DNA from: an uncultured Armatimonadota bacterium
Lineage (GTDB): Bacteria > Armatimonadota > Fimbriimonadia > Fimbriimonadales > Fimbriimonadaceae
Direction: 5' to 3'
DNA length: 64,000 nucleotides
Assembly: GCA_903899015.1 (NCBI GenBank)
Contig: CAIUHP010000111.1
Coordinates: 62,001 to 126,000 of the forward strand
The translations under genes were made by a program, and so were the position numbers. Numbering within the stretch: the first letter of the stretch is position 1; each line of letters opens with the position of its first letter. The notes under the pieces were generated by a model that saw nothing but the letters and a program-made list of their open reading frames with translations, was not told where the DNA came from and searched no databases. This document shows, piece by piece, positions 1-64,000 of the stretch.

Positions 1-853
1 CGTCAGTGGGGGCACCATGCCAGCCCATGGAATAGGGAAAGGCTGTCTGAAAGAGATTATCGTAAGCGCCTAATCCAGACTTCAAAATGGACGCAAGAGC
101 ATTCCTTTCTACATCGTTTAGGTCTGGCAATCGCTGGACGGGTCTCTTGGGAACTAACAGATACTCAAACGGCCATATGGCCCAGAAAGGCACCAACAAC
201 ACCCAATGTTCATTTTGATCGACGACTCGTTCAGCTTTATCGACTTCTTGCTTAACGAGGTCGACAAGCATGGAAGACTGGTGATGATCGAAGTAGCTTT
301 TTTGACAAGCGTCTTCCTTGGCAACCTCGGTAGGCAGGTAGTCACAAGCCCAAACTTGCCCGTGAGGGTGAGGGTTCGAGGCACCCATTGAAGCACCTTT
401 ATTCTCAAAAATCTGAACCCACTTTAGGCGAGCCCCCACTTCGGTGACTTGGTCCGCCCACATGTTAACCACTTCCCTAATCGCGGAAGGCTCCATCTGA
501 GCGAGCGTCAAATCGTGTCGAGGACTAAAGCAGAGGACTCGACATTCTCCGCCTACTGGTTGAGTCTGGAGTAAACCGTCGGTTGTCGTCTCGGCATTGG
601 GATCTGGGGGCAATAAAGCCGCGAAGTCATTCTCGAACACGTATGTCGTCTCGTAGTTCGGGTTGACTTCACCATTCGCTCGAGTATTACCGGGGCATAG
701 ATAACATTTGGTATCGAAGGAGGGCCGATTGTCGGGCGGTAAGGTCTCAACCTGACCCAGCCAAGGTCGCTTTGTTCGATGGGGAGAAACAAGCACCCAC
801 TCATCAAGGAGCGGATTGTACCGGCGGTGTGGATTGTCCGAGAGATCAATCAT
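1..853 (-). CDS. galT: Galactose-1-phosphate uridylyltransferase (3' end outside window)
   Basis: Transfers UMP from UDP-glucose to galactose-1-phosphate in the Leloir pathway (cytoplasm). About 284 codons are visible and the C-terminus lies beyond the left edge, so no stop codon is seen; the family is usually about 340 residues. The N-terminus reads MIDLSDNPHRRYNPL followed by DEWVLVSPHRTKRPW, a GalT signature. A Cys-x-x-Cys zinc pair is visible in CYLCPGN, and the active-site HPH occurs in SNPHPHGQVW. The ATG at 853 gives the family N-terminus. It lies just downstream of tRNA-Thr. With the GH36 alpha-galactosidase elsewhere in the window it would let the cell use galactose; that link is inference. 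Confidence 0.93.
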   Translation of the reverse strand, partial: MIDLSDNPHRRYNPLLDEWVLVSPHRTKRPWLGQVETLPPDNRPSFDTKCYLCPGNTRANGEVNPNYETTYVFENDFAALLPPDPNAETTTDGLLQTQPVGGECRVLCFSPRHDLTLAQMEPSAIREVVNMWADQVTEVGARLKWVQIFENKGASMGASNPHPHGQVWACDYLPTEVAKEDACQKSYFDHHQSSMLVDLVKQEVDKAERVVDQNEHWVLLVPFWAIWPFEYLLVPKRPVQRLPDLNDVERNALASILKSGLGAYDNLFQTAFPYSMGWHGAPTD

Positions 854-859
854 GAGATC

Positions 860-934
860 TGGAGCCGAAGACAGGACTTGAACCCGCGACCCGCTGTTTA
901 CAAAACAGCTGCTCTACCACTGAGCTACTTCGGC
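860..934 (-). tRNA. tRNA-Thr (anticodon TGT)
   Basis: Read on the minus strand it starts GCCGAAG and the matching acceptor strand CTTCGGC closes at 864-870. The anticodon arm is CTGTT-TTGTAAA-CAG-like with TGT in the loop, and the T-arm holds GGTTCAAGTCC. Discriminator T and an encoded CCA (860-862) follow. All four arms fold normally. It lies between a hypothetical gene and galT on the same strand. Confidence 0.96.
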
Positions 935-1001
935 ACGAACGAGATATGGTGACCCAAAACGGTCCCATGAATCAAGACATTTGGCGAGAGAGGGGAAAAA
1001 A

Positions 1002-1421
1002 CTACACCTTTCCGCGTCTACGAGTTCGCACGAGCTTTGGTGAGCCATCCAATCCGTAACCCAATTTGTATCCGGGAGGAATATTCTTCAGCGCTTCGGC
1101 TAATTCCGAAGGCATCGATACCGCAGAGGATCTTCGACGAGTTCTTCGCTTACCGGGATTGAGTAGGTCGAAAGCCTCAGTCGCATCTGCATCTTTATCC
1201 AACGCATTAAGCTGCTTGGTATCGATTTCGTAAAGTTCAGACGATGCGGGAAACGATAGGAAGAGATAATTCGAACTACTCAGCATACGTGCTTTAACTG
1301 GCACTGAATATTTCTTTACTCCCACCTTGATCGACAGAACACCCTCTTTTTCCTGCGCCTTAAATTTAAGGGAGTTCTTTACGTTCTGTACCGTCTTCTT
1401 CAAATTAATCTCCTCTTCCAC
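1002..1421 (-). CDS. Conserved-looking hypothetical basic protein
   Basis: A 139-residue protein that I do not recognise. The first half is Lys-rich with alternating beta-like segments (KVGVKKYSVPVKAR). The middle is acidic (DKDADATEAFDLL), followed by a strongly basic stretch (KRRTRRRS) and a basic tail (RTRRRGKV), which would suit nucleic-acid binding. No signal peptide or membrane segment is seen. It lies 80 bp downstream of panC in the same direction and may be the last gene of that run. Codon use resembles its neighbours. Function unknown. Confidence 0.65.
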   Translation of the reverse strand: MEEEINLKKTVQNVKNSLKFKAQEKEGVLSIKVGVKKYSVPVKARMLSSSNYLFLSFPASSELYEIDTKQLNALDKDADATEAFDLLNPGKRRTRRRSSAVSMPSELAEALKNIPPGYKLGYGLDGSPKLVRTRRRGKV

Positions 1422-1501
1422 GCGTTTTTTAATATACTCCAGGCATTCTTTAATGAACCTTAAATAGTCCTAACTTCACAATCGAGATACAACGCGGCTC
1501 A

Positions 1502-2323
1502 CTAGATAAGAACGTTATCAATTAGCCGTGTATTCCCGAGACGAGCAGCAACAATTAATGCACTGCCTTTTGAAAGGCTACGTGTAGGATGAGCGGTTTC
1601 TAGATCGATTAGTTCGAAGTAATCCACTTTAAATCCGTTCGCATTCAATACTTCGACCGATTGAAGTAAATGAAGTTCCGATACTTCTAAACCGGATGAT
1701 GCTTTGATTTTGTCACGACACTCGGTTAGTTGTTGATACAGCATTGGAGCGATCGCGCGATTTTCCGGCGATAAGTAAACATTTCTACTTGACATGGCCA
1801 ATCCGTCATTTTCTCGGGTAGTGGGCTGACGACTAAAAATCACCGGGATATTTAGGTCTTCTACCATGCGCTGAATAACGAGGCACTGCTGGAGGTCTTT
1901 CGCTCCAAAGTAGGCAATAGTCGGCCGCACGATGTTGAACAACTTGCAGACAACGGTCGCTACTCCCGCAAAATGAGTCGGCCGAACCGATCCTTCCCAC
2001 AGCTCGGTAACTTCCGGAACGTGAATAGTAGTGGCCGCTCTTGGATAAATCTCGTGAGTGCTAGGAGCAAAGAGAATATCGACACCGACTTCATCTGCTA
2101 ATGCGATATCTCGATCGAGATTGCGGGGGTAACGGTCGAAGTCTTCGCCTTGGCCAAATTGAGTTGGGTTGACAAACAGTGAGACTACTACCCGATCGGT
2201 CTCACGTCGAGCCGCCCGCATGAGATCAAGATGCCCTTCATGAAAGGCTCCCATGGTCGGTACAAACCCAGTTGTTAGTCCATTAGGGTGTTCGAGTGCT
2301 GCAATAGATGTTACGATTTTCAA
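1502..2323 (-). CDS. panC: Pantothenate synthetase
   Basis: ATP-dependent condensation of pantoate and beta-alanine to pantothenate, the step before coenzyme A synthesis; cytoplasmic. The 273 residues match the family length. The nucleotide-binding motif PTMGAFHEGHL (HxGH type) is near residue 23, followed by VSLFVNPTQFG, GAKDLQQ (near 145) and the SSRN loop of the adenylate-forming class near residue 180. It begins 33 bp after panB, so the two pathway enzymes are probably co-transcribed. Confidence 0.96.
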   Translation of the reverse strand: MKIVTSIAALEHPNGLTTGFVPTMGAFHEGHLDLMRAARRETDRVVVSLFVNPTQFGQGEDFDRYPRNLDRDIALADEVGVDILFAPSTHEIYPRAATTIHVPEVTELWEGSVRPTHFAGVATVVCKLFNIVRPTIAYFGAKDLQQCLVIQRMVEDLNIPVIFSRQPTTRENDGLAMSSRNVYLSPENRAIAPMLYQQLTECRDKIKASSGLEVSELHLLQSVEVLNANGFKVDYFELIDLETAHPTRSLSKGSALIVAARLGNTRLIDNVLI

Positions 2324-2356
2324 AGCTTAAAATGGGTAGCGATATTAGCGAGACTT

Positions 2357-3142
2357 TTAAAAGCTATTGTCCTTCCCGGGAAACTGTCCAGTTCGAACGT
2401 CTTCCGTGTATTGGCTTAGCGCTGCAATGATGGCGTCATGTGCCTTCATATACTGCCGAGCGTGCTTCATCGGTTTAGGATTCAATCCGAGTACATCGTG
2501 AATAACTTGGATCTGTCCTGAACAATGAATGCCTCCGCCAATGCCAATAGTGGGGATTTCGAGTGCCTCGGTGATTTGTTGAGCGACTTCTGCGGGAATC
2601 AATTCCAACACGATCGCAAAAGCACCCGCATCTTGGACCCGAAGGGCGGCATCGACGACCGATTGCCCGCTACTGCCCTTGCCTTGAACTTTGAAGCCAC
2701 CAAACAAATTGACCGATTGAGGAGTCATGCCGACATGCCCCATTACTGGCAAACCTGACTTAACAATTGCTGCAATTTGATCGGTGTATTCACCCTCAAG
2801 CTTGACTGCTTCAGCTCCCGCCTTCGCAAGTGCGACTGCCGAATCTACCGACTGCGCGACAGAAGATTGGTAGGTACCAAATGGCAAGTCGGAAACAAAG
2901 AGTGCTCGTTTGACACCCACCCGCGTCGACCGAGTGTGATTGACCATTTCGTCAAGAGTTACCGGAACGGTTGACGAATAGCCAAGCACTACGTTGCCTA
3001 GTGAATCACCAACAAGGATAACATCCGCACCCGATGCATCAGCAAGATGTCCAAACACTGCGTCGTAAGCAGTTAAGCAAGCAATCTTTTCGCCTTTCCG
3101 GTGCTTCTCCCGGATTAGGGGAGCAGTGATCTTATCGGCCAT
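2357..3142 (-). CDS. panB: 3-methyl-2-oxobutanoate hydroxymethyltransferase
   Basis: Makes ketopantoate from 2-oxoisovalerate and methylene-tetrahydrofolate, the first committed step to pantothenate. It is 261 residues, a TIM-barrel family length. Visible family signatures are ACLTAYDAVFG near residue 22, VGDSLGNVVLGY near 45 (metal-binding Asp), KLEGEY near 115, GHVGMTPQS near 137 and the strand ending TIGIGGG near 200. It starts 10 bp after the peroxiredoxin stop and is followed by panC, so it belongs to the minus-strand run. Confidence 0.97.
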   Translation of the reverse strand: MADKITAPLIREKHRKGEKIACLTAYDAVFGHLADASGADVILVGDSLGNVVLGYSSTVPVTLDEMVNHTRSTRVGVKRALFVSDLPFGTYQSSVAQSVDSAVALAKAGAEAVKLEGEYTDQIAAIVKSGLPVMGHVGMTPQSVNLFGGFKVQGKGSSGQSVVDAALRVQDAGAFAIVLELIPAEVAQQITEALEIPTIGIGGGIHCSGQIQVIHDVLGLNPKPMKHARQYMKAHDAIIAALSQYTEDVRTGQFPGKDNSF

Positions 3143-3152
3143 AGAAAGGAGT

Positions 3153-3614
3153 CTACCGTCCTAGCTGATCAAGGACAGCTTTGACTTCAGCCGCGTGACC
3201 AAGTGGTTTTACTTTATTGAAGACTTTCACGACAATGCCGTTGGCATCTACAACAACCGTCGTACGCTCTACGCCCATGTACTTTTTGCCATACATCGAC
3301 TTCTCTACCCAGACTCCAACTGCGTTGCATAGCTCTTTCTCGGTATCGGCTAAGAGCGTAAATGGCAGATTGTATTTGTCGGCAAACTTGCGATGCGATT
3401 TCACGCCATCGGGGCTAACACCGAGTACTGTGGCGCCAGGAATGTTCGGGAGAATGTCTCGAAACTCGCACGCTTCAACTGTGCATCCGCTGGTATCGTC
3501 CTTGGGATAGAAGTAGAACACAAGCGGCTTTCCCTTAAGACCATCAAGAGTAAGGATATTTCCATCTTGATCAGGGAGTGAAAACGCAGGAAAAACGGCA
3601 CCTTCTGAAATCAT
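3153..3614 (-). CDS. bcp: Peroxiredoxin of the Bcp/PrxQ type
   Basis: Thiol peroxidase that reduces hydroperoxides using thioredoxin-type donors. The peroxidatic Cys sits in PKDDTSGCTVEACEF (near residue 45), with a second Cys five residues on, the 1-Cys/atypical 2-Cys PrxQ arrangement. A longer frame opens at a TTG (3626), but the ATG at 3614 has GGAG just upstream and gives the usual N-terminus, so I prefer it (153 residues). It is followed 10 bp later by panB, an unusual pairing that probably just reflects a shared operon. Confidence 0.94.
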   Translation of the reverse strand: MISEGAVFPAFSLPDQDGNILTLDGLKGKPLVFYFYPKDDTSGCTVEACEFRDILPNIPGATVLGVSPDGVKSHRKFADKYNLPFTLLADTEKELCNAVGVWVEKSMYGKKYMGVERTTVVVDANGIVVKVFNKVKPLGHAAEVKAVLDQLGR

Positions 3615-3678
3615 TTCTTTCTCCAAACTTGAGGCGAGCCTAGCCTATCAATGAGTCCACGCTCGCATTTACATGATC

Positions 3679-4098
3679 CTATTCGGCTTCTTCCGCCGAA
3701 TCGTTAGCAGAATGGATATCTAAGAGCATGGCTTGCATCAAATCAACGCGTAACACGATGCCTGCCATGCGCTCATCGTCCATTACCGGCAAAATCGTGA
3801 GTCCACTGCTGAGCATGCGGTGGAAGGCTTCACCAATCTCAGTGTCGGCAGAGGCCGTCGTCGGTTCCTGGCTTCCGTAAATATAGGCGGGATCGGTCGC
3901 CATGCTGGTGAGGCTGTCTCTCTTGGCCACCACTCGGCAAAGATCCCCTTCGGTCACAACCGACACCGGACGCATGTCCTCGTCAACCACAACGAGGGCT
4001 GGGAATTGGTAGATATCCATTTTATCTACCGCATCCCTAACCGTGCTCTCGCGAGTCAACCATGGAATATGGGCGTGAAGAACCTCGCGAAGCGTCAT
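3679..4098 (-). CDS. CBS-domain pair protein
   Basis: A 139-residue stand-alone CBS pair (Bateman module). The first repeat spans about residues 8-60 (TVRDAVDKMDIYQFPALVVVD, then SVVTEGDLCR) and the second about 75-130 (EIGEAFHRMLSSGLTILPVMD, then GIVLRVDLMQAM). Such pairs bind adenosyl nucleotides and regulate partner proteins. No enzymatic domain is attached. The tail is acidic (SAEEAE). It lies 24 bp after the metallophosphoesterase stop and 64 bp before the peroxiredoxin, in the same direction. The ligand cannot be read from sequence. Confidence 0.88.
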   Translation of the reverse strand: MTLREVLHAHIPWLTRESTVRDAVDKMDIYQFPALVVVDEDMRPVSVVTEGDLCRVVAKRDSLTSMATDPAYIYGSQEPTTASADTEIGEAFHRMLSSGLTILPVMDDERMAGIVLRVDLMQAMLLDIHSANDSAEEAE

Positions 4099-4122
4099 AG
4101 CATTAGTTTACTTCCCTGCTCT

Positions 4123-5103
4123 CTAAGGAACCGAATAGCTGTAACTATCCATCGCCTCGTAGTGGCCAGGACCGGTTCTTCCCTTAAAGGTAATCGTCGC
4201 TTTCTTGCCGTCGATTTGTACAAGAAGGTATCCGTATGTATTATCAATATGCTTCACACGTGAGAGTTTCCAATCCGTGTTATTTCCTGAATATTCTCCT
4301 TGTTTGTAAAACGGAGCACCCGCAGTTCCCGCCACAAATTGGTGCATCTCTGGACCAGGGTCTCCACTGGCTCGAGTAACTGCCATGTGATCGTACAAGT
4401 GGTCGTGTCCAGCAAAGAAGACTCGCGAGCCAGCTTTGATAAGGCTATTCCACATGGCATCTCGTTTCGCAGGCGAAGCGTCCATCGTATCTTTGTGAGC
4501 ACCGTCCATGAACGCTGGTTCATGTCCCATAGCAAAAACAAATGGCTTTTTGTACTTCGCCAAGACCTTATCCAACCACGTCTGATTGATGGCCTCTCCT
4601 TTCGCTTGGTATTGGTCGAGGCCAATCGCTAAAACAGGTCCCGACGTGTAAAAGAACGTCAGATCTCTTTCTGATTCAGGCCCATTGGATGGCAGGGCAT
4701 ATTTACCGGAAAAGACTTTATTCCAGCGAGCCCAAGCATCCGTACTGCTTGAATCATGATTGCCTCGACACGGCAACACCTTGATGTGCTTGTCATACAG
4801 TGGCTCCATGATCTCTCGCCAAGACAGCAGTTGCTTCTCGAATTCGTTGGCATCTTTGGTGTATCCCGACACGAGGTCACCGGTCCACAAAAGAAAGCGG
4901 GCCTTTTCCGCTAAAACTGCATCCCGAATCTCACCCGTGATGAGGGTATTGATTCCGTTCTTGTCTTCCGGACGATGTGCCCTAGTGTCCGCTCGCCCAT
5001 CGCCTGCAACGACGAATGTCCATTTCTCGGCCCGCACAAAAGACGGGGCAAGTACGAGGGTTGAGATGCTGGCTAGAACCAACGCTCCGAATCGGTATCG
5101 CAT
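4123..5103 (-). CDS. Secreted calcineurin-type metallophosphoesterase
   Basis: A 326-residue protein with a signal peptide (hydrophobic residues 6-20, likely cut after FVRA). The metallophosphoesterase motifs occur in order: VVAGDGR (near 31), WTGDLV (near 75), CRGNHDSS (near 113), MGHEPAF (near 193) and AGHDHLYDH (near 232). These supply the dinuclear metal ligands and the catalytic His. Secretion suggests a phosphatase or nucleotidase acting on extracellular phosphate esters; the substrate is unknown. It is the first gene of the leftward run and is divergent from the GntR regulator. Confidence 0.9.
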   Translation of the reverse strand: MRYRFGALVLASISTLVLAPSFVRAEKWTFVVAGDGRADTRAHRPEDKNGINTLITGEIRDAVLAEKARFLLWTGDLVSGYTKDANEFEKQLLSWREIMEPLYDKHIKVLPCRGNHDSSSTDAWARWNKVFSGKYALPSNGPESERDLTFFYTSGPVLAIGLDQYQAKGEAINQTWLDKVLAKYKKPFVFAMGHEPAFMDGAHKDTMDASPAKRDAMWNSLIKAGSRVFFAGHDHLYDHMAVTRASGDPGPEMHQFVAGTAGAPFYKQGEYSGNNTDWKLSRVKHIDNTYGYLLVQIDGKKATITFKGRTGPGHYEAMDSYSYSVP

Positions 5104-5273
5104 GCCTAAATTCTAGCCTCATCCCCATTACCGTAGCTTGCGGATCGACCAATTAACGGTTCGTAAGCGATTTCTTCAAGGTTTCTTACGGGCTAGCTCT
5201 CATCCTTACTTTGACTCCATGATTCCCGACCAAACCCGATTTTTCATTCTCGCTTCTCATTTCGCTAATCATC

Positions 5274-5295
5274 TTGTATTATTGATTTAATACAA
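5274..5295. promoter_or_regulatory. Perfect palindromic operator before the GntR/ABC operon
   Basis: TTGTATTA and TAATACAA are exact reverse complements separated by TTGATT, ending 25 bp before the regulator's ATG. A TATTAT -10-like element overlaps the left arm. Length and AT-rich two-fold symmetry fit a dimeric GntR/YtrA repressor site, suggesting autoregulation of the operon that follows. Confidence 0.7.
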
Positions 5296-5320
5296 TGATT
5301 CGTTGCCTTCTTGGGAGTAC

Positions 5321-5725
5321 ATGCAACTCCATATAACGACAAGTGATGGAGTACCGATCTATTTGCAGATCGTCAACCAGATCAAGTATCTCGTGGCATC
5401 TGGCCGATTAAAGGCAGGAGATGAGGTCCCACCGATACGTGTTCTGGCCGAGCAACTGGTTGTGAATCCCAACACGGTTGCTCGGGCATACCGAGAACTG
5501 GAGCTTGCAGGAGTTGTTGAGAAACGTCGCACGGCAGGGACCTTTATCTCGGCCGGTGGTTCGTTGCTTGCCCATCCCGAGCAGGTTCGCATTCTCACCG
5601 AACGAATCGATGCGTTGCTCACCGATGCTCGCCAAATGAATTTCTCGACTGGAGAGATCGTCGATCTCCTCCATGATCGCGCTTCCGCTCTTAATCCTTC
5701 CGACACAAAAAAGGAAACTCGCTGA
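5321..5725 (+). CDS. GntR-family (YtrA subfamily) transcriptional regulator
   Basis: A 134-residue regulator with an N-terminal winged helix: VPIYLQIVNQIKYLVASGRL, then AGDEVPPIRVLAEQLVVNPNTVARAY as the helix-turn-helix, and a short C-terminal helical tail of the YtrA type with no effector domain. YtrA proteins normally repress the ABC transporter operon they head, and here the ATPase gene overlaps its stop codon by one base. I choose the ATG at 5321 (GGGAG just upstream, typical N-terminus) over the TTG at 5303. The palindrome at 5274-5295 is the likely binding site. Confidence 0.92.
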   Translation: MQLHITTSDGVPIYLQIVNQIKYLVASGRLKAGDEVPPIRVLAEQLVVNPNTVARAYRELELAGVVEKRRTAGTFISAGGSLLAHPEQVRILTERIDALLTDARQMNFSTGEIVDLLHDRASALNPSDTKKETR

Positions 5726-6618
5726 TGAACCCTATCGTTGACATACAAAATATCACCCGTTCGTTTGGTGCCAAGACTGCCCTCAGCAATGTGACTCTCC
5801 AACAGGAGAAAGGAACGGTGCTTGGTCTCGTCGGCGAAAACGGCTCTGGAAAGACAACCCTTATCAAGCACATTCTGGGCCTATTCAAGCCGGATCAAGG
5901 CACCGTCCGCGTCTTTGGAATGGATCCGGTTGCCGATCCAGTTTCGGTCCTATCCCAAATCGGATATTTATCGGAGGAAGACATTCTGCCGACCTGGATG
6001 CGAGTGGACCAGTTGCAACGATACATGCAAGGCTTCTATCCCACTTGGGATCAAGCTTATGCCGATCAGCTCGTGAAAGAATTCGGGCTCGACCGATATT
6101 CCAAGCTCCAAGGCTTATCGAAGGGCCAGCGAGCACGAGTAGGTCTGATGGCTGCTCTTGCCTACCGCCCTGAGCTTCTCCTGCTTGACGAACCGTCTTC
6201 TGGTTTAGACCCTATTGTCCGAAGGGATATTCTCGGCGCAATCGTTCGAACGATTGCCGACGAAGGAAGAACCGTCCTTTTCTCTTCTCATCTGCTAGGC
6301 GAGGTGGATCGTGTCGCAGACCGAATCGCGATGATCAAAAATGGAGAAATCATCTTCTGCGAGAACCTGGATGACCTGAAAGAAACTCATCTAGCCTTAA
6401 CCGTAGTCTGCAGCCAACCTCGCCCGGTCCCCCCTCGCTTCAAGGGAGCAGTTGGGGCCGAAGGAAGCGGAAAGGAGTGGTCCGTCGTTTTTAAAGGCAC
6501 CGTAGCGGAAGCCGAAACATCGGTTGCTGAAATCGACGCCTCAATCGCAGAACAACGATGGGCCAACCTGGACGAGATTTTCGTCGCCTATTCCCGTCCC
6601 ACCGGGGGATCTGATTGA
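5725..6618 (+). CDS. ABC transporter ATP-binding protein
   Basis: A 297-residue ABC ATPase. Walker A GENGSGKTT is near residue 38, the signature LSKGQRARV near 134, Walker B LLLLDEPSSGLDP near 153, and the H-loop FSSHLLGEVDR near 190. The C-terminal 80 residues resemble the accessory region of drug- or peptide-export ATPases. The start codon overlaps the regulator's stop (TGATG), so translation is probably coupled. Together with the permease downstream it forms an exporter controlled by the YtrA regulator. Substrate unknown. Confidence 0.94.
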   Translation: MNPIVDIQNITRSFGAKTALSNVTLQQEKGTVLGLVGENGSGKTTLIKHILGLFKPDQGTVRVFGMDPVADPVSVLSQIGYLSEEDILPTWMRVDQLQRYMQGFYPTWDQAYADQLVKEFGLDRYSKLQGLSKGQRARVGLMAALAYRPELLLLDEPSSGLDPIVRRDILGAIVRTIADEGRTVLFSSHLLGEVDRVADRIAMIKNGEIIFCENLDDLKETHLALTVVCSQPRPVPPRFKGAVGAEGSGKEWSVVFKGTVAEAETSVAEIDASIAEQRWANLDEIFVAYSRPTGGSD

Positions 6619-6779
6619 GAGCGTCGTTAACCTTTACGAGCCTTGCTTGTATAGCACTCTCGGCTATTCCGTTTTCGGGATTTGCCAATGCTATTCAAAC
6701 CAACATGGTCACGCCTTACCAAATCTGGTTAATAGTGCCATCGCTCTTCCTTACCGCCCCATCCTCACCAAGATTGTAA
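6615..6779 (+). CDS. Candidate 54-residue membrane peptide between ATPase and permease
   Basis: A TTG overlapping the ATPase stop (TTGA) opens 54 codons. The predicted peptide begins MRASLTFTSLACIALSAIPF, a basic N-terminus followed by a hydrophobic helix ending near FANA like a signal peptide. A second hydrophobic stretch follows (QIWLIVPSLFLT). It fills most of the otherwise unexplained gap between ATPase and permease. The overlap suggests translational coupling. There is no homologue that I recognise, and chance opening is possible. Confidence 0.4.
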   Translation: MRASLTFTSLACIALSAIPFSGFANAIQTNMVTPYQIWLIVPSLFLTAPSSPRL

Positions 6780-6815
6780 ACATCGACACCGTACGTCACC
6801 CATAAGAGTTGTCCA

Positions 6816-8630
6816 ATGCCGAGTGGAAATATCGTTCGTCCCAACCAATCCCTGATTCAAACGTTGCTCGCCTTCGCTTATCCCATTGGGATTGCGCGGA
6901 GACGTAAGGTTATCGAATCGACCGTTGCACTTGTCGTCGCAATCCTAGCCTCATATGGAATCAAGTTTCTGGCGCCTGGGTTATTTCCAAGCGGATCTCC
7001 TAAGGCGGTCAAAGCGATGGTTGACCTCCTTGAGAACTTTCCCGCCGGAGTTCTGTTCGGAATCCTCTACTTTCAGGCCATGGGACTAGGTTCACCCGAA
7101 ATCAATACGACTGATACTCCCGCGAGCCTCCTAACCCAACGCACATTTGTGTTGCCGGTAACCACAAAAAAGCTGGTTCTCATCCCAATGTTGATGGCCT
7201 CACTTTTTGTATTGGTGCCCGCTATCCTGTATGCCGTTTTTGCAATCCTCCCACTGAACCTCCATGTTCCAGTCTGCTTACCGCTCCTGATGTTGGCCTA
7301 TACGGTCTGTTCCTCAAACAGCAGTGCGTGGATGATGAGTGCGACCGCACCATTCGGGTGTCTTTTTCTTCCCATTCAGCTAGGAGCTCCGTTTGCAGTT
7401 TTGATTGGCTGGATCAATGGATATTCTCCCGTCTTACTGTCAATAGGAGTTTGCGTAGTGTTGCTGGTTTCGGTACTCAGCGCGCTCGCCGCTGCTCCGC
7501 AAGCAAGAATCTCGTCGAGACAGCTTGGGGCAAAAAGAGCTACCGGCAACCTAGACAAGCAGAAAGCGAGGGGGCTGACCCGAGTCATGGAATCGGATTC
7601 AACTCCGTTTCCAAGTTCCCGGGAAGCCCAATACTGGATCGAAACCGCTCGAAACATTCATGTTTCCGTCCCCATGGTGATTGGAGTAATGGGGCTGATC
7701 ATCTTGGTTTTCCTGTGGATTTCGAGCAGCGATTGGATGGTTGGAATTTTCGGATCCAATTCAAAGGTTCAAGCCACGACCGAAGGCCTCGGGATCGGTG
7801 GAATACAAGTTGGGCCCCACTTACCTCTCTCTCTCTTAGTGTTGCCCGGAGCCGCGATGTTTTGCTTTATGTTTGCGGCGAACTCAAAGGTTGCCCGGAC
7901 CATAACGCTTGGCAAGGTTTCAAACGAAGATTCCCTCGATCCATTTATTGCTATCCGCCCCGTTACTAGCCTGCAAATCACCGTCGCTCGACTCAAATCA
8001 GCAGTTAAAACTGCAGTCAATCTTGCGATAGTGGTCACGGCGTTGCTTTTCCTTTGGACACTCTCGCCAGCCAAAGAAGGGCTTCATAGGGGCCCATTGA
8101 TTGAGCTATTGTCTGCTCACGCTAAGTTTCGAACTTGGCTGCTCGTGTTCGTGGTCGCTTTATCGCTCCCGTTTGTACTTTGGACATGCTTGGCCGGAGA
8201 ACCGATAGCGGCGGTAACGGGTTCACGTAAGAGTCGAGTCGGAACGAGCATGCCCATCGTCATTGCCTTTTTCACCGTCGTTCCAATTCTAGGCGGAGTC
8301 ATTATCGCTAGCCTTGATGAGACTCATCAACTAGAATTGATAAGGACTTGGTTGATGTTCTTCCTTACGATTCTGGTAGCCATAAAGCTCATCGTTGCCG
8401 TGGTGGGTGCCTTGAGGCTTCGACGTAAAGCTTTGATCTCTGTCCCAGAACTAAGGACTGGAGCGATTAGCTGGATCGTTGCCCTGATACTGTTCAGCTT
8501 TGTATATGAATGCGTGATTCAACCGGACTTGGCTGGATTAGTCTTTATAAGTTTGATCGTCGCCGCCATATTGCCAATGAATCGCATTCTCTGGCAAGTT
8601 TTGAGGCTTGATGAAAGTCGCCACCGCTAA
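6816..8630 (+). CDS. Large polytopic ABC-transporter permease-like protein
   Basis: A 604-residue integral membrane protein with about twelve or more hydrophobic segments spread over the whole length (for example near residues 30-50, 105-140, 155-175, 195-215, 290-310, 355-375, 405-425, 450-470, 495-515 and 550-590). No enzymatic motif is seen. Its place at the end of the YtrA-regulator/ATPase operon implies the membrane half of an exporter. A central hydrophilic segment near residues 230-280 could be a loop. I do not recognise a named subfamily. Confidence 0.82.
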   Translation: MPSGNIVRPNQSLIQTLLAFAYPIGIARRRKVIESTVALVVAILASYGIKFLAPGLFPSGSPKAVKAMVDLLENFPAGVLFGILYFQAMGLGSPEINTTDTPASLLTQRTFVLPVTTKKLVLIPMLMASLFVLVPAILYAVFAILPLNLHVPVCLPLLMLAYTVCSSNSSAWMMSATAPFGCLFLPIQLGAPFAVLIGWINGYSPVLLSIGVCVVLLVSVLSALAAAPQARISSRQLGAKRATGNLDKQKARGLTRVMESDSTPFPSSREAQYWIETARNIHVSVPMVIGVMGLIILVFLWISSSDWMVGIFGSNSKVQATTEGLGIGGIQVGPHLPLSLLVLPGAAMFCFMFAANSKVARTITLGKVSNEDSLDPFIAIRPVTSLQITVARLKSAVKTAVNLAIVVTALLFLWTLSPAKEGLHRGPLIELLSAHAKFRTWLLVFVVALSLPFVLWTCLAGEPIAAVTGSRKSRVGTSMPIVIAFFTVVPILGGVIIASLDETHQLELIRTWLMFFLTILVAIKLIVAVVGALRLRRKALISVPELRTGAISWIVALILFSFVYECVIQPDLAGLVFISLIVAAILPMNRILWQVLRLDESRHR

Positions 8631-8642
8631 TCCTCAAATGAC

Positions 8643-8678
8643 AATGGCCCTCAAACGAACCAATCGTTGAGGGCCATT
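8643..8678. terminator. Bidirectional terminator hairpin
   Basis: AATGGCCCTCAA (8643-8654) and TTGAGGGCCATT (8667-8678) form a perfect 12-bp stem with a 12-nt loop. It lies between the convergent permease and nuoF genes, whose stops are 8630 and 8695, so it can end transcription from both sides. The T-tract is weak. Confidence 0.75.
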
Positions 8679-8694
8679 TCGATACGTGGGATGA

Positions 8695-9999
8695 CTAGGG
8701 CACGCCAACAAGGCTCGGTACCGAATCAACCATGCTGTGTCCGTGCTCAATGTAGTATTCGAACTCATGGGGGAATACCCTCATCATCGCCATAATCGGC
8801 CAAGCAGCTGCGTCGCCAAGTGGGCAGAACGAGCGACCATCAATCTGTGAGGCAACTTGCTTCAAAAGATCGATATCACCCGGGCGTCCGTTACCCTTAC
8901 AGATGCGCTCAAGAATTTGGACCATCCACCGTGTACCTTCTCGGCATGGAGTGCACTTACCACAGCTTTCATTGGCATAGAACTGAGCCGTTCTCCAGGC
9001 AAGCTTTACGATATCGGTGTGCTCGTTAAAGAACATGCATCCGCCCGAGCCAACCATGGACTTGACCGCACCCATCTCTTCATAGCCGATAATCGCCACT
9101 TCCACGTCTTCGGGAGTGATGATCGGCATGGAACTTCCACCGGGAATACAAGCCTTGAGTTTTCCTCCTCGAACGCCTCCCGCAAGTTCAAGAAGCTCCT
9201 TAAGGGGTGTCCCAAACTCGATTTCATAGTTGCCCGGCTTGTTGACGTGGCCAGATACCGAAAATAGCTTGGTGCCACGCGAGTTCTTAGTTGAAGCACC
9301 TAGTGATGCAAACCACTCGGGGCCGTTATTCACAATGAATGGAATGTTGCAGTAGCTCTCGACGTTGTGAATAAGAGTGGGCTTCTCGAAAACACCGCTG
9401 ACTACCGGAAAGGGAGCGGACGGGAATTTAAGTCGAGGCATTCCTCGCTCACCCATCAAAGAACTCATCAGAGCCGTTTCTTCTCCGCATTCGTATGAGC
9501 CAGCGCCCATATGAATTTGAAGGTCAAAGTTAAATCCGGTTCCAAGGATGTTCTTTCCGAGCAAATTGTTGGCATACGCTTCGTCGATCGCTTTACGCAG
9601 TGCCTTGGCCCCATCCATGAACTCACCACGGATGTAGATGTAGCCGACGTCACCTTGAACGGTATAGCCACCCAGAGTCATTCCTTCGACCAGCAAGAAA
9701 GGACAATTCTCGAGAAGCTCTTTATCTTTAAAGGTTCCTGGTTCGCCTTCGTCTGCATTGCAGATGAGATAATGCTCGGTTTTCTTCTCTTTGGGCATGC
9801 CGCCCCATTTCAAGAATGCGGGTGCACCAGCACCGCCGCGACCTCTCAATCCTGCGATCTTGATCGAGTCAACGATCACAGATCGCTCCATCGTCAATGC
9901 CTTCTTTAACGCGGTATAACCACCCGTCGCTTGGTATCCCTCAAGGGTGCGAAATTTCGGGTCGTTAGTATGCTCTAAGAGCAGCTTGTACTCAGCCAT
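8695..9999 (-). CDS. nuoF: NADH-quinone oxidoreductase subunit F
   Basis: The FMN- and NADH-binding subunit of respiratory complex I (434 residues, family length). FMN/NADH-site GRGGAGAPAFLKWG starts near residue 53, and GAGSYECGEETALMSS is near 165. The N3 4Fe-4S cluster ligands are CGKCTPC near 350 and the later Cys in SFCPLGD. A longer frame opens at 10188, but its first 63 residues are unlike the family, so I take the ATG at 9999 (MAEYKLLLEH). It is separated from nuoE by 266 bp. Confidence 0.96.
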   Translation of the reverse strand: MAEYKLLLEHTNDPKFRTLEGYQATGGYTALKKALTMERSVIVDSIKIAGLRGRGGAGAPAFLKWGGMPKEKKTEHYLICNADEGEPGTFKDKELLENCPFLLVEGMTLGGYTVQGDVGYIYIRGEFMDGAKALRKAIDEAYANNLLGKNILGTGFNFDLQIHMGAGSYECGEETALMSSLMGERGMPRLKFPSAPFPVVSGVFEKPTLIHNVESYCNIPFIVNNGPEWFASLGASTKNSRGTKLFSVSGHVNKPGNYEIEFGTPLKELLELAGGVRGGKLKACIPGGSSMPIITPEDVEVAIIGYEEMGAVKSMVGSGGCMFFNEHTDIVKLAWRTAQFYANESCGKCTPCREGTRWMVQILERICKGNGRPGDIDLLKQVASQIDGRSFCPLGDAAAWPIMAMMRVFPHEFEYYIEHGHSMVDSVPSLVGVP

Positions 10000-10265
10000 G
10001 CTAGTTCGAAGTTTACTACGGCGAGAGGCCCGTACCGTCAAATTCGACCTGGCACCTTTCGGTTTTTTCGGCCAATCGCGAATATTGGAAAATTCCGAAG
10101 GACGTGAGCTTCCAAATTCGCAGGTAAAGCCCTTCCGAATTCTGTAGACCAGACATGGGCTGCCCCCCCCTTTTGCATGTGGGGACAAAGACGACCTACG
10201 AAGGTTAGGGCCTCAGATTGCAGAACCGGAACACAAACCATCTCCGGTCTTGTTAAAAGGTCGAA
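10000..10265. other. Intergenic gap between nuoE and nuoF
   Basis: About 266 bp without a convincing gene. It holds a run of eight C on the plus strand (10163-10170; eight G in the transcribed direction). The remaining sequence shows no strong hairpin or promoter that I would defend. The gap is unusually long for two complex I genes. Confidence 0.5.
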
Positions 10266-10880
10266 CTATACTTCGCCAGCTCGGAGTTGCACTTGCACGA
10301 TGTCGTTGGCGTACTGAACAACCGTGGACTCTTCGCTGTTGCGAAGTTCCTCCAGCAAAGCATCTAGTTGGGCTTCGGTTACCGGTCCGTAATATTTGCT
10401 TCCAACCTGTACCGCAGGAGCCTTGTCGCAAGTGTTCAGGCATTCGACTTCTTCTAGCGTGAACATTCCGTCAGCGGTTGTTTCACCGTGCCGAATTCCA
10501 AGCTTCGTGACCAAGTAGTCGCGCAAGTTCCAAGCGCCATTCACGTGGCAGCACAGACATGTACAAACTTCAATTTTGTGCTTGCCGGGAGCGTGCACCG
10601 AGTTGTAAAGCGAGTAGAACGTAGCGACACCTTGGACTTCTGCGAAGCTTCGCTCAAGTCGGTAGGCAACTTCCGCAATCGCATCGCCGCTCAAATATCC
10701 GCCGTACTCACGCTGCGCGAGCCAAAGTCCCGGAAGAATGCAAGCTTTCTTATTGGGATAGTGGCTGATGAGCGCTTCAATTTCCTTGACGCCTTGCTCA
10801 GAGAAATTCAGCTTCACATCTTCTGGTCGAAGTTGTTTAGGTCGCTGATTTGGGTTACCAAGTTGGATGAGTTCGCTCAT
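10266..10880 (-). CDS. nuoE: NADH-quinone oxidoreductase subunit E
   Basis: The 24-kDa-type subunit of complex I carrying the N1a 2Fe-2S cluster, 204 residues. Cluster ligands are visible as CTCLCCHVNGA (near residue 105) and ECLNTCDKAP (near 148), the thioredoxin-like ferredoxin pattern. The N-terminal helical part (residues 25-90) includes YPNKKACILPGLWLAQ and VATFYSLY, both typical. The start is 14 bp after the nuoD stop, consistent with co-transcription. Confidence 0.95.
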   Translation of the reverse strand: MSELIQLGNPNQRPKQLRPEDVKLNFSEQGVKEIEALISHYPNKKACILPGLWLAQREYGGYLSGDAIAEVAYRLERSFAEVQGVATFYSLYNSVHAPGKHKIEVCTCLCCHVNGAWNLRDYLVTKLGIRHGETTADGMFTLEEVECLNTCDKAPAVQVGSKYYGPVTEAQLDALLEELRNSEESTVVQYANDIVQVQLRAGEV

Positions 10881-10894
10881 GCTGTTTCGTTTGC

Positions 10895-12112
10895 CTAGCG
10901 GTCGATCTCTCCGAGAACGATATCGATCGAACCAATGATTGCAACTACGTCTGCGATTAGACGACCGACTGCAAGAACCTCGAGTGACTTGAGGTTCATA
11001 AAACTACTGGGACGCTCGTGCCACCGATAAGGCTTGTTCGTTCCATCGCTAATGATGTAGAACCCAAGCTCGCCTTTCGAACCTTCGATGGACGCATATG
11101 CCTCGCCAACCGGGGGACGGTAGCCTTCGGTGTAAAGCTTAAAGTGATGGATAAGCGACTCCATCGAAGTATCCAACTCTTCACGAGGTGGAGGAGCGAT
11201 CTTTCGATCAGACGTGCGCCAAGCACCTCCCGGTAGACCATCGATCGCTTGCTGCATGATCTTACAGCTTTCCTTCATTTCGGCAATTCGAACGAGGAAT
11301 CGATCGTAAACGTCTCCGCGTTTACCAACGGGAATAGCAAATTTAAAGTCTTCGTAGCTACTGTAAGGATTGCTCTTGCGAAGATCCCACGCAACTCCGC
11401 TTGCTCGAGCAATCGGACCGCTGCATCCCAGGTTGAGTGCCTGCTCGCCAGAAAGAACTCCTACGTCAAAAGTGCGCTCTTTCCAAATTGGATTCTCGAC
11501 GAGCAATCCTTCTACGACAGCGAGTTCCGAAAGGAATCCACCCAGGAAACTGCGAAGTCTCTGCTCAAAGCCATCGGGCATATCGCCTCTTAGACCACCG
11601 GGGATAATCCAGCTAGGCATCATACGAACACCGGAGAACATTTCGAACAAGTCGAGAATCAACTCACGTTGCTGCCAGACATAGAAGAACGGCGTCATCG
11701 CGCCGAGATCCAGAGCATGGGTTCCGAGCCAAACCAGGTGAGATGCGACTCGACTCAGTTCAGCAAGGATAACTCGGAGATATTGAGCTCGCTTCGGTAC
11801 TTCGCAATCTAAAAGCTTTTCGACCGCGAGTGCGTGCGCTAAATTGTTGCCGTTTGCATTCAGATAGTCCATGCGGTCCGTCATGACCACGCACTTCTGA
11901 TACATCTGGTACTCGGCCTCTTTCTCCATTCCCGTGTGGAGATAGCCGATGACGCACTTGCACTTAACAATGACCTCGCCTTCAAGTTCGCAAATGACGC
12001 GAAGGACACCGTGGGTCGATGGGTGCTGGGGCCCCAAGTTGACGACCATCGTATTCTCGCCGATCTTTTGGAAGACCGTTTCGGTCGATGGCATGAAGGT
12101 TTGAGAAGACAT
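10895..12112 (-). CDS. nuoD: NADH-quinone oxidoreductase subunit D
   Basis: The 49-kDa subunit that lines the quinone site of complex I, 405 residues. It carries VVNLGPQHPSTHGVLR near residue 23, the conserved GYLHTGMEK near 55, DRMDYLNANGNNLA near 78, and the C-terminal IIGSIDIVLGEIDR. It heads the D-E-F order here. The upstream neighbour is a GNAT gene rather than nuoC, so the operon is split. Confidence 0.97.
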   Translation of the reverse strand: MSSQTFMPSTETVFQKIGENTMVVNLGPQHPSTHGVLRVICELEGEVIVKCKCVIGYLHTGMEKEAEYQMYQKCVVMTDRMDYLNANGNNLAHALAVEKLLDCEVPKRAQYLRVILAELSRVASHLVWLGTHALDLGAMTPFFYVWQQRELILDLFEMFSGVRMMPSWIIPGGLRGDMPDGFEQRLRSFLGGFLSELAVVEGLLVENPIWKERTFDVGVLSGEQALNLGCSGPIARASGVAWDLRKSNPYSSYEDFKFAIPVGKRGDVYDRFLVRIAEMKESCKIMQQAIDGLPGGAWRTSDRKIAPPPREELDTSMESLIHHFKLYTEGYRPPVGEAYASIEGSKGELGFYIISDGTNKPYRWHERPSSFMNLKSLEVLAVGRLIADVVAIIGSIDIVLGEIDR

Positions 12113-12237
12113 GTTTATTCAATTCTCGCGAGTCAGCAGGCCCGGTGACTTGGATTCTACCAGCGAGAACCTTCAGAAGGACACAGGATTCGAGGCGATC
12201 TCACTCACTTGCCGTCAAACCTAGAAAAAGTCGAGTG

Positions 12238-13068
12238 TTAGTGATCGGCGGCAAAGCGTTCTAACATCACTTGCGCCAACGACGATGTCTCAAATCCGAC
12301 TGAGTTGAGAAGTCCGCCAAAGATAGGCTCCGGAAAGTACACCGGAATCTTAATGGTCCGGCCGGGATATTCATCTGCCAACCCAGCTAACAAGCCAACT
12401 AGTTTAACGTCATCCTGCTCACCCGTAATTGCAAGACTGCGACACAGTAAGGCGTCATCCCCCATTGGAGAAATGGCGGCTGACATTCCGTGATATGAAA
12501 CGGCAAAACTTGGCAAGGCAAGTTGCGCGACCGTCGCGTGATTCATTTCCCAAGTGAGCCCATCGTCCCCACGAGATTGAAGCATGGTCGCCATTTCTCC
12601 AAAGGAGATTTGCTCAAGTGCATTCGCTTTGCCAGTTTGATCGAGAACTTTCGAATAACCACACAGGCGGCATACCCACTCAAACCCCAACGACTCGTAA
12701 AAGGAGATCGCTCGCGTATTGTGTTCAATGGCTTCTAGCACCATTTTCGATTCTCCCCTTGCTTCAGAGTCTTCAATGGCCTTTTCAAGGATCCGATGCC
12801 CTAGTCCCTGACCTCGATGTGCCTTTGCAACTGCCATCGCCCCAACACGCGAAACATCCCCTCGACGACCAAGCAGGAGCACTCCCACGATTTCACCCTG
12901 ATCTATCGCCAGTATCGAGTTCAGTAGGTCAACCGAATACATGCGAAGCATGCCGGCCAAAGCTTGCTCGGAGATTTCCATCGGAATCACGTAATCTTCA
13001 AAACAGTGGTTCATGCCCTGAGCCAGAGACTTGGGAGAGAAATCGAGAGCGTGGGTAAGTTCAACCAT
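12238..13068 (-). CDS. GNAT-family N-acetyltransferase
   Basis: 276 residues. The first half is a GNAT domain with the acetyl-CoA pyrophosphate-binding motif in VAKAHRGQGLGHRIL (near residue 85) and a typical C-terminal signature NTRAISFYESLGFEW (near 122). The second half (about residues 150-276) may be a second, degenerate GNAT fold (SFAVSYHGMSAAISP, IPVYFPEPIFGGLL). It lies upstream of nuoD on the same strand with a 125-bp gap; no functional link is evident. The substrate is unknown. Confidence 0.83.
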   Translation of the reverse strand: MVELTHALDFSPKSLAQGMNHCFEDYVIPMEISEQALAGMLRMYSVDLLNSILAIDQGEIVGVLLLGRRGDVSRVGAMAVAKAHRGQGLGHRILEKAIEDSEARGESKMVLEAIEHNTRAISFYESLGFEWVCRLCGYSKVLDQTGKANALEQISFGEMATMLQSRGDDGLTWEMNHATVAQLALPSFAVSYHGMSAAISPMGDDALLCRSLAITGEQDDVKLVGLLAGLADEYPGRTIKIPVYFPEPIFGGLLNSVGFETSSLAQVMLERFAADH

Positions 13069-13407
13069 GGCAAGTAGGTTCAGATTAAGCTATTTGGCTC
13101 TAAACCGAGTAAGAGAACAATCGGCGGCAAGGTTCGCCTAACCAAACGTATCCGTTTCGCCTCGATAATGGTTCCCTGGCTGTCGAAACTACTTGGAATT
13201 TGGGAAATAGGGCACCTATTTGAACCGAATACTCCGATCAACAGGTCGTTAAGTTAATCGATCTTTAACATTTCTCGAACGGCAATACAATGGAGATTGC
13301 GGTCACGAACGACGGAGTGAGTAGATCGAGTTCTATCTGAGAATTCATCTTAGATAGCTGGGGACAGTTTCGATCGTTTGCGTAGCCCGATGGAGGGTTC
13401 CGACCAC
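13069..13407 (+). promoter_or_regulatory. Long leader of the prepilin gene with a hairpin at 13333-13357
   Basis: A 339-bp gap between divergent genes. CTATCTGAGA (13333-13342) pairs with TCTTAGATAG (13348-13357) with one G-T wobble and a five-base loop, about 50 nt before the prepilin ATG. A weaker repeat GTTAA...TTAAC lies near 13250-13271. A GGAGGG ribosome site is at 13392-13397. I see no recognised riboswitch. Confidence 0.45.
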
Positions 13408-14247
13408 ATGAGAAAATCGTTAGCCTTTACTTTAATTGAACTTTTAGTCGTTATTGCGATCATCGCCATCTTGGCAGCTATTCTCTTCCCTGTCTTCGCC
13501 CAAGCCAAACTGGCCGCGAAAAAAGCATCTGACCTTTCGAATCTCAAACAGATTGGTTTGGCAACGATGATGTACACCAATGATTCGGACGGGACCTATG
13601 CTATGTGTGTTTATGACACTCAAACATCGGCTCTAACTCCCGGTTCGTTTCATGTTGTGTCCACCGTTTATGACGTGACAATGCCGTACATGAAGAACAC
13701 GGGCATCATGCAGTCGCCCGTCAACAGCCCGGGAATTGACTTCGCAGGTGCTTATCCGGACCCGTCTGTTTTGAGTCGTGTCGGCTTGCGAGGCCAAGGC
13801 AACTTCAAATACGCATCCTACGCGCCAAATTTTGCGTTGTTTGAAGACCCCGCCCTGCAACTTGGAGTTGTGGGTCAGGTCATCGCTCCAACCGTCAATG
13901 AGTCGTCGCTTACACAGGTGACCAATACCGTTGCGTTCTACACCGGGCGTTACGTAACGATGACCGACATTGTCCCTCCTCGTTACTCTGCTTTTTGCAA
14001 AGCTTATTGGCCCGCTGGCCCCACCGAATTGTTCGGAACAAACAACTTTCCAGGCGACGACGCTTCCATGAATGGAGTGAACGTTGCATGGGCGGATGGG
14101 CACGGCAAGTTCGTTGCTTGGAACGGAAACATTCCCGTGACATCAACTTATGGATGTGAGGGTGCCGCTGCTCCCTGCGCTACCTATCACATGCCTTGCG
14201 ACTTTTCGGGCCTGCCGGATGCTAGCGGAAGCACCTGGGGACAGTAG
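13408..14247 (+). CDS. Type IV pilin-like / DUF1559 prepilin protein
   Basis: 279 residues. After a short basic leader [11 protein letters not shown] comes the prepilin cleavage and methylation site with Glu at +5, then a hydrophobic helix ([19 protein letters not shown]). The [21 protein letters not shown] segment and the H-x-box-like [11 protein letters not shown] near residue 225 are hallmarks of the DUF1559 family of Planctomycetes and Armatimonadota. A prepilin peptidase would process it for export to a pseudopilus or the surface. I choose the ATG at 13408 over an upstream frame at 13378, because GGAGGG lies ten bases before it. Confidence 0.92.
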
Positions 14248-14335
14248 CGAGATTTAAGTTCGTTGCGGGCTGGCTGCCACGCAACGAGCTTGTTTCGTTG
14301 ACCGCTCCTCAAACTCGGTAAAGTGGTCAACATCA

Positions 14336-16423
14336 ATGGCGATAGATGCTCGACCTCGACTCTGGTTCAATTTGGCGCTCGGTTTATTTCTTTGCGCTTC
14401 GGCAAGAGCTTCTGATATGAAGGCGCAAGAAGTATTTCCAGGAGTATGGAAAGTTCGCTTTGGATCGCCAGAGAAGCTCACTCCTCTCACTTTTCGGTCA
14501 GCCCAACCACGAGAAATGGGCCTCAACGCGAAAGCCAGCGCGCCACAGTTACCTTTCAAACTAAAAGACATTCATTTCCAAAAATCGGCTCGTGGATGCT
14601 CGGTGGAAGTACCCATGGGCCACGACGAGAAGGTTTATGGGCTCGGACTAAGCACGAGCAATTTTGAACTTTCGGGACATCAAGCCTGGGTGGTGCCATC
14701 GGACCATCCCGAAGAGGATTCGAACGAGTCGCATGCTCCTGAACCGTTCTATGTTTCATCGGCAGGTTACGGAATCTACGTTGACACGGCTCGGTATGCA
14801 CTCTTTTCGATCGGTAATCAGTACAAGCAAGGCAAAGACCATCCACGAACCATCCATGCCGATATCCCATCCGTAAAGGGAGTCGACGTTTACGTCTTCG
14901 CGGGACCGACAGCGCTAGATGCCGTTCAACGTTATAACCTGTTCTCAGGCGGTGGTGCGGTTCCTCCGATGTGGGGATTGGGAATCGCCTATCGTGGCAA
15001 AGGAGATTTCAGCGCCAAAAATGCAATCGATCTAGCGAAGACCTTCCGCGACGACAACATGCCTTGCGATATATTTGGGATCGAACCAGGTTGGCAAACC
15101 CAAACATACTCTTGTTCTTTCCTTTGGAACAAAGCTCGGTTTCCAGACCCTCAAAGCTTTATCGATCAAATGCATTCGATGGGCTATCGGATGAGTTTCT
15201 GGGAGCATCCGTTTACCCATCCCAGTTCGCCTATCCATGAAGCTCTCGCCCCCTTTTCAGGGAGCCATCTCGTTTGGAATGGCTTGGTACCTGACTTCGC
15301 CACTCCCCAAGCTCGCAAGATCTTCTTGGGCCAGCAGAACGAATCCCTATTTTCTAAAGGCGTCGATTCACTCAAGATCGACGAGGTTGACAGCCAGCCA
15401 TTCAAGTCCGATCGTTGGTCCTTCCCAGATTCCGCCGCTTTCCCATCTGGCTTAGATGGGGAGCAAATGCACTCGTTGTTCGGTGAGCTGAGTCAACAAA
15501 CGATGTGGCAGCCATACCGAGAAAAGAATCTGCGGACATGGGGACTCGTGCGAAACTCGCATGCATTAGCCGCTCCGCTTCCCTATTCGATCTACTCCGA
15601 TACTTACGATCACCGCTGCTTCGTTCGTGGTCTCGCAAAGTCTGGGTTTGGTGGCCACCTTTGGACCCCGGAAGTACGCGATGCCAAGACAGTTGAAGAC
15701 CTGATCCGCAGGGTCCAAACCGTCATCTTTTCGCCTTACGCCATGGTGAATTGTTGGTATATGAAACTGCCACCTTGGCAGCAGATCGACGCCGACAAGG
15801 CGAGTAGAGATGAAATCATGCCGGAATCGGCCGAAGCAACTCGGTTGGTGAGATCCATGTTTCAACTTCGCATGAGCCTGATTCCCTACCTGTATTCGGC
15901 CTTCAATAAATACAATCGGCTCGGCACTCCAACCGTCCGGGCGATGGTCCTCGACTATCCTAACGACCCTGAATTGGCCTCAGTCGACGACCAATTCATG
16001 TTTGGCTCGTCGATGATGGTTGCTCCAATGTTTGCCGGTCAATCGAAGCGGTCGGTTACGTTTCCAAAGGGTGATTGGTACGACTTCTTCACTCATGAGA
16101 AAATCAAAGGTGGTCGAAAAATCGAGATCACCAAGAAACTCGATCAACTCCCCCTGTATGTTAAATCGGGAACGATCTTACCGTTAGCATCCCCAGTAGG
16201 TCACGTTGCTCAGGGCACCCAGTTCGAGCTTTCCGTCGTTGCTTTCGGCGAGAATCCCCGGGATTTTACGCTTTACGAAGACGACGGGGAGACTTACAAC
16301 TTCGAAAAAGGTGAACAGAACCAAGTCACTCTTTCCATTAAAAACGGTGAAGGTTCAATCAAGCGCTCAGGCTCATTCAAAGCCGTTCGCTATTCGATCA
16401 AGAACTGGACCCTCGTTCCGTAG
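14336..16423 (+). CDS. Secreted glycoside hydrolase family 31 enzyme
   Basis: 695 residues with an N-terminal signal peptide (LWFNLALGLFLCASARAS). The N-terminal beta domain carries GHDEKVYGLGLSTSNFEL, typical of GH31. The barrel has VPPMWGLGIAYRGKG (near 208), the predicted nucleophile in SLKIDEVDS (near 348), and conserved RLVRSMFQLRMSLIPYLYS (near 505). The C-terminal beta domains include FGSSMMVAPMF and LYEDDGETYNFE. GH31 covers alpha-glucosidases and alpha-xylosidases; specificity cannot be settled here. No Shine-Dalgarno is clear, so the start is by signal-peptide fit. Confidence 0.93.
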   Translation: MAIDARPRLWFNLALGLFLCASARASDMKAQEVFPGVWKVRFGSPEKLTPLTFRSAQPREMGLNAKASAPQLPFKLKDIHFQKSARGCSVEVPMGHDEKVYGLGLSTSNFELSGHQAWVVPSDHPEEDSNESHAPEPFYVSSAGYGIYVDTARYALFSIGNQYKQGKDHPRTIHADIPSVKGVDVYVFAGPTALDAVQRYNLFSGGGAVPPMWGLGIAYRGKGDFSAKNAIDLAKTFRDDNMPCDIFGIEPGWQTQTYSCSFLWNKARFPDPQSFIDQMHSMGYRMSFWEHPFTHPSSPIHEALAPFSGSHLVWNGLVPDFATPQARKIFLGQQNESLFSKGVDSLKIDEVDSQPFKSDRWSFPDSAAFPSGLDGEQMHSLFGELSQQTMWQPYREKNLRTWGLVRNSHALAAPLPYSIYSDTYDHRCFVRGLAKSGFGGHLWTPEVRDAKTVEDLIRRVQTVIFSPYAMVNCWYMKLPPWQQIDADKASRDEIMPESAEATRLVRSMFQLRMSLIPYLYSAFNKYNRLGTPTVRAMVLDYPNDPELASVDDQFMFGSSMMVAPMFAGQSKRSVTFPKGDWYDFFTHEKIKGGRKIEITKKLDQLPLYVKSGTILPLASPVGHVAQGTQFELSVVAFGENPRDFTLYEDDGETYNFEKGEQNQVTLSIKNGEGSIKRSGSFKAVRYSIKNWTLVP

Positions 16424-16429
16424 ATCGAG

Positions 16430-16480
16430 TATCACCAAAACAATCCCACTCCTTCTCTGCGCGGGCTTGTTTTGGTGATA
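16430..16480. terminator. Strong bidirectional terminator
   Basis: TATCACCAAAACAA (16430-16443) and TTGTTTTGGTGATA (16467-16480) form a perfect 14-bp stem, with further CCC/GGG pairing in the loop. It sits between the convergent GH31 gene and the Gly/Pro-rich gene and can act in both directions. Confidence 0.85.
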
Positions 16481-16501
16481 GGTTAAGTGTTCTCCGTCGG
16501 A

Positions 16502-16975
16502 TTACTTTGGCGACGGAGTATCGCCACCACCAACGGGAGGTGGCACCAATCGACCGCCAGGTTGAGGCTGTCCTGGCATGGCTGGCCTGTTGCCGCCACC
16601 AAAGCCTCCCCCGCCAAAACCACCCATCGGAGGCAAGGTCACTTGGCCATGAATTTTCATGTCTTTCTTGCCGATCTTGAAAATAGTGCTTCCCCGGGTG
16701 ACATAGAGTGAGTCGCTGTCTTGAACGACCTGGTCAATCTTGGGCATCCCCATCCCAAAGCCTTGCATCGGCATCATTTGCCCCATATCCATTTGCATGC
16801 CAGGCTGACCGGGTTGGTTTGGCATCGGGGGAAATCCAGGACGTTGTTGGCCACCTCCAAATCCGCCTGCTGGCGGAGGAGGTTCTTGAGCATGAGCCTT
16901 TTGAGTAAGTACAAGTGGCAAGGTGATCAAAGTAGCGACCGAAAATCCTAAAGCAATCTTGAAGATGCGATTCAT
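16502..16975 (-). CDS. Secreted Gly/Pro/Met-rich protein
   Basis: About 157 residues from the ATG at 16975, which has GGAGGA upstream (better spaced than the ATG at 17011). Signal peptide: FKIALGFSVATLITLPLVL, cut near AHA. After that come low-complexity Pro/Gly/Gln/Met stretches (GGFGGGQQRP, MQMDMGQMMPMQ, GGFGGGGFGGG). A short ordered core, SDSLYVTRGSTIFKIGKKD, may be a beta-strand pair. I do not recognise it; such proteins occur in Armatimonadota and Planctomycetes. It is divergent from the GH130-like gene. Confidence 0.7.
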   Translation of the reverse strand: MNRIFKIALGFSVATLITLPLVLTQKAHAQEPPPPAGGFGGGQQRPGFPPMPNQPGQPGMQMDMGQMMPMQGFGMGMPKIDQVVQDSDSLYVTRGSTIFKIGKKDMKIHGQVTLPPMGGFGGGGFGGGNRPAMPGQPQPGGRLVPPPVGGGDTPSPK

Positions 16976-17092
16976 CATTTCCTCCATCGGAACGAACGGA
17001 TCCGATTTCAATTAACTTCTGTATTGTGCAACGGTCGCACGATTAGTGAGAAGTTTATTAGGGCATTCTTGCGGATATGCTTATGGATACAG

Positions 17093-18142
17093 ATGCTCCA
17101 TTTCGCATTGCTTCTTGCGCCCACCTGGACGATAGGACCGTTCTCAAGAACTCAAATTATCAATCCCATTCTTGGTCCAAACCCGAAGGCTATCTTCAGA
17201 TGCCCGATGCATAAATCGGTAGTGAATTGGGAGCACGACCATGCATTCAATCCCGCCGCGATCGAAAGGAATGGCGTCGTTGTCGTCCTCTATCGTGCCG
17301 AAGACAACAACGGTTCGGGCATTGGAGGCCATACGTCGCGAATTGGATATTCGGACAGCCTTGATGGCATTCATTTCGCCAAGAAGAAGGAACCCGTTCT
17401 CTATCCGGCGGTCGACAAAGCAAAACGGTATGAATGGCCTGGCGGATGTGAAGATCCGAGAATCGTTCGGCGATCGGACGGCGTCTATGTTTTGACGTAT
17501 ACAGCATGGGATCGGAAGACGGCGCGCCTGAGCGTCGCTACTTCGAAAGACCTCACGCATTGGACGAAGTTTGGTCCCGCGTTCTCAAATACAAAGTTTG
17601 TGGACACATGGTCCAAATCAGGATCGATCGTTACCCGAATCGATCACGAAAAATTGGTTGCTACAAAGATTGATGGTAGCTACTGGATGTATTGGGGCGA
17701 AGGCACCCTTCGCTTAGCTAAATCGAAAGATTTGATCCATTGGAATCCGGTTACTAATTCGGCAGGCGAATTAGTAGGAGCCCTCACCACTCGTCAAGGA
17801 AAATTTGACAGCGAGCTTGTCGAACCAGGCCCTCCCGCCATCCTAACCAAGGCCGGAATTGTGCTGATCTATAACGGGAAGAATGCTTCGAAGGATGGCG
17901 ATCCCACTCTTGGTCCGGGTGCCTATGCGGCTGGTCAGGTGCTCTTTGATCCTCACCATCCCGATCAAGTCAAGGATCGAACTCCGACTTACTTCATCAA
18001 ACCAGAGTTACCATCGGAGATGACAGGTCAATACAAAGCGGGAACCGTGTTCACCGAAGGGCTCGCTCGATTCAAAGGCAAGTGGTATCTCTACTACGGT
18101 TCTGCTGATTCCACGATCGGAGTGACCGTCTCCGCCAAATGA
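17093..18142 (+). CDS. GH130-like glycoside phosphorylase/hydrolase
   Basis: About 349 residues from the ATG at 17093; an alternative TTG start lies at 17024. A hydrophobic N-terminus (MLHFALLLAPTW) may be a signal peptide or membrane anchor. The five-bladed propeller motifs of GH130 are visible: FNPAAI, VVLYRAED, IGYSDSLDGIHF, and GGCEDPRI near residue 130, the last holding the catalytic acid and partner residues. The C-terminus carries LARFKGKWYLYYGSAD. GH130 enzymes act on beta-mannosides. Specificity is unproven. Confidence 0.84.
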   Translation: MLHFALLLAPTWTIGPFSRTQIINPILGPNPKAIFRCPMHKSVVNWEHDHAFNPAAIERNGVVVVLYRAEDNNGSGIGGHTSRIGYSDSLDGIHFAKKKEPVLYPAVDKAKRYEWPGGCEDPRIVRRSDGVYVLTYTAWDRKTARLSVATSKDLTHWTKFGPAFSNTKFVDTWSKSGSIVTRIDHEKLVATKIDGSYWMYWGEGTLRLAKSKDLIHWNPVTNSAGELVGALTTRQGKFDSELVEPGPPAILTKAGIVLIYNGKNASKDGDPTLGPGAYAAGQVLFDPHHPDQVKDRTPTYFIKPELPSEMTGQYKAGTVFTEGLARFKGKWYLYYGSADSTIGVTVSAK

Positions 18143-18253
18143 TTGACAACAGTCCAAGCTGGTGAAAAGATTAACTGACCAAACTCTTCAACAGGTTAAG
18201 GAATAGGAAGCAAGTTAACAGGGTCTCCGACCTGGACCGAAGGATTACTTACC

Positions 18254-19990
18254 ATGGCACCCACCGTTCAAACTGACGTCGCCATCATTGGGGCCGGACC
18301 CGCTGGCTCCACTTGCGGCGCGTTCTTGAGAAAATACGCTCCAAACCTGCGCATTTCGATCTTTGAGCGGGAGTTATTTCCCAGAGAGCATGTTGGTGAA
18401 AGCCAACTTCCGCTGATTGGACAGATCCTTGATGAAATTGGAGTCTGGAATGCCGTCGAGGCCGCCGGGTTTCCCGTAAAGATAGGGGCAACTTATCGTT
18501 GGGGGAAAACCGACGACTTATGGGATTTCCATTTCCTGTCAGATGGGGTCTTTAAAGATGAACCCCGCCCCGCGAAATATGAGGGTCAACGAACGGGTAC
18601 CGCGTTTCAAGTTGACCGAGCGGTTTATGATAAGGTGCTTGCCGATCATGCCGCTGGCATGGGCTGCGATATCCAATACGAAGTCGGGGTTCGTGAGATC
18701 GAGCGAAACGGTGACCGCGTGGAAGGAATCACTCTGACCGATGGGACCCGAGTTGAAGCGACGACTTATGTGGATGCATCCGGCCACTCAGGGATTCTGC
18801 GACGCGCGATGGGTGTCAAAACCGAGGAACCTAGTCGCCTTCGAAACGTGGCATTTTGGGATTATTGGCAGAATGCCGAGTGGGCGGTCAGCATCGGCAT
18901 CGGCGGCACACGGGTCCAAGTGATGTCGGTTGGGTACGGATGGCTCTGGTTCATCCCCCTTAGCCCAACTCGAACATCCGTGGGTTTAGTTTGTCCGGCG
19001 GATTACTACAAACAGAGCGGTCGGACAGCGGAAGAACTGTATCAGCAAGCGATCCAAGACGAACCACGTATTCGAGCCTTGGTTAAGAATGGCAGCCGCG
19101 AAAACAAATTCACAACGACCAAGGATTGGTCTTTCGTCTCCGAAAGAATGACCGGGCGTAATTGGTATCTCGTTGGAGAATCGATGGGGTTTGCCGACCC
19201 TATCCTTGCGGCGGGACTTACCTTGACGCACGTCTCTGCCCGAGAATGTGCGTTCAGCATTCTTGAATCTCGCAGACAAGCCGCAACTGAAAAGGATCGT
19301 CGCTGGTTACGAGACGAATATGAGCGTCGAAACCGCAGGCGCATCTTCCAGCACATCCGGTTCGCCGACTATTGGTACTCGGCGAATGCCAACTTTACCG
19401 AACTCAAAGAATTCACGCGGGAGATCGCGAAAGATGCTGGGCTAGATTTGGATGCGGATCGAGCCTTCCAGTGGCTCGGAACGGGCGGTTTCATCGAAGA
19501 AGACATTGGAACCGGAGGTTTTGGCACGGTTGGAATGGTAGCACTCCATCAAATCGCAAATCGGCTTTCTCAGACTCCCGCTCACGTCGAATTGCACGGA
19601 ACAAACACCTACAGACTCACCTTGAAGGGTGCCAAAGAGGTGAAAGTGGGAGTGTATTCCAAAGGTCGCGTCACCGCACTTCCCTCTCTTGTTCGAGATG
19701 GGAAGTTCTTACCCCTCTATGGATTGTTTGGGCTCGTGGTAGAGGCGATTCAGAAATATCCCCAGTACGAACCCATGATCGCTTATCTCGATCAACGCCT
19801 CAAGAATAGTCAATTGGGTTATGGAGATTCTGCTCGCTTGCACATTTTTGGCTGCTTAGAAGCTATGGCTCGTGATGGCTGGATGACGTGCCACACGTCC
19901 ACGTCCGCTACGCCAAGAACCTTTATCATTCCCGAAGATACTCCGGCAATCGCCAGAAACCGAGACCCGGAAAGAAAAGTCGCAGAATAG
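18254..19990 (+). CDS. FAD-dependent halogenase-like oxidoreductase
   Basis: 578 residues. The Rossmann FAD motif is VAIIGAGPAGSTCG near residue 10. GESQLPLIG near 56 and GTAFQVDRAVYD near 115 are typical of flavin-dependent halogenases and geranylgeranyl-reductase relatives, and WLWFIPL near residue 225 resembles the WxWxIP motif of halogenases. A second FAD segment is VGESMGFADPILAAG near 310. The family transfers halogen to aromatic substrates or reduces polyprenyls. There are no partner flavin reductase or peptide synthetase genes nearby, so the substrate is open. A GAAGGA ribosome site precedes the ATG. Confidence 0.8.
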   Translation: MAPTVQTDVAIIGAGPAGSTCGAFLRKYAPNLRISIFERELFPREHVGESQLPLIGQILDEIGVWNAVEAAGFPVKIGATYRWGKTDDLWDFHFLSDGVFKDEPRPAKYEGQRTGTAFQVDRAVYDKVLADHAAGMGCDIQYEVGVREIERNGDRVEGITLTDGTRVEATTYVDASGHSGILRRAMGVKTEEPSRLRNVAFWDYWQNAEWAVSIGIGGTRVQVMSVGYGWLWFIPLSPTRTSVGLVCPADYYKQSGRTAEELYQQAIQDEPRIRALVKNGSRENKFTTTKDWSFVSERMTGRNWYLVGESMGFADPILAAGLTLTHVSARECAFSILESRRQAATEKDRRWLRDEYERRNRRRIFQHIRFADYWYSANANFTELKEFTREIAKDAGLDLDADRAFQWLGTGGFIEEDIGTGGFGTVGMVALHQIANRLSQTPAHVELHGTNTYRLTLKGAKEVKVGVYSKGRVTALPSLVRDGKFLPLYGLFGLVVEAIQKYPQYEPMIAYLDQRLKNSQLGYGDSARLHIFGCLEAMARDGWMTCHTSTSATPRTFIIPEDTPAIARNRDPERKVAE

Positions 19991-20067
19991 GCATGTCCTC
20001 ATGGATAGATAACTGTGCTACCTATCCGCGTGCCACAGACGCTTGCCAGGGTTTATCGTTGTGTCTC

Positions 20068-22053
20068 TCACTTTCGCTTGAAGATGAGAACGAGATCGTG
20101 AATCGTCAATTTGTAGTTGGGGAGCGCGAAATGACTAATCGTCATTTCTTGATTCTTGATGTCCCCATTATCAAGATCAATCGAGGTGACGGCGTAAGTC
20201 CCATCTCCGATGGAAAGACCGGTGATGGAACCAGACACGTTCTTCAAGCCCGGGTTGGCGGTGAGTCGCAGGAGCATCCAGTCCGATTCACCCACTCCGA
20301 CGGCAGAAGCCTGTGACCCTGCTTTCGTTACCGTGAAATCCGCGATCCTCACCCAGTCCGATCCATGATTTTCGATGCGAATCGTGACAAGGCCAGCTGG
20401 AAAGGCAACTTCAATCGGGCCCGAAGGGGGATAGTTCTTGTCTTTTGCTGCAAACGAAGTCGACTTTTCTAACTTATCGTTCACATACAAGTCGATTTTC
20501 GCCCCACCTTGGGAGATTTCGGCAAGTTTGAGATTGAATTTACCGGCTTCCTTTGCGTGCAGCACGAGGGTGATCGGACCGGCCCCCATATCTTTGTGTG
20601 CACCATCCATGCTTTGAAAGTATCCCGGCAACTTCGAAAGTTTCTCGGGAGTCAAATCCTCCGGCAGGTTAATGTGAGCAAGTTCCATATTTGCCCATCC
20701 TGCCCCAGGACCAAACGCGAGGTCCCCTCCTTGAACGGTTGCAAACTTGGCTTTTAACGTTTTGGCGTTGGGGTGTTTGGCAATTTCGCTGAGATGGATC
20801 GCCTCGGATGCGTTTTTGAAGTCCGGATAGAGATCAAGCGATTCCACCTGCTCCCATCCCCAAAACATCGCGGTCCCAGCTTGATTGGCGGCCATGCCTC
20901 CAAATATCCCATCTCGAACACCGGACCGGACGTCTTCTTTGTCGGTTCCAGGAGGTCCTAACTCTCCGAAAAAGCCAGGCTTATCGTCTGGGAAGTGCAT
21001 CCCAACCACTGCGTTCAATACGTTCGACAGATAGGTATGAGGCTGATAAAAGTCCATGGATGTGAACAGTCCTTTTCGCTCCACCGCCGAACTGGTGGTG
21101 ACCATGTGACCGTACGGATCGATTCCTCGAACGTAATCGGCCATTTCCTTATGCCAAGACTCAATATCGTTCCAACGATCTTCGTAGCGCGCATCAACCC
21201 ATTCGACTTCGTTGAATAGTTCCCAAGCCATGATGCTTGGCGATGCACCATATCGAGCCACCGCATATCGCAGCCACATCTTGGTGCGGCGCTTTGCTTC
21301 GGGATCGGTGAAGAAGTCTCCTGCGTCCTTGAGGAAGCCTCCTTTTGCGACGTTCCATGGATGGTCGGGCCAATTGGGGTTCACTTTTGAACTAAAAGAT
21401 CCGTGATTGAAGAGAACAAATTGGAATTCAATGCCACTGCGTTCTGCCTGGTCAACCAGAGTTTGCCAGGTGTCCAGGGCTTTGCTCCAAAGCTGCCCCT
21501 TGATCACGGGACGATCATTTTGGGGCCACCAGGGGTTCTTTCCATCCCAACTGCTTGACCAAATACGACTCCAGTTGATGCCGTTGTGGCCCATTTTTGC
21601 CAGTTGGTCCACCATCTTGAGACCGGGAACGCTCTGCCAACCTAAGTTGAATCCGATCGGATAATAAGGGGTGCCGTCATCCCATCGGAACCGATTTTTT
21701 GCATCCGGGTCAGGATGAAGATATCCGTGTTCCATCGGCCGGGTGAGATCAAGCAAACCTTCTTGTGGCTTCTCAAGCATCTTCTTGCCATTCCTGAAAA
21801 GCACAGCCGTGTATAGCCCTTTTATGGGTACCGCTAGATTAGCCTTGTAACCACCGATGCCATCGAAATAAGCCAAGCGCTCAATGGGAGGTCCCGAGGG
21901 CCCAGTGAACTGAACTCTCACGTCATTTTGATCCGGGTCATAAGGATTTCCCGCAAATTGGACCTGAAACGTCGCAGTTGCTGGCCCGTACCAGGTCTTG
22001 GTCGCACTTTGATGAGGCACAAGGGTTGGGAGAAGCAGCAGTGCACAAAGCAT
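20068..22053 (-). CDS. Secreted GH5-like (DUF5060-type) glycoside hydrolase
   Basis: 661 residues. Signal-like N-terminus MLCALLLLPTLVP. An N-terminal beta-sandwich of the DUF5060 type (residues 20-110) is followed by a TIM barrel with YYPIGFNLGW near 130, the predicted acid/base Glu in ELFNEVEW near 280, and the nucleophile Glu in FFGELGPPG near 363. A C-terminal carbohydrate-binding-like domain follows (about residues 480-590; GPIEVAFPAGLVTIRIENHGS). Likely acts on plant polysaccharide such as mannan or glucan; the exact family is uncertain. Confidence 0.82.
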   Translation of the reverse strand: MLCALLLLPTLVPHQSATKTWYGPATATFQVQFAGNPYDPDQNDVRVQFTGPSGPPIERLAYFDGIGGYKANLAVPIKGLYTAVLFRNGKKMLEKPQEGLLDLTRPMEHGYLHPDPDAKNRFRWDDGTPYYPIGFNLGWQSVPGLKMVDQLAKMGHNGINWSRIWSSSWDGKNPWWPQNDRPVIKGQLWSKALDTWQTLVDQAERSGIEFQFVLFNHGSFSSKVNPNWPDHPWNVAKGGFLKDAGDFFTDPEAKRRTKMWLRYAVARYGASPSIMAWELFNEVEWVDARYEDRWNDIESWHKEMADYVRGIDPYGHMVTTSSAVERKGLFTSMDFYQPHTYLSNVLNAVVGMHFPDDKPGFFGELGPPGTDKEDVRSGVRDGIFGGMAANQAGTAMFWGWEQVESLDLYPDFKNASEAIHLSEIAKHPNAKTLKAKFATVQGGDLAFGPGAGWANMELAHINLPEDLTPEKLSKLPGYFQSMDGAHKDMGAGPITLVLHAKEAGKFNLKLAEISQGGAKIDLYVNDKLEKSTSFAAKDKNYPPSGPIEVAFPAGLVTIRIENHGSDWVRIADFTVTKAGSQASAVGVGESDWMLLRLTANPGLKNVSGSITGLSIGDGTYAVTSIDLDNGDIKNQEMTISHFALPNYKLTIHDLVLIFKRK

Positions 22054-22079
22054 GCTTCTACTTTATCCCGTTCCGACCG

Positions 22080-22700
22080 CTAAGGAAGGATCGTTTCGTA
22101 TTCCGTCGCGTTGTCAACCTTCTTCCACTTCCCGGTGAGAGCGTGAATGAATTGCCCACCATGCCCCGAATGTCCCACGAGCAAAATTCGTTGCCCCAAG
22201 TGCTTTTCTCGAAACTCGTTTACCGAGACATCCACTTGCGCAAGACCAGAATTGTAGTCCGACGCAACCGGATATCGATCTTGCCCAGGCAGTACGACGA
22301 ATAGATTGGCGATATCCGAATCAATCCGAATTTTAGCACCCCACTTAAATGAAGTTGGGGCCGCATTCTTGGGCCTTCGACCGGTGCAGCATTCATAAAG
22401 CAGTGGCCAAACGGTTGCTCGCTGTCTCGTGGCTTTGAGGTAGGGCGCAATTGTTTTTAGCGCCCGTGGCGATGGTGAAACCAGAATCGTGTCAAATCTC
22501 GCTTGACCCAGCAATTTTACGGTCAATGCATCGACCTGCTTTTGCCCTTTCTCAGAGAACGCGTTAAGTGTCTTTGAGTTGTAACGTCCACTTGCGTTGG
22601 CTACCGTCTCGCCATGACGGACGAACACAAGGTCAGTCGGGTGAAGAAACGTTAAAGCAATCGCGATAGCTGCTAGCACGTCTACGAGGGTACCTCCCAA
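22080..22700 (-). CDS. Histidine phosphatase superfamily protein
   Basis: 206 residues. The catalytic RHG motif is in FVRHGETVANASG near residue 28, and the second catalytic His is in LVGHSGHGG near 178, so both active-site His residues are present. A hydrophobic segment (residues 8-22) may be a signal peptide or anchor, so it could act outside the cytoplasm. Start is uncertain: TTG at 22700 or GTG at 22679. Its family includes phosphoglycerate mutase-like and SixA-type enzymes; the substrate is unknown. Confidence 0.86.
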   Translation of the reverse strand: MGGTLVDVLAAIAIALTFLHPTDLVFVRHGETVANASGRYNSKTLNAFSEKGQKQVDALTVKLLGQARFDTILVSPSPRALKTIAPYLKATRQRATVWPLLYECCTGRRPKNAAPTSFKWGAKIRIDSDIANLFVVLPGQDRYPVASDYNSGLAQVDVSVNEFREKHLGQRILLVGHSGHGGQFIHALTGKWKKVDNATEYETILP

Positions 22701-22772
22701 GTATCGAACCTGCCTGGGGTCAAGATCCTGAATTCTATTGGGGCGAGTCTTGCTTCCCTAAAACTCGTGCCA

Positions 22773-23186
22773 CTAAAGAATCAGCTTCCCGACCAATTCA
22801 TCATGCCCAAAATAGAAGTGCTGGGAATACTGCCCCGGTTTGAGCCAGATGAGGGCGGATGGGAGTCCATTCAGTACGAAACTGGCTACTCTCTGTCCCT
22901 CTTCTGGGCAAAGTCGCTCACCTTGTTTGTGAAGGACAATCAGATGAAGTAGGTCTTCTTCGCCTTCGAACTGATATCGATAGTCGCCGATACCACCTGA
23001 AAAATCGTTTGCTTCTAACCCAACGGAGATAAGTGCGTAGTGATCGCTGGGTCGAGAAAGCTTCGGATCGAACTGAGGCAACTTGATCGTCTTGTTGATC
23101 TCGATGCAGTCCAGAATTCGTCGCATTACCTCGTCGCGCCGAGCCTGTTCGTCAGCGGTAGGGATAAGAACGGTTGTGGAAGCCAT
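22773..23186 (-). CDS. Hypothetical protein
   Basis: 137 residues that I do not recognise. It has a helical N-terminal half (DEQARRDEVMRRILDCIE) and a later beta-rich part (YRYQFEGEEDLLHLIVLHKQGE). No signal peptide or membrane segment is evident. It lies between tRNA-Ser and the phosphatase on the same strand. The frame is clean and begins at an ATG. Confidence 0.6.
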   Translation of the reverse strand: MASTTVLIPTADEQARRDEVMRRILDCIEINKTIKLPQFDPKLSRPSDHYALISVGLEANDFSGGIGDYRYQFEGEEDLLHLIVLHKQGERLCPEEGQRVASFVLNGLPSALIWLKPGQYSQHFYFGHDELVGKLIL

Positions 23187-23299
23187 AACCGATTGTGGCT
23201 CACGAACGGGCCAAGTTGTATCGGTAAAAGTGGATTCTCAGCGAGGCAATTCGAACTCAAACGAGTGGTCAGGGGTTGGGTCGAAGAAACCTAGTTTAC

Positions 23300-23392
23300 T
23301 GGCGGAGCGGGTGGGATTCGAACCCACGATCCGGTTCAACACCGGATACGCGATTTCCAGTCGCGCTCCTTCGACCACTCGGACACCACTCC
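23300..23392 (-). tRNA. tRNA-Ser (anticodon GGA)
   Basis: Minus-strand acceptor GGAGTGG pairs with CCGCTCC; the anticodon arm CGCGA-CTGGAAA-TCGCG gives GGA. A long variable arm (TATCCGG...CCGGAT) marks a class II tRNA, and the T-arm GGTTCGAATCC is standard. The encoded CCA is at 23300-23302. Confidence 0.96.
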
Positions 23393-23422
23393 GCGTTCCA
23401 TCTATTATGCCAGAACTGATCG

Positions 23423-24298
23423 TCAACTCGCTGAGACAGATGCCCCAAGTTCGACCAAGATTCGATAATTTGGAGACCGGTCTGAAATTTCAACTTTTCG
23501 ACCCGCCTTTAACGCCATCTTTGCAACCTTTTCCATGTTCCCACCCTCGGTGACCTGAACGAAGGATAAACGTCGAGAGAGACAGCCCACTAGGCGATCC
23601 CTTACTTGATTATTGATTCCAACAAATCCCGCATCCGGTCGGAAAGGACTGACGACAAGATCGGTCGTTGGGTCGAATTGTTCCCGCCAAAGGGCAGCTT
23701 CGTGCATGCTCTCATGCTTCAATTCTGGACCCAGCGAGGTGAACAGGCCCCGATCTAAGCATAGGATTCGTGGCGATCCCCATCGAAGAGGGACAATCGC
23801 AGACCGCTTATATTCCGGGCGATCATTTCCCGAAACAAGAACCTCGGACTTCAAGACGCCCTCTTCAGCCAACTTTTCAATGAGGTCCAGATCGGCGGGC
23901 CGTGAATTTCGCGAACTGAGAACGCAGAAAGTGTTTGATTGGAGCAGCTTTGTATTGCCGTACAAAAACAAGATTCCGGGAGGATCGGGATCCATTTCTT
24001 CGACTAACGTCGGATAATGCGCATCGGCGGACGAAATTAAAGTGACTCCAAGTCCCGACAGCTTTTTCTCCACCGTCAGCGTATATCGAATGCGAGCTTC
24101 TGGCGCCTCGGAAAGCGCCTTGGAGGCTTTCGAACTCAGTCGATACTCTTCGCGAAAGGCTTCTTGAGAAAGGTCGAGGAATTCTTCCGGCGTACGCCCG
24201 AGTAAATCATTTCGAGCCAGGATGCGAGTCAAGTATTTGCCCCCAATTCCGGGAGTCATCGCCAGTAATAATGAGAACGAACGTCGCGACAGGCTCAT
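23423..24298 (-). CDS. Divergent DprA-like DNA-processing protein
   Basis: 291 residues. The N-terminal helices (RRSFSLLLAMTPGIGGKYLTR) resemble the SAM-like domain of DprA, and residues 95-280 resemble its Rossmann fold: LSGLGVTLISSADAHYPTLVEEM (DprA has YPxxL), and PPGILFLYGN. The usual VGSR motif is changed to LSSRN, and the last part lacks the canonical SGxAxGID. DprA loads RecA onto incoming single-stranded DNA; this copy may have altered function. Its ATG overlaps the stop of the phosphorylase upstream (ATGA). Confidence 0.72.
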   Translation of the reverse strand: MSLSRRSFSLLLAMTPGIGGKYLTRILARNDLLGRTPEEFLDLSQEAFREEYRLSSKASKALSEAPEARIRYTLTVEKKLSGLGVTLISSADAHYPTLVEEMDPDPPGILFLYGNTKLLQSNTFCVLSSRNSRPADLDLIEKLAEEGVLKSEVLVSGNDRPEYKRSAIVPLRWGSPRILCLDRGLFTSLGPELKHESMHEAALWREQFDPTTDLVVSPFRPDAGFVGINNQVRDRLVGCLSRRLSFVQVTEGGNMEKVAKMALKAGRKVEISDRSPNYRILVELGASVSAS

Positions 24299-25032
24299 GC
24301 TAACCCTGATAATCGCTTTGCAGCTCGAATTAGTAGATTCACGGCCCGTGCACCGGATCGATTCATTTCATCCACAACCTCTTCGTGGCTTAGAGGAGAA
24401 TCTGAAATGCCGGCCGCAAGATTCGTGACGATGGCAAGACATCCATAGTCGACCTCCGCCTCACGCATGAGGATCGCTTCAGATCCAGCCGTCATTCCGA
24501 CTAAGTCTGCCTTGAAATTCCTATACAATTCGATTTCAAATGGCGTTTCATACCGCGGCCCATTCCCACACAGATAGATTCCCTTCTTTTGAACGGATTC
24601 TCCCAAATCGGCTGCTGCTTCCAGGATCGCTCGGCGTGACTCGACTCCAAACGGGTTTGTGAAATCCCGGTGCACGACTTCCCGATCAAATAAAGTGGGA
24701 AACCTACCGGTCAAGTCGAGAAAATCGGAACAAGCGACCAAGGTTCCCGCTGGCCATTCGGATCGAAGGCTCCCAACGGCAGCCGTGGAAAGACACGCTT
24801 TCACTCCTAATTGCTTCATACCTAGCGCCATTGCGTGGTAATTCACCTTATGCGGTGGAACTTTGTGACCAGCAGAATGCCTGCCGATTAAGTAAAGCTT
24901 AACGCCCTCAATCTCTACATATCTCCCTTGGAGGAGCCCGGCAAGAGTCGGAACAAAAAGTGGTTTGCCTCCGAATGCGAGTAGGCGATCGCCTATTCCG
25001 GTCCCACCGATAATTCCGACATCAACCTGCAT
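24295..25032 (-). CDS. mtnP: 5'-methylthioadenosine / purine nucleoside phosphorylase
   Basis: 245 residues, family length. GIIGGTGIGD near residue 7 binds phosphate, RHSAGHKVPPHKVNYHA near 51 is the family signature, and the base-binding region is NGPRYETPFE near 157 followed by VGMTAGSEAILMREAEV near 177. It phosphorolyses methylthioadenosine or purine nucleosides for salvage. Distinguishing MTA from inosine or guanosine needs a substrate-residue comparison. It overlaps the DprA-like gene by 4 bp, so the two are co-transcribed. Confidence 0.9.
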   Translation of the reverse strand: MQVDVGIIGGTGIGDRLLAFGGKPLFVPTLAGLLQGRYVEIEGVKLYLIGRHSAGHKVPPHKVNYHAMALGMKQLGVKACLSTAAVGSLRSEWPAGTLVACSDFLDLTGRFPTLFDREVVHRDFTNPFGVESRRAILEAAADLGESVQKKGIYLCGNGPRYETPFEIELYRNFKADLVGMTAGSEAILMREAEVDYGCLAIVTNLAAGISDSPLSHEEVVDEMNRSGARAVNLLIRAAKRLSGLA

Positions 25033-25093
25033 GATAGAGTCGATTATATTAGGATCGAGCCACGATCGGCTCGATCCTTAGACCTTTCGATAG

Positions 25094-27544
25094 TTATCCT
25101 TGGGTCTTTAACCGAAGAACCGTTACCGAGTACGGTAGGTAAGTTCGAGTCATATGCTGTGGGACATCTCCGACGCGGATTTTGTGAGGAGCGACTTTCT
25201 TAGGTTCCGCAATTGAGTTTTGATCTTCTGGCTTGCCAACCAGAACCCATCCTTCGCCCGAAGTCACTGATCCCACTAAACCATCCAGGTTCAATTGAGC
25301 GAAGATGGGCTCGCCTGAGACATTGACGACCTTAACAATGATTTCGCCAGTCCTACTAACTCGACTCGCACCCGCGTAGAGTGGGGACACGATTGGCTTG
25401 TCAGTTTCCGTGATCTGGGTGATCAATTTATCGTCGAGGTAGAACTTGACGTGGGTCCCGCTTGTGACGATCTTGATGTCGTACCATCGACCTGTTTCAA
25501 CCGTTGTGCCTGTCGCTCGACCTACTTCGTGGACATCGCCATTTGCATGTTGTTGAATGGCAGAACGTGAGTTCCCCCATCCTCCAATATTCCACTGCAT
25601 GTAGTTCTGCGAGTTCTGGACATGGAAGAGGACCAAAAATCCTTCTTCGCCGCCAAGCTTCTTTGCCTTCAGATGGTAGGTGTAGTCCGTCCACTTCGCG
25701 TCCCCAGCCGAAGCATGAGTATCGTCTTCCATCGTCGTCTGTCGCAGGCTGTCACCTTCAACTTTCCACGAACCTCGACGGATTCCCCAGCCAGACGTTC
25801 CTTCGGCGAAATCTTTTTTGTAAAGCGTCTCTCCGTTGTGGGTGACTTCGATGTCTTTATATTCTGAGTCTGTTCGCCACGTTCCCAGACCCACTTTCCC
25901 GTGAGGAACAAACGGTTTGACTTTAGTTGCCGTGGCCACTTTAACCGTAGTTGGAAGCACGGTATCTCCCGTATTCTTTCCGAACATGGATTGAACGTAG
26001 AACGAAGGCGAGCCAAAGCTCTTCGTAGCGTCATACCCGATTAAGTTCGTTGGCCATTGGGCCGCCTTCGGATTCATGTTGATGAGCAGTGGAGCATACG
26101 CCTCCATGACCACGAGGTCCGAGTTTCGCTCCAAACCGATGAGCCATGCCGCGTCACCTAGTGCCGCTTGATGAGTGGGAGTTTGATTTCCTTCGATTGA
26201 AGCCCACTCGCCTACAAAGATCTTGGGACCCTTACGATCATAGCGATCGTAGTGTCCCGAATCTCGCTCCATTTCAGCCGCCGATCGATAATAGTGATCG
26301 TCAATGACGTCAGGTTTGCGAGTCTTTACGGGAGCAGTAGCAATGATCTGCAGTTTTGGATATTTCGCTTTGATTGCGTCGTGAAATTGTGCGTATCGCC
26401 CGTCGTAGCTACCCGATCGGTCAAATCCGTCTTCATTTCCGATTTCCACGTAAGTAAATGGGAACGGTTTTGGATGGCCGTCTTTGATGCGCCTCGCACC
26501 CCAAACGGTGTTTGGGCCGCCGGTTAAATACTCAATTTCGTCCAAAGCATCCTGCACGTAAGGTTGGAGGCCCGGACCTGGATCAATGTGAGCTCCCTGA
26601 AGCGCATATCCAGCAAATACGGCGAGGACCGGTTGCATATGAAGGTCTTCGCACCACTCTAGGAATTCGAGAAGCCCCAGTCCATCGGAGGAACGATATC
26701 CCCAAGGACCCTGGTGCCCGAATCGTTTGGAAACATCGCCAATCGTTGCTTTCCAATCAAATCGCTCGGGGATGGTATTTCCTTCAAGATAATTCCCACC
26801 TGGCATTCGAAGAAAACTCGGATTCATCTCCGCCATCTTCTCCATCAAATCAATACGGTTTCCATTTTTGCGATGCTTGTAGGTGGGTGGGAATAAGGAG
26901 ATCGAGCGGAACCAAACGGTTCCCGCACCGGGCAAGGAAATGACAAACCGATTGGTGTTACTGGTCGGTACCGATCCCGTCTTAAGGGTTGCGGTGTATT
27001 TTTTCCACCCGGTTGTCAGCCCACTGATGGTGGTTTGGGCGAGAACTTTCCCTTCATCGTTGGTCTCTATAGTGGCGGTAAGGGGGCCGGATAATCCTGC
27101 CGACGCCTTCGCATAGAACGAAAGTTGGTAAGTCGTATTGGGCCAAGATGGAATCCCCCAGTAGCCGTCATTGGCAAGCCCGACACGGTCGTTTGAGTTG
27201 GCAACTGTCGCACTGAGCTTTAGATTGAGTCCTCGATCAGTCGGATCGTTATCTAAGACGACGAACCCAGTTCCTGAACCCGACTTCACGACAGACCAAT
27301 GAATCGGACCACGATCACTATCGCGTAATCCACGATTTTGAATGAGTTCTGCATAGAGTCCTCCGTCGTAAGCGTGGTTGATTTCCTCTGTCATGAGGCC
27401 GTAGAACATTGGGCTGATCTTGGGACCGGGATGATCCACGTGGACCGTAATCTGGCTAACTCCTTGAGCTACCGCAAAAGGTGCCATCAGTGCCAAACAA
27501 CTCGCCATCAGGGTGAGGCGACAAACCTTGTGAGTCGTAAGCAT
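25094..27544 (-). CDS. Secreted GH51 alpha-L-arabinofuranosidase with extra carbohydrate modules
   Basis: 816 residues with a signal peptide (LTLMASCLALMAPFAVA). After ISPMFYGLMTEEINHAYDGG comes a CBM4/9-like module (about residues 60-200), then the barrel with MPGGNYLEGNT near 245, acid/base Glu in EIGNEDGF near 369 and nucleophile Glu in FVGEWAS near 448. A concanavalin-like jelly-roll module (about residues 565-720, with GGEEGFLVLFHV) is inserted before the final beta strands. Releases arabinose from hemicellulose. Length is well above the bare family because of the inserts. Confidence 0.93.
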   Translation of the reverse strand: MLTTHKVCRLTLMASCLALMAPFAVAQGVSQITVHVDHPGPKISPMFYGLMTEEINHAYDGGLYAELIQNRGLRDSDRGPIHWSVVKSGSGTGFVVLDNDPTDRGLNLKLSATVANSNDRVGLANDGYWGIPSWPNTTYQLSFYAKASAGLSGPLTATIETNDEGKVLAQTTISGLTTGWKKYTATLKTGSVPTSNTNRFVISLPGAGTVWFRSISLFPPTYKHRKNGNRIDLMEKMAEMNPSFLRMPGGNYLEGNTIPERFDWKATIGDVSKRFGHQGPWGYRSSDGLGLLEFLEWCEDLHMQPVLAVFAGYALQGAHIDPGPGLQPYVQDALDEIEYLTGGPNTVWGARRIKDGHPKPFPFTYVEIGNEDGFDRSGSYDGRYAQFHDAIKAKYPKLQIIATAPVKTRKPDVIDDHYYRSAAEMERDSGHYDRYDRKGPKIFVGEWASIEGNQTPTHQAALGDAAWLIGLERNSDLVVMEAYAPLLINMNPKAAQWPTNLIGYDATKSFGSPSFYVQSMFGKNTGDTVLPTTVKVATATKVKPFVPHGKVGLGTWRTDSEYKDIEVTHNGETLYKKDFAEGTSGWGIRRGSWKVEGDSLRQTTMEDDTHASAGDAKWTDYTYHLKAKKLGGEEGFLVLFHVQNSQNYMQWNIGGWGNSRSAIQQHANGDVHEVGRATGTTVETGRWYDIKIVTSGTHVKFYLDDKLITQITETDKPIVSPLYAGASRVSRTGEIIVKVVNVSGEPIFAQLNLDGLVGSVTSGEGWVLVGKPEDQNSIAEPKKVAPHKIRVGDVPQHMTRTYLPYSVTVLRLKTQG

Positions 27545-27802
27545 ATGGTCGAATTAGCATACACCGTATTTCGCAAATGCAAGTCGCCGCCCACTAGTTC
27601 AAAGCCTCATTGAACTCGGAAAGATAGAATTCCGTAGCTTTGGCTTGAACGAGAACCCCTGTTAAAAAACGTACTGGGATTTCCTTTAAGAGATCGAATC
27701 GGCGAAGAGTTTCAGCGTCTCTTGTACTCTCCGTTGAAGTGTCGCAGTTCGAGGAACCGTTCGTCGAACACAGAAGTTCACACCAATTATTCGCCGATTC
27801 TA

Positions 27803-27815
27803 ACCAAAAATTGGT
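27803..27815. promoter_or_regulatory. Palindrome upstream of the winged-helix gene
   Basis: ACCAA (27803-27807) and TTGGT (27811-27815) flank AAA, 11 bp before the GTG start at 27827. A third copy, ACCAAT, lies at 27782-27787. This may be an autoregulatory site for the winged-helix protein. The surrounding 280-bp gap (27545-27826) holds nothing else that I can support. Confidence 0.45.
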
Positions 27816-27826
27816 ATTAACATGCC

Positions 27827-28162
27827 GTGACCACTAGCGGATTCGACGTGTTCGGGACAGGGGTGAGGACAAAGACTCTCCTCGCGATCTACCTGATGCA
27901 GGAGACACACGCCAGTGAGTTGGCCCGCGTACTCGACGCAGGGGTGAATACTATTCGCAACGCGCTTGACACGCTAGAAAGGGCGGGACTCGTTGTGGGC
28001 ACAATGGAAGGCCAAACCCGTAGGATTCGGCTCAACCCGAAGTTTCGCGCCCACTCTGAACTCGCGGAGTTGCTACACAAACTCTCTCTCAGTGAGATCG
28101 CCCTCATGTCAAGAATCGCGGACCAGCGGCGGCGTCCCCGAAGACTGGGTAAAGAACCGTGA
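27827..28162 (+). CDS. Small winged-helix transcriptional regulator
   Basis: 111 residues starting at GTG. An ArsR/MarR-like winged helix: TLLAIYLMQETHASELARVL, then DAGVNTIRNALDTLERAGLVVGT as recognition helix and wing, then RRIRLNPKF. The C-terminal helix (ELLHKLSLSEIALMSRI) would dimerise. No metal-binding Cys pair is seen. It opens the accessory block ahead of the Fic and mutasome genes. Target unknown; the palindrome at 27803-27815 is a candidate. Confidence 0.75.
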   Translation: MTTSGFDVFGTGVRTKTLLAIYLMQETHASELARVLDAGVNTIRNALDTLERAGLVVGTMEGQTRRIRLNPKFRAHSELAELLHKLSLSEIALMSRIADQRRRPRRLGKEP

Positions 28163-28337
28163 ACTAGAGGCAACTCGGACTCACGAGCAGTTCGTCGTCT
28201 TCATGACGATCGAACCTTCTCCCATAAAAAAGCTGATCGCCTAAATTCGAGTAGCGCTTGTTGTCGTTTTTAGCGTGTGGACATGGCGATACACTGTAGA
28301 AATCTTATGGGTAGCTCGTCGGATGGTTTTAAGCTCA

Positions 28338-28423
28338 TGTCAGGTTATATCCTGACTAATAATCATCTTTCGTCAGGAAATAACCTGACAAATTATGAAT
28401 CTATGTCATACTATATCCTGACA
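28338..28423 (+). promoter_or_regulatory. Three phased operators before the mobile mystery A/B genes
   Basis: Three 20-bp dyads of the form TGTCAGG-N6-CCTGACA lie at 28338-28357, 28371-28390 and 28404-28423. Start-to-start spacing is exactly 33 bp, about three helical turns. The last overlaps the first base of the mobile mystery protein A ATG. Left-arm mismatch occurs only in the third (TGTCATA). These are likely sites for the HTH protein itself, so the pair should repress its own expression. Confidence 0.8.
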
Positions 28424-28884
28424 TGGATGCAAAGAGACGACGGCTTCGAAGGCAGCAACTGGATCAACAACTTGGGATGATTCAAAGCTCGAGTCTGCCA
28501 TCAACCCCCAAGGGTGGGTGGATCGGCTCAATCCGAGAGGCACTCGGCATGAGTCTCGAAAGCTTAGGTAAACGCCTGGGCGTTTCTCGTCAAACTGCAC
28601 ATGAACTGATTAAGGCCGAATATGATGGTTCATTGACCATCAAGCGCATGCGCTCCGCAGCGGACGCCTTAGGATGCGACCTCGTAGTCCTCCTGGTACC
28701 TCGCCAGTCTCTTGATCAGATGGTGATGGAGCGTGCCACGGAAATTGCGCGAGAATGGGTTTTAAGAACCAGCCATTCAATGGCACTAGAACAGCAATCG
28801 GTTACGGATGAACGTGTTGAGCAAATGATTCTTGAAGCGGCCGAAACTCTAGTTGATCAAAGAGACTCGCGTCTATGGGAATAG
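28423..28884 (+). CDS. Mobile mystery protein A (XRE-type HTH)
   Basis: 153 residues matching the protein family known as 'mobile mystery protein A', which always sits next to protein B. Helix-turn-helix: GMSLESLGKRLGVSRQTAHELI near residue 43. The N-terminus is basic (MDAKRRRLRRQQLDQQLG) and the C-terminal half is helical. It probably acts as repressor and antitoxin-like partner of the Fic protein. It overlaps protein B by 10 bp. Three dyads precede it. Confidence 0.85.
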   Translation: MDAKRRRLRRQQLDQQLGMIQSSSLPSTPKGGWIGSIREALGMSLESLGKRLGVSRQTAHELIKAEYDGSLTIKRMRSAADALGCDLVVLLVPRQSLDQMVMERATEIAREWVLRTSHSMALEQQSVTDERVEQMILEAAETLVDQRDSRLWE

Positions 28885-29468
28885 AACTCGAATATCCAGA
28901 CGGTGCGACTCCGCTAGACCCCGACGAAGCAGAGGGCCTCATTCCGGCTCTGGCCACGCAGGGAGAACTTAACGAGTTCGAAGCGCTTAACATTCTAGAA
29001 GGCGGAACGTGGGCCAGAAAAAGCATCAATGTTAGGCGAGCCCTGCTTGATCAAAAAACTTTGCGGCAGATTCATAAAAAGATGTTCGGTAGCACATGGC
29101 GATGGGCTGGCAAATATCGACTTACTCAGAAGTCGATCGGTTGCGATGCTTGGCGAATATCGGGGGAGCTTAAGATCCTCATTGATGATGTTCAGTGCTG
29201 GCTCCAATTCATGAGCTACCCTCGTGAGGAGATCGCAGCCAGATTCCACCACCGCCTTGTGTCGATCCACCCCTTCCCAAACGGTAACGGACGATTTGCG
29301 CGATTAGCAACGGAGCTGCTTTGCGAGCAAAATGGGTGGCCGGCACCTACTTGGGGCGCTTCGAACTGGGCCCACGTCGGCGAATCACGGCATTCTTACA
29401 TCAAGGCACTCCAAGCGGCAGACCAACACGAATACATTCCTCTCATCAATTACATGTTTTCTCCGTGA
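28875..29468 (+). CDS. Mobile mystery protein B (Fic domain)
   Basis: 197 residues. The Fic catalytic motif is complete: HPFPNGNGRFAR near residue 136, with the His that deprotonates the target hydroxyl and the Asn-Gly-Asn-Gly-Arg anion hole. Flanking helices (ALLDQKTLRQIHKKMFGSTWRWAGKYR) also fit Fic/Doc. Fic enzymes transfer AMP or other phosphate groups to proteins. I find no S/T-x-x-x-E-G/N inhibitory motif here or in protein A. Functional state is therefore unknown. Confidence 0.87.
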   Translation: MGIELEYPDGATPLDPDEAEGLIPALATQGELNEFEALNILEGGTWARKSINVRRALLDQKTLRQIHKKMFGSTWRWAGKYRLTQKSIGCDAWRISGELKILIDDVQCWLQFMSYPREEIAARFHHRLVSIHPFPNGNGRFARLATELLCEQNGWPAPTWGASNWAHVGESRHSYIKALQAADQHEYIPLINYMFSP

Positions 29469-29548
29469 GGCTATACCACCGAGCGCCAGAGGATTCAGCG
29501 CACCTTAGGACACGGCGATGTACCCATAAGAAACCTCTCAAAATAGTA

Positions 29549-29570
29549 GACATTTGTATAGTATAATGTC
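29549..29570 (+). promoter_or_regulatory. Inverted repeat over the ImuB-like promoter
   Basis: GACATT (29549-29554) and AATGTC (29565-29570) are exact complements 10 bp apart and end at the GTG start (29571). A consensus -10, TATAAT, is at 29562-29567 within the repeat. Transcription would start near 29574, so the mRNA may be leaderless, starting about the second GTG (29577). The repeat could be a repressor site; it does not match a LexA motif that I know. Confidence 0.5.
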
Positions 29571-30728
29571 GTGACCGTGAGCTACTTGCTTTGGGTGGAA
29601 ATGGAGGGATTTTATGTTGACCATCATGAGTCGACAGACAAGCCGCTGATCGTTGCAAGGGAGAAAATCGTGCTGGATGCTAACCTAATCGCGCGTAAGC
29701 GTGGGGTGCGGCTGGGCATGGAGGTTCGGCAAGCGAAAGCGGTTGTGACGGATTGCGTAGTCAAGCTTTGGGAGCTAGAACGGTACCACGCCCGACGCAA
29801 TCAATGGCTGAATGTCTGTACCGATTACACAGGAGTGATCGAACCTCTGGATCAACACATCGCGGCACTTGACTTGAGTGGACATCCTAACCCGCTTGAT
29901 GTTACTGAACGGATGGTTCGAGAACTTGTCGGCAAGATCAAACTCAATGTCCACTATGGGGCCGCTACTTCGGTATGGATTTCGAAACTAGCGGCAGATC
30001 GACATGATCTTGGACGCGCTGTTCACACCCCTTCTGAGTTCCTCGCCGATTTACCTGTCAGTGACCTGCTGCCAGTCAGTGAAGATGCTCGCCAACGGCT
30101 GACCTTTCTCGGCTATCGAAGTATCGGTGAAGTCGCTCAACTCCCGTTAGATACGCTCCAAGGACAGTTCGGAGAAGAAGCTCATCTCATCTTCTCAGCG
30201 TCTAAAGGGAAACATCATCAACCCGTTCATGCCATCTACCCATTGGATTCCATCCAGGAATGCCTCCTTTTCGATGGAGTGGTTGAGGATACCGATACCA
30301 TCGACAATGGGCTACAGGCAATTGCAGAACGTGTCGGACGCCGCCTCACCGATAAGGGGATGCAAGGGTCCAAGCTATCGATTCGGCTCGAATTCGAAGA
30401 GCGTAACTACTGCAAAGATCGCCGCTTCACCAAGCCCATTCACAATCCGCTCACCACACTGATTGCCATGCGACTGCTCATTCAGGATGCTCTTGACGCT
30501 CCAGTAGTTGGCATCCATGTCAGATTGACCGATTTAGAGAAAACGCGTTATCGTCAACAGGAACTGGAAGGCTTCAACCTACGCAGCAAGCGGCCAGAAG
30601 CTCAGTCTGCGGTTGGCTACGTTCGCACCGTCTTTGGAGACCAATCCCTCAAACTAGGAAGCGAGATAGAACTCCCCCGCCGGATACGCGTTCTCAAGGA
30701 GTGGCAAAATGCCACCGGCTGGCGGTGA
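29571..30728 (+). CDS. imuB: ImuB-like inactive Y-family polymerase protein
   Basis: 385 residues. The Y-family palm is recognisable, but the catalytic carboxylates are altered: WVEMEGFY replaces the DMDAFF motif, and EPLDQHIAALDLSGHP replaces the SIDEAYLD motif, with Gln for the catalytic Glu. A helix-hairpin-helix (RQRLTFLGYRSIGEVAQLP near 178) and a little-finger domain follow. It is an ImuB-type scaffold that helps DnaE2 at lesions. No ImuA is seen nearby. Start is the first of two GTG codons; no SD is seen, in line with a leaderless mRNA. Confidence 0.8.
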   Translation: MTVSYLLWVEMEGFYVDHHESTDKPLIVAREKIVLDANLIARKRGVRLGMEVRQAKAVVTDCVVKLWELERYHARRNQWLNVCTDYTGVIEPLDQHIAALDLSGHPNPLDVTERMVRELVGKIKLNVHYGAATSVWISKLAADRHDLGRAVHTPSEFLADLPVSDLLPVSEDARQRLTFLGYRSIGEVAQLPLDTLQGQFGEEAHLIFSASKGKHHQPVHAIYPLDSIQECLLFDGVVEDTDTIDNGLQAIAERVGRRLTDKGMQGSKLSIRLEFEERNYCKDRRFTKPIHNPLTTLIAMRLLIQDALDAPVVGIHVRLTDLEKTRYRQQELEGFNLRSKRPEAQSAVGYVRTVFGDQSLKLGSEIELPRRIRVLKEWQNATGWR

Positions 30729-33700
30729 AACTCTCGCGCTATGGCGCGAAGCGGGTGAATGGTGGACCGACCAGCCTCAACGTGAGGTGCATCGGTACCT
30801 AGACGAAAATGGAATCCGAAGAGAGAGCGTCACCCCCCTTCGCCCCCTCTATCAGATGGATTCCGAACCGGACCAACAAGTCGCTCAGATCAGTCAGGCC
30901 CGTCGAGTGAGCCATAACAAGGTCGCCTTAGCCTGTGGAATGGTTCACGCTCCCAAACTAACACACTATATAGCCGCGCCTAAGAAAACCTCTTTTGCTA
31001 CTCTCCACACCTTGAGTGGATACGCGTTTGGGCGTAGCACCATGATCGCGGCGAGTATCCCAGCCCTGGTGGCGGCCCGTGGAAGTTGCGCGGCTATGAT
31101 CGCCGACCCATTTTCACTGACCGGAGTAGCTGAGTTCACCCAAACCGCATTGCAAGTGGGCATTCATCCCCTTGTGGGAGCCAGTTTTGAAATGGTAGAC
31201 GGGGGCGAGATTGTGCTCACCGCACGCAACCGGATCGGATTTCGCTCACTATCTCGCCTAATTACCGAGTGCCATCTTAATGAGCCACGCCTCTATCCTC
31301 TGTGTACATGGGAGCGCATTGAGCGCCATACGGAGAGTCTTCTTTGCCTAACGGGTGGAGACGCAGGCCCCATCAATCGCGCCCTTATGCGAGGCGAATA
31401 CGATTCTGCTCAAAACTGCCTGGACCGGTTGATAGGGCTCTATGGGAAAGAGAATGTCTATGTCCAGATCGAAAGGACCGATCTTCCTTGGCAGATTTCG
31501 GTCAACCGCAAGCTACTCGAACTCGCAGACGCAATGGGATTAGTCGCAGTGGCAGGCGGGCCCATCACCCACGCCAAACCGGAGCATTTCCCTGCCCAAG
31601 ACATGCTCGGATGCATTGAAACGCTTTGCTTGATCGAAGAAGTTGACGGACGCAAACCGCGACGCCACCCCGACCAGCCCCAAATTCAGCAGCTTCCTTG
31701 GCGAGGATTAAATGCGGAACGATATCTGCCCAATGCCGACGAAATTGCGTCTCGCTTCTGCGATCGCCCAGATCTCGTCGCGAACACGCTTCAACTCATT
31801 GAGAAGTGCGATCGAAATGTCCTTCCCGGGCACACTGACCTGCCTGCATTCTGTGACGACGAGAACAACATGTTCCGCGAAATCACCCTGCAAGGAGCAC
31901 GCCAAAGATATCCCAATTTCACACGCGAACTGCATGTGCGGCTTGATATGGAGATGGAGCGCATCATTCGTTTAGGTTATGCGGGACATTTTCTGGTCGC
32001 GTGGGACATGTGCCGCTGGGCACACGAGCAAGGAATTCTCTTTAGTGGCCGTGGTTCGGTGGTGGATTCAGTGGTCGCTTACTGCATCGGCTGCTCCCGG
32101 ATTGACGCCTTTGAGCACGATCTTTTCTTCGATCGTTTCCTACCTGCCGATGGCAGTAAACGCCCCGATATCGACATTGACTTTGAAGCCAAACGTCGAG
32201 ATGATGTCCGGCTCTACCTCGCCGGTAAATATGGAGAGAAGCACGTCGCCACCGTTGCGGCGGTAGGCACCTATGGCTCACGGGGAATTGTACGCGAGGT
32301 CGGCAAAGTGATGGGGATCCCTCACGAAAACCTCGCTTATCTCGCGAAAAGGCTGCACGGCAGTGTCTCCGCTCATCGACTTGAGAGCGAAATTGAGCGG
32401 AAGCCGGAACTCCGTAATAGTGGTATCCCTCGGGAAAGGTTTCGCTGGGTCTTCCAATTGGCCCGTGAACTGATGGATGTGCCGCGCAACATGCGGGCGC
32501 ATTCCTCAGGAGTTGTTATTTCAAAAGATCCCATTGCCGATACCGTCCCGGTGATGTACTCTGGAGTCGAGGACATCCGAATCATCCAGTGGGACAAGCG
32601 CAGTGCCAAGAGGTGCTTCGATAAGTTCGACATCCTCTGTCTGCGAGGTAACGATGTCCTCTCCGACACCCAGCGCCGCACGCGTGAGCAGGTCGCAGGT
32701 TTCAGTGTAGAAACGCTTCCGCTGGACGACCCCGAAACCTATCGTGCGATGCGAGCAGGACAGCTCATCGGTATCCCGCAATCGGCGTCTCCTGCGATGC
32801 GACAGGCGCATATCCGCTTGCGAACGGAAAACTTCAAAGACGCGGGCATCGTTCAAGCTGCAATCCGCCCCGGCGTTGGCGGTGCGGTGAAGATCAACGA
32901 GTTCATTGCTCGCAGGCGCGGGAAACCTTTCAGCTTTGCTCACCCCGAGCTCAAACGCATCTTAGGGGAGACTCATGGAATTGTTGTTTTCCAAGAGCAG
33001 ATCGATCAGCTTCTGCAGACATTCGGTGGTTACAGCTCCGACGAGGCAGAAGAGATTCGAGAAGCTGTTCATAAACGTAGGCGTGAAGATTACGTCCAGA
33101 ACATTCGCCAAAATGTCATCGACAATATCATAAGCAACGGTTACAGCCCTGAGGTTGCTCAAGAGGTCTACGACATAGTTGCAGTGTTTCAAGGATACGG
33201 ATTCGCTCAAGGTCATGCTCTCGCTTTTGCCGAGATCTCTATTCGTTCGATTTGGTGTCAGCAAAACTACCCTGCCGAGTATTTCGCGGCGATGCTCGAT
33301 GCCCAGCCTGCTGGATACTATGGCCCTTGCACCCTGGTCAATGAAGCCCGAACGCGCGGGGTCAAAATTCTTCCCCCAGACGTGAACCTCAGCAACATCA
33401 ACTTCACGGTCGAGAATGTAGTCTCCCACCACGATCCCAAACTCATCGTGCCTAACGGCGGTATTCGAATCCCCTTCAATCAAATCAGCGGGCTTTCGAA
33501 AGAGACGAAAGAAAGAACGATGATCGCCCGCATGGATGGCCCTTTTAAGTCGATGGCTGACTATGTTGCTCGGGCCCGCCCCGATCGTGATGAACTGGAA
33601 CAGATGATCTTATGCGGTTGCTTCGATACCCTTGAGCGCAATAGACGTGCCCTTTTGTGGTCTATACCTAGCGCAATCGAATACGGAAACCTGGTCGAAG

Positions 33701-34218
33701 CCACCCGAACGACCCTTCCCTTACTTCCTAACGAACCGCCTTTACCAAACGGAGTTGATGGGTTCTGCCCTACCGAAGAAAGACTGTACGAGCGTGCAAT
33801 TTTAGAGTTAGATGTCGATCAACACTTGATGGGCTACGAACGTCCGCGCGTGCTTGCTAAGGGAGGCCTTACCGCCGCGGAAGCCAGTGTCTTGCCTCAC
33901 AACACCAAGGCGTTTGCGGTTGGTAACCCAATTCGCTTACGTTTCCCGCCAACTGCTAGTGGAAAGCGAGTAATGTTCTTTGATCTCGAAGATGAAACGG
34001 GACTTCTCAACGTGACCTGCTTTGATGACACCTACCAGAGATACGGGCATACCGTCATCTGCTCACCCTATATCACCGTTCGGGGCGTTGCCCAAAACCG
34101 CGACGGTCACATTGCCTTCCTGGCTCAAGGTATCTACCCATTCAAACCAGGAATCTACAATCACATACCCGCCGAATCGTCGTTGCCCGTGGTAACGGGA
34201 GACTTTCTTATGCGATAA
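30709..34218 (+). CDS. dnaE2: DnaE2/ImuC-type DNA polymerase III alpha subunit
   Basis: 1169 residues. The catalytic Asp residues are in PDIDIDFE near residue 486 and KRCFDKFDILCLRG near 630. The N-terminal PHP domain is degraded: FATLHTLSGYAF keeps only the first His of the metal site and IADPFSLTG lacks the His of the usual TDHG, as in error-prone DnaE2. GRGSVVDSVVAYC replaces the usual GRGSAAGS. An OB domain is near residues 1080-1150. The first about 45 residues (EAGEWWTDQPQREVHRYLDE) look like an ImuB tail. AAGGAG 7 nt before the ATG supports this start. It overlaps ImuB by 20 bp. Confidence 0.9.
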   Translation: MPPAGGETLALWREAGEWWTDQPQREVHRYLDENGIRRESVTPLRPLYQMDSEPDQQVAQISQARRVSHNKVALACGMVHAPKLTHYIAAPKKTSFATLHTLSGYAFGRSTMIAASIPALVAARGSCAAMIADPFSLTGVAEFTQTALQVGIHPLVGASFEMVDGGEIVLTARNRIGFRSLSRLITECHLNEPRLYPLCTWERIERHTESLLCLTGGDAGPINRALMRGEYDSAQNCLDRLIGLYGKENVYVQIERTDLPWQISVNRKLLELADAMGLVAVAGGPITHAKPEHFPAQDMLGCIETLCLIEEVDGRKPRRHPDQPQIQQLPWRGLNAERYLPNADEIASRFCDRPDLVANTLQLIEKCDRNVLPGHTDLPAFCDDENNMFREITLQGARQRYPNFTRELHVRLDMEMERIIRLGYAGHFLVAWDMCRWAHEQGILFSGRGSVVDSVVAYCIGCSRIDAFEHDLFFDRFLPADGSKRPDIDIDFEAKRRDDVRLYLAGKYGEKHVATVAAVGTYGSRGIVREVGKVMGIPHENLAYLAKRLHGSVSAHRLESEIERKPELRNSGIPRERFRWVFQLARELMDVPRNMRAHSSGVVISKDPIADTVPVMYSGVEDIRIIQWDKRSAKRCFDKFDILCLRGNDVLSDTQRRTREQVAGFSVETLPLDDPETYRAMRAGQLIGIPQSASPAMRQAHIRLRTENFKDAGIVQAAIRPGVGGAVKINEFIARRRGKPFSFAHPELKRILGETHGIVVFQEQIDQLLQTFGGYSSDEAEEIREAVHKRRREDYVQNIRQNVIDNIISNGYSPEVAQEVYDIVAVFQGYGFAQGHALAFAEISIRSIWCQQNYPAEYFAAMLDAQPAGYYGPCTLVNEARTRGVKILPPDVNLSNINFTVENVVSHHDPKLIVPNGGIRIPFNQISGLSKETKERTMIARMDGPFKSMADYVARARPDRDELEQMILCGCFDTLERNRRALLWSIPSAIEYGNLVEATRTTLPLLPNEPPLPNGVDGFCPTEERLYERAILELDVDQHLMGYERPRVLAKGGLTAAEASVLPHNTKAFAVGNPIRLRFPPTASGKRVMFFDLEDETGLLNVTCFDDTYQRYGHTVICSPYITVRGVAQNRDGHIAFLAQGIYPFKPGIYNHIPAESSLPVVTGDFLMR

Positions 34219-34279
34219 GCAAAAAAACTCTCAAACACAACAACACGTTCACTCTACTTACCCGTCCACAATTAAGCAG

Positions 34280-35422
34280 ATGGCTCCCGCAACTTCCCTA
34301 GCCATTCATCGGTCACGGCCCAGCGTCTTATTGGGCTGTTTGCTTTTGACTGCCTGCTCCTTTGGCGACATCTACAGCACGAAAAAAGGACCCAACCTTA
34401 AAGCAATCGAATCAACAGTCGCAGATCGCCTCATCTCTCAGCACATCCCTGGCGCGGCCCTCATTATCGTTAAAGACGGCAAGCTGGTCGATATGAAATG
34501 CTTCGGCTATCGCGACCTGTCACAGATGCTTCCCGTCACCCCTGTTACCCCTTTTTGCATCGGATCTTGTACCAAGGGCTTCACCGTGATGGCAGTTGAA
34601 ATGGCAGTCGACGCAGGCGTGGTTTCCCTAAACGACCATCCAAGCAAGTATCTTCCCGAATTCAAGCTCAAGGACCCACAGTTCAATAACAAAGTTACGC
34701 TGCGAGATTTCATCAGTCGACGCGCAGAAGAAGACACCAAACCGCTTGCTCTCGATTGGAACGACACTTCTCCGAAGAAAATGCTTCACGTCATTTCCGG
34801 AGTCCGCCCACACGCGAATACATCCGAGCAGAAATTACGCAATGCTAACTTGAACATTTGCGTTGCCGGATATGCGGTCGCCGCCGCGTCTGGCACCAGC
34901 TACGAAAAGCTCATTCAGGACAGTATTTTCCGCCCGCTCGCCATGAATGACAGCCGCTTGAGTTCCGATATCCGCCTCGCGGAAGACGCCCATGGTCACA
35001 TACTCGACAAGCACGCCCAACCCACTCGATACGAACGCGCTCTAGACGAGATATTTCAACCCGAAAGCGGCATCGTCTCAAGCGCTCGCGACATGGCCAA
35101 ATGGCTTGGTCTTCTTACTGCCGACGGAGTTTTCGAAGGCAAACGACTCGTCTCCGAACGCGGATTCAACGAATTGTTCGAGCCTCTCCTCGATAGCAAG
35201 TCCGACTTTACATCAAGCCTTGGTTGGTCAGAAAAGACGATCAACGGAAGTCGTATCGTCGCGCATTCCGGAGGAGCCCCCGGCTATTGTGCCTCCATAA
35301 CCATCCTTCCCGACCGGCATATAGGGGTTGTACTTCTCACCAATCTCGGTCCTGAATCAGCCGAAGTTCAAAAGGCTATTCCCGCCTGGATCTTGTCTCA
35401 ACTCGTCTCCACGATTGACTGA
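34280..35422 (+). CDS. Class C beta-lactamase-related lipoprotein
   Basis: 380 residues with a lipoprotein signal (LLGCLLLTAC, Cys near residue 25). The serine-hydrolase motif GSCTKGFT near 98 supplies the Ser-x-x-Lys. The usual YSN motif appears as NANLNIC near 193 with Asn in place of Tyr, and the loop normally HTSGL is lost. HSGG near 333 stands for the KTG-like motif. Related proteins are esterases, peptidases or penicillin-binding proteins. Activity is doubtful. It is clustered with no obvious partner. Confidence 0.78.
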   Translation: MAPATSLAIHRSRPSVLLGCLLLTACSFGDIYSTKKGPNLKAIESTVADRLISQHIPGAALIIVKDGKLVDMKCFGYRDLSQMLPVTPVTPFCIGSCTKGFTVMAVEMAVDAGVVSLNDHPSKYLPEFKLKDPQFNNKVTLRDFISRRAEEDTKPLALDWNDTSPKKMLHVISGVRPHANTSEQKLRNANLNICVAGYAVAAASGTSYEKLIQDSIFRPLAMNDSRLSSDIRLAEDAHGHILDKHAQPTRYERALDEIFQPESGIVSSARDMAKWLGLLTADGVFEGKRLVSERGFNELFEPLLDSKSDFTSSLGWSEKTINGSRIVAHSGGAPGYCASITILPDRHIGVVLLTNLGPESAEVQKAIPAWILSQLVSTID

Positions 35423-35442
35423 CAATCTTCCCCACGATTGTC
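35421..35442. terminator. Weak hairpin after the beta-lactamase-like gene
   Basis: GACAATC (35421-35427) and GATTGTC (35436-35442) form a 7-bp stem with an 8-nt loop, starting at the stop codon. No T-run follows. A terminator is plausible but unproven. Confidence 0.35.
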
Positions 35443-35489
35443 GTTGATTACGACAAATTCTTATTGCATTTCCTACGCCTCTTTGCGAT

Positions 35490-35513
35490 AATAGTAGTCA
35501 CTTGTCTACTATT
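35490..35513. promoter_or_regulatory. Palindrome upstream of the DinB-like gene
   Basis: AATAGTAG (35490-35497) and CTACTATT (35506-35513) are perfect complements separated by eight bases. The right arm ends 17 bp before the ATG. It looks like a dimeric repressor operator. Confidence 0.5.
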
Positions 35514-35530
35514 CAGACGAAGGAGAGGAA

Positions 35531-36007
35531 ATGAAATATCAAACCCACATGATCGACGTTACGCAGAAGGCAGCCGACGAAGCCTTTCGTTATGCGGTGT
35601 CTGTTCCCGTAGATAAAGCGGATTGGAAGCCCCTCGATGTTGGTCGGTCAGTTCTCGACCAGACCAGAGAAATGGCCCAGTGCCCTATCTGGGCGCTCGA
35701 AATCATCTCATCCAACGAGCCTCCCAAGTTTGATGGCGAAGAAATGGCTGCTCAGCAGGCTGAAATGTCAACCTGGGCAACCGTCGAAGACTGCCAGGCA
35801 AAGTGCAACGAGAACCTTGCCAAGCTAGCCGAGTATTTCGCGACGCTTCCAGATGAGAAACTCACGGAAACCAAATGGCTCCCCTTCGACGGTGGCCGTG
35901 ACTTCACCGTGATGGAAATGATGGATTACCCTCGCTGGAACTTCAATTACCACTTAGGGCAAATCGCCTACATCCAAACTTTGTTCGGCGACAAAGACAT
36001 GCACTAA
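35531..36007 (+). CDS. DinB-like four-helix protein
   Basis: 158 residues with the DinB/YfiT-type helical pattern. Residues near 12 (VTQKAADEAFRYAVSVP), 45 (LDQTREMAQCPIWALEII) and 135 (PRWNFNYHLGQIAYIQTL) carry His and other metal-ligand candidates of this superfamily, although only one conserved His is obvious. Members are metal-dependent hydrolases or thiol transferases. A strong GGAGAGG lies just upstream of the ATG. A perfect palindrome precedes it. Function is unknown. Confidence 0.8.
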   Translation: MKYQTHMIDVTQKAADEAFRYAVSVPVDKADWKPLDVGRSVLDQTREMAQCPIWALEIISSNEPPKFDGEEMAAQQAEMSTWATVEDCQAKCNENLAKLAEYFATLPDEKLTETKWLPFDGGRDFTVMEMMDYPRWNFNYHLGQIAYIQTLFGDKDMH

Positions 36008-36068
36008 AATCGCGACGGTCGAGCGAAGGATGTCAGCATGGCCCCGACGCTCCACGACTCCACTAGAT

Positions 36069-36917
36069 TTACCCTTTGGTGGCCCATCGTTTTAGACCTT
36101 CCACATAGCGGTCAAGTGCCACTGGATTTTGCACAAAGAAAAGTGAAGGCTCAATAAGTTCAAGTTCAGAAAGAACCCACTGCCCCTCATCAGAAATCAT
36201 GAGATCCACTCGGGCATACAACCATGGTTCACGAACCGTCTCGAGCACGCACTTAGCAAGGTCCGATTGCTCTTCGTTGGGAGTTACCGCTGCCGAAACC
36301 GATTCTTCTCCGCCGTGAAACCTTGGCTCTTTGATAATCCCGTGAGTTAGCTCGCCATCAATGTGAATCAGAGCAATCTCACCCCCATCTGCAACACGGC
36401 TCATAAATTTCTGAACCATGGCTCCCCGGTCGTTAAGAATCTCGGAAAGAAACGCTTCTGCTTCTCCTACCTGGTCAATACCAAAGCGTTTGGTCATGTA
36501 AGACCCGGCAGAAACAGTTGGCTTGATAACAAACTCGGTCCAACCTTCCTCCATCAGTGCCTTTTGAAGTTCCGAAGGTGATGACAAGTATCGAGTGGGA
36601 ACCACTGGAATACCGAGATCCCTAAGTTCATCAAGATAGTGCTTATCCAGATTCCAAAGAATCAGATCCCGCCCGTTACAAAGCGTTGACACCTTGGAAA
36701 CGGAATCAATCCAGTTCCGGAATGAGGCTTCAAATTCGTAGTAGTTCCAAGTCGATCGAAGTGCAACCAAATCGAATCGACTCCAATCGACAACCGCATC
36801 TTCCCACGGAACCAACTCAACATCGATGCCACTCGCGCGGCAGACATCGAGCATCAAAGATTCATCGTTATCAGGTTCAGGAATGTTCTGGCAAGTTACG
36901 ATCGCAATTGAGGGCAC
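36069..36917 (-). CDS. ATP-grasp family protein
   Basis: About 282 residues if the GTG at 36917 is used; an upstream TTG at 36944 is also open. VVALRSTWNYYE near residue 50 and the ATP-grasp body (EFVIKPTVSAGSYMTKRFG near 132, ALIHIDGELTHGIIKEPRF near 182, YARVDLMISDEGQWVLSELELIEPSLF near 236) match prokaryotic glutathione-synthetase-like ATP-grasp enzymes, with the metal-binding Asp and Glu visible. Such enzymes form a peptide-like bond using ATP. The substrate is unknown. It is convergent with the DinB-like gene. Confidence 0.82.
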   Translation of the reverse strand: MPSIAIVTCQNIPEPDNDESLMLDVCRASGIDVELVPWEDAVVDWSRFDLVALRSTWNYYEFEASFRNWIDSVSKVSTLCNGRDLILWNLDKHYLDELRDLGIPVVPTRYLSSPSELQKALMEEGWTEFVIKPTVSAGSYMTKRFGIDQVGEAEAFLSEILNDRGAMVQKFMSRVADGGEIALIHIDGELTHGIIKEPRFHGGEESVSAAVTPNEEQSDLAKCVLETVREPWLYARVDLMISDEGQWVLSELELIEPSLFFVQNPVALDRYVEGLKRWATKG

Positions 36918-37034
36918 GCGAGAGATTATTCCTGAGCCGAACAAGGCGAGTCACTGCGCAGTTGACGAGTAACACAAAGAAACAAGGGCAGGCTGGATGA
37001 AACCAACCTGCCCTCACCTTTACGTCCCAGAATG

Positions 37035-38837
37035 CTATCGAGCGACAGTTCCAGGAAGAATGACATCTGCCACCGCGTAAGAACGTCGGATGTCCTGGAG
37101 ACAAACCTTTGCTCGCCCACCAATGTGATTCATACCATCGAGTAATTCGATGTAAAAACCACCGTCGGTCCAACCCACGACTTTGTTGGCATTCTCGAAT
37201 GCAGACCGTCGAACGTTGGCCTCAAGTACCTGCGCTCGGCGATAGCCCATACAAATGCGGTCGAACTCTTCGATCGTTCCAGAGCGGATCTCGTACTCTT
37301 CGTACTCCATGTCGAAGTTCGCCCGAATGTAAATTCCTCGGCGCATCTCGTGCTCCAGTTCCTCCACATTCTCGCCATCCAAGCCAATAAGCGCTTCAAC
37401 GACGGCAGGGTGGCACTCAACCAAGAATGCGTTCCCCTGATCCTGCATCTTGCGCCACATGTCGCGTTCAATCCAGAGGCTAACTGTTTCTTTGCTGGCG
37501 ATTCGGCCCACACCCGTACACATTGGGCAGATCTCAGTGATTTCCTGAGTGACCGATTCACCCGTCCGCTTTCGCGTCAACTCGATCAAGCCCAGCGAGG
37601 AAATTCGTCCCACTCGAGTTCGAGCTCGGTCTTTGCCAAGACCGTCGGTAAAGTGTTGAAGCACCTTCTTCTTGTCGGCTTCGGCTTCCATGTCGATGAA
37701 GTCGCAAACAATGATTCCACCCATGTCTCGAAGTCGAAGCTGGCGCAAAATTTCGTCTGTCGCCTCTAAGTTCGCCTTGAGAATGGTGTCGTTCAGTGAA
37801 CTCGAGCCAACCTGTTTTCCAGTATTGACGTCAATCGCGGTGAGAGCTTCCATCTCGTCGATGACCAGGTACCCACCGGATTTGAGCGGCACTTTGTGCT
37901 GCATGATCCGCTCAAGTTCCTTTTCAATCCCGTAAAAGTCATACAACGGGGTTTCCTTATCGTAAAGAACAATCTTATCCCGCATCGCAGGGGCCACCAT
38001 GTTTGCAACGAGGTGGACCTTTTCGTATTCGTCAGGATCGTCGATGACCATCTTGGTGATGTTCTCACCAAACATATCTCGAACCGTTCGGAACAATAGA
38101 GTCTGATCTTTGTGAACGCAAGCAGGAGCACGCATCTTCTTCGCGGCTTTCATCACGTCTGCCCAAAGAGTTTGAAGGAAGGCGACGTCTCCACGAAGTT
38201 CGGCTTCAGTTCGACCTTCGCATTCGGTTCGAAGGATCAATCCAAAACCGTCTGGAATGATCTTGTCTCCAACCTTTCGAAGGCGTTCTCTTTCTGAGCG
38301 ATCTTCGATCTTTCGGCTCACGCCGACGCTACCGGATTCGGGCATCAGGACGACATACCGTCCTGGCAAAGCAATTCTTGTGCTAACTCGCGCACCCTTC
38401 GTGCCGCGAGGTCCTTTGGTGACTTGGACCATTACCTGCTGGCCAGGCTTGAGAAGGTCCTTGATCTTTCTGCGTCGAAGTTCACTTCGTTTGATAGAAG
38501 CAGGGCTGTTGTCAGATCCTTCGTCAGGAATGATGTCAGCGACGTAAAGGAACGCATTACGCTCCAGTCCGATGTCGACAAATGCTGCATCCATACCGGG
38601 GAGCACGTTTTGAACGATTCCTTTAAAAATGGAACCTACAACTCGCTCTTCGCGTTCGACTCGGTATTCCATCAGCTGCCCATCTTCGAGAAGGGCGATT
38701 CGGGTCTCTCTGTTAGAGACGTTGACGATAATTTCTTTCTGTGCTCCAACTCCTCGGCTAGGGCCAACTAGCGCAGTAGGAGCAGAGTCTGGTTTTCGGC
38801 GCGGCTTTCGCACACGCCCGCTTCTTCCATTATTCAT
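37035..38837 (-). CDS. rng: Ribonuclease E/G family endoribonuclease
   Basis: 600 residues. An N-terminal basic segment (KPRRKPDS) is followed by an S1 domain (residues 40-150; GSIFKGIVQNVLPGMDAAFVDIG). The RNase domain carries the catalytic Asp residues in LTAIDVNTG near 325 and IVCDFIDMEA near 370, and the zinc link CPMCTGVGR near 445. The long RNase E C-terminal scaffold is missing, so it is the short RNase G type. It processes rRNA or mRNA. The start is the ATG at 38837. Confidence 0.92.
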   Translation of the reverse strand: MNNGRSGRVRKPRRKPDSAPTALVGPSRGVGAQKEIIVNVSNRETRIALLEDGQLMEYRVEREERVVGSIFKGIVQNVLPGMDAAFVDIGLERNAFLYVADIIPDEGSDNSPASIKRSELRRRKIKDLLKPGQQVMVQVTKGPRGTKGARVSTRIALPGRYVVLMPESGSVGVSRKIEDRSERERLRKVGDKIIPDGFGLILRTECEGRTEAELRGDVAFLQTLWADVMKAAKKMRAPACVHKDQTLLFRTVRDMFGENITKMVIDDPDEYEKVHLVANMVAPAMRDKIVLYDKETPLYDFYGIEKELERIMQHKVPLKSGGYLVIDEMEALTAIDVNTGKQVGSSSLNDTILKANLEATDEILRQLRLRDMGGIIVCDFIDMEAEADKKKVLQHFTDGLGKDRARTRVGRISSLGLIELTRKRTGESVTQEITEICPMCTGVGRIASKETVSLWIERDMWRKMQDQGNAFLVECHPAVVEALIGLDGENVEELEHEMRRGIYIRANFDMEYEEYEIRSGTIEEFDRICMGYRRAQVLEANVRRSAFENANKVVGWTDGGFYIELLDGMNHIGGRAKVCLQDIRRSYAVADVILPGTVAR

Positions 38838-39030
38838 TGCAATTTTAGCGGTCTGAGACTGAGTTTACCGGGAGAACCGGCATTTCCATTTATTACGGTC
38901 GGAAGAACCCATGCCAAATCACTTTTGGTTGAATTCAAATTGATGTATGACCGTCCAACGCCTACAAATCTCTGCGACGATCAGTTCTTACTAATGATAG
39001 CAATTTGTCTCTCAACATAATCGCCATTCC

Positions 39031-41652
39031 TTAATCTTTAACCTGGTGATACGTTAGGATTGCCGCAGAAGGTTGAATTGACAGGGTCACTGGCACCCCA
39101 TTTTCCATCAATTCCTTCCCTGTCCATTTCTTCCCCACCAATGTTTCGTTCCCAGCGGCATCGACAAGAACAATCCGATAGTCCTTACGAGGATCCAGCT
39201 CCCTTAGCTTCGCATTGAATGTTAGACTCGCAGCATTCTGACGTCTAAAGAGCTCGATGAGTCCATCACCTTTCTCAGGTCGATTGAATTGCCAACCGAT
39301 CCAAACGTCGCCTGCGAGAGAGTAAGGGGTTAGCGGATAGAAGTCGGAGTAGTAATACTGACTGATACCGCGCCACTCACCAAATAGGTGCCGCAATTCA
39401 TCGTAGTCGATCTTCTTCTCTCGAATGTCGATCCCAGAACCGAGACTTGGAGCAGTGTTGCTCCAGAATGCATAGGGCTGGACCGGAGTGACTCCACCCC
39501 CGTAATATGGAGCATCGGTCGTTGCAACGGTCGCCGTACCGTGGAATGGCAACCACATCGAGATACCGTAAGTCATTCCTTGGTGTCCAATCGGTTCGTA
39601 TGCATAGTCGCTTCGCCACAAAGGCACCGATCGTCGCATCGTCTCCAGATCGTTTCGACGTCCGCCGGACGCGCAAGAGTCGATAAGCATGTTTGGGTGC
39701 CTACGACGCAATTCATCCCAATAAGCTAGGTAACCCATGACGTGCTTGATTTCGGTGATGCCCTGACGGTCCTCCGCATCGTTTCCGCGCCAGAACTCAA
39801 GTGGATCCATATTAAAATCTTGGCGGTACAGGTCGATATGGTTATCGGTTAGCAGCTTGTCGACATGCTCGACCAGCCACTTCCAAGCAACAGGATTTCC
39901 AAGGTTCAGTAGTTGGGTTCCGTCGGCTCCATTTCTGGCTACTTTATCGAATGCTTTGAAAGCGCTTGGATCCGGTTTTGTTGACGGCGGCAAATAGCCA
40001 TAGCTCCAATTGGATTTCTTGTATTCCTTGGCGGCATCATGCTCGACTCCATTGGGGTCGGTGATAGTAACGTCTACTCCCGTCGAGTCATAGCCGTAAT
40101 TGCCATTGCCAAACCCCACGACAAAATCCATCGACTCTCCTTTTTGAAGGTGGGAAGAACCTGAAAAATGAGCATCCCGTCCATGACCCTCTAGGTTGAT
40201 GAGGCTATCAAAGAGTGATTCAGAGCGTCTTAGAACATGAACATCAGTTGTCGTCTTCTCATCGATGCCAGCAAAGTCCGCATTGATTCGATAGTCGCCA
40301 CCCATAGGAGCGATATACCGAACCACGCCATATTCACCTTTTGGTCCAGGGTGGAAGGAGAGTGCACGGGGCTTCCAAGTAATGCCATTCCAACGAACCG
40401 TCTTCTCGCCCGTGTTGTAAACCACACACGGCTCACCAGTTCCTAACGATTTCGATCGGTGCGTTTCTAGGCTGCCAAAGGGGCTCAGCAACCACTCGGG
40501 ATGATTTTTCGATAGCCAAGTATCGGGAGCCACTCGTTCTGGCTCAAACCAGACCAGCGTCTTGACCCCGCGCGAATGGGCATGATCGCTAACGGGTGTA
40601 AAACCCTTAGGAAATCGCTTGGGGTCGACTTCCCATGTTCCAACCTGCGGCCACCCGTTTTGTTGGATGTACCAGCCCGCGTCCATCCACCAATAATCGA
40701 TATTTAGCTTCTCTTCCAAATATCGGTCGATGTGCATGATTTGGTTCGCTTCGTTGGCACCGATCATTTCGCCGTAAGCCCTTCCACTGCTCGCTAGCAT
40801 CATCGGCTTGGGCAGATGTCCGCCAGGCTTCGGCATGCCATAGGCCATCATCCAATGTCGCCATTGATTCTGACCGTCGATCCAGTCGCCTTTGTAAGGC
40901 AAGGTAACGATCAAGGGGGTACGGACTTCCTCTCCGGGATGCAATCGGAAATGGGTTAATTCCTGACCAGCCCGTATGTGGAGGCCGTCTTTTGAATCGC
41001 GTCTGAATTCAGCATTCCATTGCCCCGGCCAACCGACAACCAGAATAGTTCCCCCACCCTTATAGGAAAGATTAAAGTAGGACATGTCGGAATTGGTAGG
41101 GCGGCCGCCGGCCGCGCTGATCCGTTTGACCGCACCAGGTCCAAGGGGAGTCTCCAGGGGACCGTAATCGTTTTTGGATGCAGGTGAGCCAACGTTGTGG
41201 TGAAGCACATACTCTTTTAATCCGGGAGGCATCATCCACTCGTCGATTGCTTGAAGGTCCTCAATGATCGGCGTATCTTTCTTTCCAGCATTTTTCAGGT
41301 AAAGCGTCCATTCTTCAACGCCTGTTTCGAGATAACTGATACGCTCGTCCTTTACTTCGAGGCCAGTCTTAGGATCAAGATATGTCCAGATGTTTCGAAC
41401 TCGAACGTCATCAATTAGGCTAGTTGATGTCTTCTCTTGCCATTTCGGCAAAAGATCGGCTGACTTCTTACCATCGAATAGAAAAGATCCAGGGATACCT
41501 CGCTTAACGTAATACGTGGCGTAAGATGCTTGGCTCCCTGATGAAGTTCGAATTACTGGAGGTTTAGAACCAGACTTACTCTGACCGACCGAAGTCTGTG
41601 AGAGCAAAAGAGCAAGAGCAATTATCGATAACGGCCAAGTTTTCATAGGCAA
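39031..41652 (-). CDS. Secreted GH36-type alpha-galactosidase with inserted module
   Basis: 873 residues with a signal peptide (LSIIALALLLSQTSVGQS). The N-terminal beta-sandwich and the barrel are typical of GH36: WWMDAGWYI near residue 325, nucleophile Asp in LYRQDFN near 605, acid/base Asp in DSCASGGRRNDLE near 665. Between two barrel strands, about residues 405-560, lies an extra beta-sandwich region (VVRYIAPMGGDYRINADF, TTTDVHVLRR). It liberates galactose from galacto-oligosaccharides or galactomannan; specificity is inferred. Confidence 0.9.
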   Translation of the reverse strand: MPMKTWPLSIIALALLLSQTSVGQSKSGSKPPVIRTSSGSQASYATYYVKRGIPGSFLFDGKKSADLLPKWQEKTSTSLIDDVRVRNIWTYLDPKTGLEVKDERISYLETGVEEWTLYLKNAGKKDTPIIEDLQAIDEWMMPPGLKEYVLHHNVGSPASKNDYGPLETPLGPGAVKRISAAGGRPTNSDMSYFNLSYKGGGTILVVGWPGQWNAEFRRDSKDGLHIRAGQELTHFRLHPGEEVRTPLIVTLPYKGDWIDGQNQWRHWMMAYGMPKPGGHLPKPMMLASSGRAYGEMIGANEANQIMHIDRYLEEKLNIDYWWMDAGWYIQQNGWPQVGTWEVDPKRFPKGFTPVSDHAHSRGVKTLVWFEPERVAPDTWLSKNHPEWLLSPFGSLETHRSKSLGTGEPCVVYNTGEKTVRWNGITWKPRALSFHPGPKGEYGVVRYIAPMGGDYRINADFAGIDEKTTTDVHVLRRSESLFDSLINLEGHGRDAHFSGSSHLQKGESMDFVVGFGNGNYGYDSTGVDVTITDPNGVEHDAAKEYKKSNWSYGYLPPSTKPDPSAFKAFDKVARNGADGTQLLNLGNPVAWKWLVEHVDKLLTDNHIDLYRQDFNMDPLEFWRGNDAEDRQGITEIKHVMGYLAYWDELRRRHPNMLIDSCASGGRRNDLETMRRSVPLWRSDYAYEPIGHQGMTYGISMWLPFHGTATVATTDAPYYGGGVTPVQPYAFWSNTAPSLGSGIDIREKKIDYDELRHLFGEWRGISQYYYSDFYPLTPYSLAGDVWIGWQFNRPEKGDGLIELFRRQNAASLTFNAKLRELDPRKDYRIVLVDAAGNETLVGKKWTGKELMENGVPVTLSIQPSAAILTYHQVKD

Positions 41653-41695
41653 CCAGCCTGATTATGCGCCTATTTAATGCGTCTTTCCATTTCGC

Positions 41696-43960
41696 CTAAG
41701 GCGAGCTTTGAGTGCCAATTCTTACTCCATTTCCAAAACTGGTGACCCAGACTTCGCCTGCCTTGTTCGGATTGAAGAAAACTCGGGTTGGTTGGCGGAA
41801 CGGATAGGAGCCTACCAAGCCGAACGTAGGGCTTGCGTTCGTCGCGTTAGTCGAAATCCAAAGCCCCTGCGTCTCGGTTGTCGCATAAATGATCTTAGGA
41901 TTCTTAGGATCCACTGAGCAGGAACCGACCCGATCGGAGGTCCAGATCTCGGTCCAAGTGACGCCACGATTGGTCGTCTTGTAGAGTCCGCCTTTGTTAT
42001 TTGCTGCGCCACCCCAGCCGCTGAAGACTCCTGTGTACCACGTGCTTTGAGTTGCGTCCGTCGGATCAACGGTTAGATCCATCGTCCACCAGTGCATATT
42101 TGCCGCTGATCGATCGATCCAGGTCGTACCGCCATCTTTGCTAACAAATACGCCGGATGAATCCGTGAAACCAGGCGCCATGCGTCCGGAATAGGTAGCG
42201 ACTAGAGTGCCATCCTTCAAAACAGTGATGTTGAAAGCGTGCCCTTGGGTACGTGTGGGAGCAGTCAGGCGAACCCACGTTGCACTGACTCCTTTTGTGA
42301 TATCCGAACAAACGTAAACTCCGCCCTTCGAGCTGTGAGCAACCGTAGCATACATCCGCTTTGCATTAGTCGGATCGAGTGCGACACCCATCACCACGTG
42401 ACCGATGGAACCAAGTTTGGTCCAAGTTGCTCCCTGATCGGTTGACGTAAGGACATCTCCAGTTCCACCGTCGATCACAGAGTCCTTAAGGTGTGTGCTT
42501 TGATACATGTCATGGGCGGATGAAGTCGACATGTACAGCGTTCCAGTTGGGCCGGTGATGATCTGATATGACGAATTCAGGCTCATACCGGTGTAGTTGA
42601 ATCCCCATGTGTTTCCACCATCCGTCGATCGAATCAACTGAATATCAGAGGCTCCAGCAAGAACACTCGTCGGGGATGACCAGTTGATCCACCAATTGGA
42701 AGTATTCTCCAATCCTATTCCCAAGTAAGATTTCTTCTTTGGAGTTGGAGCATTTACGGGATGCTGGGACAACGGATCGACATAGGCTTGCTGCCAGGTG
42801 GTCCCTCCGTTGGTTGTGAGATGACAAAATCCGTAGCCAGTAAACGCAGCACGTTTCGCGTCAGTTGGGCAAACGGTAAATCCGAACGCAAGCTGGTCAT
42901 AGCTCCATTGGCGATCGCCAGAAGCGCCTTGCCAACCCGTGATCACATTCTGATTGTTTGCGGTGATTAACGAGTTGGCCCAGGACTTGCCACCGTTACT
43001 GGATTTCAACACAATCGGATTTCCAGCATCGCAGCTTCCCGCAAGATAGACGTCTGAGATGTCATTCCGCGCCATTCGCACAAAGAATGGATAGGTTCCG
43101 GTTGGAATACCAGTGACAGATTTGGTCCAAGTCTTTGCCGTTCCATAGTCCAATGTATAAACGGAGGCATAGGCGTTATAGTTATCCCCGCCGATTCCGC
43201 CCCAGATATTCCCTGCCTTGAGCGTCACGGCAAAGAATCGGGTAACGGTTCCTACCTTTCCAGATGCAAAGCTGACGATATTTTCAGTAGACGGAATGCC
43301 AGGAGTCTTGAGGAGGCTGAACGAAGCACCTCCATTCGAGGAAACATAGATGCCTAAGCTGGTAGCCACCGTGATCGCCTGACCATCAAAATGGGCTCCT
43401 GCGAGCACCACTCCTGAACTGTTGTCCCCTGCTACCAACTTGCTCCAGGTCGCGCCACTATCCTTTGAGAAGAACAACGTCGAATAGTTCGAAACAAGCA
43501 AGCGTGTTGTCGTTGTTGGATCGGAAGCTAGATAGAATGCCCCTTGCCCGGTAGGGTCGTTTGCAAGAGCCTTCCATGTCTTACCGCTATCTGTACTCTT
43601 GACGGGAGTCATGTTTCCGCCCGTCGTGTCGACGTCGTACAAGATGCTCGCACTACTGGTGAACTGAACGTGGGGCGACATCGGGCCCGTTTGAATCGTG
43701 GTGAACGGGGTCAAAGCCCAACTTTGGCCTGTATTGGTTGAGTGGTAGAGGCCGCTCATATCACAAGACAGCCACATTTCACTTGAGTTGAATGGGTTGA
43801 AAGTAGGAGCGTAAAAAGCTCCCCCGCCGCCAACTCCTACACTCTTCCAAGTTGTCGGAGCCTGCCCGTTCGCAACGCCTACTGCGGCAATCGCAGAAAC
43901 AAGCGCAAGCCCTTTAAAGAGGCGCGTAAGAAGAACGTCATTGGTGGCTTCCAGCATCAA
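41696..43960 (-). CDS. Secreted BNR-repeat protein, GH74/sortilin-like
   Basis: 754 residues. Signal peptide: RLFKGLALVSAIAAVGVANG, cut near GQA. Roughly ten BNR/Asp-box repeats (STDSGKTW, SKDSGATW, TTNGGTTW, STDGGNTW, SKDGGTTW, TTNRGVTW) build two seven-bladed propellers as in GH74 xyloglucanases. No unambiguous pair of catalytic Asp is assigned here, so hydrolase activity is an inference. It lies just upstream of the GH36 gene on the same strand (44-bp gap). Confidence 0.75.
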   Translation of the reverse strand: MMLEATNDVLLTRLFKGLALVSAIAAVGVANGQAPTTWKSVGVGGGGAFYAPTFNPFNSSEMWLSCDMSGLYHSTNTGQSWALTPFTTIQTGPMSPHVQFTSSASILYDVDTTGGNMTPVKSTDSGKTWKALANDPTGQGAFYLASDPTTTTRLLVSNYSTLFFSKDSGATWSKLVAGDNSSGVVLAGAHFDGQAITVATSLGIYVSSNGGASFSLLKTPGIPSTENIVSFASGKVGTVTRFFAVTLKAGNIWGGIGGDNYNAYASVYTLDYGTAKTWTKSVTGIPTGTYPFFVRMARNDISDVYLAGSCDAGNPIVLKSSNGGKSWANSLITANNQNVITGWQGASGDRQWSYDQLAFGFTVCPTDAKRAAFTGYGFCHLTTNGGTTWQQAYVDPLSQHPVNAPTPKKKSYLGIGLENTSNWWINWSSPTSVLAGASDIQLIRSTDGGNTWGFNYTGMSLNSSYQIITGPTGTLYMSTSSAHDMYQSTHLKDSVIDGGTGDVLTSTDQGATWTKLGSIGHVVMGVALDPTNAKRMYATVAHSSKGGVYVCSDITKGVSATWVRLTAPTRTQGHAFNITVLKDGTLVATYSGRMAPGFTDSSGVFVSKDGGTTWIDRSAANMHWWTMDLTVDPTDATQSTWYTGVFSGWGGAANNKGGLYKTTNRGVTWTEIWTSDRVGSCSVDPKNPKIIYATTETQGLWISTNATNASPTFGLVGSYPFRQPTRVFFNPNKAGEVWVTSFGNGVRIGTQSSP

Positions 43961-43988
43961 ACTGGATTACACCATGTTCTAGATCATC

Positions 43989-44028
43989 ACACGACAATTC
44001 CTGGCGCATGCCAGAAATGTCGTCGTGT
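43989..44028. terminator. Hairpin below the Thr-rich lipoprotein gene
   Basis: CTGGC (44001-44005) pairs with GCCAG (44010-44014), with outer arms ACACGAC (43989-43995) and GTCGTGT (44022-44028). A tandem GTC on the right arm allows an alternative register. It lies between the lipoprotein stop (44075) and the start of the GH74-like gene. No T-run follows. Confidence 0.5.
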
Positions 44029-44074
44029 AATAGGGTCGAAATCCTTACTTAGATCAGGATTTGCCCCGATTCGA

Positions 44075-44386
44075 TCACTGGCCGCCGGTGGTTGTGGTCT
44101 GACTCTTGGTCGTCGTAGTTGACGAGCCAGTCGTCGATCCGGTGTCAGGAGGATTGCTTGTATTCGTATTTGTCGTCGTTGTTGTATCGGTTTTAGTGTC
44201 GGTACTCTTGGAAGATGGCGGCACAACGATCGTCGTGTTGTTGGCCGGAGCACGCTCATGAATGACGGTCGTTTTCTCGGGAGGTGTTACGATAACGTCG
44301 GGTGCGGCTGCTGGTTGGCAACCGACAACGAGTGCGCCAAATACGACGCACCCGATAGCAAACATATTCTTTGTAGAAAAAGTCAT
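44075..44386 (-). CDS. Thr-rich lipoprotein
   Basis: 103 residues. The lipobox is in FGALVVGCQ (Cys near residue 23). After an IVTPPEKTTVIHER segment comes a low-complexity tail rich in Thr, Ser, Asn and Pro (TDTTTTTNTNTSN, TTTTKSQTTTT). It looks like a surface-exposed linker or spacer and may be heavily modified. I do not recognise a family. Its ATG is preceded by GGAGA. Confidence 0.68.
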   Translation of the reverse strand: MTFSTKNMFAIGCVVFGALVVGCQPAAAPDVIVTPPEKTTVIHERAPANNTTIVVPPSSKSTDTKTDTTTTTNTNTSNPPDTGSTTGSSTTTTKSQTTTTGGQ

Positions 44387-44473
44387 GGATATCTCCTGTG
44401 AGCAGAATAAGATCTGCTTACGTAGGGCTGGAGAATCCTAAGAATAGTTCCTAGGAAATTTATCGGCCAGACA

Positions 44474-45433
44474 CTAAGTTGTTGGCAAACCGACCATCTT
44501 TCTCAATTCGTCAACTTCCTTCTTCCCAAGAAGCTTGCACTCTCCTGGGCGCATACCGTGGACGTAAAGCATGCCATAGCGGATTCGCTTCAGCGAAATC
44601 ACGGGATGTCCCACAAATTCGCACATCAGACGCACTTGACGCTTGCGCCCCTCATGGATTGTGATTCGCAGTCCCGTAGTGTTCGATTTCGGCTCAGCGT
44701 GAATAATGTCCACCTTGGCAGGAAGCGTCTTGCGACCTTCTACGAACACTCCGTCTCTTAGCTTAGTAAGCGCCTTATCGTCGGGGATGCCCGTGACGAC
44801 AACTTGGTATTCCTTTTCTACACCGTAGCGCGGATGAGCCAAGCGAAGGGCCAGTTCTCCGTCATTAGTACAAACCAAGAGGCCTTCGGTTTCCATATCC
44901 AAACGGCCAACAGGCTTGAGCTGGACTCCGTATTGAGGCAAATACTTTACGATGGTCGGCCGGCCCTGAGGATCACTTAAAGTCGTCACGACACCGGTGG
45001 GTTTGTTTAGCACGACGGTGTAGATCTTGGCCGTCGTAATGAGCATTCCGTCGACTCTAACTTCGTCGCTATCTCCAACTTTAACGCCCATCTCCGCAAC
45101 GACGTCCCCATTGACGGTGACACGTCCCTCAAAAATAAGTTTTTCTGCCGCTCGGCGTGAGCAAAGGCCTGAGTGAGCAATTCGTACGTGAAGTCGTTCG
45201 CCGTCTTCCGAAATGGCTTTCTTCGCCAACGGTTGCACGCCCATACGCTGGGTCATTTCTTTTGCGTGGGCAATCGCGTCTTGTCGGTTCTTGCGAAGGG
45301 CAACGATTCGATCCTTGTTAAGGGTCTTCTTTACCGTTGTGACTTGCTTCTTCGGAGCGCCACGTTTAGGGGCGCTTCTTCTTTTCTGGTCTCTAGGAGG
45401 TCTAGAACCGTCGTTTCGAGGTCGTTCTGCCAT
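44474..45433 (-). CDS. rluB: Ribosomal large-subunit pseudouridine synthase B-type
   Basis: About 319 residues from the ATG at 45433 (MAERPRND), which overlaps the dacF stop; an upstream frame at 45499 adds an unsupported extension. A basic N-terminal tail (RRSAPKRGAPKKQ) is followed by an S4 domain (RIAHSGLCSRRAAEKLIFEGRV near residue 83). The catalytic Asp is in GRLDMETEGLL near 178. The family modifies the 23S rRNA peptidyl-transferase region. It is the last gene in the scpA-scpB-dacF run, as in many bacteria. Confidence 0.93.
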   Translation of the reverse strand: MAERPRNDGSRPPRDQKRRSAPKRGAPKKQVTTVKKTLNKDRIVALRKNRQDAIAHAKEMTQRMGVQPLAKKAISEDGERLHVRIAHSGLCSRRAAEKLIFEGRVTVNGDVVAEMGVKVGDSDEVRVDGMLITTAKIYTVVLNKPTGVVTTLSDPQGRPTIVKYLPQYGVQLKPVGRLDMETEGLLVCTNDGELALRLAHPRYGVEKEYQVVVTGIPDDKALTKLRDGVFVEGRKTLPAKVDIIHAEPKSNTTGLRITIHEGRKRQVRLMCEFVGHPVISLKRIRYGMLYVHGMRPGECKLLGKKEVDELRKMVGLPTT

Positions 45434-46607
45434 AGTATTTAATTCTCCGTCTTTTCCGACCTTGTACGATGACCACACCCACAAATAACGCTCCTCCAAA
45501 GATGAACGAGCTAGTCGAATTTCCAGGAACCATTTGCATGACCGATGCAGCTTTCACATCAGAGTTTGCGACGACCGGAATCTTCTGAAGCCAACCATCC
45601 GAATCCTTGAGCACGAGTTCTCCAACTCGCTCTCCTTTTCGGATGGGGGCTTTCAAATTTGGGGACGCAACCACGGTTGCCCGGTAGTCCACATCACCCT
45701 TTCCAATCTCCCCGAGCGTATAAGCTTCTTGGGCGATCGCTACTGAAATCGGCTTTAAATTAGAGCCTGGAATCTTAAGAGTACCCACTATGGAACCACT
45801 GGTGATTTTTCGCTTCTTTTCAAACGAGTTAAATGCCCAGTTCAAAAGCTCTTGGTGATCTTGCTGCCAGTGATCACTTTTCATTACAACCGTGATAACG
45901 CGGAAGCCATTTCGAGTAGCACTTCCCACAAAACAATGCCCAGCTGGAACGGTAAAACCTGTTTTAACTCCGTCGGCTGTAGGGTCCTTTTTCAACCACT
46001 TGTCGTGGTTAATCATCACACAATCCTTCGTGTTAATGGAGCGAGAAATCGAGTATTTGTATGTTCGAACCGCTTCTCGGAATTCGGGATACTTCATGGC
46101 CGCGCGCGCCATCAGGGCTAGGTCGTGAGCGGTTGTTGTGTGCTCTAGATCGTTTAGACCGTTTGGATTATGGAAGTGCGTATTGGTGCATCCAACCTGT
46201 CGAGCTCGCTCATTCATCAGCTTCGAGAATGCCTCAACCGATCCGCTGATGTGTTTGGCGATGGCATAGCAACCATCGTTAGCACTTCGAAGCATGATCG
46301 CATAGAGCATGTCCCGAGCTGTAACTTTCTCACCGGGTTTGAGGTGCATGCTCGATTCACGCACGGTCTCAATATCAGGAGGGGCGGTGATAATTTCGTC
46401 AGGCCGACAATGCTCGACGAGCAAAAGCCCGGTCATGATCTTCGTCGTGCTCGCGGGATACATGGACGAATCGGGGTTCTTTGACCAAAGAACCTTGCCG
46501 CTGCTCGCATCGATAACGATGGCAGTTTTAGCAGATACGTCAATCGCGTGACTCACCAGAGAAGCCGCAAGTGAGGCCAAGACGATTAGGTAGCGCAGTC
46601 CTTTCAT
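45402..46607 (-). CDS. dacF: D-alanyl-D-alanine carboxypeptidase, PBP5 type
   Basis: About 401 residues from the ATG at 46607. Signal peptide LRYLIVLASLAASLVSHA. The three active-site motifs are all present: STTK near residue 52, SANDG near 107 and KTGFT near 213. A C-terminal domain and a membrane anchor (SSFIFGGALFVGVVIV) follow, with a basic tail. It trims the terminal D-Ala of peptidoglycan peptides. It overlaps rluB by about 32 bp. It sits downstream of scpB. Confidence 0.94.
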   Translation of the reverse strand: MKGLRYLIVLASLAASLVSHAIDVSAKTAIVIDASSGKVLWSKNPDSSMYPASTTKIMTGLLLVEHCRPDEIITAPPDIETVRESSMHLKPGEKVTARDMLYAIMLRSANDGCYAIAKHISGSVEAFSKLMNERARQVGCTNTHFHNPNGLNDLEHTTTAHDLALMARAAMKYPEFREAVRTYKYSISRSINTKDCVMINHDKWLKKDPTADGVKTGFTVPAGHCFVGSATRNGFRVITVVMKSDHWQQDHQELLNWAFNSFEKKRKITSGSIVGTLKIPGSNLKPISVAIAQEAYTLGEIGKGDVDYRATVVASPNLKAPIRKGERVGELVLKDSDGWLQKIPVVANSDVKAASVMQMVPGNSTSSFIFGGALFVGVVIVQGRKRRRIKYYGRTTSKRRF

Positions 46608-46719
46608 AGCTGTCATTCGATATCGTCCGATCCCGGACATTTACCTTTGCCGATCCATCGGCTTTACCTAGACCCACGTATTGTACCGAGCCTGACTACA
46701 GGGTATCACACCGAGCAGC

Positions 46720-47265
46720 TTATGTCGAACTCGATCCGACTGGCAAACTTAGCTGCAGCTCGGTTAGATCAACCGATTCCAACGCGGGTAACTGGCCCAG
46801 ATCATTCAACTTAAACTGATGCAGGAATTGAGATGATGTTCCGTAGAGCACCGGCCGCCCCGGAGTATGCCGGCGACCAACTTCTTGAATGAGCCGCCTT
46901 TCGAGGAGCGATTTCACGCTGTAATCACTTTGAACGCCCCTAATCACGTCTATCTCGGCCATCGTCAGAGGTTGGCGATATGCGATGATCGCTAAGACTT
47001 CCATCAAGCTTCGGCTGAGTCTTTGCCTTTGCGGCTTGAGAAAATTGGCAATGGATTGTGCGAATTCTGGCTTAGTTGCCAGTTGATAGCCACCCGCCAG
47101 TTTGACCAAATGTAACGGTCCGCCTGCCTGCAATCGCTCGTTTAGAACCTCAAGCGCTTGTTCAACTTGCCCTTCGGTAACCTCGAGCGCGAGAGCCATC
47201 GAATTTGCGGAAGCCGGTGAATCGGCTACGAACAGCAATGCTTCAACGTAGTCGACAATATTCAC
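46720..47265 (-). CDS. scpB: Segregation and condensation protein B
   Basis: 181 residues with the ScpB fold of two winged helices: YVEALLFVADSPASANSMA near residue 6 and SRSLMEVLAIIAYRQPLT near 84, then DYSVKSLLERRLIQEVGRRHTPGRPVLYG near 115, a family signature. It works with ScpA and SMC to organise and segregate chromosomes. Its ATG overlaps the scpA stop by 4 bp, so the two are translationally coupled. Confidence 0.95.
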   Translation of the reverse strand: MNIVDYVEALLFVADSPASANSMALALEVTEGQVEQALEVLNERLQAGGPLHLVKLAGGYQLATKPEFAQSIANFLKPQRQRLSRSLMEVLAIIAYRQPLTMAEIDVIRGVQSDYSVKSLLERRLIQEVGRRHTPGRPVLYGTSSQFLHQFKLNDLGQLPALESVDLTELQLSLPVGSSST

Positions 47266-48020
47266 TCGGGCTTCATCCTCGAAAATTCAACTTCTTCCCC
47301 TTCAACCCGGGCTGCAACTTGACCAAGGCGAATCAGTTCAAGGAGGGCCAGGAACCAATAAACCGCTTCAGACCGAGTGTAAGGCTGAACAATAAGGTCT
47401 TCCAACCGTGTCCAGTCCGAAGAAATGATCTGCAAAACCAACTTCATCTGCTCTTGCAGAGATTTTCTTGGCTTATTAAGAGGAGTTACCGGATCGGGTT
47501 TTGCTTTCCGAAGAATGCGTTCAAAAGCACGTGCTAGGTCGCCTGCGCTAATATTTCCAAGCGTGTAAGGCAACTCGTACAGGTCCGGGCCTGCTTCAGG
47601 GGCTCGGAAAAAGAGTTGAGACCGCTCCTCGTGCCAAATCTGGAGAGATTGAATGGCAATTTGGTATTCATGGGACGTCGGCTCAGCCAGTTCCATCGGC
47701 TCTTCGAACTCAGGCTCATCTTCAATTACCGGAAGCAGGAGCCAAGCCTTTCTTTCCAATAAATAGGCAAGAGCTGAAAGAGCTGCCGCGGCTTCATCTA
47801 AGTCCGTAATCTCAGACATCATCAAGTAGGCAAAGTACGCCTCGCAGATGGGAAAGAGCGGAACATCGAGCAGATCCACTTTGTGATCTCGCACGCATGA
47901 GAACAACGTTCCAAGAGAACCTTCGAAGTGAGGGCTCTGAACGTGAATAGGTGGCGGAGCAACTAGTCCGAGGGCGGAAAAGCGATCCTTCTTTGGTGAG
48001 ATTTCTTGGCGCGGGGCCAT
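47262..48020 (-). CDS. scpA: Segregation and condensation protein A
   Basis: About 252 residues from the ATG at 48020 (MAPRQEISPKKD); the frame continues upstream through tRNA-Cys, which rules out earlier starts. The N-terminal kleisin segment is SPHFEGSLGTLFSCVRDHKVDLLDVPLF, followed by DEAAAALSALAYLLERKAWLLLPV. The C-terminal winged helix ends VVARVEG-like. It bridges SMC heads with ScpB. The order scpA-scpB is the usual one. Confidence 0.93.
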   Translation of the reverse strand: MAPRQEISPKKDRFSALGLVAPPPIHVQSPHFEGSLGTLFSCVRDHKVDLLDVPLFPICEAYFAYLMMSEITDLDEAAAALSALAYLLERKAWLLLPVIEDEPEFEEPMELAEPTSHEYQIAIQSLQIWHEERSQLFFRAPEAGPDLYELPYTLGNISAGDLARAFERILRKAKPDPVTPLNKPRKSLQEQMKLVLQIISSDWTRLEDLIVQPYTRSEAVYWFLALLELIRLGQVAARVEGEEVEFSRMKPE

Positions 48021-48039
48021 AACTGAAGGAACAGACGGA

Positions 48040-48116
48040 TGGAGGTGCCGGGCGGATTCGAACCGCCGAATAACGGTTTTGCAGACCGTCCCCTTGGGCC
48101 ACTTGGGCACGGCACC
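48040..48116 (-). tRNA. tRNA-Cys (anticodon GCA)
   Basis: Acceptor GGTGCCG pairs with CGGCACC; the anticodon loop CTGCAAA sits in an ACGGT/ACCGT stem, giving GCA. The T-arm GGCGG-TTCGAAT-CCGCC is standard. Discriminator T and an encoded CCA lie at 48040-48043. It lies directly before scpA. Confidence 0.95.
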
Positions 48117-48309
48117 CCACGTGGAGTCAAAAGTATATCCAAAAACCAGCCGATTCGCATTCCCTCGCCTAGAACTTTCGAAAAGATAGCGAATTTCCGG
48201 TTCAGAAACTAACCAAAAACCACATTTTAAAGGCGTCTCAGGGCCAAGACACAAACGAACTTTGAGAGTTACTAATCAAAACCGAGACGGTTACGATGAA
48301 AATTATTCG

Positions 48310-48681
48310 CTAAACCTTCGGCTTGACGGTAGGAATCTGGCACTCACGCGTGCCGAACCAGCGCAGGCGATATTTTGCGACGATGCCATATCCCCACTTG
48401 GCAACTGACATCGTCAATTTGAATCGACCAAAGATCGAGAACCATCGGAAATACCAGGGGGCAATCGTCATGAGCTTCATCCACGCATCGGCCGCCGTCA
48501 ATATCTGACCGTCAGCTTCAAGAACCATTGCCTCGCCGTAACCTTTTGCAATCCCTTCGTCGCTAAGAAGGACATCGACGATGAGTGGCTGATTGGCACG
48601 AATGGCCCACTGCTCTGCCCTTAATTGAGAGGCATGGCAAAGGTTGCAACCGCCGTCGTAAAACAGTTTCCAAGTCCCCAC
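48310..48681 (-). CDS. DCC-family thiol-disulfide oxidoreductase
   Basis: 123 residues. The family signature is FYDGGCNLCHAS near residue 8, with the C-x-x-C of the DCC (DUF393) family, followed by a short thioredoxin-like fold and a helical C-terminal half (YFRWFSIFGRFKLTMSVAKWGYGIVAKYRLRWF). Members occur in respiratory or vitamin-K-type contexts; the electron partner is unknown. It stands alone between tRNA-Cys/scpA and the sigma factor. Confidence 0.85.
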   Translation of the reverse strand: MGTWKLFYDGGCNLCHASQLRAEQWAIRANQPLIVDVLLSDEGIAKGYGEAMVLEADGQILTAADAWMKLMTIAPWYFRWFSIFGRFKLTMSVAKWGYGIVAKYRLRWFGTRECQIPTVKPKV

Positions 48682-49059
48682 GACTTATTCTACGTGTTCA
48701 ACCCGTCTACAAAGCCTAGGACCTACGAACAATTTCCCTTTATCGAAAGTCAAAGCCCCTAAATCGCCGTACTACAACGATTAACCGCAACCCAACTAAT
48801 ACTGAGACGTCTCTAAGCTTAATCGCTGAACTCTAAGCATTTAAGGCGCGTTAATCATTTTAGAAACGGTGTAAGACACGCTAAATCTAGCGGGAAAGCA
48901 CCATTTTTGAAGCTAAACCGAATGGAATTGCTTGGAAAACTCAAAGTTTCAATTTGAGTAAAACCGGGAACTAAGTTCGCTTAGAATCTGTCTCATCTGT
49001 ATAGCTGAAGGCAACTAAGCTTATACAAAACCACCGTCCGGTCTTGTGGGGCGATTAAC
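48682..49059 (+). promoter_or_regulatory. Long upstream region of the sigma factor with an ECF-like promoter
   Basis: A 378-bp gap without a convincing gene. GGAACT (48967-48972) is followed 17 bp later by GTCTC (48990-48994), matching the GGAAC-N16/17-GTC pattern of ECF sigma factors and suggesting autoregulation. Two CTCTAAGC copies lie 20 bp apart (48811 and 48831). The mRNA leader would be about 60 nt long. Confidence 0.5.
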
Positions 49060-49680
49060 ATGAAAACAAACACATACAATCTGTCAGAAAAAGATCAAAT
49101 CCGCTTTAACGAGTTAATGGAGGCTAGTTACCGCAAGGTTTACAACATGGCATTCCGACTGTCGGGAGTTCGCTCCGACGCCGAAGACCTTACTCAGGAA
49201 GCATTCTTCAGGGCCTACCGTTCGTTTAGCGAATACGAAGGGGATCGACCATTCGAGAATTGGATCTTCCGGATTGTCACTCGACTGTTTCTCGATATGT
49301 TGCGCACCCGCCGACGCCGAGTGAAAGCGATTTCATACGATACTCCGCTTGCAAATTCCGCAGGGGACGAGAACTTGTTCTTTGAGATGCCCGACCGTTC
49401 CGCAAATCCTGAACAGAGGATCATGGAGAATTCGTTCAGCGAAGATCTGCAAAAGATCTTGAACACCCTTTCTCCTGAGCAAAGACTGTTGGTTACGTTG
49501 GCGGATATTGAAGGTGTCCCTTACAAGGAAATCGCTGAAATTCTGAATAAGCCAGTTGGAACCATCCGTTCACGCCTTCACCGAACCCATAAAACGATCA
49601 GAACACGACTCGAGAATCTTCGAAAAGAGAACCTTGTTCCAATCACAGTGCCCGGTATGCGATTCGTTTCTCAGCACTAA
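49060..49680 (+). CDS. ECF-type sigma-70 family factor
   Basis: 206 residues. Sigma region 2 is at 18-92 (RKVYNMAFRLSGVRSDAEDLTQEAFFRAYRSF, then ENWIFRIVTRLFLDMLRTRRRR), with the -10 recognition helix, and region 4 is at about 140-195 (SPEQRLLVTLADIEGVPYKEIAEIL, GTIRSRLHR). Region 3 is absent, as in ECF factors. No anti-sigma gene lies adjacent. An ECF-like promoter upstream suggests self-activation. Confidence 0.93.
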   Translation: MKTNTYNLSEKDQIRFNELMEASYRKVYNMAFRLSGVRSDAEDLTQEAFFRAYRSFSEYEGDRPFENWIFRIVTRLFLDMLRTRRRRVKAISYDTPLANSAGDENLFFEMPDRSANPEQRIMENSFSEDLQKILNTLSPEQRLLVTLADIEGVPYKEIAEILNKPVGTIRSRLHRTHKTIRTRLENLRKENLVPITVPGMRFVSQH

Positions 49681-49703
49681 AGGCTGCACTCAATGAAAAA
49701 AGA

Positions 49704-49728
49704 CCGTCCTTCCATTTCGGGAGGACGG
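49704..49728 (-). terminator. Intrinsic terminator for the leftward ChaN-like gene
   Basis: A 10-bp stem (CCGTCCTTCC at 49704-49713 with GGGAGGACGG at 49719-49728, one G-T pair) and a 5-nt loop. The plus strand has six A immediately before the stem, giving a T-run on the minus strand. It terminates transcription from 50762-49875 and also faces the sigma gene. Confidence 0.8.
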
Positions 49729-49874
49729 CCAACGTTGGATGTGATACAGACTTTCTGGCGGATTCGCCATCTCTCGAGATGAGATTGCCACCTTATCAGG
49801 AGGCCGTTGCTCTCAGCAAGCTAGACTGCCAAGTCTGAGAAGTTATTCCCACTAAATCCAAAAACTTCTGAAAT

Positions 49875-50762
49875 CTACTTCGATCGCGGCTTGGGCGAGA
49901 CCATCACAAAATCGGCTAAGCCGTTCGATACCGACATGGGTTCATCCGATTCTGCCATCACCACCGTGATTCCATCTCCGCCCTTGCGCTTCGCAATGCG
50001 ATAGTTAATTCCTTGGCCATACATAACGTGGCCCGAGCCGGCAATCACCACGAACACCGTTCGACTGTTTGGTTTGTGAGCGCCAAGGTATTTCAAAGCG
50101 GTATCCGCCATGCCTTCGTCCCACAGGACTTGTGCGGAATAAATGTGTTCGCCTGTTGGCCCCGTCATAGGATGCCCTCCCATCAAAGCGGTGAACACTT
50201 GGCGATGATCTTTGTTATCAAGAGACATCGTTTCAGGCAACTGAGACTTGGGATCCGCTCCGAGAGCCTCAAAACCACCTTTCCCTACGCTTCGAACCCA
50301 GTCTCGGGGAACATTAAGACCGATCAATGGCAATTTGAACCGGCGAACTGTGTCGAATATCGGACGGTAAAACGGATAGGGATATCCCCATTGACCTTTC
50401 CAATCACTCTGGGTGAGAAAATCAGATTCCTCGATCTGACCTAAAGTCCATTTGTCTAGGAGGTTTTGCTTGGGGCGCTGATACATTTCCAAGCCCACGA
50501 CAACCTTTCGGCCCCTGCGCACAAGCGCCTGAATGATGTCGGAGTGTAATTGCTGATCCGGCTCCGTTGCATGTTCCTCACCAAGAAACACAAAGAGGTG
50601 CCGATCTGCGGCCTTCGCGATATCGTCTGCGGTCGCAGCCTTGCCCGACTTCAGGTCAGTGATTCGGCCCGACTCAACGATCGTTTGACCGGCTCGGCCA
50701 ATTGGAAGCGTGTAAGGAGATATCTGCTCCTGAGCAGACATGAGAAACATGAAGGCAAACAT
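49875..50762 (-). CDS. ChaN-like haem/iron-binding-type protein
   Basis: 295 residues. The fold belongs to the ChaN/Tiki-like superfamily: FVFLGEEHATEPDQQLHSDIIQAL near residue 54 holds the characteristic Glu-Glu-His, then KVVVGLEMYQRP near 86, and TVFVVIAGSGHVMYGQGI near 232 carries a second His motif. ChaN binds haem iron in the outer membrane. A short hydrophobic N-terminus may be a signal. Substrate not established. Confidence 0.8.
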   Translation of the reverse strand: MFAFMFLMSAQEQISPYTLPIGRAGQTIVESGRITDLKSGKAATADDIAKAADRHLFVFLGEEHATEPDQQLHSDIIQALVRRGRKVVVGLEMYQRPKQNLLDKWTLGQIEESDFLTQSDWKGQWGYPYPFYRPIFDTVRRFKLPLIGLNVPRDWVRSVGKGGFEALGADPKSQLPETMSLDNKDHRQVFTALMGGHPMTGPTGEHIYSAQVLWDEGMADTALKYLGAHKPNSRTVFVVIAGSGHVMYGQGINYRIAKRKGGDGITVVMAESDEPMSVSNGLADFVMVSPKPRSK

Positions 50763-50874
50763 AATTTGATTGTAGCGCTGGCTCGCTCAAAGATAGTTCA
50801 TTTAAGAATTCTCAATTTCCTGCTTCTCATTGAGTGGCTGGCCCGTCCTGATTCCAAAAGGAGCGTGAAGGACC

Positions 50875-51174
50875 GTGGCAGACAGCTTAGGGAATCTCTG
50901 GGAATACAATTTTTGCCGAGTAATCATCGTTGATGTATCAGACGATTATCGACTCATGCAACCGCCAATGCCCTCGGATTACTATCCGATTCTAAAGGAA
51001 ATTTGGCTTCCGAGATATAAGCTCTCAAAGAAGCTCGCTCACGACATCCTTATTAACGGATATCTTTACGACTGGCACCAGACACCAAACTTTGAATGTG
51101 GTTCTTGGTACGTAGGTGTCGTTGAAGAAACACTAACCAAGGCATCTGAGGAATATCTTCCTCAGACGGCCTAG
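50875..51174 (+). CDS. Hypothetical protein
   Basis: 99 residues from a GTG; an ATG near 50956 is an alternative start. Content includes PSDYYPILKEIWLPRYKLSKK near the middle and aromatic-rich NGYLYDWHQTP. I do not recognise it. Its stop overlaps the flgM-like stop by 4 bp, in convergent orientation. AAGGAG lies 11 bp before the GTG. Confidence 0.5.
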   Translation: MADSLGNLWEYNFCRVIIVDVSDDYRLMQPPMPSDYYPILKEIWLPRYKLSKKLAHDILINGYLYDWHQTPNFECGSWYVGVVEETLTKASEEYLPQTA

Positions 51175-51449
51175 TCTCTCTGCTTGTACTGGTCGGCAAC
51201 CGCTCGGCGAACCATCGCGTCAACGATTTCTTCACCGGAAGGGTTGTAAAGCCCGGCTGCGATCTGAGCGCGAAGTTCCGCGACCATCTCTTCGCGATCT
51301 TGCATGGCCATGACGTCTTGCGTAATCGCTTTAACCAATTGCTTATCTTGTTGTCGAATGTTCTCAACAGCAACCTTTTCGATCGCATCGACAATCGATG
51401 AACCTGGATTGCTAATGATCTTCTTTACTTCAGCGTCTGAAATCCGCAT
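51171..51449 (-). CDS. FlgM-like anti-sigma factor
   Basis: 92 residues. The last half matches the FlgM anti-sigma-28 domain: EMVAELRAQIAAGLYNPSGE then EIVDAMVRRAV, corresponding to the conserved LKxxIxxGxYxxxxxxxAxxM pattern. The N-terminus (MRISDAEVKKII) is helical. FlgM binds and inhibits the flagellar sigma factor. No flagellar genes are in this window, so it may regulate another sigma factor, or flagellar genes lie elsewhere. A GGGGGAG ribosome site and a GEMM riboswitch precede it. Confidence 0.75.
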   Translation of the reverse strand: MRISDAEVKKIISNPGSSIVDAIEKVAVENIRQQDKQLVKAITQDVMAMQDREEMVAELRAQIAAGLYNPSGEEIVDAMVRRAVADQYKQRD

Positions 51450-51468
51450 TGTTACTCTCCCCCGTTTT

Positions 51469-51544
51469 CCAGACAGGCATCCCGGCTGTCTTAAAATTAA
51501 GACCCTAGGCTTTGCGTGAGTAGGGTCGCCCCTATCGTGCCATT
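51469..51544 (-). ncRNA. Cyclic-di-GMP-I (GEMM) riboswitch
   Basis: On the minus strand: P1 5' arm GGCA; P2 hairpin TAGGG-GCGA-CCCTA with a GNRA tetraloop; the conserved ACGCAAAGCC; the P3 helix GTCTTAA paired with TTAAGAC; then AGCCGGGATGCC whose TGCC closes P1. This follows the GEMM-I consensus in order (tetraloop hairpin, GACGCAAAGCC-like core, GGGTCTTA/TAAGA tetraloop receptor side, GCCGGGTTGCC). An upstream CCAAGACAG (51548-51556) can extend P1 with CTGTCTGG. It ends about 20 nt before the flgM-like ATG and its SD, so control of translation is likely. Confidence 0.85.
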
Positions 51545-51723
51545 TTTCTGTCTTGGTTTTCGAACCCTCTCGAAACCTGAATTTATATTCTGGCGCTAGG
51601 CAAGAATTTCTTAATAGGATCGCCTACTTTTTTAGGATTTTTCTGGAATTTAATGTACTCCGACTAAGTCGCTCGAATGAGCACCCAAATCTGGGTCCGA
51701 TTGTGCACCTCCCCAGTCGCCAC

Positions 51724-51741
51724 ACGATAGTAAACTATCGT
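51724..51741. promoter_or_regulatory. Perfect palindrome before homogentisate dioxygenase
   Basis: ACGATAGT (51724-51731) and ACTATCGT (51734-51741) flank AA, just upstream of the GAGGAGG ribosome site (51747-51753). It may be a repressor operator near the transcription start or an RNA hairpin. No dedicated regulator gene lies next to it. Confidence 0.6.
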
Positions 51742-51758
51742 TCTTTGAGGAGGCGACG

Positions 51759-52919
51759 ATGCCAAGGTACGTTCATTTGGGGGAACTTCCCCACAAGCAC
51801 CACGTTCAGTTCCGCAAACCAGATGGCGGTCTTTACACCGAGCAGCTTTTTAGCACTCGAGGTTTTAGTGGCCCCATGTCCACCCTCTATCATGTCCACC
51901 AGCCAACCGAAGTAACCAGCTTTGAAGATTGCGGATCGGTTGCTCCAACTTATTTAGACGACGAGCCACTCAGACACCGTCATCTCCGCACAAAACGACT
52001 TAAGCCATCAGGTGACGCAATATCGGGTCGGGTTCCGCTCATGGGAAATCAGGACGTTATTTGGTATCAGGCGCTTGTCGCCGACCAAATGGAAACGTTC
52101 TACAAAAATGCGGATGGCGACGAATGTCTATTCATCCACGATGCGGAAGGCACTCTTGAATCGTTATTTGGGAATCTTGAATTCAAAGCTGGTGACTATT
52201 TGGTCATTCCCAGAGGAACCATCTACAAGCTGCATTTCCGCAGCTTCCCTGTCCGAATCATTGCCATCTTGTCTTTTGGTCCTATCACGATTCCAAAACG
52301 GTATCGCAATGAATACGGTCAGCTCCTTGAACATGCGCCGTACACTGAAAGAGATATCCGCGTTCCAACCGAACTAGTCACCCATCGCGAACGGCAGACC
52401 ACCCAGGTCATGATTAGGGCCCGAAATCGACACACCCTATACACGTATCCCTACCACCCTTGCGATGTTGTCGGCTGGGATGGGTTTGTTTTTCCTTTCG
52501 CATTCAGCATTCACGACTTCTCGCCGATTACGGGCAAGCTGCACATGCCTCCACCTATCCATCAGACATTCGATGGACACAACTTTGTGATTTGCAGTTT
52601 CTGCCCGAGAATGCTCGATTACCATCCCCAAGCCGTTGCCATTCCGTATAACCACTCCAACGTCGATTCAGACGAAGTTTTGTATTACGTGAATGATAAG
52701 TTCGGATCGAGAAAGGGCATTGAAGAAGGAAGTATTACCCTTCATCCTCTGGGCATTCCCCATGGACCGCAGCCGGGCGCAGTCGAAGCAGCCTTAGGCC
52801 ATCAAAAGACGGAAGAACTCGCCGTAATGGTCGATACTTTTCACCCGTTTAAACTTACGAAGGAATCACTTGAGCTTGAAGATTCGGACTACTGGAAGAG
52901 TTGGCAAGTCCCTCAATAG
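51759..52919 (+). CDS. hmgA: Homogentisate 1,2-dioxygenase
   Basis: 386 residues. Cleaves homogentisate to maleylacetoacetate in tyrosine/phenylalanine breakdown. The family cupin motifs are seen: DGDECLFIHDAEGTLES near residue 127, KAGDYLVIPRGTIYKL near 147, and the iron-site region YNHSNVDSDEVLYYVN near 301 followed by LHPLGIPHGPQPG near 328. GGAGG precedes the ATG by six bases. No other genes of the pathway (fumarylacetoacetase, HPPD) lie alongside. Shorter than the about 440-residue proteobacterial forms. Confidence 0.9.
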   Translation: MPRYVHLGELPHKHHVQFRKPDGGLYTEQLFSTRGFSGPMSTLYHVHQPTEVTSFEDCGSVAPTYLDDEPLRHRHLRTKRLKPSGDAISGRVPLMGNQDVIWYQALVADQMETFYKNADGDECLFIHDAEGTLESLFGNLEFKAGDYLVIPRGTIYKLHFRSFPVRIIAILSFGPITIPKRYRNEYGQLLEHAPYTERDIRVPTELVTHRERQTTQVMIRARNRHTLYTYPYHPCDVVGWDGFVFPFAFSIHDFSPITGKLHMPPPIHQTFDGHNFVICSFCPRMLDYHPQAVAIPYNHSNVDSDEVLYYVNDKFGSRKGIEEGSITLHPLGIPHGPQPGAVEAALGHQKTEELAVMVDTFHPFKLTKESLELEDSDYWKSWQVPQ

Positions 52920-52950
52920 GCCATTTGAACCGAATCAAAGCGACTTACCT

Positions 52951-52978
52951 CGGCTCTGCAACCCTCGTTGTAGAGCCG
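52951..52978 (+). terminator. Intrinsic terminator after homogentisate dioxygenase
   Basis: CGGCTCTGCAAC (52951-52962) pairs with GTTGTAGAGCCG (52967-52978) with one G-T wobble and a four-base loop, 31 bp after the stop codon. The following T-rich stretch is weak. Confidence 0.75.
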
Positions 52979-53041
52979 TTCGTACGTTTGGTGATAACTT
53001 TAGGTGAATACCAACTCATCAAGGAACGCTAAAAACAAGTG

Positions 53042-53695
53042 ATGCTACCAATTCTCGCTCTGACTCTCGCCATGCAAAAGGAAGCCGATACCTGGGATCT
53101 CAAATCTAGCTTAACCCTAAAAACCAAGTTGACTTGGGCGGTCAAGATCGACGCTTCCGCTCAGGGCATGGATCATCACGCGGCGTTTAACCTTAACGAA
53201 ATATTGAAGTCTGATGATGCCAAAAAGCGGGTGGAAACGTTTAGCTGGGACCACCTTGTAGTGGATGATCAAGACGGTCAAGAGGTTCCGCCTTGGGATG
53301 CAATCATGGGCATGAGAGGCGAGATCGTTAAAATGGATGGTGACGTGAACGACGATTACCGTCGAATGCTCTCACCGTTCTTATTCGTCTACCCAGAAAA
53401 ACCAGTGGCGATCTCCGATAAGTGGACGTTTACTGCCAAGCCTGATAGCACCGGCCCTAAAATCACCTACAGCTATGAAGCAAAGAAAACTGAACTCGTC
53501 AAAGAGATTCAGACCATCGTCTTAGCAGTCAAATATGGTGAAGAGGGCAAAGACGGATCAACTGGCGAGGGGATGTGGTGGGTTTCAAGAGCCGGCCGGA
53601 TCATCAAGTTTGAAATCAAGATTAAAAATTGGACGGTACCAATTGCCGGAGGCGAGTCACCCGACGCAACCATCAAGGGTCAAACCATTGACTAA
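53042..53695 (+). CDS. Hypothetical, probably secreted protein
   Basis: 217 residues from ATG at 53042 (GTG three bases earlier also open). The short hydrophobic N-terminus (MLPILALTLAM) may be a signal segment. The body is beta-rich (LTLKTKLTWAVKIDAS, WWVSRAGRIIKFEIKIKNW) with a DHHAAFNLNE stretch. I do not recognise a domain; similar proteins occur in Armatimonadota. Its stop overlaps the histidine kinase stop by a few bases, convergently. Confidence 0.6.
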   Translation: MLPILALTLAMQKEADTWDLKSSLTLKTKLTWAVKIDASAQGMDHHAAFNLNEILKSDDAKKRVETFSWDHLVVDDQDGQEVPPWDAIMGMRGEIVKMDGDVNDDYRRMLSPFLFVYPEKPVAISDKWTFTAKPDSTGPKITYSYEAKKTELVKEIQTIVLAVKYGEEGKDGSTGEGMWWVSRAGRIIKFEIKIKNWTVPIAGGESPDATIKGQTID

Positions 53696-55857
53696 TCTTT
53701 CGCAAGTTCCGAAGACGACTGGTCGTGAGTAACACGATGCAACGTCTCTCGTAGCTGTTTCAAGGTAGTCGGCTTGGTAAGAAATGCATCCATGCCGACT
53801 TCTAAACACTTATCTCTTTCATGTTCCATTGCATTCGCGGTCAATGCGACGACTGGCACGTATGGAACATCTAGATTGCGAATGATGCGGCAAGCTTCCA
53901 CTCCACCCATAATCGGCATTTGTATATCCAAAAGGACGACGTCAAACGCCTCTCGGCCGAATGCTTCCACGGTTTCCTGACCGTTTTCGCAATGAGTAAT
54001 TGAGCATCCCAATTGCTCTAGCTGACTTTCGATCACCATCGTATTGATGGCATTGTCTTCCGCGAGAAGTACTCGCAGATTGAGAGGCACGTCTGCAGCC
54101 GGTTCAGCAATACGCAGTGTTGTAGTAGGCAATGTCAATTCGACTCGAAATTGGCTTCCCACACCTTCTTCACTGGATACAAAGACTTCTCCATTCATTA
54201 GCTTGATGAGTTGCCAGGTTATGGTTAATCCGAGCCCTGTGCCTCCAAAAACCCTCGTGGTTGATTCATCTGCCTGGCTGAATCGATCAAATATGGTGTC
54301 GACCTTATCGGCAGGTATTCCAACGCCGGTGTCGATAATGTCAAAAATATAGACTCCAGACTGTTCGCGAAGTTCAACTTTCACAGCCCCTTGCTGAGTG
54401 AATTTCGTGGCATTACCTATCAAGTTATTGAGAATCTGGCGGATCGCAGAAGAATCTGCCAACACTGGAAGCTGCTGTAGCTTCGGCAGCACGAGATCGA
54501 AGCGTAGGTTTTTGCCTTCCGCGATGAGGCGATGGGCAATCACAACGTCTTTGACAAGAGCGATCAAGTCTACGGGCTCGGGGTTGAGAGCCATCTTGTC
54601 AGCTTCGATCTTGCTGAAATCTAGCACTTCGACGATAATCTGCATCAGCGATCTTGAGCAACTTTGAATCGCTAACACATATTGCCTTTGACGCTCACTA
54701 AGCTCCGTTTCCTCAAGGAGATCGGCCAAGCCGATCACGCCGTTCATTGGTGTTCGAATCTCATGACTCATGTTTGCCAAGAAATTCGATTTGGCAGTAC
54801 TTGCCGCATCTGCTTCTTCCTTTGCCGCACTCAAGTTTCGCTCAAGTTCCAATCGCTCGGTAAGGTCAGAGAAGTGAATGACTTGTCCAATTTCGCCTCG
54901 GAAGGGATCATTTAAAGGTGAGCGCTTGACCGCGAAGATTCGGTCCCGATGGTGATAAAGGGTGCCGGTGCCAACATTTGATTCCGTAAATCGACCGACG
55001 GATGCAAGAAGTCTATTAGCATCTTGACCCAACAGAAATTCCGGTGCCAAGTGAAGTACTTTCGAAGCGGCTCGATTGCAGTCGATCATTTTGCCTTGGT
55101 TGTTTAAGACAATAACGGGATCGAGAAGTTGCTCAACCGCCGTTCCCCGAGCGATCGGAGCCAAGTCGAGAAACGAGAGCCTGAAAAGGCTGTAGGTTAT
55201 GATGACGCCGCAAATCGAAAACATCGCGGGCGTAACATCATAATGCCTAATTGGTTCAAAGCCTAGGTGATAAACGATGTTCCCGACAATTGGGAAAACA
55301 TAGGCCAGGAATAGGACCCGCGCTTGCTTACGGAACGCGTTGTCACGCTGAATCGCAAGGTACAGAAAAGTGCCCCAGACGTAAAGGAGAATCGTGTGGG
55401 ATATAGCGACATTAAAATAGAATGCGGGACCTGGATCGAATGCCAGAAGATAGTGTTCTCCGACTCGCTCCATGTGCGGATTCTGACGAAAAATTTCTCC
55501 CGGATTCATCCACACAAGTGGAAGCACCACGATAGGTTGAACAGCCAAAAACGCCCATCCGACGATTGAAGGCCGACGCATTCGATTGCTGTAAACCAGT
55601 GCGAACACCGCACTGGCGGCTGGCAGGAAAACGATTCCTATATACTCGACGTTGGCAAAGAAAACCGCATCTTTAATGTGCCGACAGCAAAGCTCTACTC
55701 CATAAAAGAAGCACCAAAGGAAGGCACAAATCTGGATGAGTAAGAAAGGAGCGGAAGCTGGGACCTTTTTAGCACGCCAAGCAATACTTGCCGATCCAGC
55801 CATGCAAAGCGCTGAAATAAACGGTAACGCGGCTCCAGGTGACCAGCTAAAGTCCAT
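53692..55857 (-). CDS. Hybrid sensor histidine kinase
   Basis: 721 residues. Residues 1-230 are a seven-helix membrane sensor (histidine kinase N-terminal 7TM type). Next come a PAS domain (about 235-345; LDPVIVLNNQGKMIDCNRAA), the dimerisation helix with the phosphorylated His in NMSHEIRTPMNG near 362, the ATPase with NLIGNATKFT and GTGLGLT motifs to about 590, and a C-terminal receiver with phosphorylated Asp in VVLLDIQMPIMGG near 643. No cognate regulator is adjacent. Signal unknown. Confidence 0.93.
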   Translation of the reverse strand: MDFSWSPGAALPFISALCMAGSASIAWRAKKVPASAPFLLIQICAFLWCFFYGVELCCRHIKDAVFFANVEYIGIVFLPAASAVFALVYSNRMRRPSIVGWAFLAVQPIVVLPLVWMNPGEIFRQNPHMERVGEHYLLAFDPGPAFYFNVAISHTILLYVWGTFLYLAIQRDNAFRKQARVLFLAYVFPIVGNIVYHLGFEPIRHYDVTPAMFSICGVIITYSLFRLSFLDLAPIARGTAVEQLLDPVIVLNNQGKMIDCNRAASKVLHLAPEFLLGQDANRLLASVGRFTESNVGTGTLYHHRDRIFAVKRSPLNDPFRGEIGQVIHFSDLTERLELERNLSAAKEEADAASTAKSNFLANMSHEIRTPMNGVIGLADLLEETELSERQRQYVLAIQSCSRSLMQIIVEVLDFSKIEADKMALNPEPVDLIALVKDVVIAHRLIAEGKNLRFDLVLPKLQQLPVLADSSAIRQILNNLIGNATKFTQQGAVKVELREQSGVYIFDIIDTGVGIPADKVDTIFDRFSQADESTTRVFGGTGLGLTITWQLIKLMNGEVFVSSEEGVGSQFRVELTLPTTTLRIAEPAADVPLNLRVLLAEDNAINTMVIESQLEQLGCSITHCENGQETVEAFGREAFDVVLLDIQMPIMGGVEACRIIRNLDVPYVPVVALTANAMEHERDKCLEVGMDAFLTKPTTLKQLRETLHRVTHDQSSSELAKD

Positions 55858-56069
55858 AAGCTCGAGGGGAGTTTGCTTTTAGAAGACGCTTCAAGATTCC
55901 GCCGAGCACCAAAAAAGCACGTTCAGCGCCCTGTATTATTGCTCATTTCTAAAGCCAAGAGTGCAACTATAGGGAATCAAGGCATCTCGACAGAATCGAC
56001 GCCGCTTCTCTTAACAAGTTTCTAGCCTCGCAAAGCGCGAGGCTTAAATCAAACGGTACGATTTCGGCA

Positions 56070-57170
56070 ATGACCATTAGGGCCGCGATTCTTCGGGCTG
56101 CACACCAGCCATTCTCAATTGAATCAGTCGAACTCGATTCACCTGGTCCAAATGAAGTGTTGGTGCGAATCGCTGCGACAGGAGTATGTCATAGCGATTG
56201 GCATCTCGTTTCCGGAGCGACGACTCATCCGATGCCAGTTGTGCCAGGGCATGAAGGAGCTGGAGTCGTCGAGGCGATCGGTCCAGGGGTAACTCACGTT
56301 GCAGTTGGAGACCATGTCGCACTCAATTGGGCGCCCAATTGCGGAAGTTGTTTTTATTGCCTTCATGGTCAGCATAGTCTTTGCTCAGCGTTCCTTGAGC
56401 CCATCTGGGCAGGCACGATGATGGATGGGACGACTCGTCTGTCACAGGAAGGGAAACCTCTGTATCACTTTAGCGGACTCGCCTGCTTCGCTGAAAAGAC
56501 GGTCGTTCCATCTCAATGCTGCATTCCGATTTCCAAAGAAGTGCCTCTCACAATCGCGGCTCTTGTCGGCTGCGCAGTCACCACCGGCGTAGGTGCGGCC
56601 TTGAATACCGCCAAAATCAAGCCTGGTAGTTCAGTTGTCGTCTATGGAGTGGGCGGCGTCGGTCTGAGTATTGTTATGGGCGCGATGCTTGCAGGAGCGA
56701 GCCAAATTCTTGCGATTGATCGTTCGGAATCCAAGATCTCAACTGCAGTGTCGTTTGGTGCTACGGCAGGAATCATTTCTGGAGACAATGACATTGAATG
56801 GATTCGTTCTCAAACGGAAGGCCGAGGTGCAGACTACGTGTTCGAGGCCGTGGGTATTCCAAGTCTGCAGGAGCGGTGCTTACCCGCTGTGAGGCCAGGC
56901 GGGGTGATTGTCTTCGCGGGGATATCACCGATGGGCTCGGCGACCAACCTTCCAGGCGCAATCTTGACTCGCCAGGAGAAAACGGTCATGGGCTCGTACT
57001 ACGGATCAGCGAATCCGGCCCGGGACTTCCCTCTTTATGCCGAGCTCTATTTGCGCGGCAAACTTGATCTCGACAGGCTGGTCACCCGCACGTACTCTCT
57101 CGATCAGATCAATGAGGCTTATGCAGACATGCTGTCAGGCGATGTTGCGAGAGGGGTTATCGTCTTCTGA
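56070..57170 (+). CDS. Zinc-dependent alcohol dehydrogenase
   Basis: 366 residues, medium-chain family. Catalytic zinc ligands: GVCHSDWH near residue 38, GHEGAGV near 60; structural zinc Cys residues in CGSCFYCLHGQHSLC near 90-104. NAD-binding GVGGVGLS near 185. It resembles class III-like enzymes that oxidise alcohols or hydroxymethyl conjugates; the substrate is unproven. It is convergent with the acyl-CoA dehydrogenase. Confidence 0.92.
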   Translation: MTIRAAILRAAHQPFSIESVELDSPGPNEVLVRIAATGVCHSDWHLVSGATTHPMPVVPGHEGAGVVEAIGPGVTHVAVGDHVALNWAPNCGSCFYCLHGQHSLCSAFLEPIWAGTMMDGTTRLSQEGKPLYHFSGLACFAEKTVVPSQCCIPISKEVPLTIAALVGCAVTTGVGAALNTAKIKPGSSVVVYGVGGVGLSIVMGAMLAGASQILAIDRSESKISTAVSFGATAGIISGDNDIEWIRSQTEGRGADYVFEAVGIPSLQERCLPAVRPGGVIVFAGISPMGSATNLPGAILTRQEKTVMGSYYGSANPARDFPLYAELYLRGKLDLDRLVTRTYSLDQINEAYADMLSGDVARGVIVF

Positions 57171-57188
57171 AACGAGAACCCCTTCGAT

Positions 57189-58376
57189 TTATCCTTCCCA
57201 AGCAGGAAGCGTCTTGCTGAGTGGTTTGTCTTGTCGATAGCCAAGTTCATATTCGGCTTGAACAATGGTATGAATCTCATGAGTGCCCTCATAGATCATT
57301 GCTCCGCGTGAGTTGCGGAAATATCTCTCGACCGGGAATTCGTCGCAGAATCCGTAGGCACCGTGAATCTCTACCGCGTCGTTTGCAGACTTAAACGCAT
57401 TGGAGCAATTCTGCCACTTCGCCATGCTGACCTCTCGGGTGTGACGCATGCCGACATTCTTCATCCAACCTACTTGGTAGTAGAGTAATCGGCCGATATC
57501 TCGACCGGCAACCATATTGGCAATCATTTGTTGAACGAGTTGCTTACGTCCAATCTCTTCCCCTTGAACCTTTCGCTCCCGAGCGTACTTGTTACAGGCA
57601 TCAAGACAAGCGGTGATGATGCCAACCGCTCCAGAGGCAACGGTATAGCGACCGTGATCCAGGGCCGACATGGCAACCTTAAATCCATCCCCTTCTGCGC
57701 CAAGTAAACGATCCTTCTCCACCCGCATTTCGTCAAAGAAGATCTGACCTGTGTTGCCCGCCCGAACCCCTAACTTGCCCTTCAGCGGCTTGCTATGAAA
57801 GCCCGGTGTGTTGCGATCAACGATAAAAGCGCAGAAAGTCGGCTTGTCTCCGCCCCCGGCTAACTTCGTGATCACCAAGAATTGGTCGGCGTAGTCGGCC
57901 AGTGAAATCCAAGTCTTTTCTCCGTTAATAACGTAGCTGTCGCCATCTTTACGTGCCGTCGTTGAAAGACTAATGGCATCGGAACCCGCGTTAGGCTCAG
58001 TCAATCCGAATGCCCCAACCTTATCGCCGCTCGCGAGACCAGGTAACCAGCGATTCTTCTGTTCCTCAGTGCCCCATTGCAAGAGGGTCAAGCTGTGGAG
58101 TCCACTGTGGACACTCATAACCACGCGAGCGCTTGTATCGGCCCGCTCCAACTCTTCGCAAACGATTCCAAGCGCGATATAGTCGGTACCGCTTCCACCA
58201 TACTTGGCTGGAATACTGACTCCTAAGAGCCCAGCCTGGCCCATTTTGTCGAGCATTTGCCGATCAGACTTAGCTTCGCGGTCCCGTTCCTGGATACCAG
58301 GAACTACCTCTTGCTGACCAAACTTGTACGCCATCTCACGAATCAATTCGTGTTCCGGGGTAAGTGCGAAATCCAT
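57189..58376 (-). CDS. Acyl-CoA dehydrogenase
   Basis: 395 residues, flavoprotein fold. Family signatures: AFGLTEPNAGSDA near residue 125, WISLADYADQFLVITK near 155, the FAD-binding ERYFRNSRGAMIYEGTHEIH near 360 with the catalytic Glu in YEGT. Substrate chain length and specificity cannot be read here. It may feed fatty-acid or branched-chain acid oxidation. Confidence 0.95.
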   Translation of the reverse strand: MDFALTPEHELIREMAYKFGQQEVVPGIQERDREAKSDRQMLDKMGQAGLLGVSIPAKYGGSGTDYIALGIVCEELERADTSARVVMSVHSGLHSLTLLQWGTEEQKNRWLPGLASGDKVGAFGLTEPNAGSDAISLSTTARKDGDSYVINGEKTWISLADYADQFLVITKLAGGGDKPTFCAFIVDRNTPGFHSKPLKGKLGVRAGNTGQIFFDEMRVEKDRLLGAEGDGFKVAMSALDHGRYTVASGAVGIITACLDACNKYARERKVQGEEIGRKQLVQQMIANMVAGRDIGRLLYYQVGWMKNVGMRHTREVSMAKWQNCSNAFKSANDAVEIHGAYGFCDEFPVERYFRNSRGAMIYEGTHEIHTIVQAEYELGYRQDKPLSKTLPAWEG

Positions 58377-58421
58377 TCGTAAAGCGTACCGCCTTATCGA
58401 ATGGTCGCTGTGATCTTCAAC

Positions 58422-59057
58422 CTAGAAATCAGCGTGTTCGCCAGCATCAAGCGGTACAAACGCGATGCCTTCCGCTTCCAGAATGCGCTTAAACATTCCA
58501 TGAAACATCGTCGGCGATTTGAGTAAGGCATCGTGAACGGGAATACATGTTTTCGGCTTGAGCTTGAGAACATAGTCGATGCAATCGGAAACACTCAACC
58601 AGGGTCCCGAAATGGGTAGGGCAAGAATTTCAGTTGGCCAAAACGGATTCAAGAATGCATCGCCGGGATAGAAAAATCGGTCACCAATTACGAAACCAGT
58701 ATTAAGCACCTGAGGAATCGACTTGTGCATAAAAGCATGGGGTCCTTCGATTGCGTTAACCGATAACCCACCGACCATCGTCGTTGCGCCATCAGCAAGA
58801 AGCTCGCAAGGCACGCCCGCTTCATCAAGTATTTTCGCGACCGCAGAATTCGTGATGATTCGAACAGTCGGGTTGTTGTCAAGGATAGCTTTGACCGAAT
58901 CGAGATGCATGTGGTCGGCATGTTCATGTGTTACCAACAAGGCATCTACACCTTTCCACTCGTTTTGTCCGGTCGAAAAAATTCCGGGATCAGTTAAAAG
59001 TCGAACGTCCTTGTCTTCAATCGCTAGGCAGCAGTGGCCAATTTTATGAATTTTCAT
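58422..59057 (-). CDS. Metallo-beta-lactamase-fold hydrolase (UlaG-like)
   Basis: 211 residues. The metal site includes LVTHEHADHMHLDS near residue 42 (HxHxDH), later His in EGPHAFMH near 105 and PVHDALL near 176. It resembles the UlaG-like subfamily with substrate-specific loops. Possible role: lactonase or phosphodiesterase. It follows the acyl-CoA dehydrogenase upstream on the same strand with a 45-bp gap. Confidence 0.85.
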   Translation of the reverse strand: MKIHKIGHCCLAIEDKDVRLLTDPGIFSTGQNEWKGVDALLVTHEHADHMHLDSVKAILDNNPTVRIITNSAVAKILDEAGVPCELLADGATTMVGGLSVNAIEGPHAFMHKSIPQVLNTGFVIGDRFFYPGDAFLNPFWPTEILALPISGPWLSVSDCIDYVLKLKPKTCIPVHDALLKSPTMFHGMFKRILEAEGIAFVPLDAGEHADF

Positions 59058-59234
59058 TGAGATCTCGGTCGTGTTAGCAAAGGTAACTCATTCAGAGAAT
59101 GCACGAATCAAGTCGGCATTTCCAAGGGTTATAGCTTCGTAGTTGTTCTCTTCAATGTTTCTTACGCTCTAGAAGAACGATTTCGGGTATGACGGTGCCA
59201 GGCATTTGCCTTTACCTTTGGTCTGAACCCATCC

Positions 59235-61907
59235 ATGAATAAACCCTTCGCACTTGCGTTCACTTTAGTCCCAGCTCTCGTCTTGGCCCAAGGTGGCCGA
59301 GTGAAGCCAAAGCCAGTCGAAGCAGAAATCAAGCCGACACCGCCCGCGCAAGAAACCGTTGCAGCGGACGGCCCAATGTGGCAGCTGCTCAAGAATCTCA
59401 ACCCCCGACAGCTTGGCCCCACAAATATGGGTGGCCGAATGATCAGTATTGCGGTGTTCGAACGCGATCCGAGAATTTTCTATGTCGCAAGTGCCTCGGG
59501 TGGGCTTTTCAAGACCGTAAACGGCGGCATCTCGTTCACCACTGTTTTCGAGCGCGAAGGATCGATCTCCATTGGAGCAGTTGCCGTTAGCGCCACCGAT
59601 CCCAATATCGTGTGGGTAGGGACAGGCGAAGCGAGTTCACGAAACTCAGTTGCTTGGGGCGACGGTGTTTATAAGTCGACCAACGGAGGAGTTACCTGGA
59701 CCAACATGGGGCTAAAGGAGTCGATGCATGTTGGTCGCATCGTCATTGATCCCAAGAATCCTGACACCGTCTATGTAGGCGCCCTCGGCCGATTATGGGG
59801 TTCCAATCCCGAGCGCGGACTCTATAAAACAACCGATGGCGGCAAAACTTGGGTCAAGTCTCTTTTTGTTGATGATAAGACCGGCGTCATCGATATCGAG
59901 ATGAATCCTGAGAACAACAAAGAGCTGTTCGCTTCGATGTGGCAAAGAGTGCGCAAGCCATACGACTTCATCAGCGGTGGCCCAGGCAGCGGACTCTATA
60001 AGAGCTCCGACGCCGGAAAGACATGGCGGCACATCTCCAAAGGATTACCTTCAACCAACTTTGGACGAATTGGTTTGAGCTATTTCCGCAAAAACCCCAA
60101 AGTGATCATCGGCACATTTGAATACAAGCCGGATCGAAAAGCAGAGGAAGCCGAGAAGCCACCTGCCCATCGCCCCGGCGATGGCGGCGAAGTTAAAAAC
60201 TATGCTGGCGGAACATATAAGAGCACCGATGGTGGCGAATCATGGAAGCGCATCAACTTCCTGAATCCTCGACCGTTTTACTTCAGCACTCCAGAGCAAG
60301 ATCCGAACGACGAGAATCGAATCTATATCCTCGGAGATAACCTGTGGTATTCCGATGATGCTGGAAAGACATTCAAGACTTACAGCATTCGCGTCCACCC
60401 GGACCATCACGCATTCTGGATCAATCCCAAAGATAGCTATCAGATTCTTGACGGAAACGACGGCGGACTATTCACCTCTCGCGATAAAGGATTGGCCTGG
60501 GAACAGCTTAACCAGTTACCCATCGGTCAGTTCTATGCAGCCGCCGTCGATATGAGACGACCTTACTGGATCTATGGTGGACTACAGGACAACAGTTGCT
60601 GGGGTATTCCTACTCAAACGAAGAAAGGTGGAATTGCATTCTACGATTCTGTTGCTTTGGGAGGAGGAGACGGCTTTCACTGCCAAGTAGATCCGAGCGA
60701 TTGGACCACCGTCTATTCGGAAAGTCAGGGTGGCGGTGCGAGTAGGACCGACCTTCTGACCGGTCAGAGCCGAGGCATTCGACCTCGTGGGCAAGGCGTT
60801 CGCTTCAATTGGAGCACTCCTTTTATTATCAGCCCACACAATCCCCACACTCTCTATTTCGGCGGCAACATCCTTTTCAAGTCGGTCGATCGAGGAGACC
60901 ACTGGAACCCAATTTCCAAGGATCTAACCACCAATGATCCTTCAAAGCAACATGCCGGTGACAAGAGCGTAACTCCGGAAAATACCGGTGCCGAAATGCA
61001 CTGCACGATTATCACCATCAGCGAATCAGCCATGAAAGAAGGGCTTATTTGGACTGGGTCAGATGACGGTCAGGTCAACGTCACTCGAAACGGTGGGACA
61101 TCTTGGACAAACGTTACTGCCAATATTCCTGACCTTCCGAAGAACACCTGGTGTTCAAGAGTGCTGGCATCGAAATGGGTCGAAGGTCGAGCCTATGCTA
61201 CGTTCGATGGTCACCGTGATAATGACTTTAAGCCTTACGTTTACGTCACGGAAGACTTTGGCAAGACTTGGAAGTCGTTAGCGACTGGCCTTCCAGATTT
61301 CGACAACATTTATGTGATCACCGAAGGCGAAAAGAATAAGGATCTGCTCTACATGGGTTCGGAAATGTCACTCCGATTCTCACTGGATCGAGGCCAAACT
61401 TGGACTCGTTTCCGAACCAAATTCCCAACGGTTGCCGTACACGACCTAATCGTCCATCCTAAGGAATTAGACTTGGTCATTGCTACCCATGGTCGGTCGC
61501 TTTGGACCCTTGACGTCAGTGGACTGGAACAGCTTGGCAAGGAAGACTTGGACAAAGATGTTGTTGTTCCGACACCGCAAGATGTACTGCTGATGCCCCG
61601 TAGTGGTGGCGGCGGTTGGGAAGGAGATCGTTTCTTTGTCGCTCCAAACAGTCAACCAGGCACGCGCATCATGTATTACTTGAAGAAAGCGGCAAAGGAT
61701 GTCACCGTTATTGTCTCCGACATCAAAGGCGATCGAACTCAAGAATATACTGGAAGCTCAGATCCAGGCTTGAATGTCATAACGTGGTCCGGAAGACTTG
61801 ACGGTCGTATGGCTCCTCAAGGCGACTATAAAGTCACGGTCAAGGTGGATGGCAAAGAGTATGTTTCCGCGGTGCACGTTGAAGACGTTTCGAAGAAGGT
61901 TGAGTAA
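59235..61907 (+). CDS. Secreted VPS10/sortilin-like BNR-repeat protein
   Basis: 890 residues with a signal peptide (FALAFTLVPALVLAQ). About ten BNR repeats (NGGVTW, TDGGKTW, SDAGKTW, TDGGESW, SRDKGLAW, SVDRGDHW, TRNGGTSW, TEDFGKTW, SLDRGQTW) build a large propeller. The C-terminal about 80 residues look like an FlgD-type Ig domain (GLNVITWSGRLDGRMAPQGDY). No catalytic residues are certain; the role could be binding rather than hydrolysis. rsmG follows after 3 bp, so both are co-transcribed. Confidence 0.85.
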   Translation: MNKPFALAFTLVPALVLAQGGRVKPKPVEAEIKPTPPAQETVAADGPMWQLLKNLNPRQLGPTNMGGRMISIAVFERDPRIFYVASASGGLFKTVNGGISFTTVFEREGSISIGAVAVSATDPNIVWVGTGEASSRNSVAWGDGVYKSTNGGVTWTNMGLKESMHVGRIVIDPKNPDTVYVGALGRLWGSNPERGLYKTTDGGKTWVKSLFVDDKTGVIDIEMNPENNKELFASMWQRVRKPYDFISGGPGSGLYKSSDAGKTWRHISKGLPSTNFGRIGLSYFRKNPKVIIGTFEYKPDRKAEEAEKPPAHRPGDGGEVKNYAGGTYKSTDGGESWKRINFLNPRPFYFSTPEQDPNDENRIYILGDNLWYSDDAGKTFKTYSIRVHPDHHAFWINPKDSYQILDGNDGGLFTSRDKGLAWEQLNQLPIGQFYAAAVDMRRPYWIYGGLQDNSCWGIPTQTKKGGIAFYDSVALGGGDGFHCQVDPSDWTTVYSESQGGGASRTDLLTGQSRGIRPRGQGVRFNWSTPFIISPHNPHTLYFGGNILFKSVDRGDHWNPISKDLTTNDPSKQHAGDKSVTPENTGAEMHCTIITISESAMKEGLIWTGSDDGQVNVTRNGGTSWTNVTANIPDLPKNTWCSRVLASKWVEGRAYATFDGHRDNDFKPYVYVTEDFGKTWKSLATGLPDFDNIYVITEGEKNKDLLYMGSEMSLRFSLDRGQTWTRFRTKFPTVAVHDLIVHPKELDLVIATHGRSLWTLDVSGLEQLGKEDLDKDVVVPTPQDVLLMPRSGGGGWEGDRFFVAPNSQPGTRIMYYLKKAAKDVTVIVSDIKGDRTQEYTGSSDPGLNVITWSGRLDGRMAPQGDYKVTVKVDGKEYVSAVHVEDVSKKVE

Positions 61908-61910
61908 TAA

Positions 61911-62585
61911 ATGAATGGCGATCTGTTCGCCCAAGCAGCAGAAGAGATCGGCCTCAAGCTGACGTCGGAACAAATTCAACAGTTCCAGCAGTTTGAGGAC
62001 GCTCTTTATAAAGCAAATGAGGTGATGAACCTCACTCGAGTACCGAAGGAGGATTGCTGGCAACGGCATTTCTTGGACAGCCTCCTCTTTCAGGATCTCA
62101 TCCCAAGACATGCCTTCGTTCTCGACATCGGAACGGGCCCGGGATTTCCTTCTTGGCCGTTAGCCTGCGCACGACCCGATATCAAAATTACGACCATTGA
62201 TTCAAATGGCAAGATGATCGGATTTCTCCAGCAGAACGAACTGCCCAACTTGACAAATATCCAGGATCGGGCCGAAAACTGGAAAGTAAACGAAAGGTTT
62301 GATTTCGTAACGGGCCGGGCCCTGGCACCGCTTTCCACTCAATTGGAACTGAGTGCACGCCCCTGCAAAATAAAGGGGCAAATCGTTCCGATGCGATCTG
62401 AGTCCGATCGCGATTTGGTTCAATCAGTGGATCTTGAACCTTTAGGCTTGGAGTACGTTGAAACAATTGAAAGGCCCATGCCAGGAACAGACATCACTCG
62501 CCTGTTCCCGGTTTACAAAAAAGTCGCTAAGACGAAGCATGGATTTCCTCGACGGTGGGCCGAGATCAAATCCTATCCTCTGTAG
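61911..62585 (+). CDS. rsmG: 16S rRNA (guanine527-N7)-methyltransferase
   Basis: 224 residues. The SAM-binding motif is VLDIGTGPGFPSWPLA near residue 68 and a DSNGKMIGFLQQ stretch near 97. FVTGRALAPLSTQLEL near 128 is family-typical. It methylates G527 of 16S rRNA. It starts 3 bp after the VPS10-like stop, an unusual genomic context for rsmG, which is often next to parAB or mnmG. Confidence 0.94.
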   Translation: MNGDLFAQAAEEIGLKLTSEQIQQFQQFEDALYKANEVMNLTRVPKEDCWQRHFLDSLLFQDLIPRHAFVLDIGTGPGFPSWPLACARPDIKITTIDSNGKMIGFLQQNELPNLTNIQDRAENWKVNERFDFVTGRALAPLSTQLELSARPCKIKGQIVPMRSESDRDLVQSVDLEPLGLEYVETIERPMPGTDITRLFPVYKKVAKTKHGFPRRWAEIKSYPL

Positions 62586-62590
62586 TGTCC

Positions 62591-63727
62591 TTACCTGAAG
62601 GATTGGTTTAAGTCGACAACGACGTCGTCTCGAACAACTTTCTGGTGACGTGACGTTCGGATTCGTTCCATGAGCTCCTTCTCGTACGCGGCTGAATCCA
62701 AGGGTAACTCGACCAGCGAATTGGTAAATGTCGAGTAGAGCATCGCATTCGCGAATTCGACCGAATGAATTCCTTCTTCAGCAGGTGCGATTAACTCGCC
62801 GCCATCAAGGATCGTGTCCACAAAGTTTTGAATGATGCCGATATGCTGAGGTCCGTGGTTGGATTCAGGCACGCTACACTGCCACGTCGGGGGAGTGGCA
62901 AACGACTCCCTCGAACCTCCGCAGAACTCAGCAACCGACATTTCCGTGCGATCAAAGGTGATCTTGTCGTTTTCAAAAACCAGGCGGCCACGATCGCCGG
63001 CTATTTCTAGTCGACTCGTTCCAGGCGCTTCTCCAGTCGTCGCCACAAAGATTCCATTTGCCCCGTTGGCATATTCCAAATAGGCTGTAACGTCATCTTC
63101 AACCTCGATGTTGTGAAAACGGCCAAAGTTGCAGAACGCGCGAACCTTGGTTGGCATCCCACAGATCCATTGGAACAAATCTAAAGTGTGTGGGCATTGG
63201 TTGAGCAGAACACCTCCTCCCTCGCCACCCCAAGTAGCTCGCCAACCACCGCTTGCATAGTAAGCCTCAGTGCGAAACCAGTTGGTAGCGACGCATGCAG
63301 TTCTTTGAATCTCTCCTAGCTCGCCATTCTTGACGATGGAGCGAATGCGCTTATAAAAAGGGTCGGTGCGCTGATTGAACATCGCTCCGAAAACGAGGTT
63401 CTTGTTGGTATGAGCCGCAATCAGACGCTCACAATCTGCCTTGTGAACGGAAATCGGTTTTTCCGTGAGAACGTGAATGCCATTATTGAGAGCATCGATG
63501 CCGATCGTCGTATGGTCGTAATGAGGAACGGCGATGAGGATTGCGTCGATTTCTCCCGACCGAATCATTTCAGCACTATCTGTAAATGTCTTGAACTGCT
63601 TGTATCGTTCTAACTTTTCAGGTACCGAGTCGCAGACCGCAGTCAATTTACACCCCTTGATCCGATCCATCCCCGCAACGTGCCCCGATCCCATGTTTCC
63701 GAGCCCTACAATTCCAAGTCGCACCAT
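62591..63727 (-). CDS. Gfo/Idh/MocA family oxidoreductase
   Basis: 378 residues. NAD(P)-binding GIVGLGNMGSGHVAG near residue 5, VLTEKPISVHKADCERL near 90 (the EKP motif with catalytic Lys), and a C-terminal alpha/beta domain with GGGVLLNQCPHTLDLFQWICG near 170 that carries the His-x-x-Asp pair. Such enzymes act on sugars or inositols. The substrate is unproven. It is convergent with rsmG (5-bp gap). Confidence 0.92.
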   Translation of the reverse strand: MVRLGIVGLGNMGSGHVAGMDRIKGCKLTAVCDSVPEKLERYKQFKTFTDSAEMIRSGEIDAILIAVPHYDHTTIGIDALNNGIHVLTEKPISVHKADCERLIAAHTNKNLVFGAMFNQRTDPFYKRIRSIVKNGELGEIQRTACVATNWFRTEAYYASGGWRATWGGEGGGVLLNQCPHTLDLFQWICGMPTKVRAFCNFGRFHNIEVEDDVTAYLEYANGANGIFVATTGEAPGTSRLEIAGDRGRLVFENDKITFDRTEMSVAEFCGGSRESFATPPTWQCSVPESNHGPQHIGIIQNFVDTILDGGELIAPAEEGIHSVEFANAMLYSTFTNSLVELPLDSAAYEKELMERIRTSRHQKVVRDDVVVDLNQSFR

Positions 63728-63815
63728 AGGCGGCAGGTTACCAAAAACTGGATACTCTGCGACACGCCTCGGTTGTCCGTTTTCAGATTTGGCTTAACGC
63801 GGTAACCTTTACCTC

Positions 63816-64000
63816 TTGGAAGATCAGGCCCCACTTACAAATTGGACCATCTTCCGGTTCTATTCTCCCCTCGCCATGTCATGGCTATTCATGGGGCTTG
63901 AAGGGCCGGTATGTGAAGGGGTCATCAATCGGCTTCACCACCCGGAGATCAACGCCGCAGCATGGCCGGTCTTGATGGCAATAGCGATTTGGATCGAAAG
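63816..64000 (+). CDS. Partial membrane protein running off the right edge
   Basis: From a TTG at 63816 (or ATG at 63876) the frame stays open to the window end. The reading starts MEDQAPLTNWTIFRFYSPLA and continues through hydrophobic WLFMGLEG and then AWPVLMAIAIWIE, about 61 codons. The N-terminal pattern recalls polytopic transporters of the MATE/MOP type, but the fragment is too short to assign. It is divergent from the Gfo/Idh/MocA gene. Confidence 0.5.
   Translation, partial: MEDQAPLTNWTIFRFYSPLAMSWLFMGLEGPVCEGVINRLHHPEINAAAWPVLMAIAIWIE

Follow-up and report, generated by a model that had tools for sequence, protein, structure and literature searches.

The window analysed here, a stretch of 64,000 nucleotides (64 kb), originates from the genome of a Fimbriimonas species of the Armatimonadota (G000; 4.94 Mb, 119 contigs, 99.87% complete). 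On its minus strand it carries flgM, a gene for an anti-sigma-28 factor of 92 amino acids (51449-51171), preceded by a structured leader. The ribosome binding site GGGGGAG (51463-51457, minus strand) lies 7 nt before the ATG, in agreement with the initial annotation, and 23 nt separate the end of a c-di-GMP-I (GEMM-I) aptamer (51551-51473, minus strand) from the start codon, close to the approximately 20 nt noted earlier. The sequence ATTAAG-N15-GCCAGAA (51615-51588, minus strand), roughly 35 nt ahead of the aptamer, marks the position of a decayed sigma-28-type promoter. A gene for a sigma-70 family (ECF-type) sigma factor is located near flgM (49060-49680, plus strand). Farther away, a Y-family polymerase gene followed by a gene for a PHP-domain DNA polymerase III alpha subunit (29571-34218, plus strand) resembles an ImuB-DnaE2 mutasome pair.

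The covariance model RF01051 matched the aptamer over its full length (model positions 1-87) with 39.8 bits, compared to a gathering score of 35. The E value was 2.7e-4 for the search of 4227 Rfam families against the 64-kb window, in which only the aptamer and three tRNAs exceeded the Rfam gathering scores, and 4.8e-6 for RF01051 alone against the whole genome. There it was the sole match to this family, the next two reaching 14.8 bits, which corresponds to the control level. The elements previously read by eye in GEMM-I order, i.e. the hairpin UAGGG-GCGA-CCCUA, ACGCAAAGCC, the helix GUCUUAA/UUAAGAC and AGCCGGGAUGCC, are all present, as are the GNRA loop, CGCAAAGCC and the G at the position of Vc2 G20 that constitute the conserved GEMM-I core. 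An alignment of 17 leaders showed 18 double-changed cells; shuffles gave 4.6, and not one of 500 reached the observed number. Covariation was found in the hairpin below the GNRA loop and in the core helix, with changes on both sides in 5 of 8 pairs, a covariation of 0.403 compared to 0.191 in shuffles, and one core-helix pair occurring as C-G, G-C and U-A among the relatives. Since the relatives fold alike and covary, the aptamer is more than a chance match. Profile and covariation place the window RNA in the c-di-GMP-I family, for which binding of c-di-GMP is predicted, with indirect support from genomes in which aptamer and GGDEF genes are jointly missing. In some relatives within the phylum, RF03167 (c-di-GMP-I-GGC) outscores RF01051.

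FlgM restrains the flagellar sigma factor. The earlier reading of the 92-residue protein as FlgM-like held in the profile search, which gave 35 bits for PF04316 (cut-off 25, E value 1.7e-8, residues 36-79), and a profile of its family matched the solved FlgM structure 1rp3/1sc5 (chain 1rp3_B) with an E value of 2.3e-5. It is the only FlgM in the genome, its closest relative being the FlgM of G013. The NCBIfam equivalog for flagellar FlgM, TIGR03824, was not reached (20.7 bits against 40.75). Pfam accordingly places the protein in the FlgM family, though not within the strict flagellar equivalog, and binding and inhibition of FliA/sigma-28 are predicted.

Between aptamer and start codon, two helices compete for one strand. 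The switching strand CUGUCUGGAA (51476-51467, minus strand) can form the 3' strand of P1, the bound-state helix, in which AGACAG (51553-51548, minus strand) pairs perfectly with CUGUCU at 51476-51471. Alternatively, it can form the 5' strand of an anti-start hairpin by pairing with nucleotides 8-16 of flgM (codons 3-6; 51442-51434, minus strand; duplex of -12.5 kcal/mol), so that ribosome site and AUG become enclosed in a hairpin. The two partners are mutually exclusive. In most leaders of the relatives P1 is present either as GACAG/CUGUC or as a replacement helix built from other base pairs in other genera (AAACAG/CUGUUU, CGACAG/CUGUCG, CUUGG/CCAAG and UUCGA/UCGAA), and in many leaders the hairpin with codons 3-6 is the choice of unconstrained folding. 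The duplex in G000 is stronger than that of synonymous recodings (p=0.017), and over 22 representatives from 19 genera the comparison with synonymous recodings yielded a Stouffer Z of 7.6, and in each of 5000 permutations matched strands paired better than strands swapped between leaders. In 22 of 22 cases the serine codon has its wobble base paired (17 U-A, 4 C-G and 1 G-C), a type of count that is inflated by kinship among the leaders. The four C-G pairs belong to four different genera and the G-C pair to one species of the Fimbriimonas genus, and the serine codon UCA is rare elsewhere in the same flgM genes. As judged from these comparisons, the coding side of the anti-start helix is under constraint at the RNA level and covaries through a synonymous codon position. 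Part of this helix is constrained anyway by conservation of the N-terminal residues MRISD, and approximately one in four Fimbriimonadaceae leaders, for the most part from a group with GTG start codons, do not have the helix.

Formation of the P1 state costs a median of 4.4 kcal/mol over the leaders and 1.5 kcal/mol, a small gap, in G000. The region from -20 to +16 was more open in the P1 state in 36 of 36 leaders, the values being nearly equal in a few of them. For G000 the prediction leaves the ribosome site itself mostly unpaired whichever state is formed (0.72 and 0.75) and places the change in the wider start region (0.51 to 0.63). Direct pairing of the ribosome site by the 3' strand of P1 was considered as well and not found in most Fimbriimonadaceae leaders, the window included; the helix with codons 3-6 is found there in place of it. 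In other families of the order, the 3' strand of P1 pairs directly with the ribosome site (CUGCCUCC/GGAGGCAG, CUGUCUCC/GGAGGCAG and UGACCUCC/GGAGGUUG). From their anatomy, both platforms predict that the ligand turns flgM translation on. Many leaders additionally carry a short stem-loop just 5' of P1 (e.g. GGGGAAACCCC, GGCGAAAGCC or GGACGAGAGUCC), which is perhaps a stabiliser of the 5' end of the mRNA.

The arrangement is widespread. In nearly every Fimbriimonadaceae genome with flgM (56 leaders parsed, the relatives being mostly metagenome bins) the aptamer core lies approximately 45-145 nt before the start codon, and outside this family 38 genomes from 14 families have an RF01051 match on the strand of flgM and no more than 500 nt ahead of it. 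No aptamer above the cut-off precedes flgM in one genus (g4: G022, G051 and G068), in G047 and, by profile, in G065. The three g4 genomes are flagellated, and their flgM starts shortly after a divergent gene and has no riboswitch leader. By Pfam, almost no FlgM is present in the order-level genus g37. A true absence was rejected here in favour of a threshold effect, since 5 of 5 leaders read have a short FlgM-like open reading frame directly after the riboswitch; these proteins are diverged (MQISL...MRR..AD), and the two tested against Pfam scored below the cut-off. Elsewhere in the phylum, single genomes carry as many as six GEMM-I copies (G188, G123, G131, G144 and others), partly as tandem pairs, e.g. 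on contigs 93 and 116 of G123, and the Fimbriimonadaceae mostly have a single copy.

In most relatives the aptamer is preceded, at a distance of about 25-40 nt, by CTAAAG-N13..16-GCCGATA, which resembles the flagellar sigma-28 consensus of TAAA at -35 and GCCGATAA at -10 (PMC8325347). A promoter score of 11-13 out of 13 was reached by 33 of 56 leaders, compared to approximately 0.5% of shuffles reaching 11. In G000 the score was 8 of 13, no higher than in shuffles, and two of its siblings showed 7-9. Because a sigma-28-type promoter precedes the aptamer in these relatives, sigma-28 probably transcribes its own inhibitor there, and c-di-GMP would decide on its translation.

The absence of flagellar genes from view, noted before for the window, extends to the whole genome, in which no FlhA, FliG or flagellin was found. 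Motility control as initially suggested is thus not literally possible in this species, which has no flagellum, and the suggestion holds for the numerous relatives that share this leader and are flagellated. The three proteins are also absent from G004, G005, G008, G013, G011, G014, G015 and the partial genome G007, and present in the other congeners. Five of these flagella-less genomes (G000, G004, G005, G008 and G013) keep the aptamer, FlgM, a FliA-type sigma factor gene and 4-10 GGDEF proteins. In the remaining four (G011, G014, G015 and G007) no GGDEF protein and no FlgM were found, nor was an aptamer above the cut-off, the latter also after rechecking with sensitive filters; c-di-GMP signalling seems to have been lost there along with flagella, FlgM and riboswitch. 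G011, G014 and G015 keep a diverged FliA. In a single-gene RpoB tree, G000, G013, G004 and G005 form one clade beside the flagellated G018, G008 stands apart, and G011, G014 and G015 are placed elsewhere. Based on these positions, flagella were probably lost three times in the genus. Since the flagella-less species either keep aptamer, FlgM and GGDEF proteins together or lack all three, the gene content indicates that the aptamer-FlgM unit goes with c-di-GMP synthesis and not with the flagellum, a pattern comprising few independent events. Two further genomes, G049 and G032 (92% and 89% complete), showed no FlhA, FliG or flagellin and have kept riboswitch and FlgM; they are possible further losses, and G032 gave no match at the level of FliA.

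Altogether, the best reading of the leader is the one proposed initially, namely that c-di-GMP sets the level of the anti-sigma factor. Starting from the aptamer, FlgM, the covarying exclusive helices, the promoter of the relatives and the co-occurrence with GGDEF proteins, all of which are directly visible in the sequences, we consider it likely that a c-di-GMP-I riboswitch turns on translation of flgM and that FlgM then silences FliA/sigma-28, with feedback in the relatives. At low c-di-GMP, CUGUCUGGAA would pair with the first flgM codons, and the resulting hairpin would trap the ribosome site together with the start codon. Bound c-di-GMP would hold CUGUCUGGAA in P1, the start region would open, and FlgM would be made and shut off sigma-28. 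Where the mRNA originates from a sigma-28-type promoter, this would result in a negative feedback gated by c-di-GMP. Ligand binding, the ON direction, the binding of FlgM to the sigma factor and the target genes are the predicted parts of this circuit. In the flagella-less lineage the target would have to be something other than flagella; by analogy to Rubrobacter, surface pili or attachment would be a guess. A sigma-28 regulon in the flagella-less genomes was sought with the flagellin-promoter pattern of the flagellated relatives, which gave no more matches than the reversed control.

The opposite sign, by which the ligand would lower FlgM and free sigma-28, has precedents, as GEMM-I switches of both signs are known (PMC9262584) and Cd1 of C. 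difficile is OFF by termination (PMC5386303). Nonetheless, in two different platforms it is the blocking strand, directed at the start region or at the ribosome site, that P1 takes away in the bound state, and an OFF switch would let high c-di-GMP promote flagellar transcription, so that this direction is considered improbable. A different ligand, i.e. another cyclic dinucleotide such as 3',3'-cGAMP, is suggested by the leader of the sibling G005 (L078), which reads TAGCA instead of GGCA and has an A at the position equated with Vc2 G20; such an A is typical of cGAMP-type GEMM-I RNAs. In the leaders read, no second case of this kind was noticed, as opposed to the G found at this position in G000 and nearly all relatives. 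Moreover, the presence of the aptamer tracks that of GGDEF proteins, whose presence does not by itself specify the dinucleotide produced. Sensing of another dinucleotide in the window is accordingly regarded as very improbable.

More weight is due to the explanation that the unit is a relic in G000, which after the loss of flagella drifts toward loss itself and regulates nothing now. The whole-genome search for FliA, suggested in the initial annotation, yielded a fliA-like gene, the frame of which is interrupted by a 1-nt insertion: compared to G013, one base is added at a run of four C (contig 45, L164:1490-1515), with otherwise intact flanking regions. The match to TIGR02479 covered model positions 46-224 and stayed below the cut-off, with 170.8 bits against 189.6. 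Together with the decayed promoter of G000, this frameshift implies that the regulatory loop may be failing in G000 and that its output may be weak or lost. Furthermore, the promoter is decayed in two siblings as well, the FlgM protein diverges faster among the flagella-less species than in flagellated pairs, and the third flagella-less lineage has lost the unit outright. On the other hand, the assembly is a draft and the site of the frameshift a short C run, the extra base being due either to recent damage or to an error of assembly, and the flagella-less siblings G004, G005, G008 and G013 have fliA genes above the TIGR02479 cut-off without stops. All four members of the clade of G000, in which synonymous sites are near saturation, have kept the aptamer, P1, the anti-start helix and an unbroken FlgM frame. 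With a dN of 0.23 and a dS of 1.17 (dN/dS about 0.2) between G000 and G013, their FlgM is, by this ratio, constrained, though less so than in flagellated pairs, and unit retention tracks the GGDEF genes. Drift of a relic is therefore thought to be unlikely, without being far-fetched. We tentatively suggest, at somewhat less than an even chance, that a circuit evolved for flagella has persisted beyond their loss, with two or more lineages of Fimbriimonas keeping it for a non-flagellar programme ruled by c-di-GMP (e.g. pili or attachment) and a third having lost c-di-GMP synthesis together with the circuit.

Many proteins, and also riboswitches on structural operons, are known routes by which c-di-GMP stops motility. 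In the literature searched, the reach of which excluded key GEMM RNA papers, no earlier description was found of a c-di-GMP riboswitch in front of flgM, nor of one in Armatimonadetes. The GEMM-I and FlgM families are known; new are their pairing, the predicted ON logic, the spread over the phylum and the survival without flagella. If true, a phylum-wide riboswitch on an anti-sigma gene would be a new wiring, in which one RNA sets the whole late flagellar sigma activity and sits in a feedback loop with sigma-28. The flagella-less species, very probably including the cultured F. ginsengisoli, would offer a direct way to ask for the role of a flagellar sigma factor without flagella. F. ginsengisoli Gsoil 348 is a non-motile isolate with a chromosome of 5.23 Mb and one fliA (PMC4072686).

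Compared to the known RNAs of RF01051 and RF03167, the window RNA scores above the RF01051 cut-off and differs in the regulated gene. Cd1 of C. difficile, located before the flgB operon, likewise ties c-di-GMP to flagellar gene control by a GEMM-I aptamer, and in both cases high c-di-GMP is predicted to stop motility. However, Cd1 is an OFF switch acting by transcription termination on an early flagellar operon that includes sigD (PMC5386303), whereas the Fimbriimonas unit is a predicted translational ON switch on an anti-sigma gene. The FlgM-sigma-28 checkpoint shares the FlgM family protein and, in the relatives, the sigma-28-type promoter before flgM; it differs by the c-di-GMP riboswitch in the leader and by the lineages that keep the unit without a flagellum. 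In the RsiG-WhiG system, c-di-GMP silences a sigma factor of the flagellar clade via an anti-sigma factor, with type IV pili as the output in Rubrobacter (PMC8325347). The likeness lies in this route of c-di-GMP through an anti-sigma factor to a flagellar-clade sigma factor. In contrast to RsiG, a protein which binds c-di-GMP directly, FlgM belongs to another family and its amount would be set by an RNA sensor, so that, if true, the same logic arose twice by different molecules.
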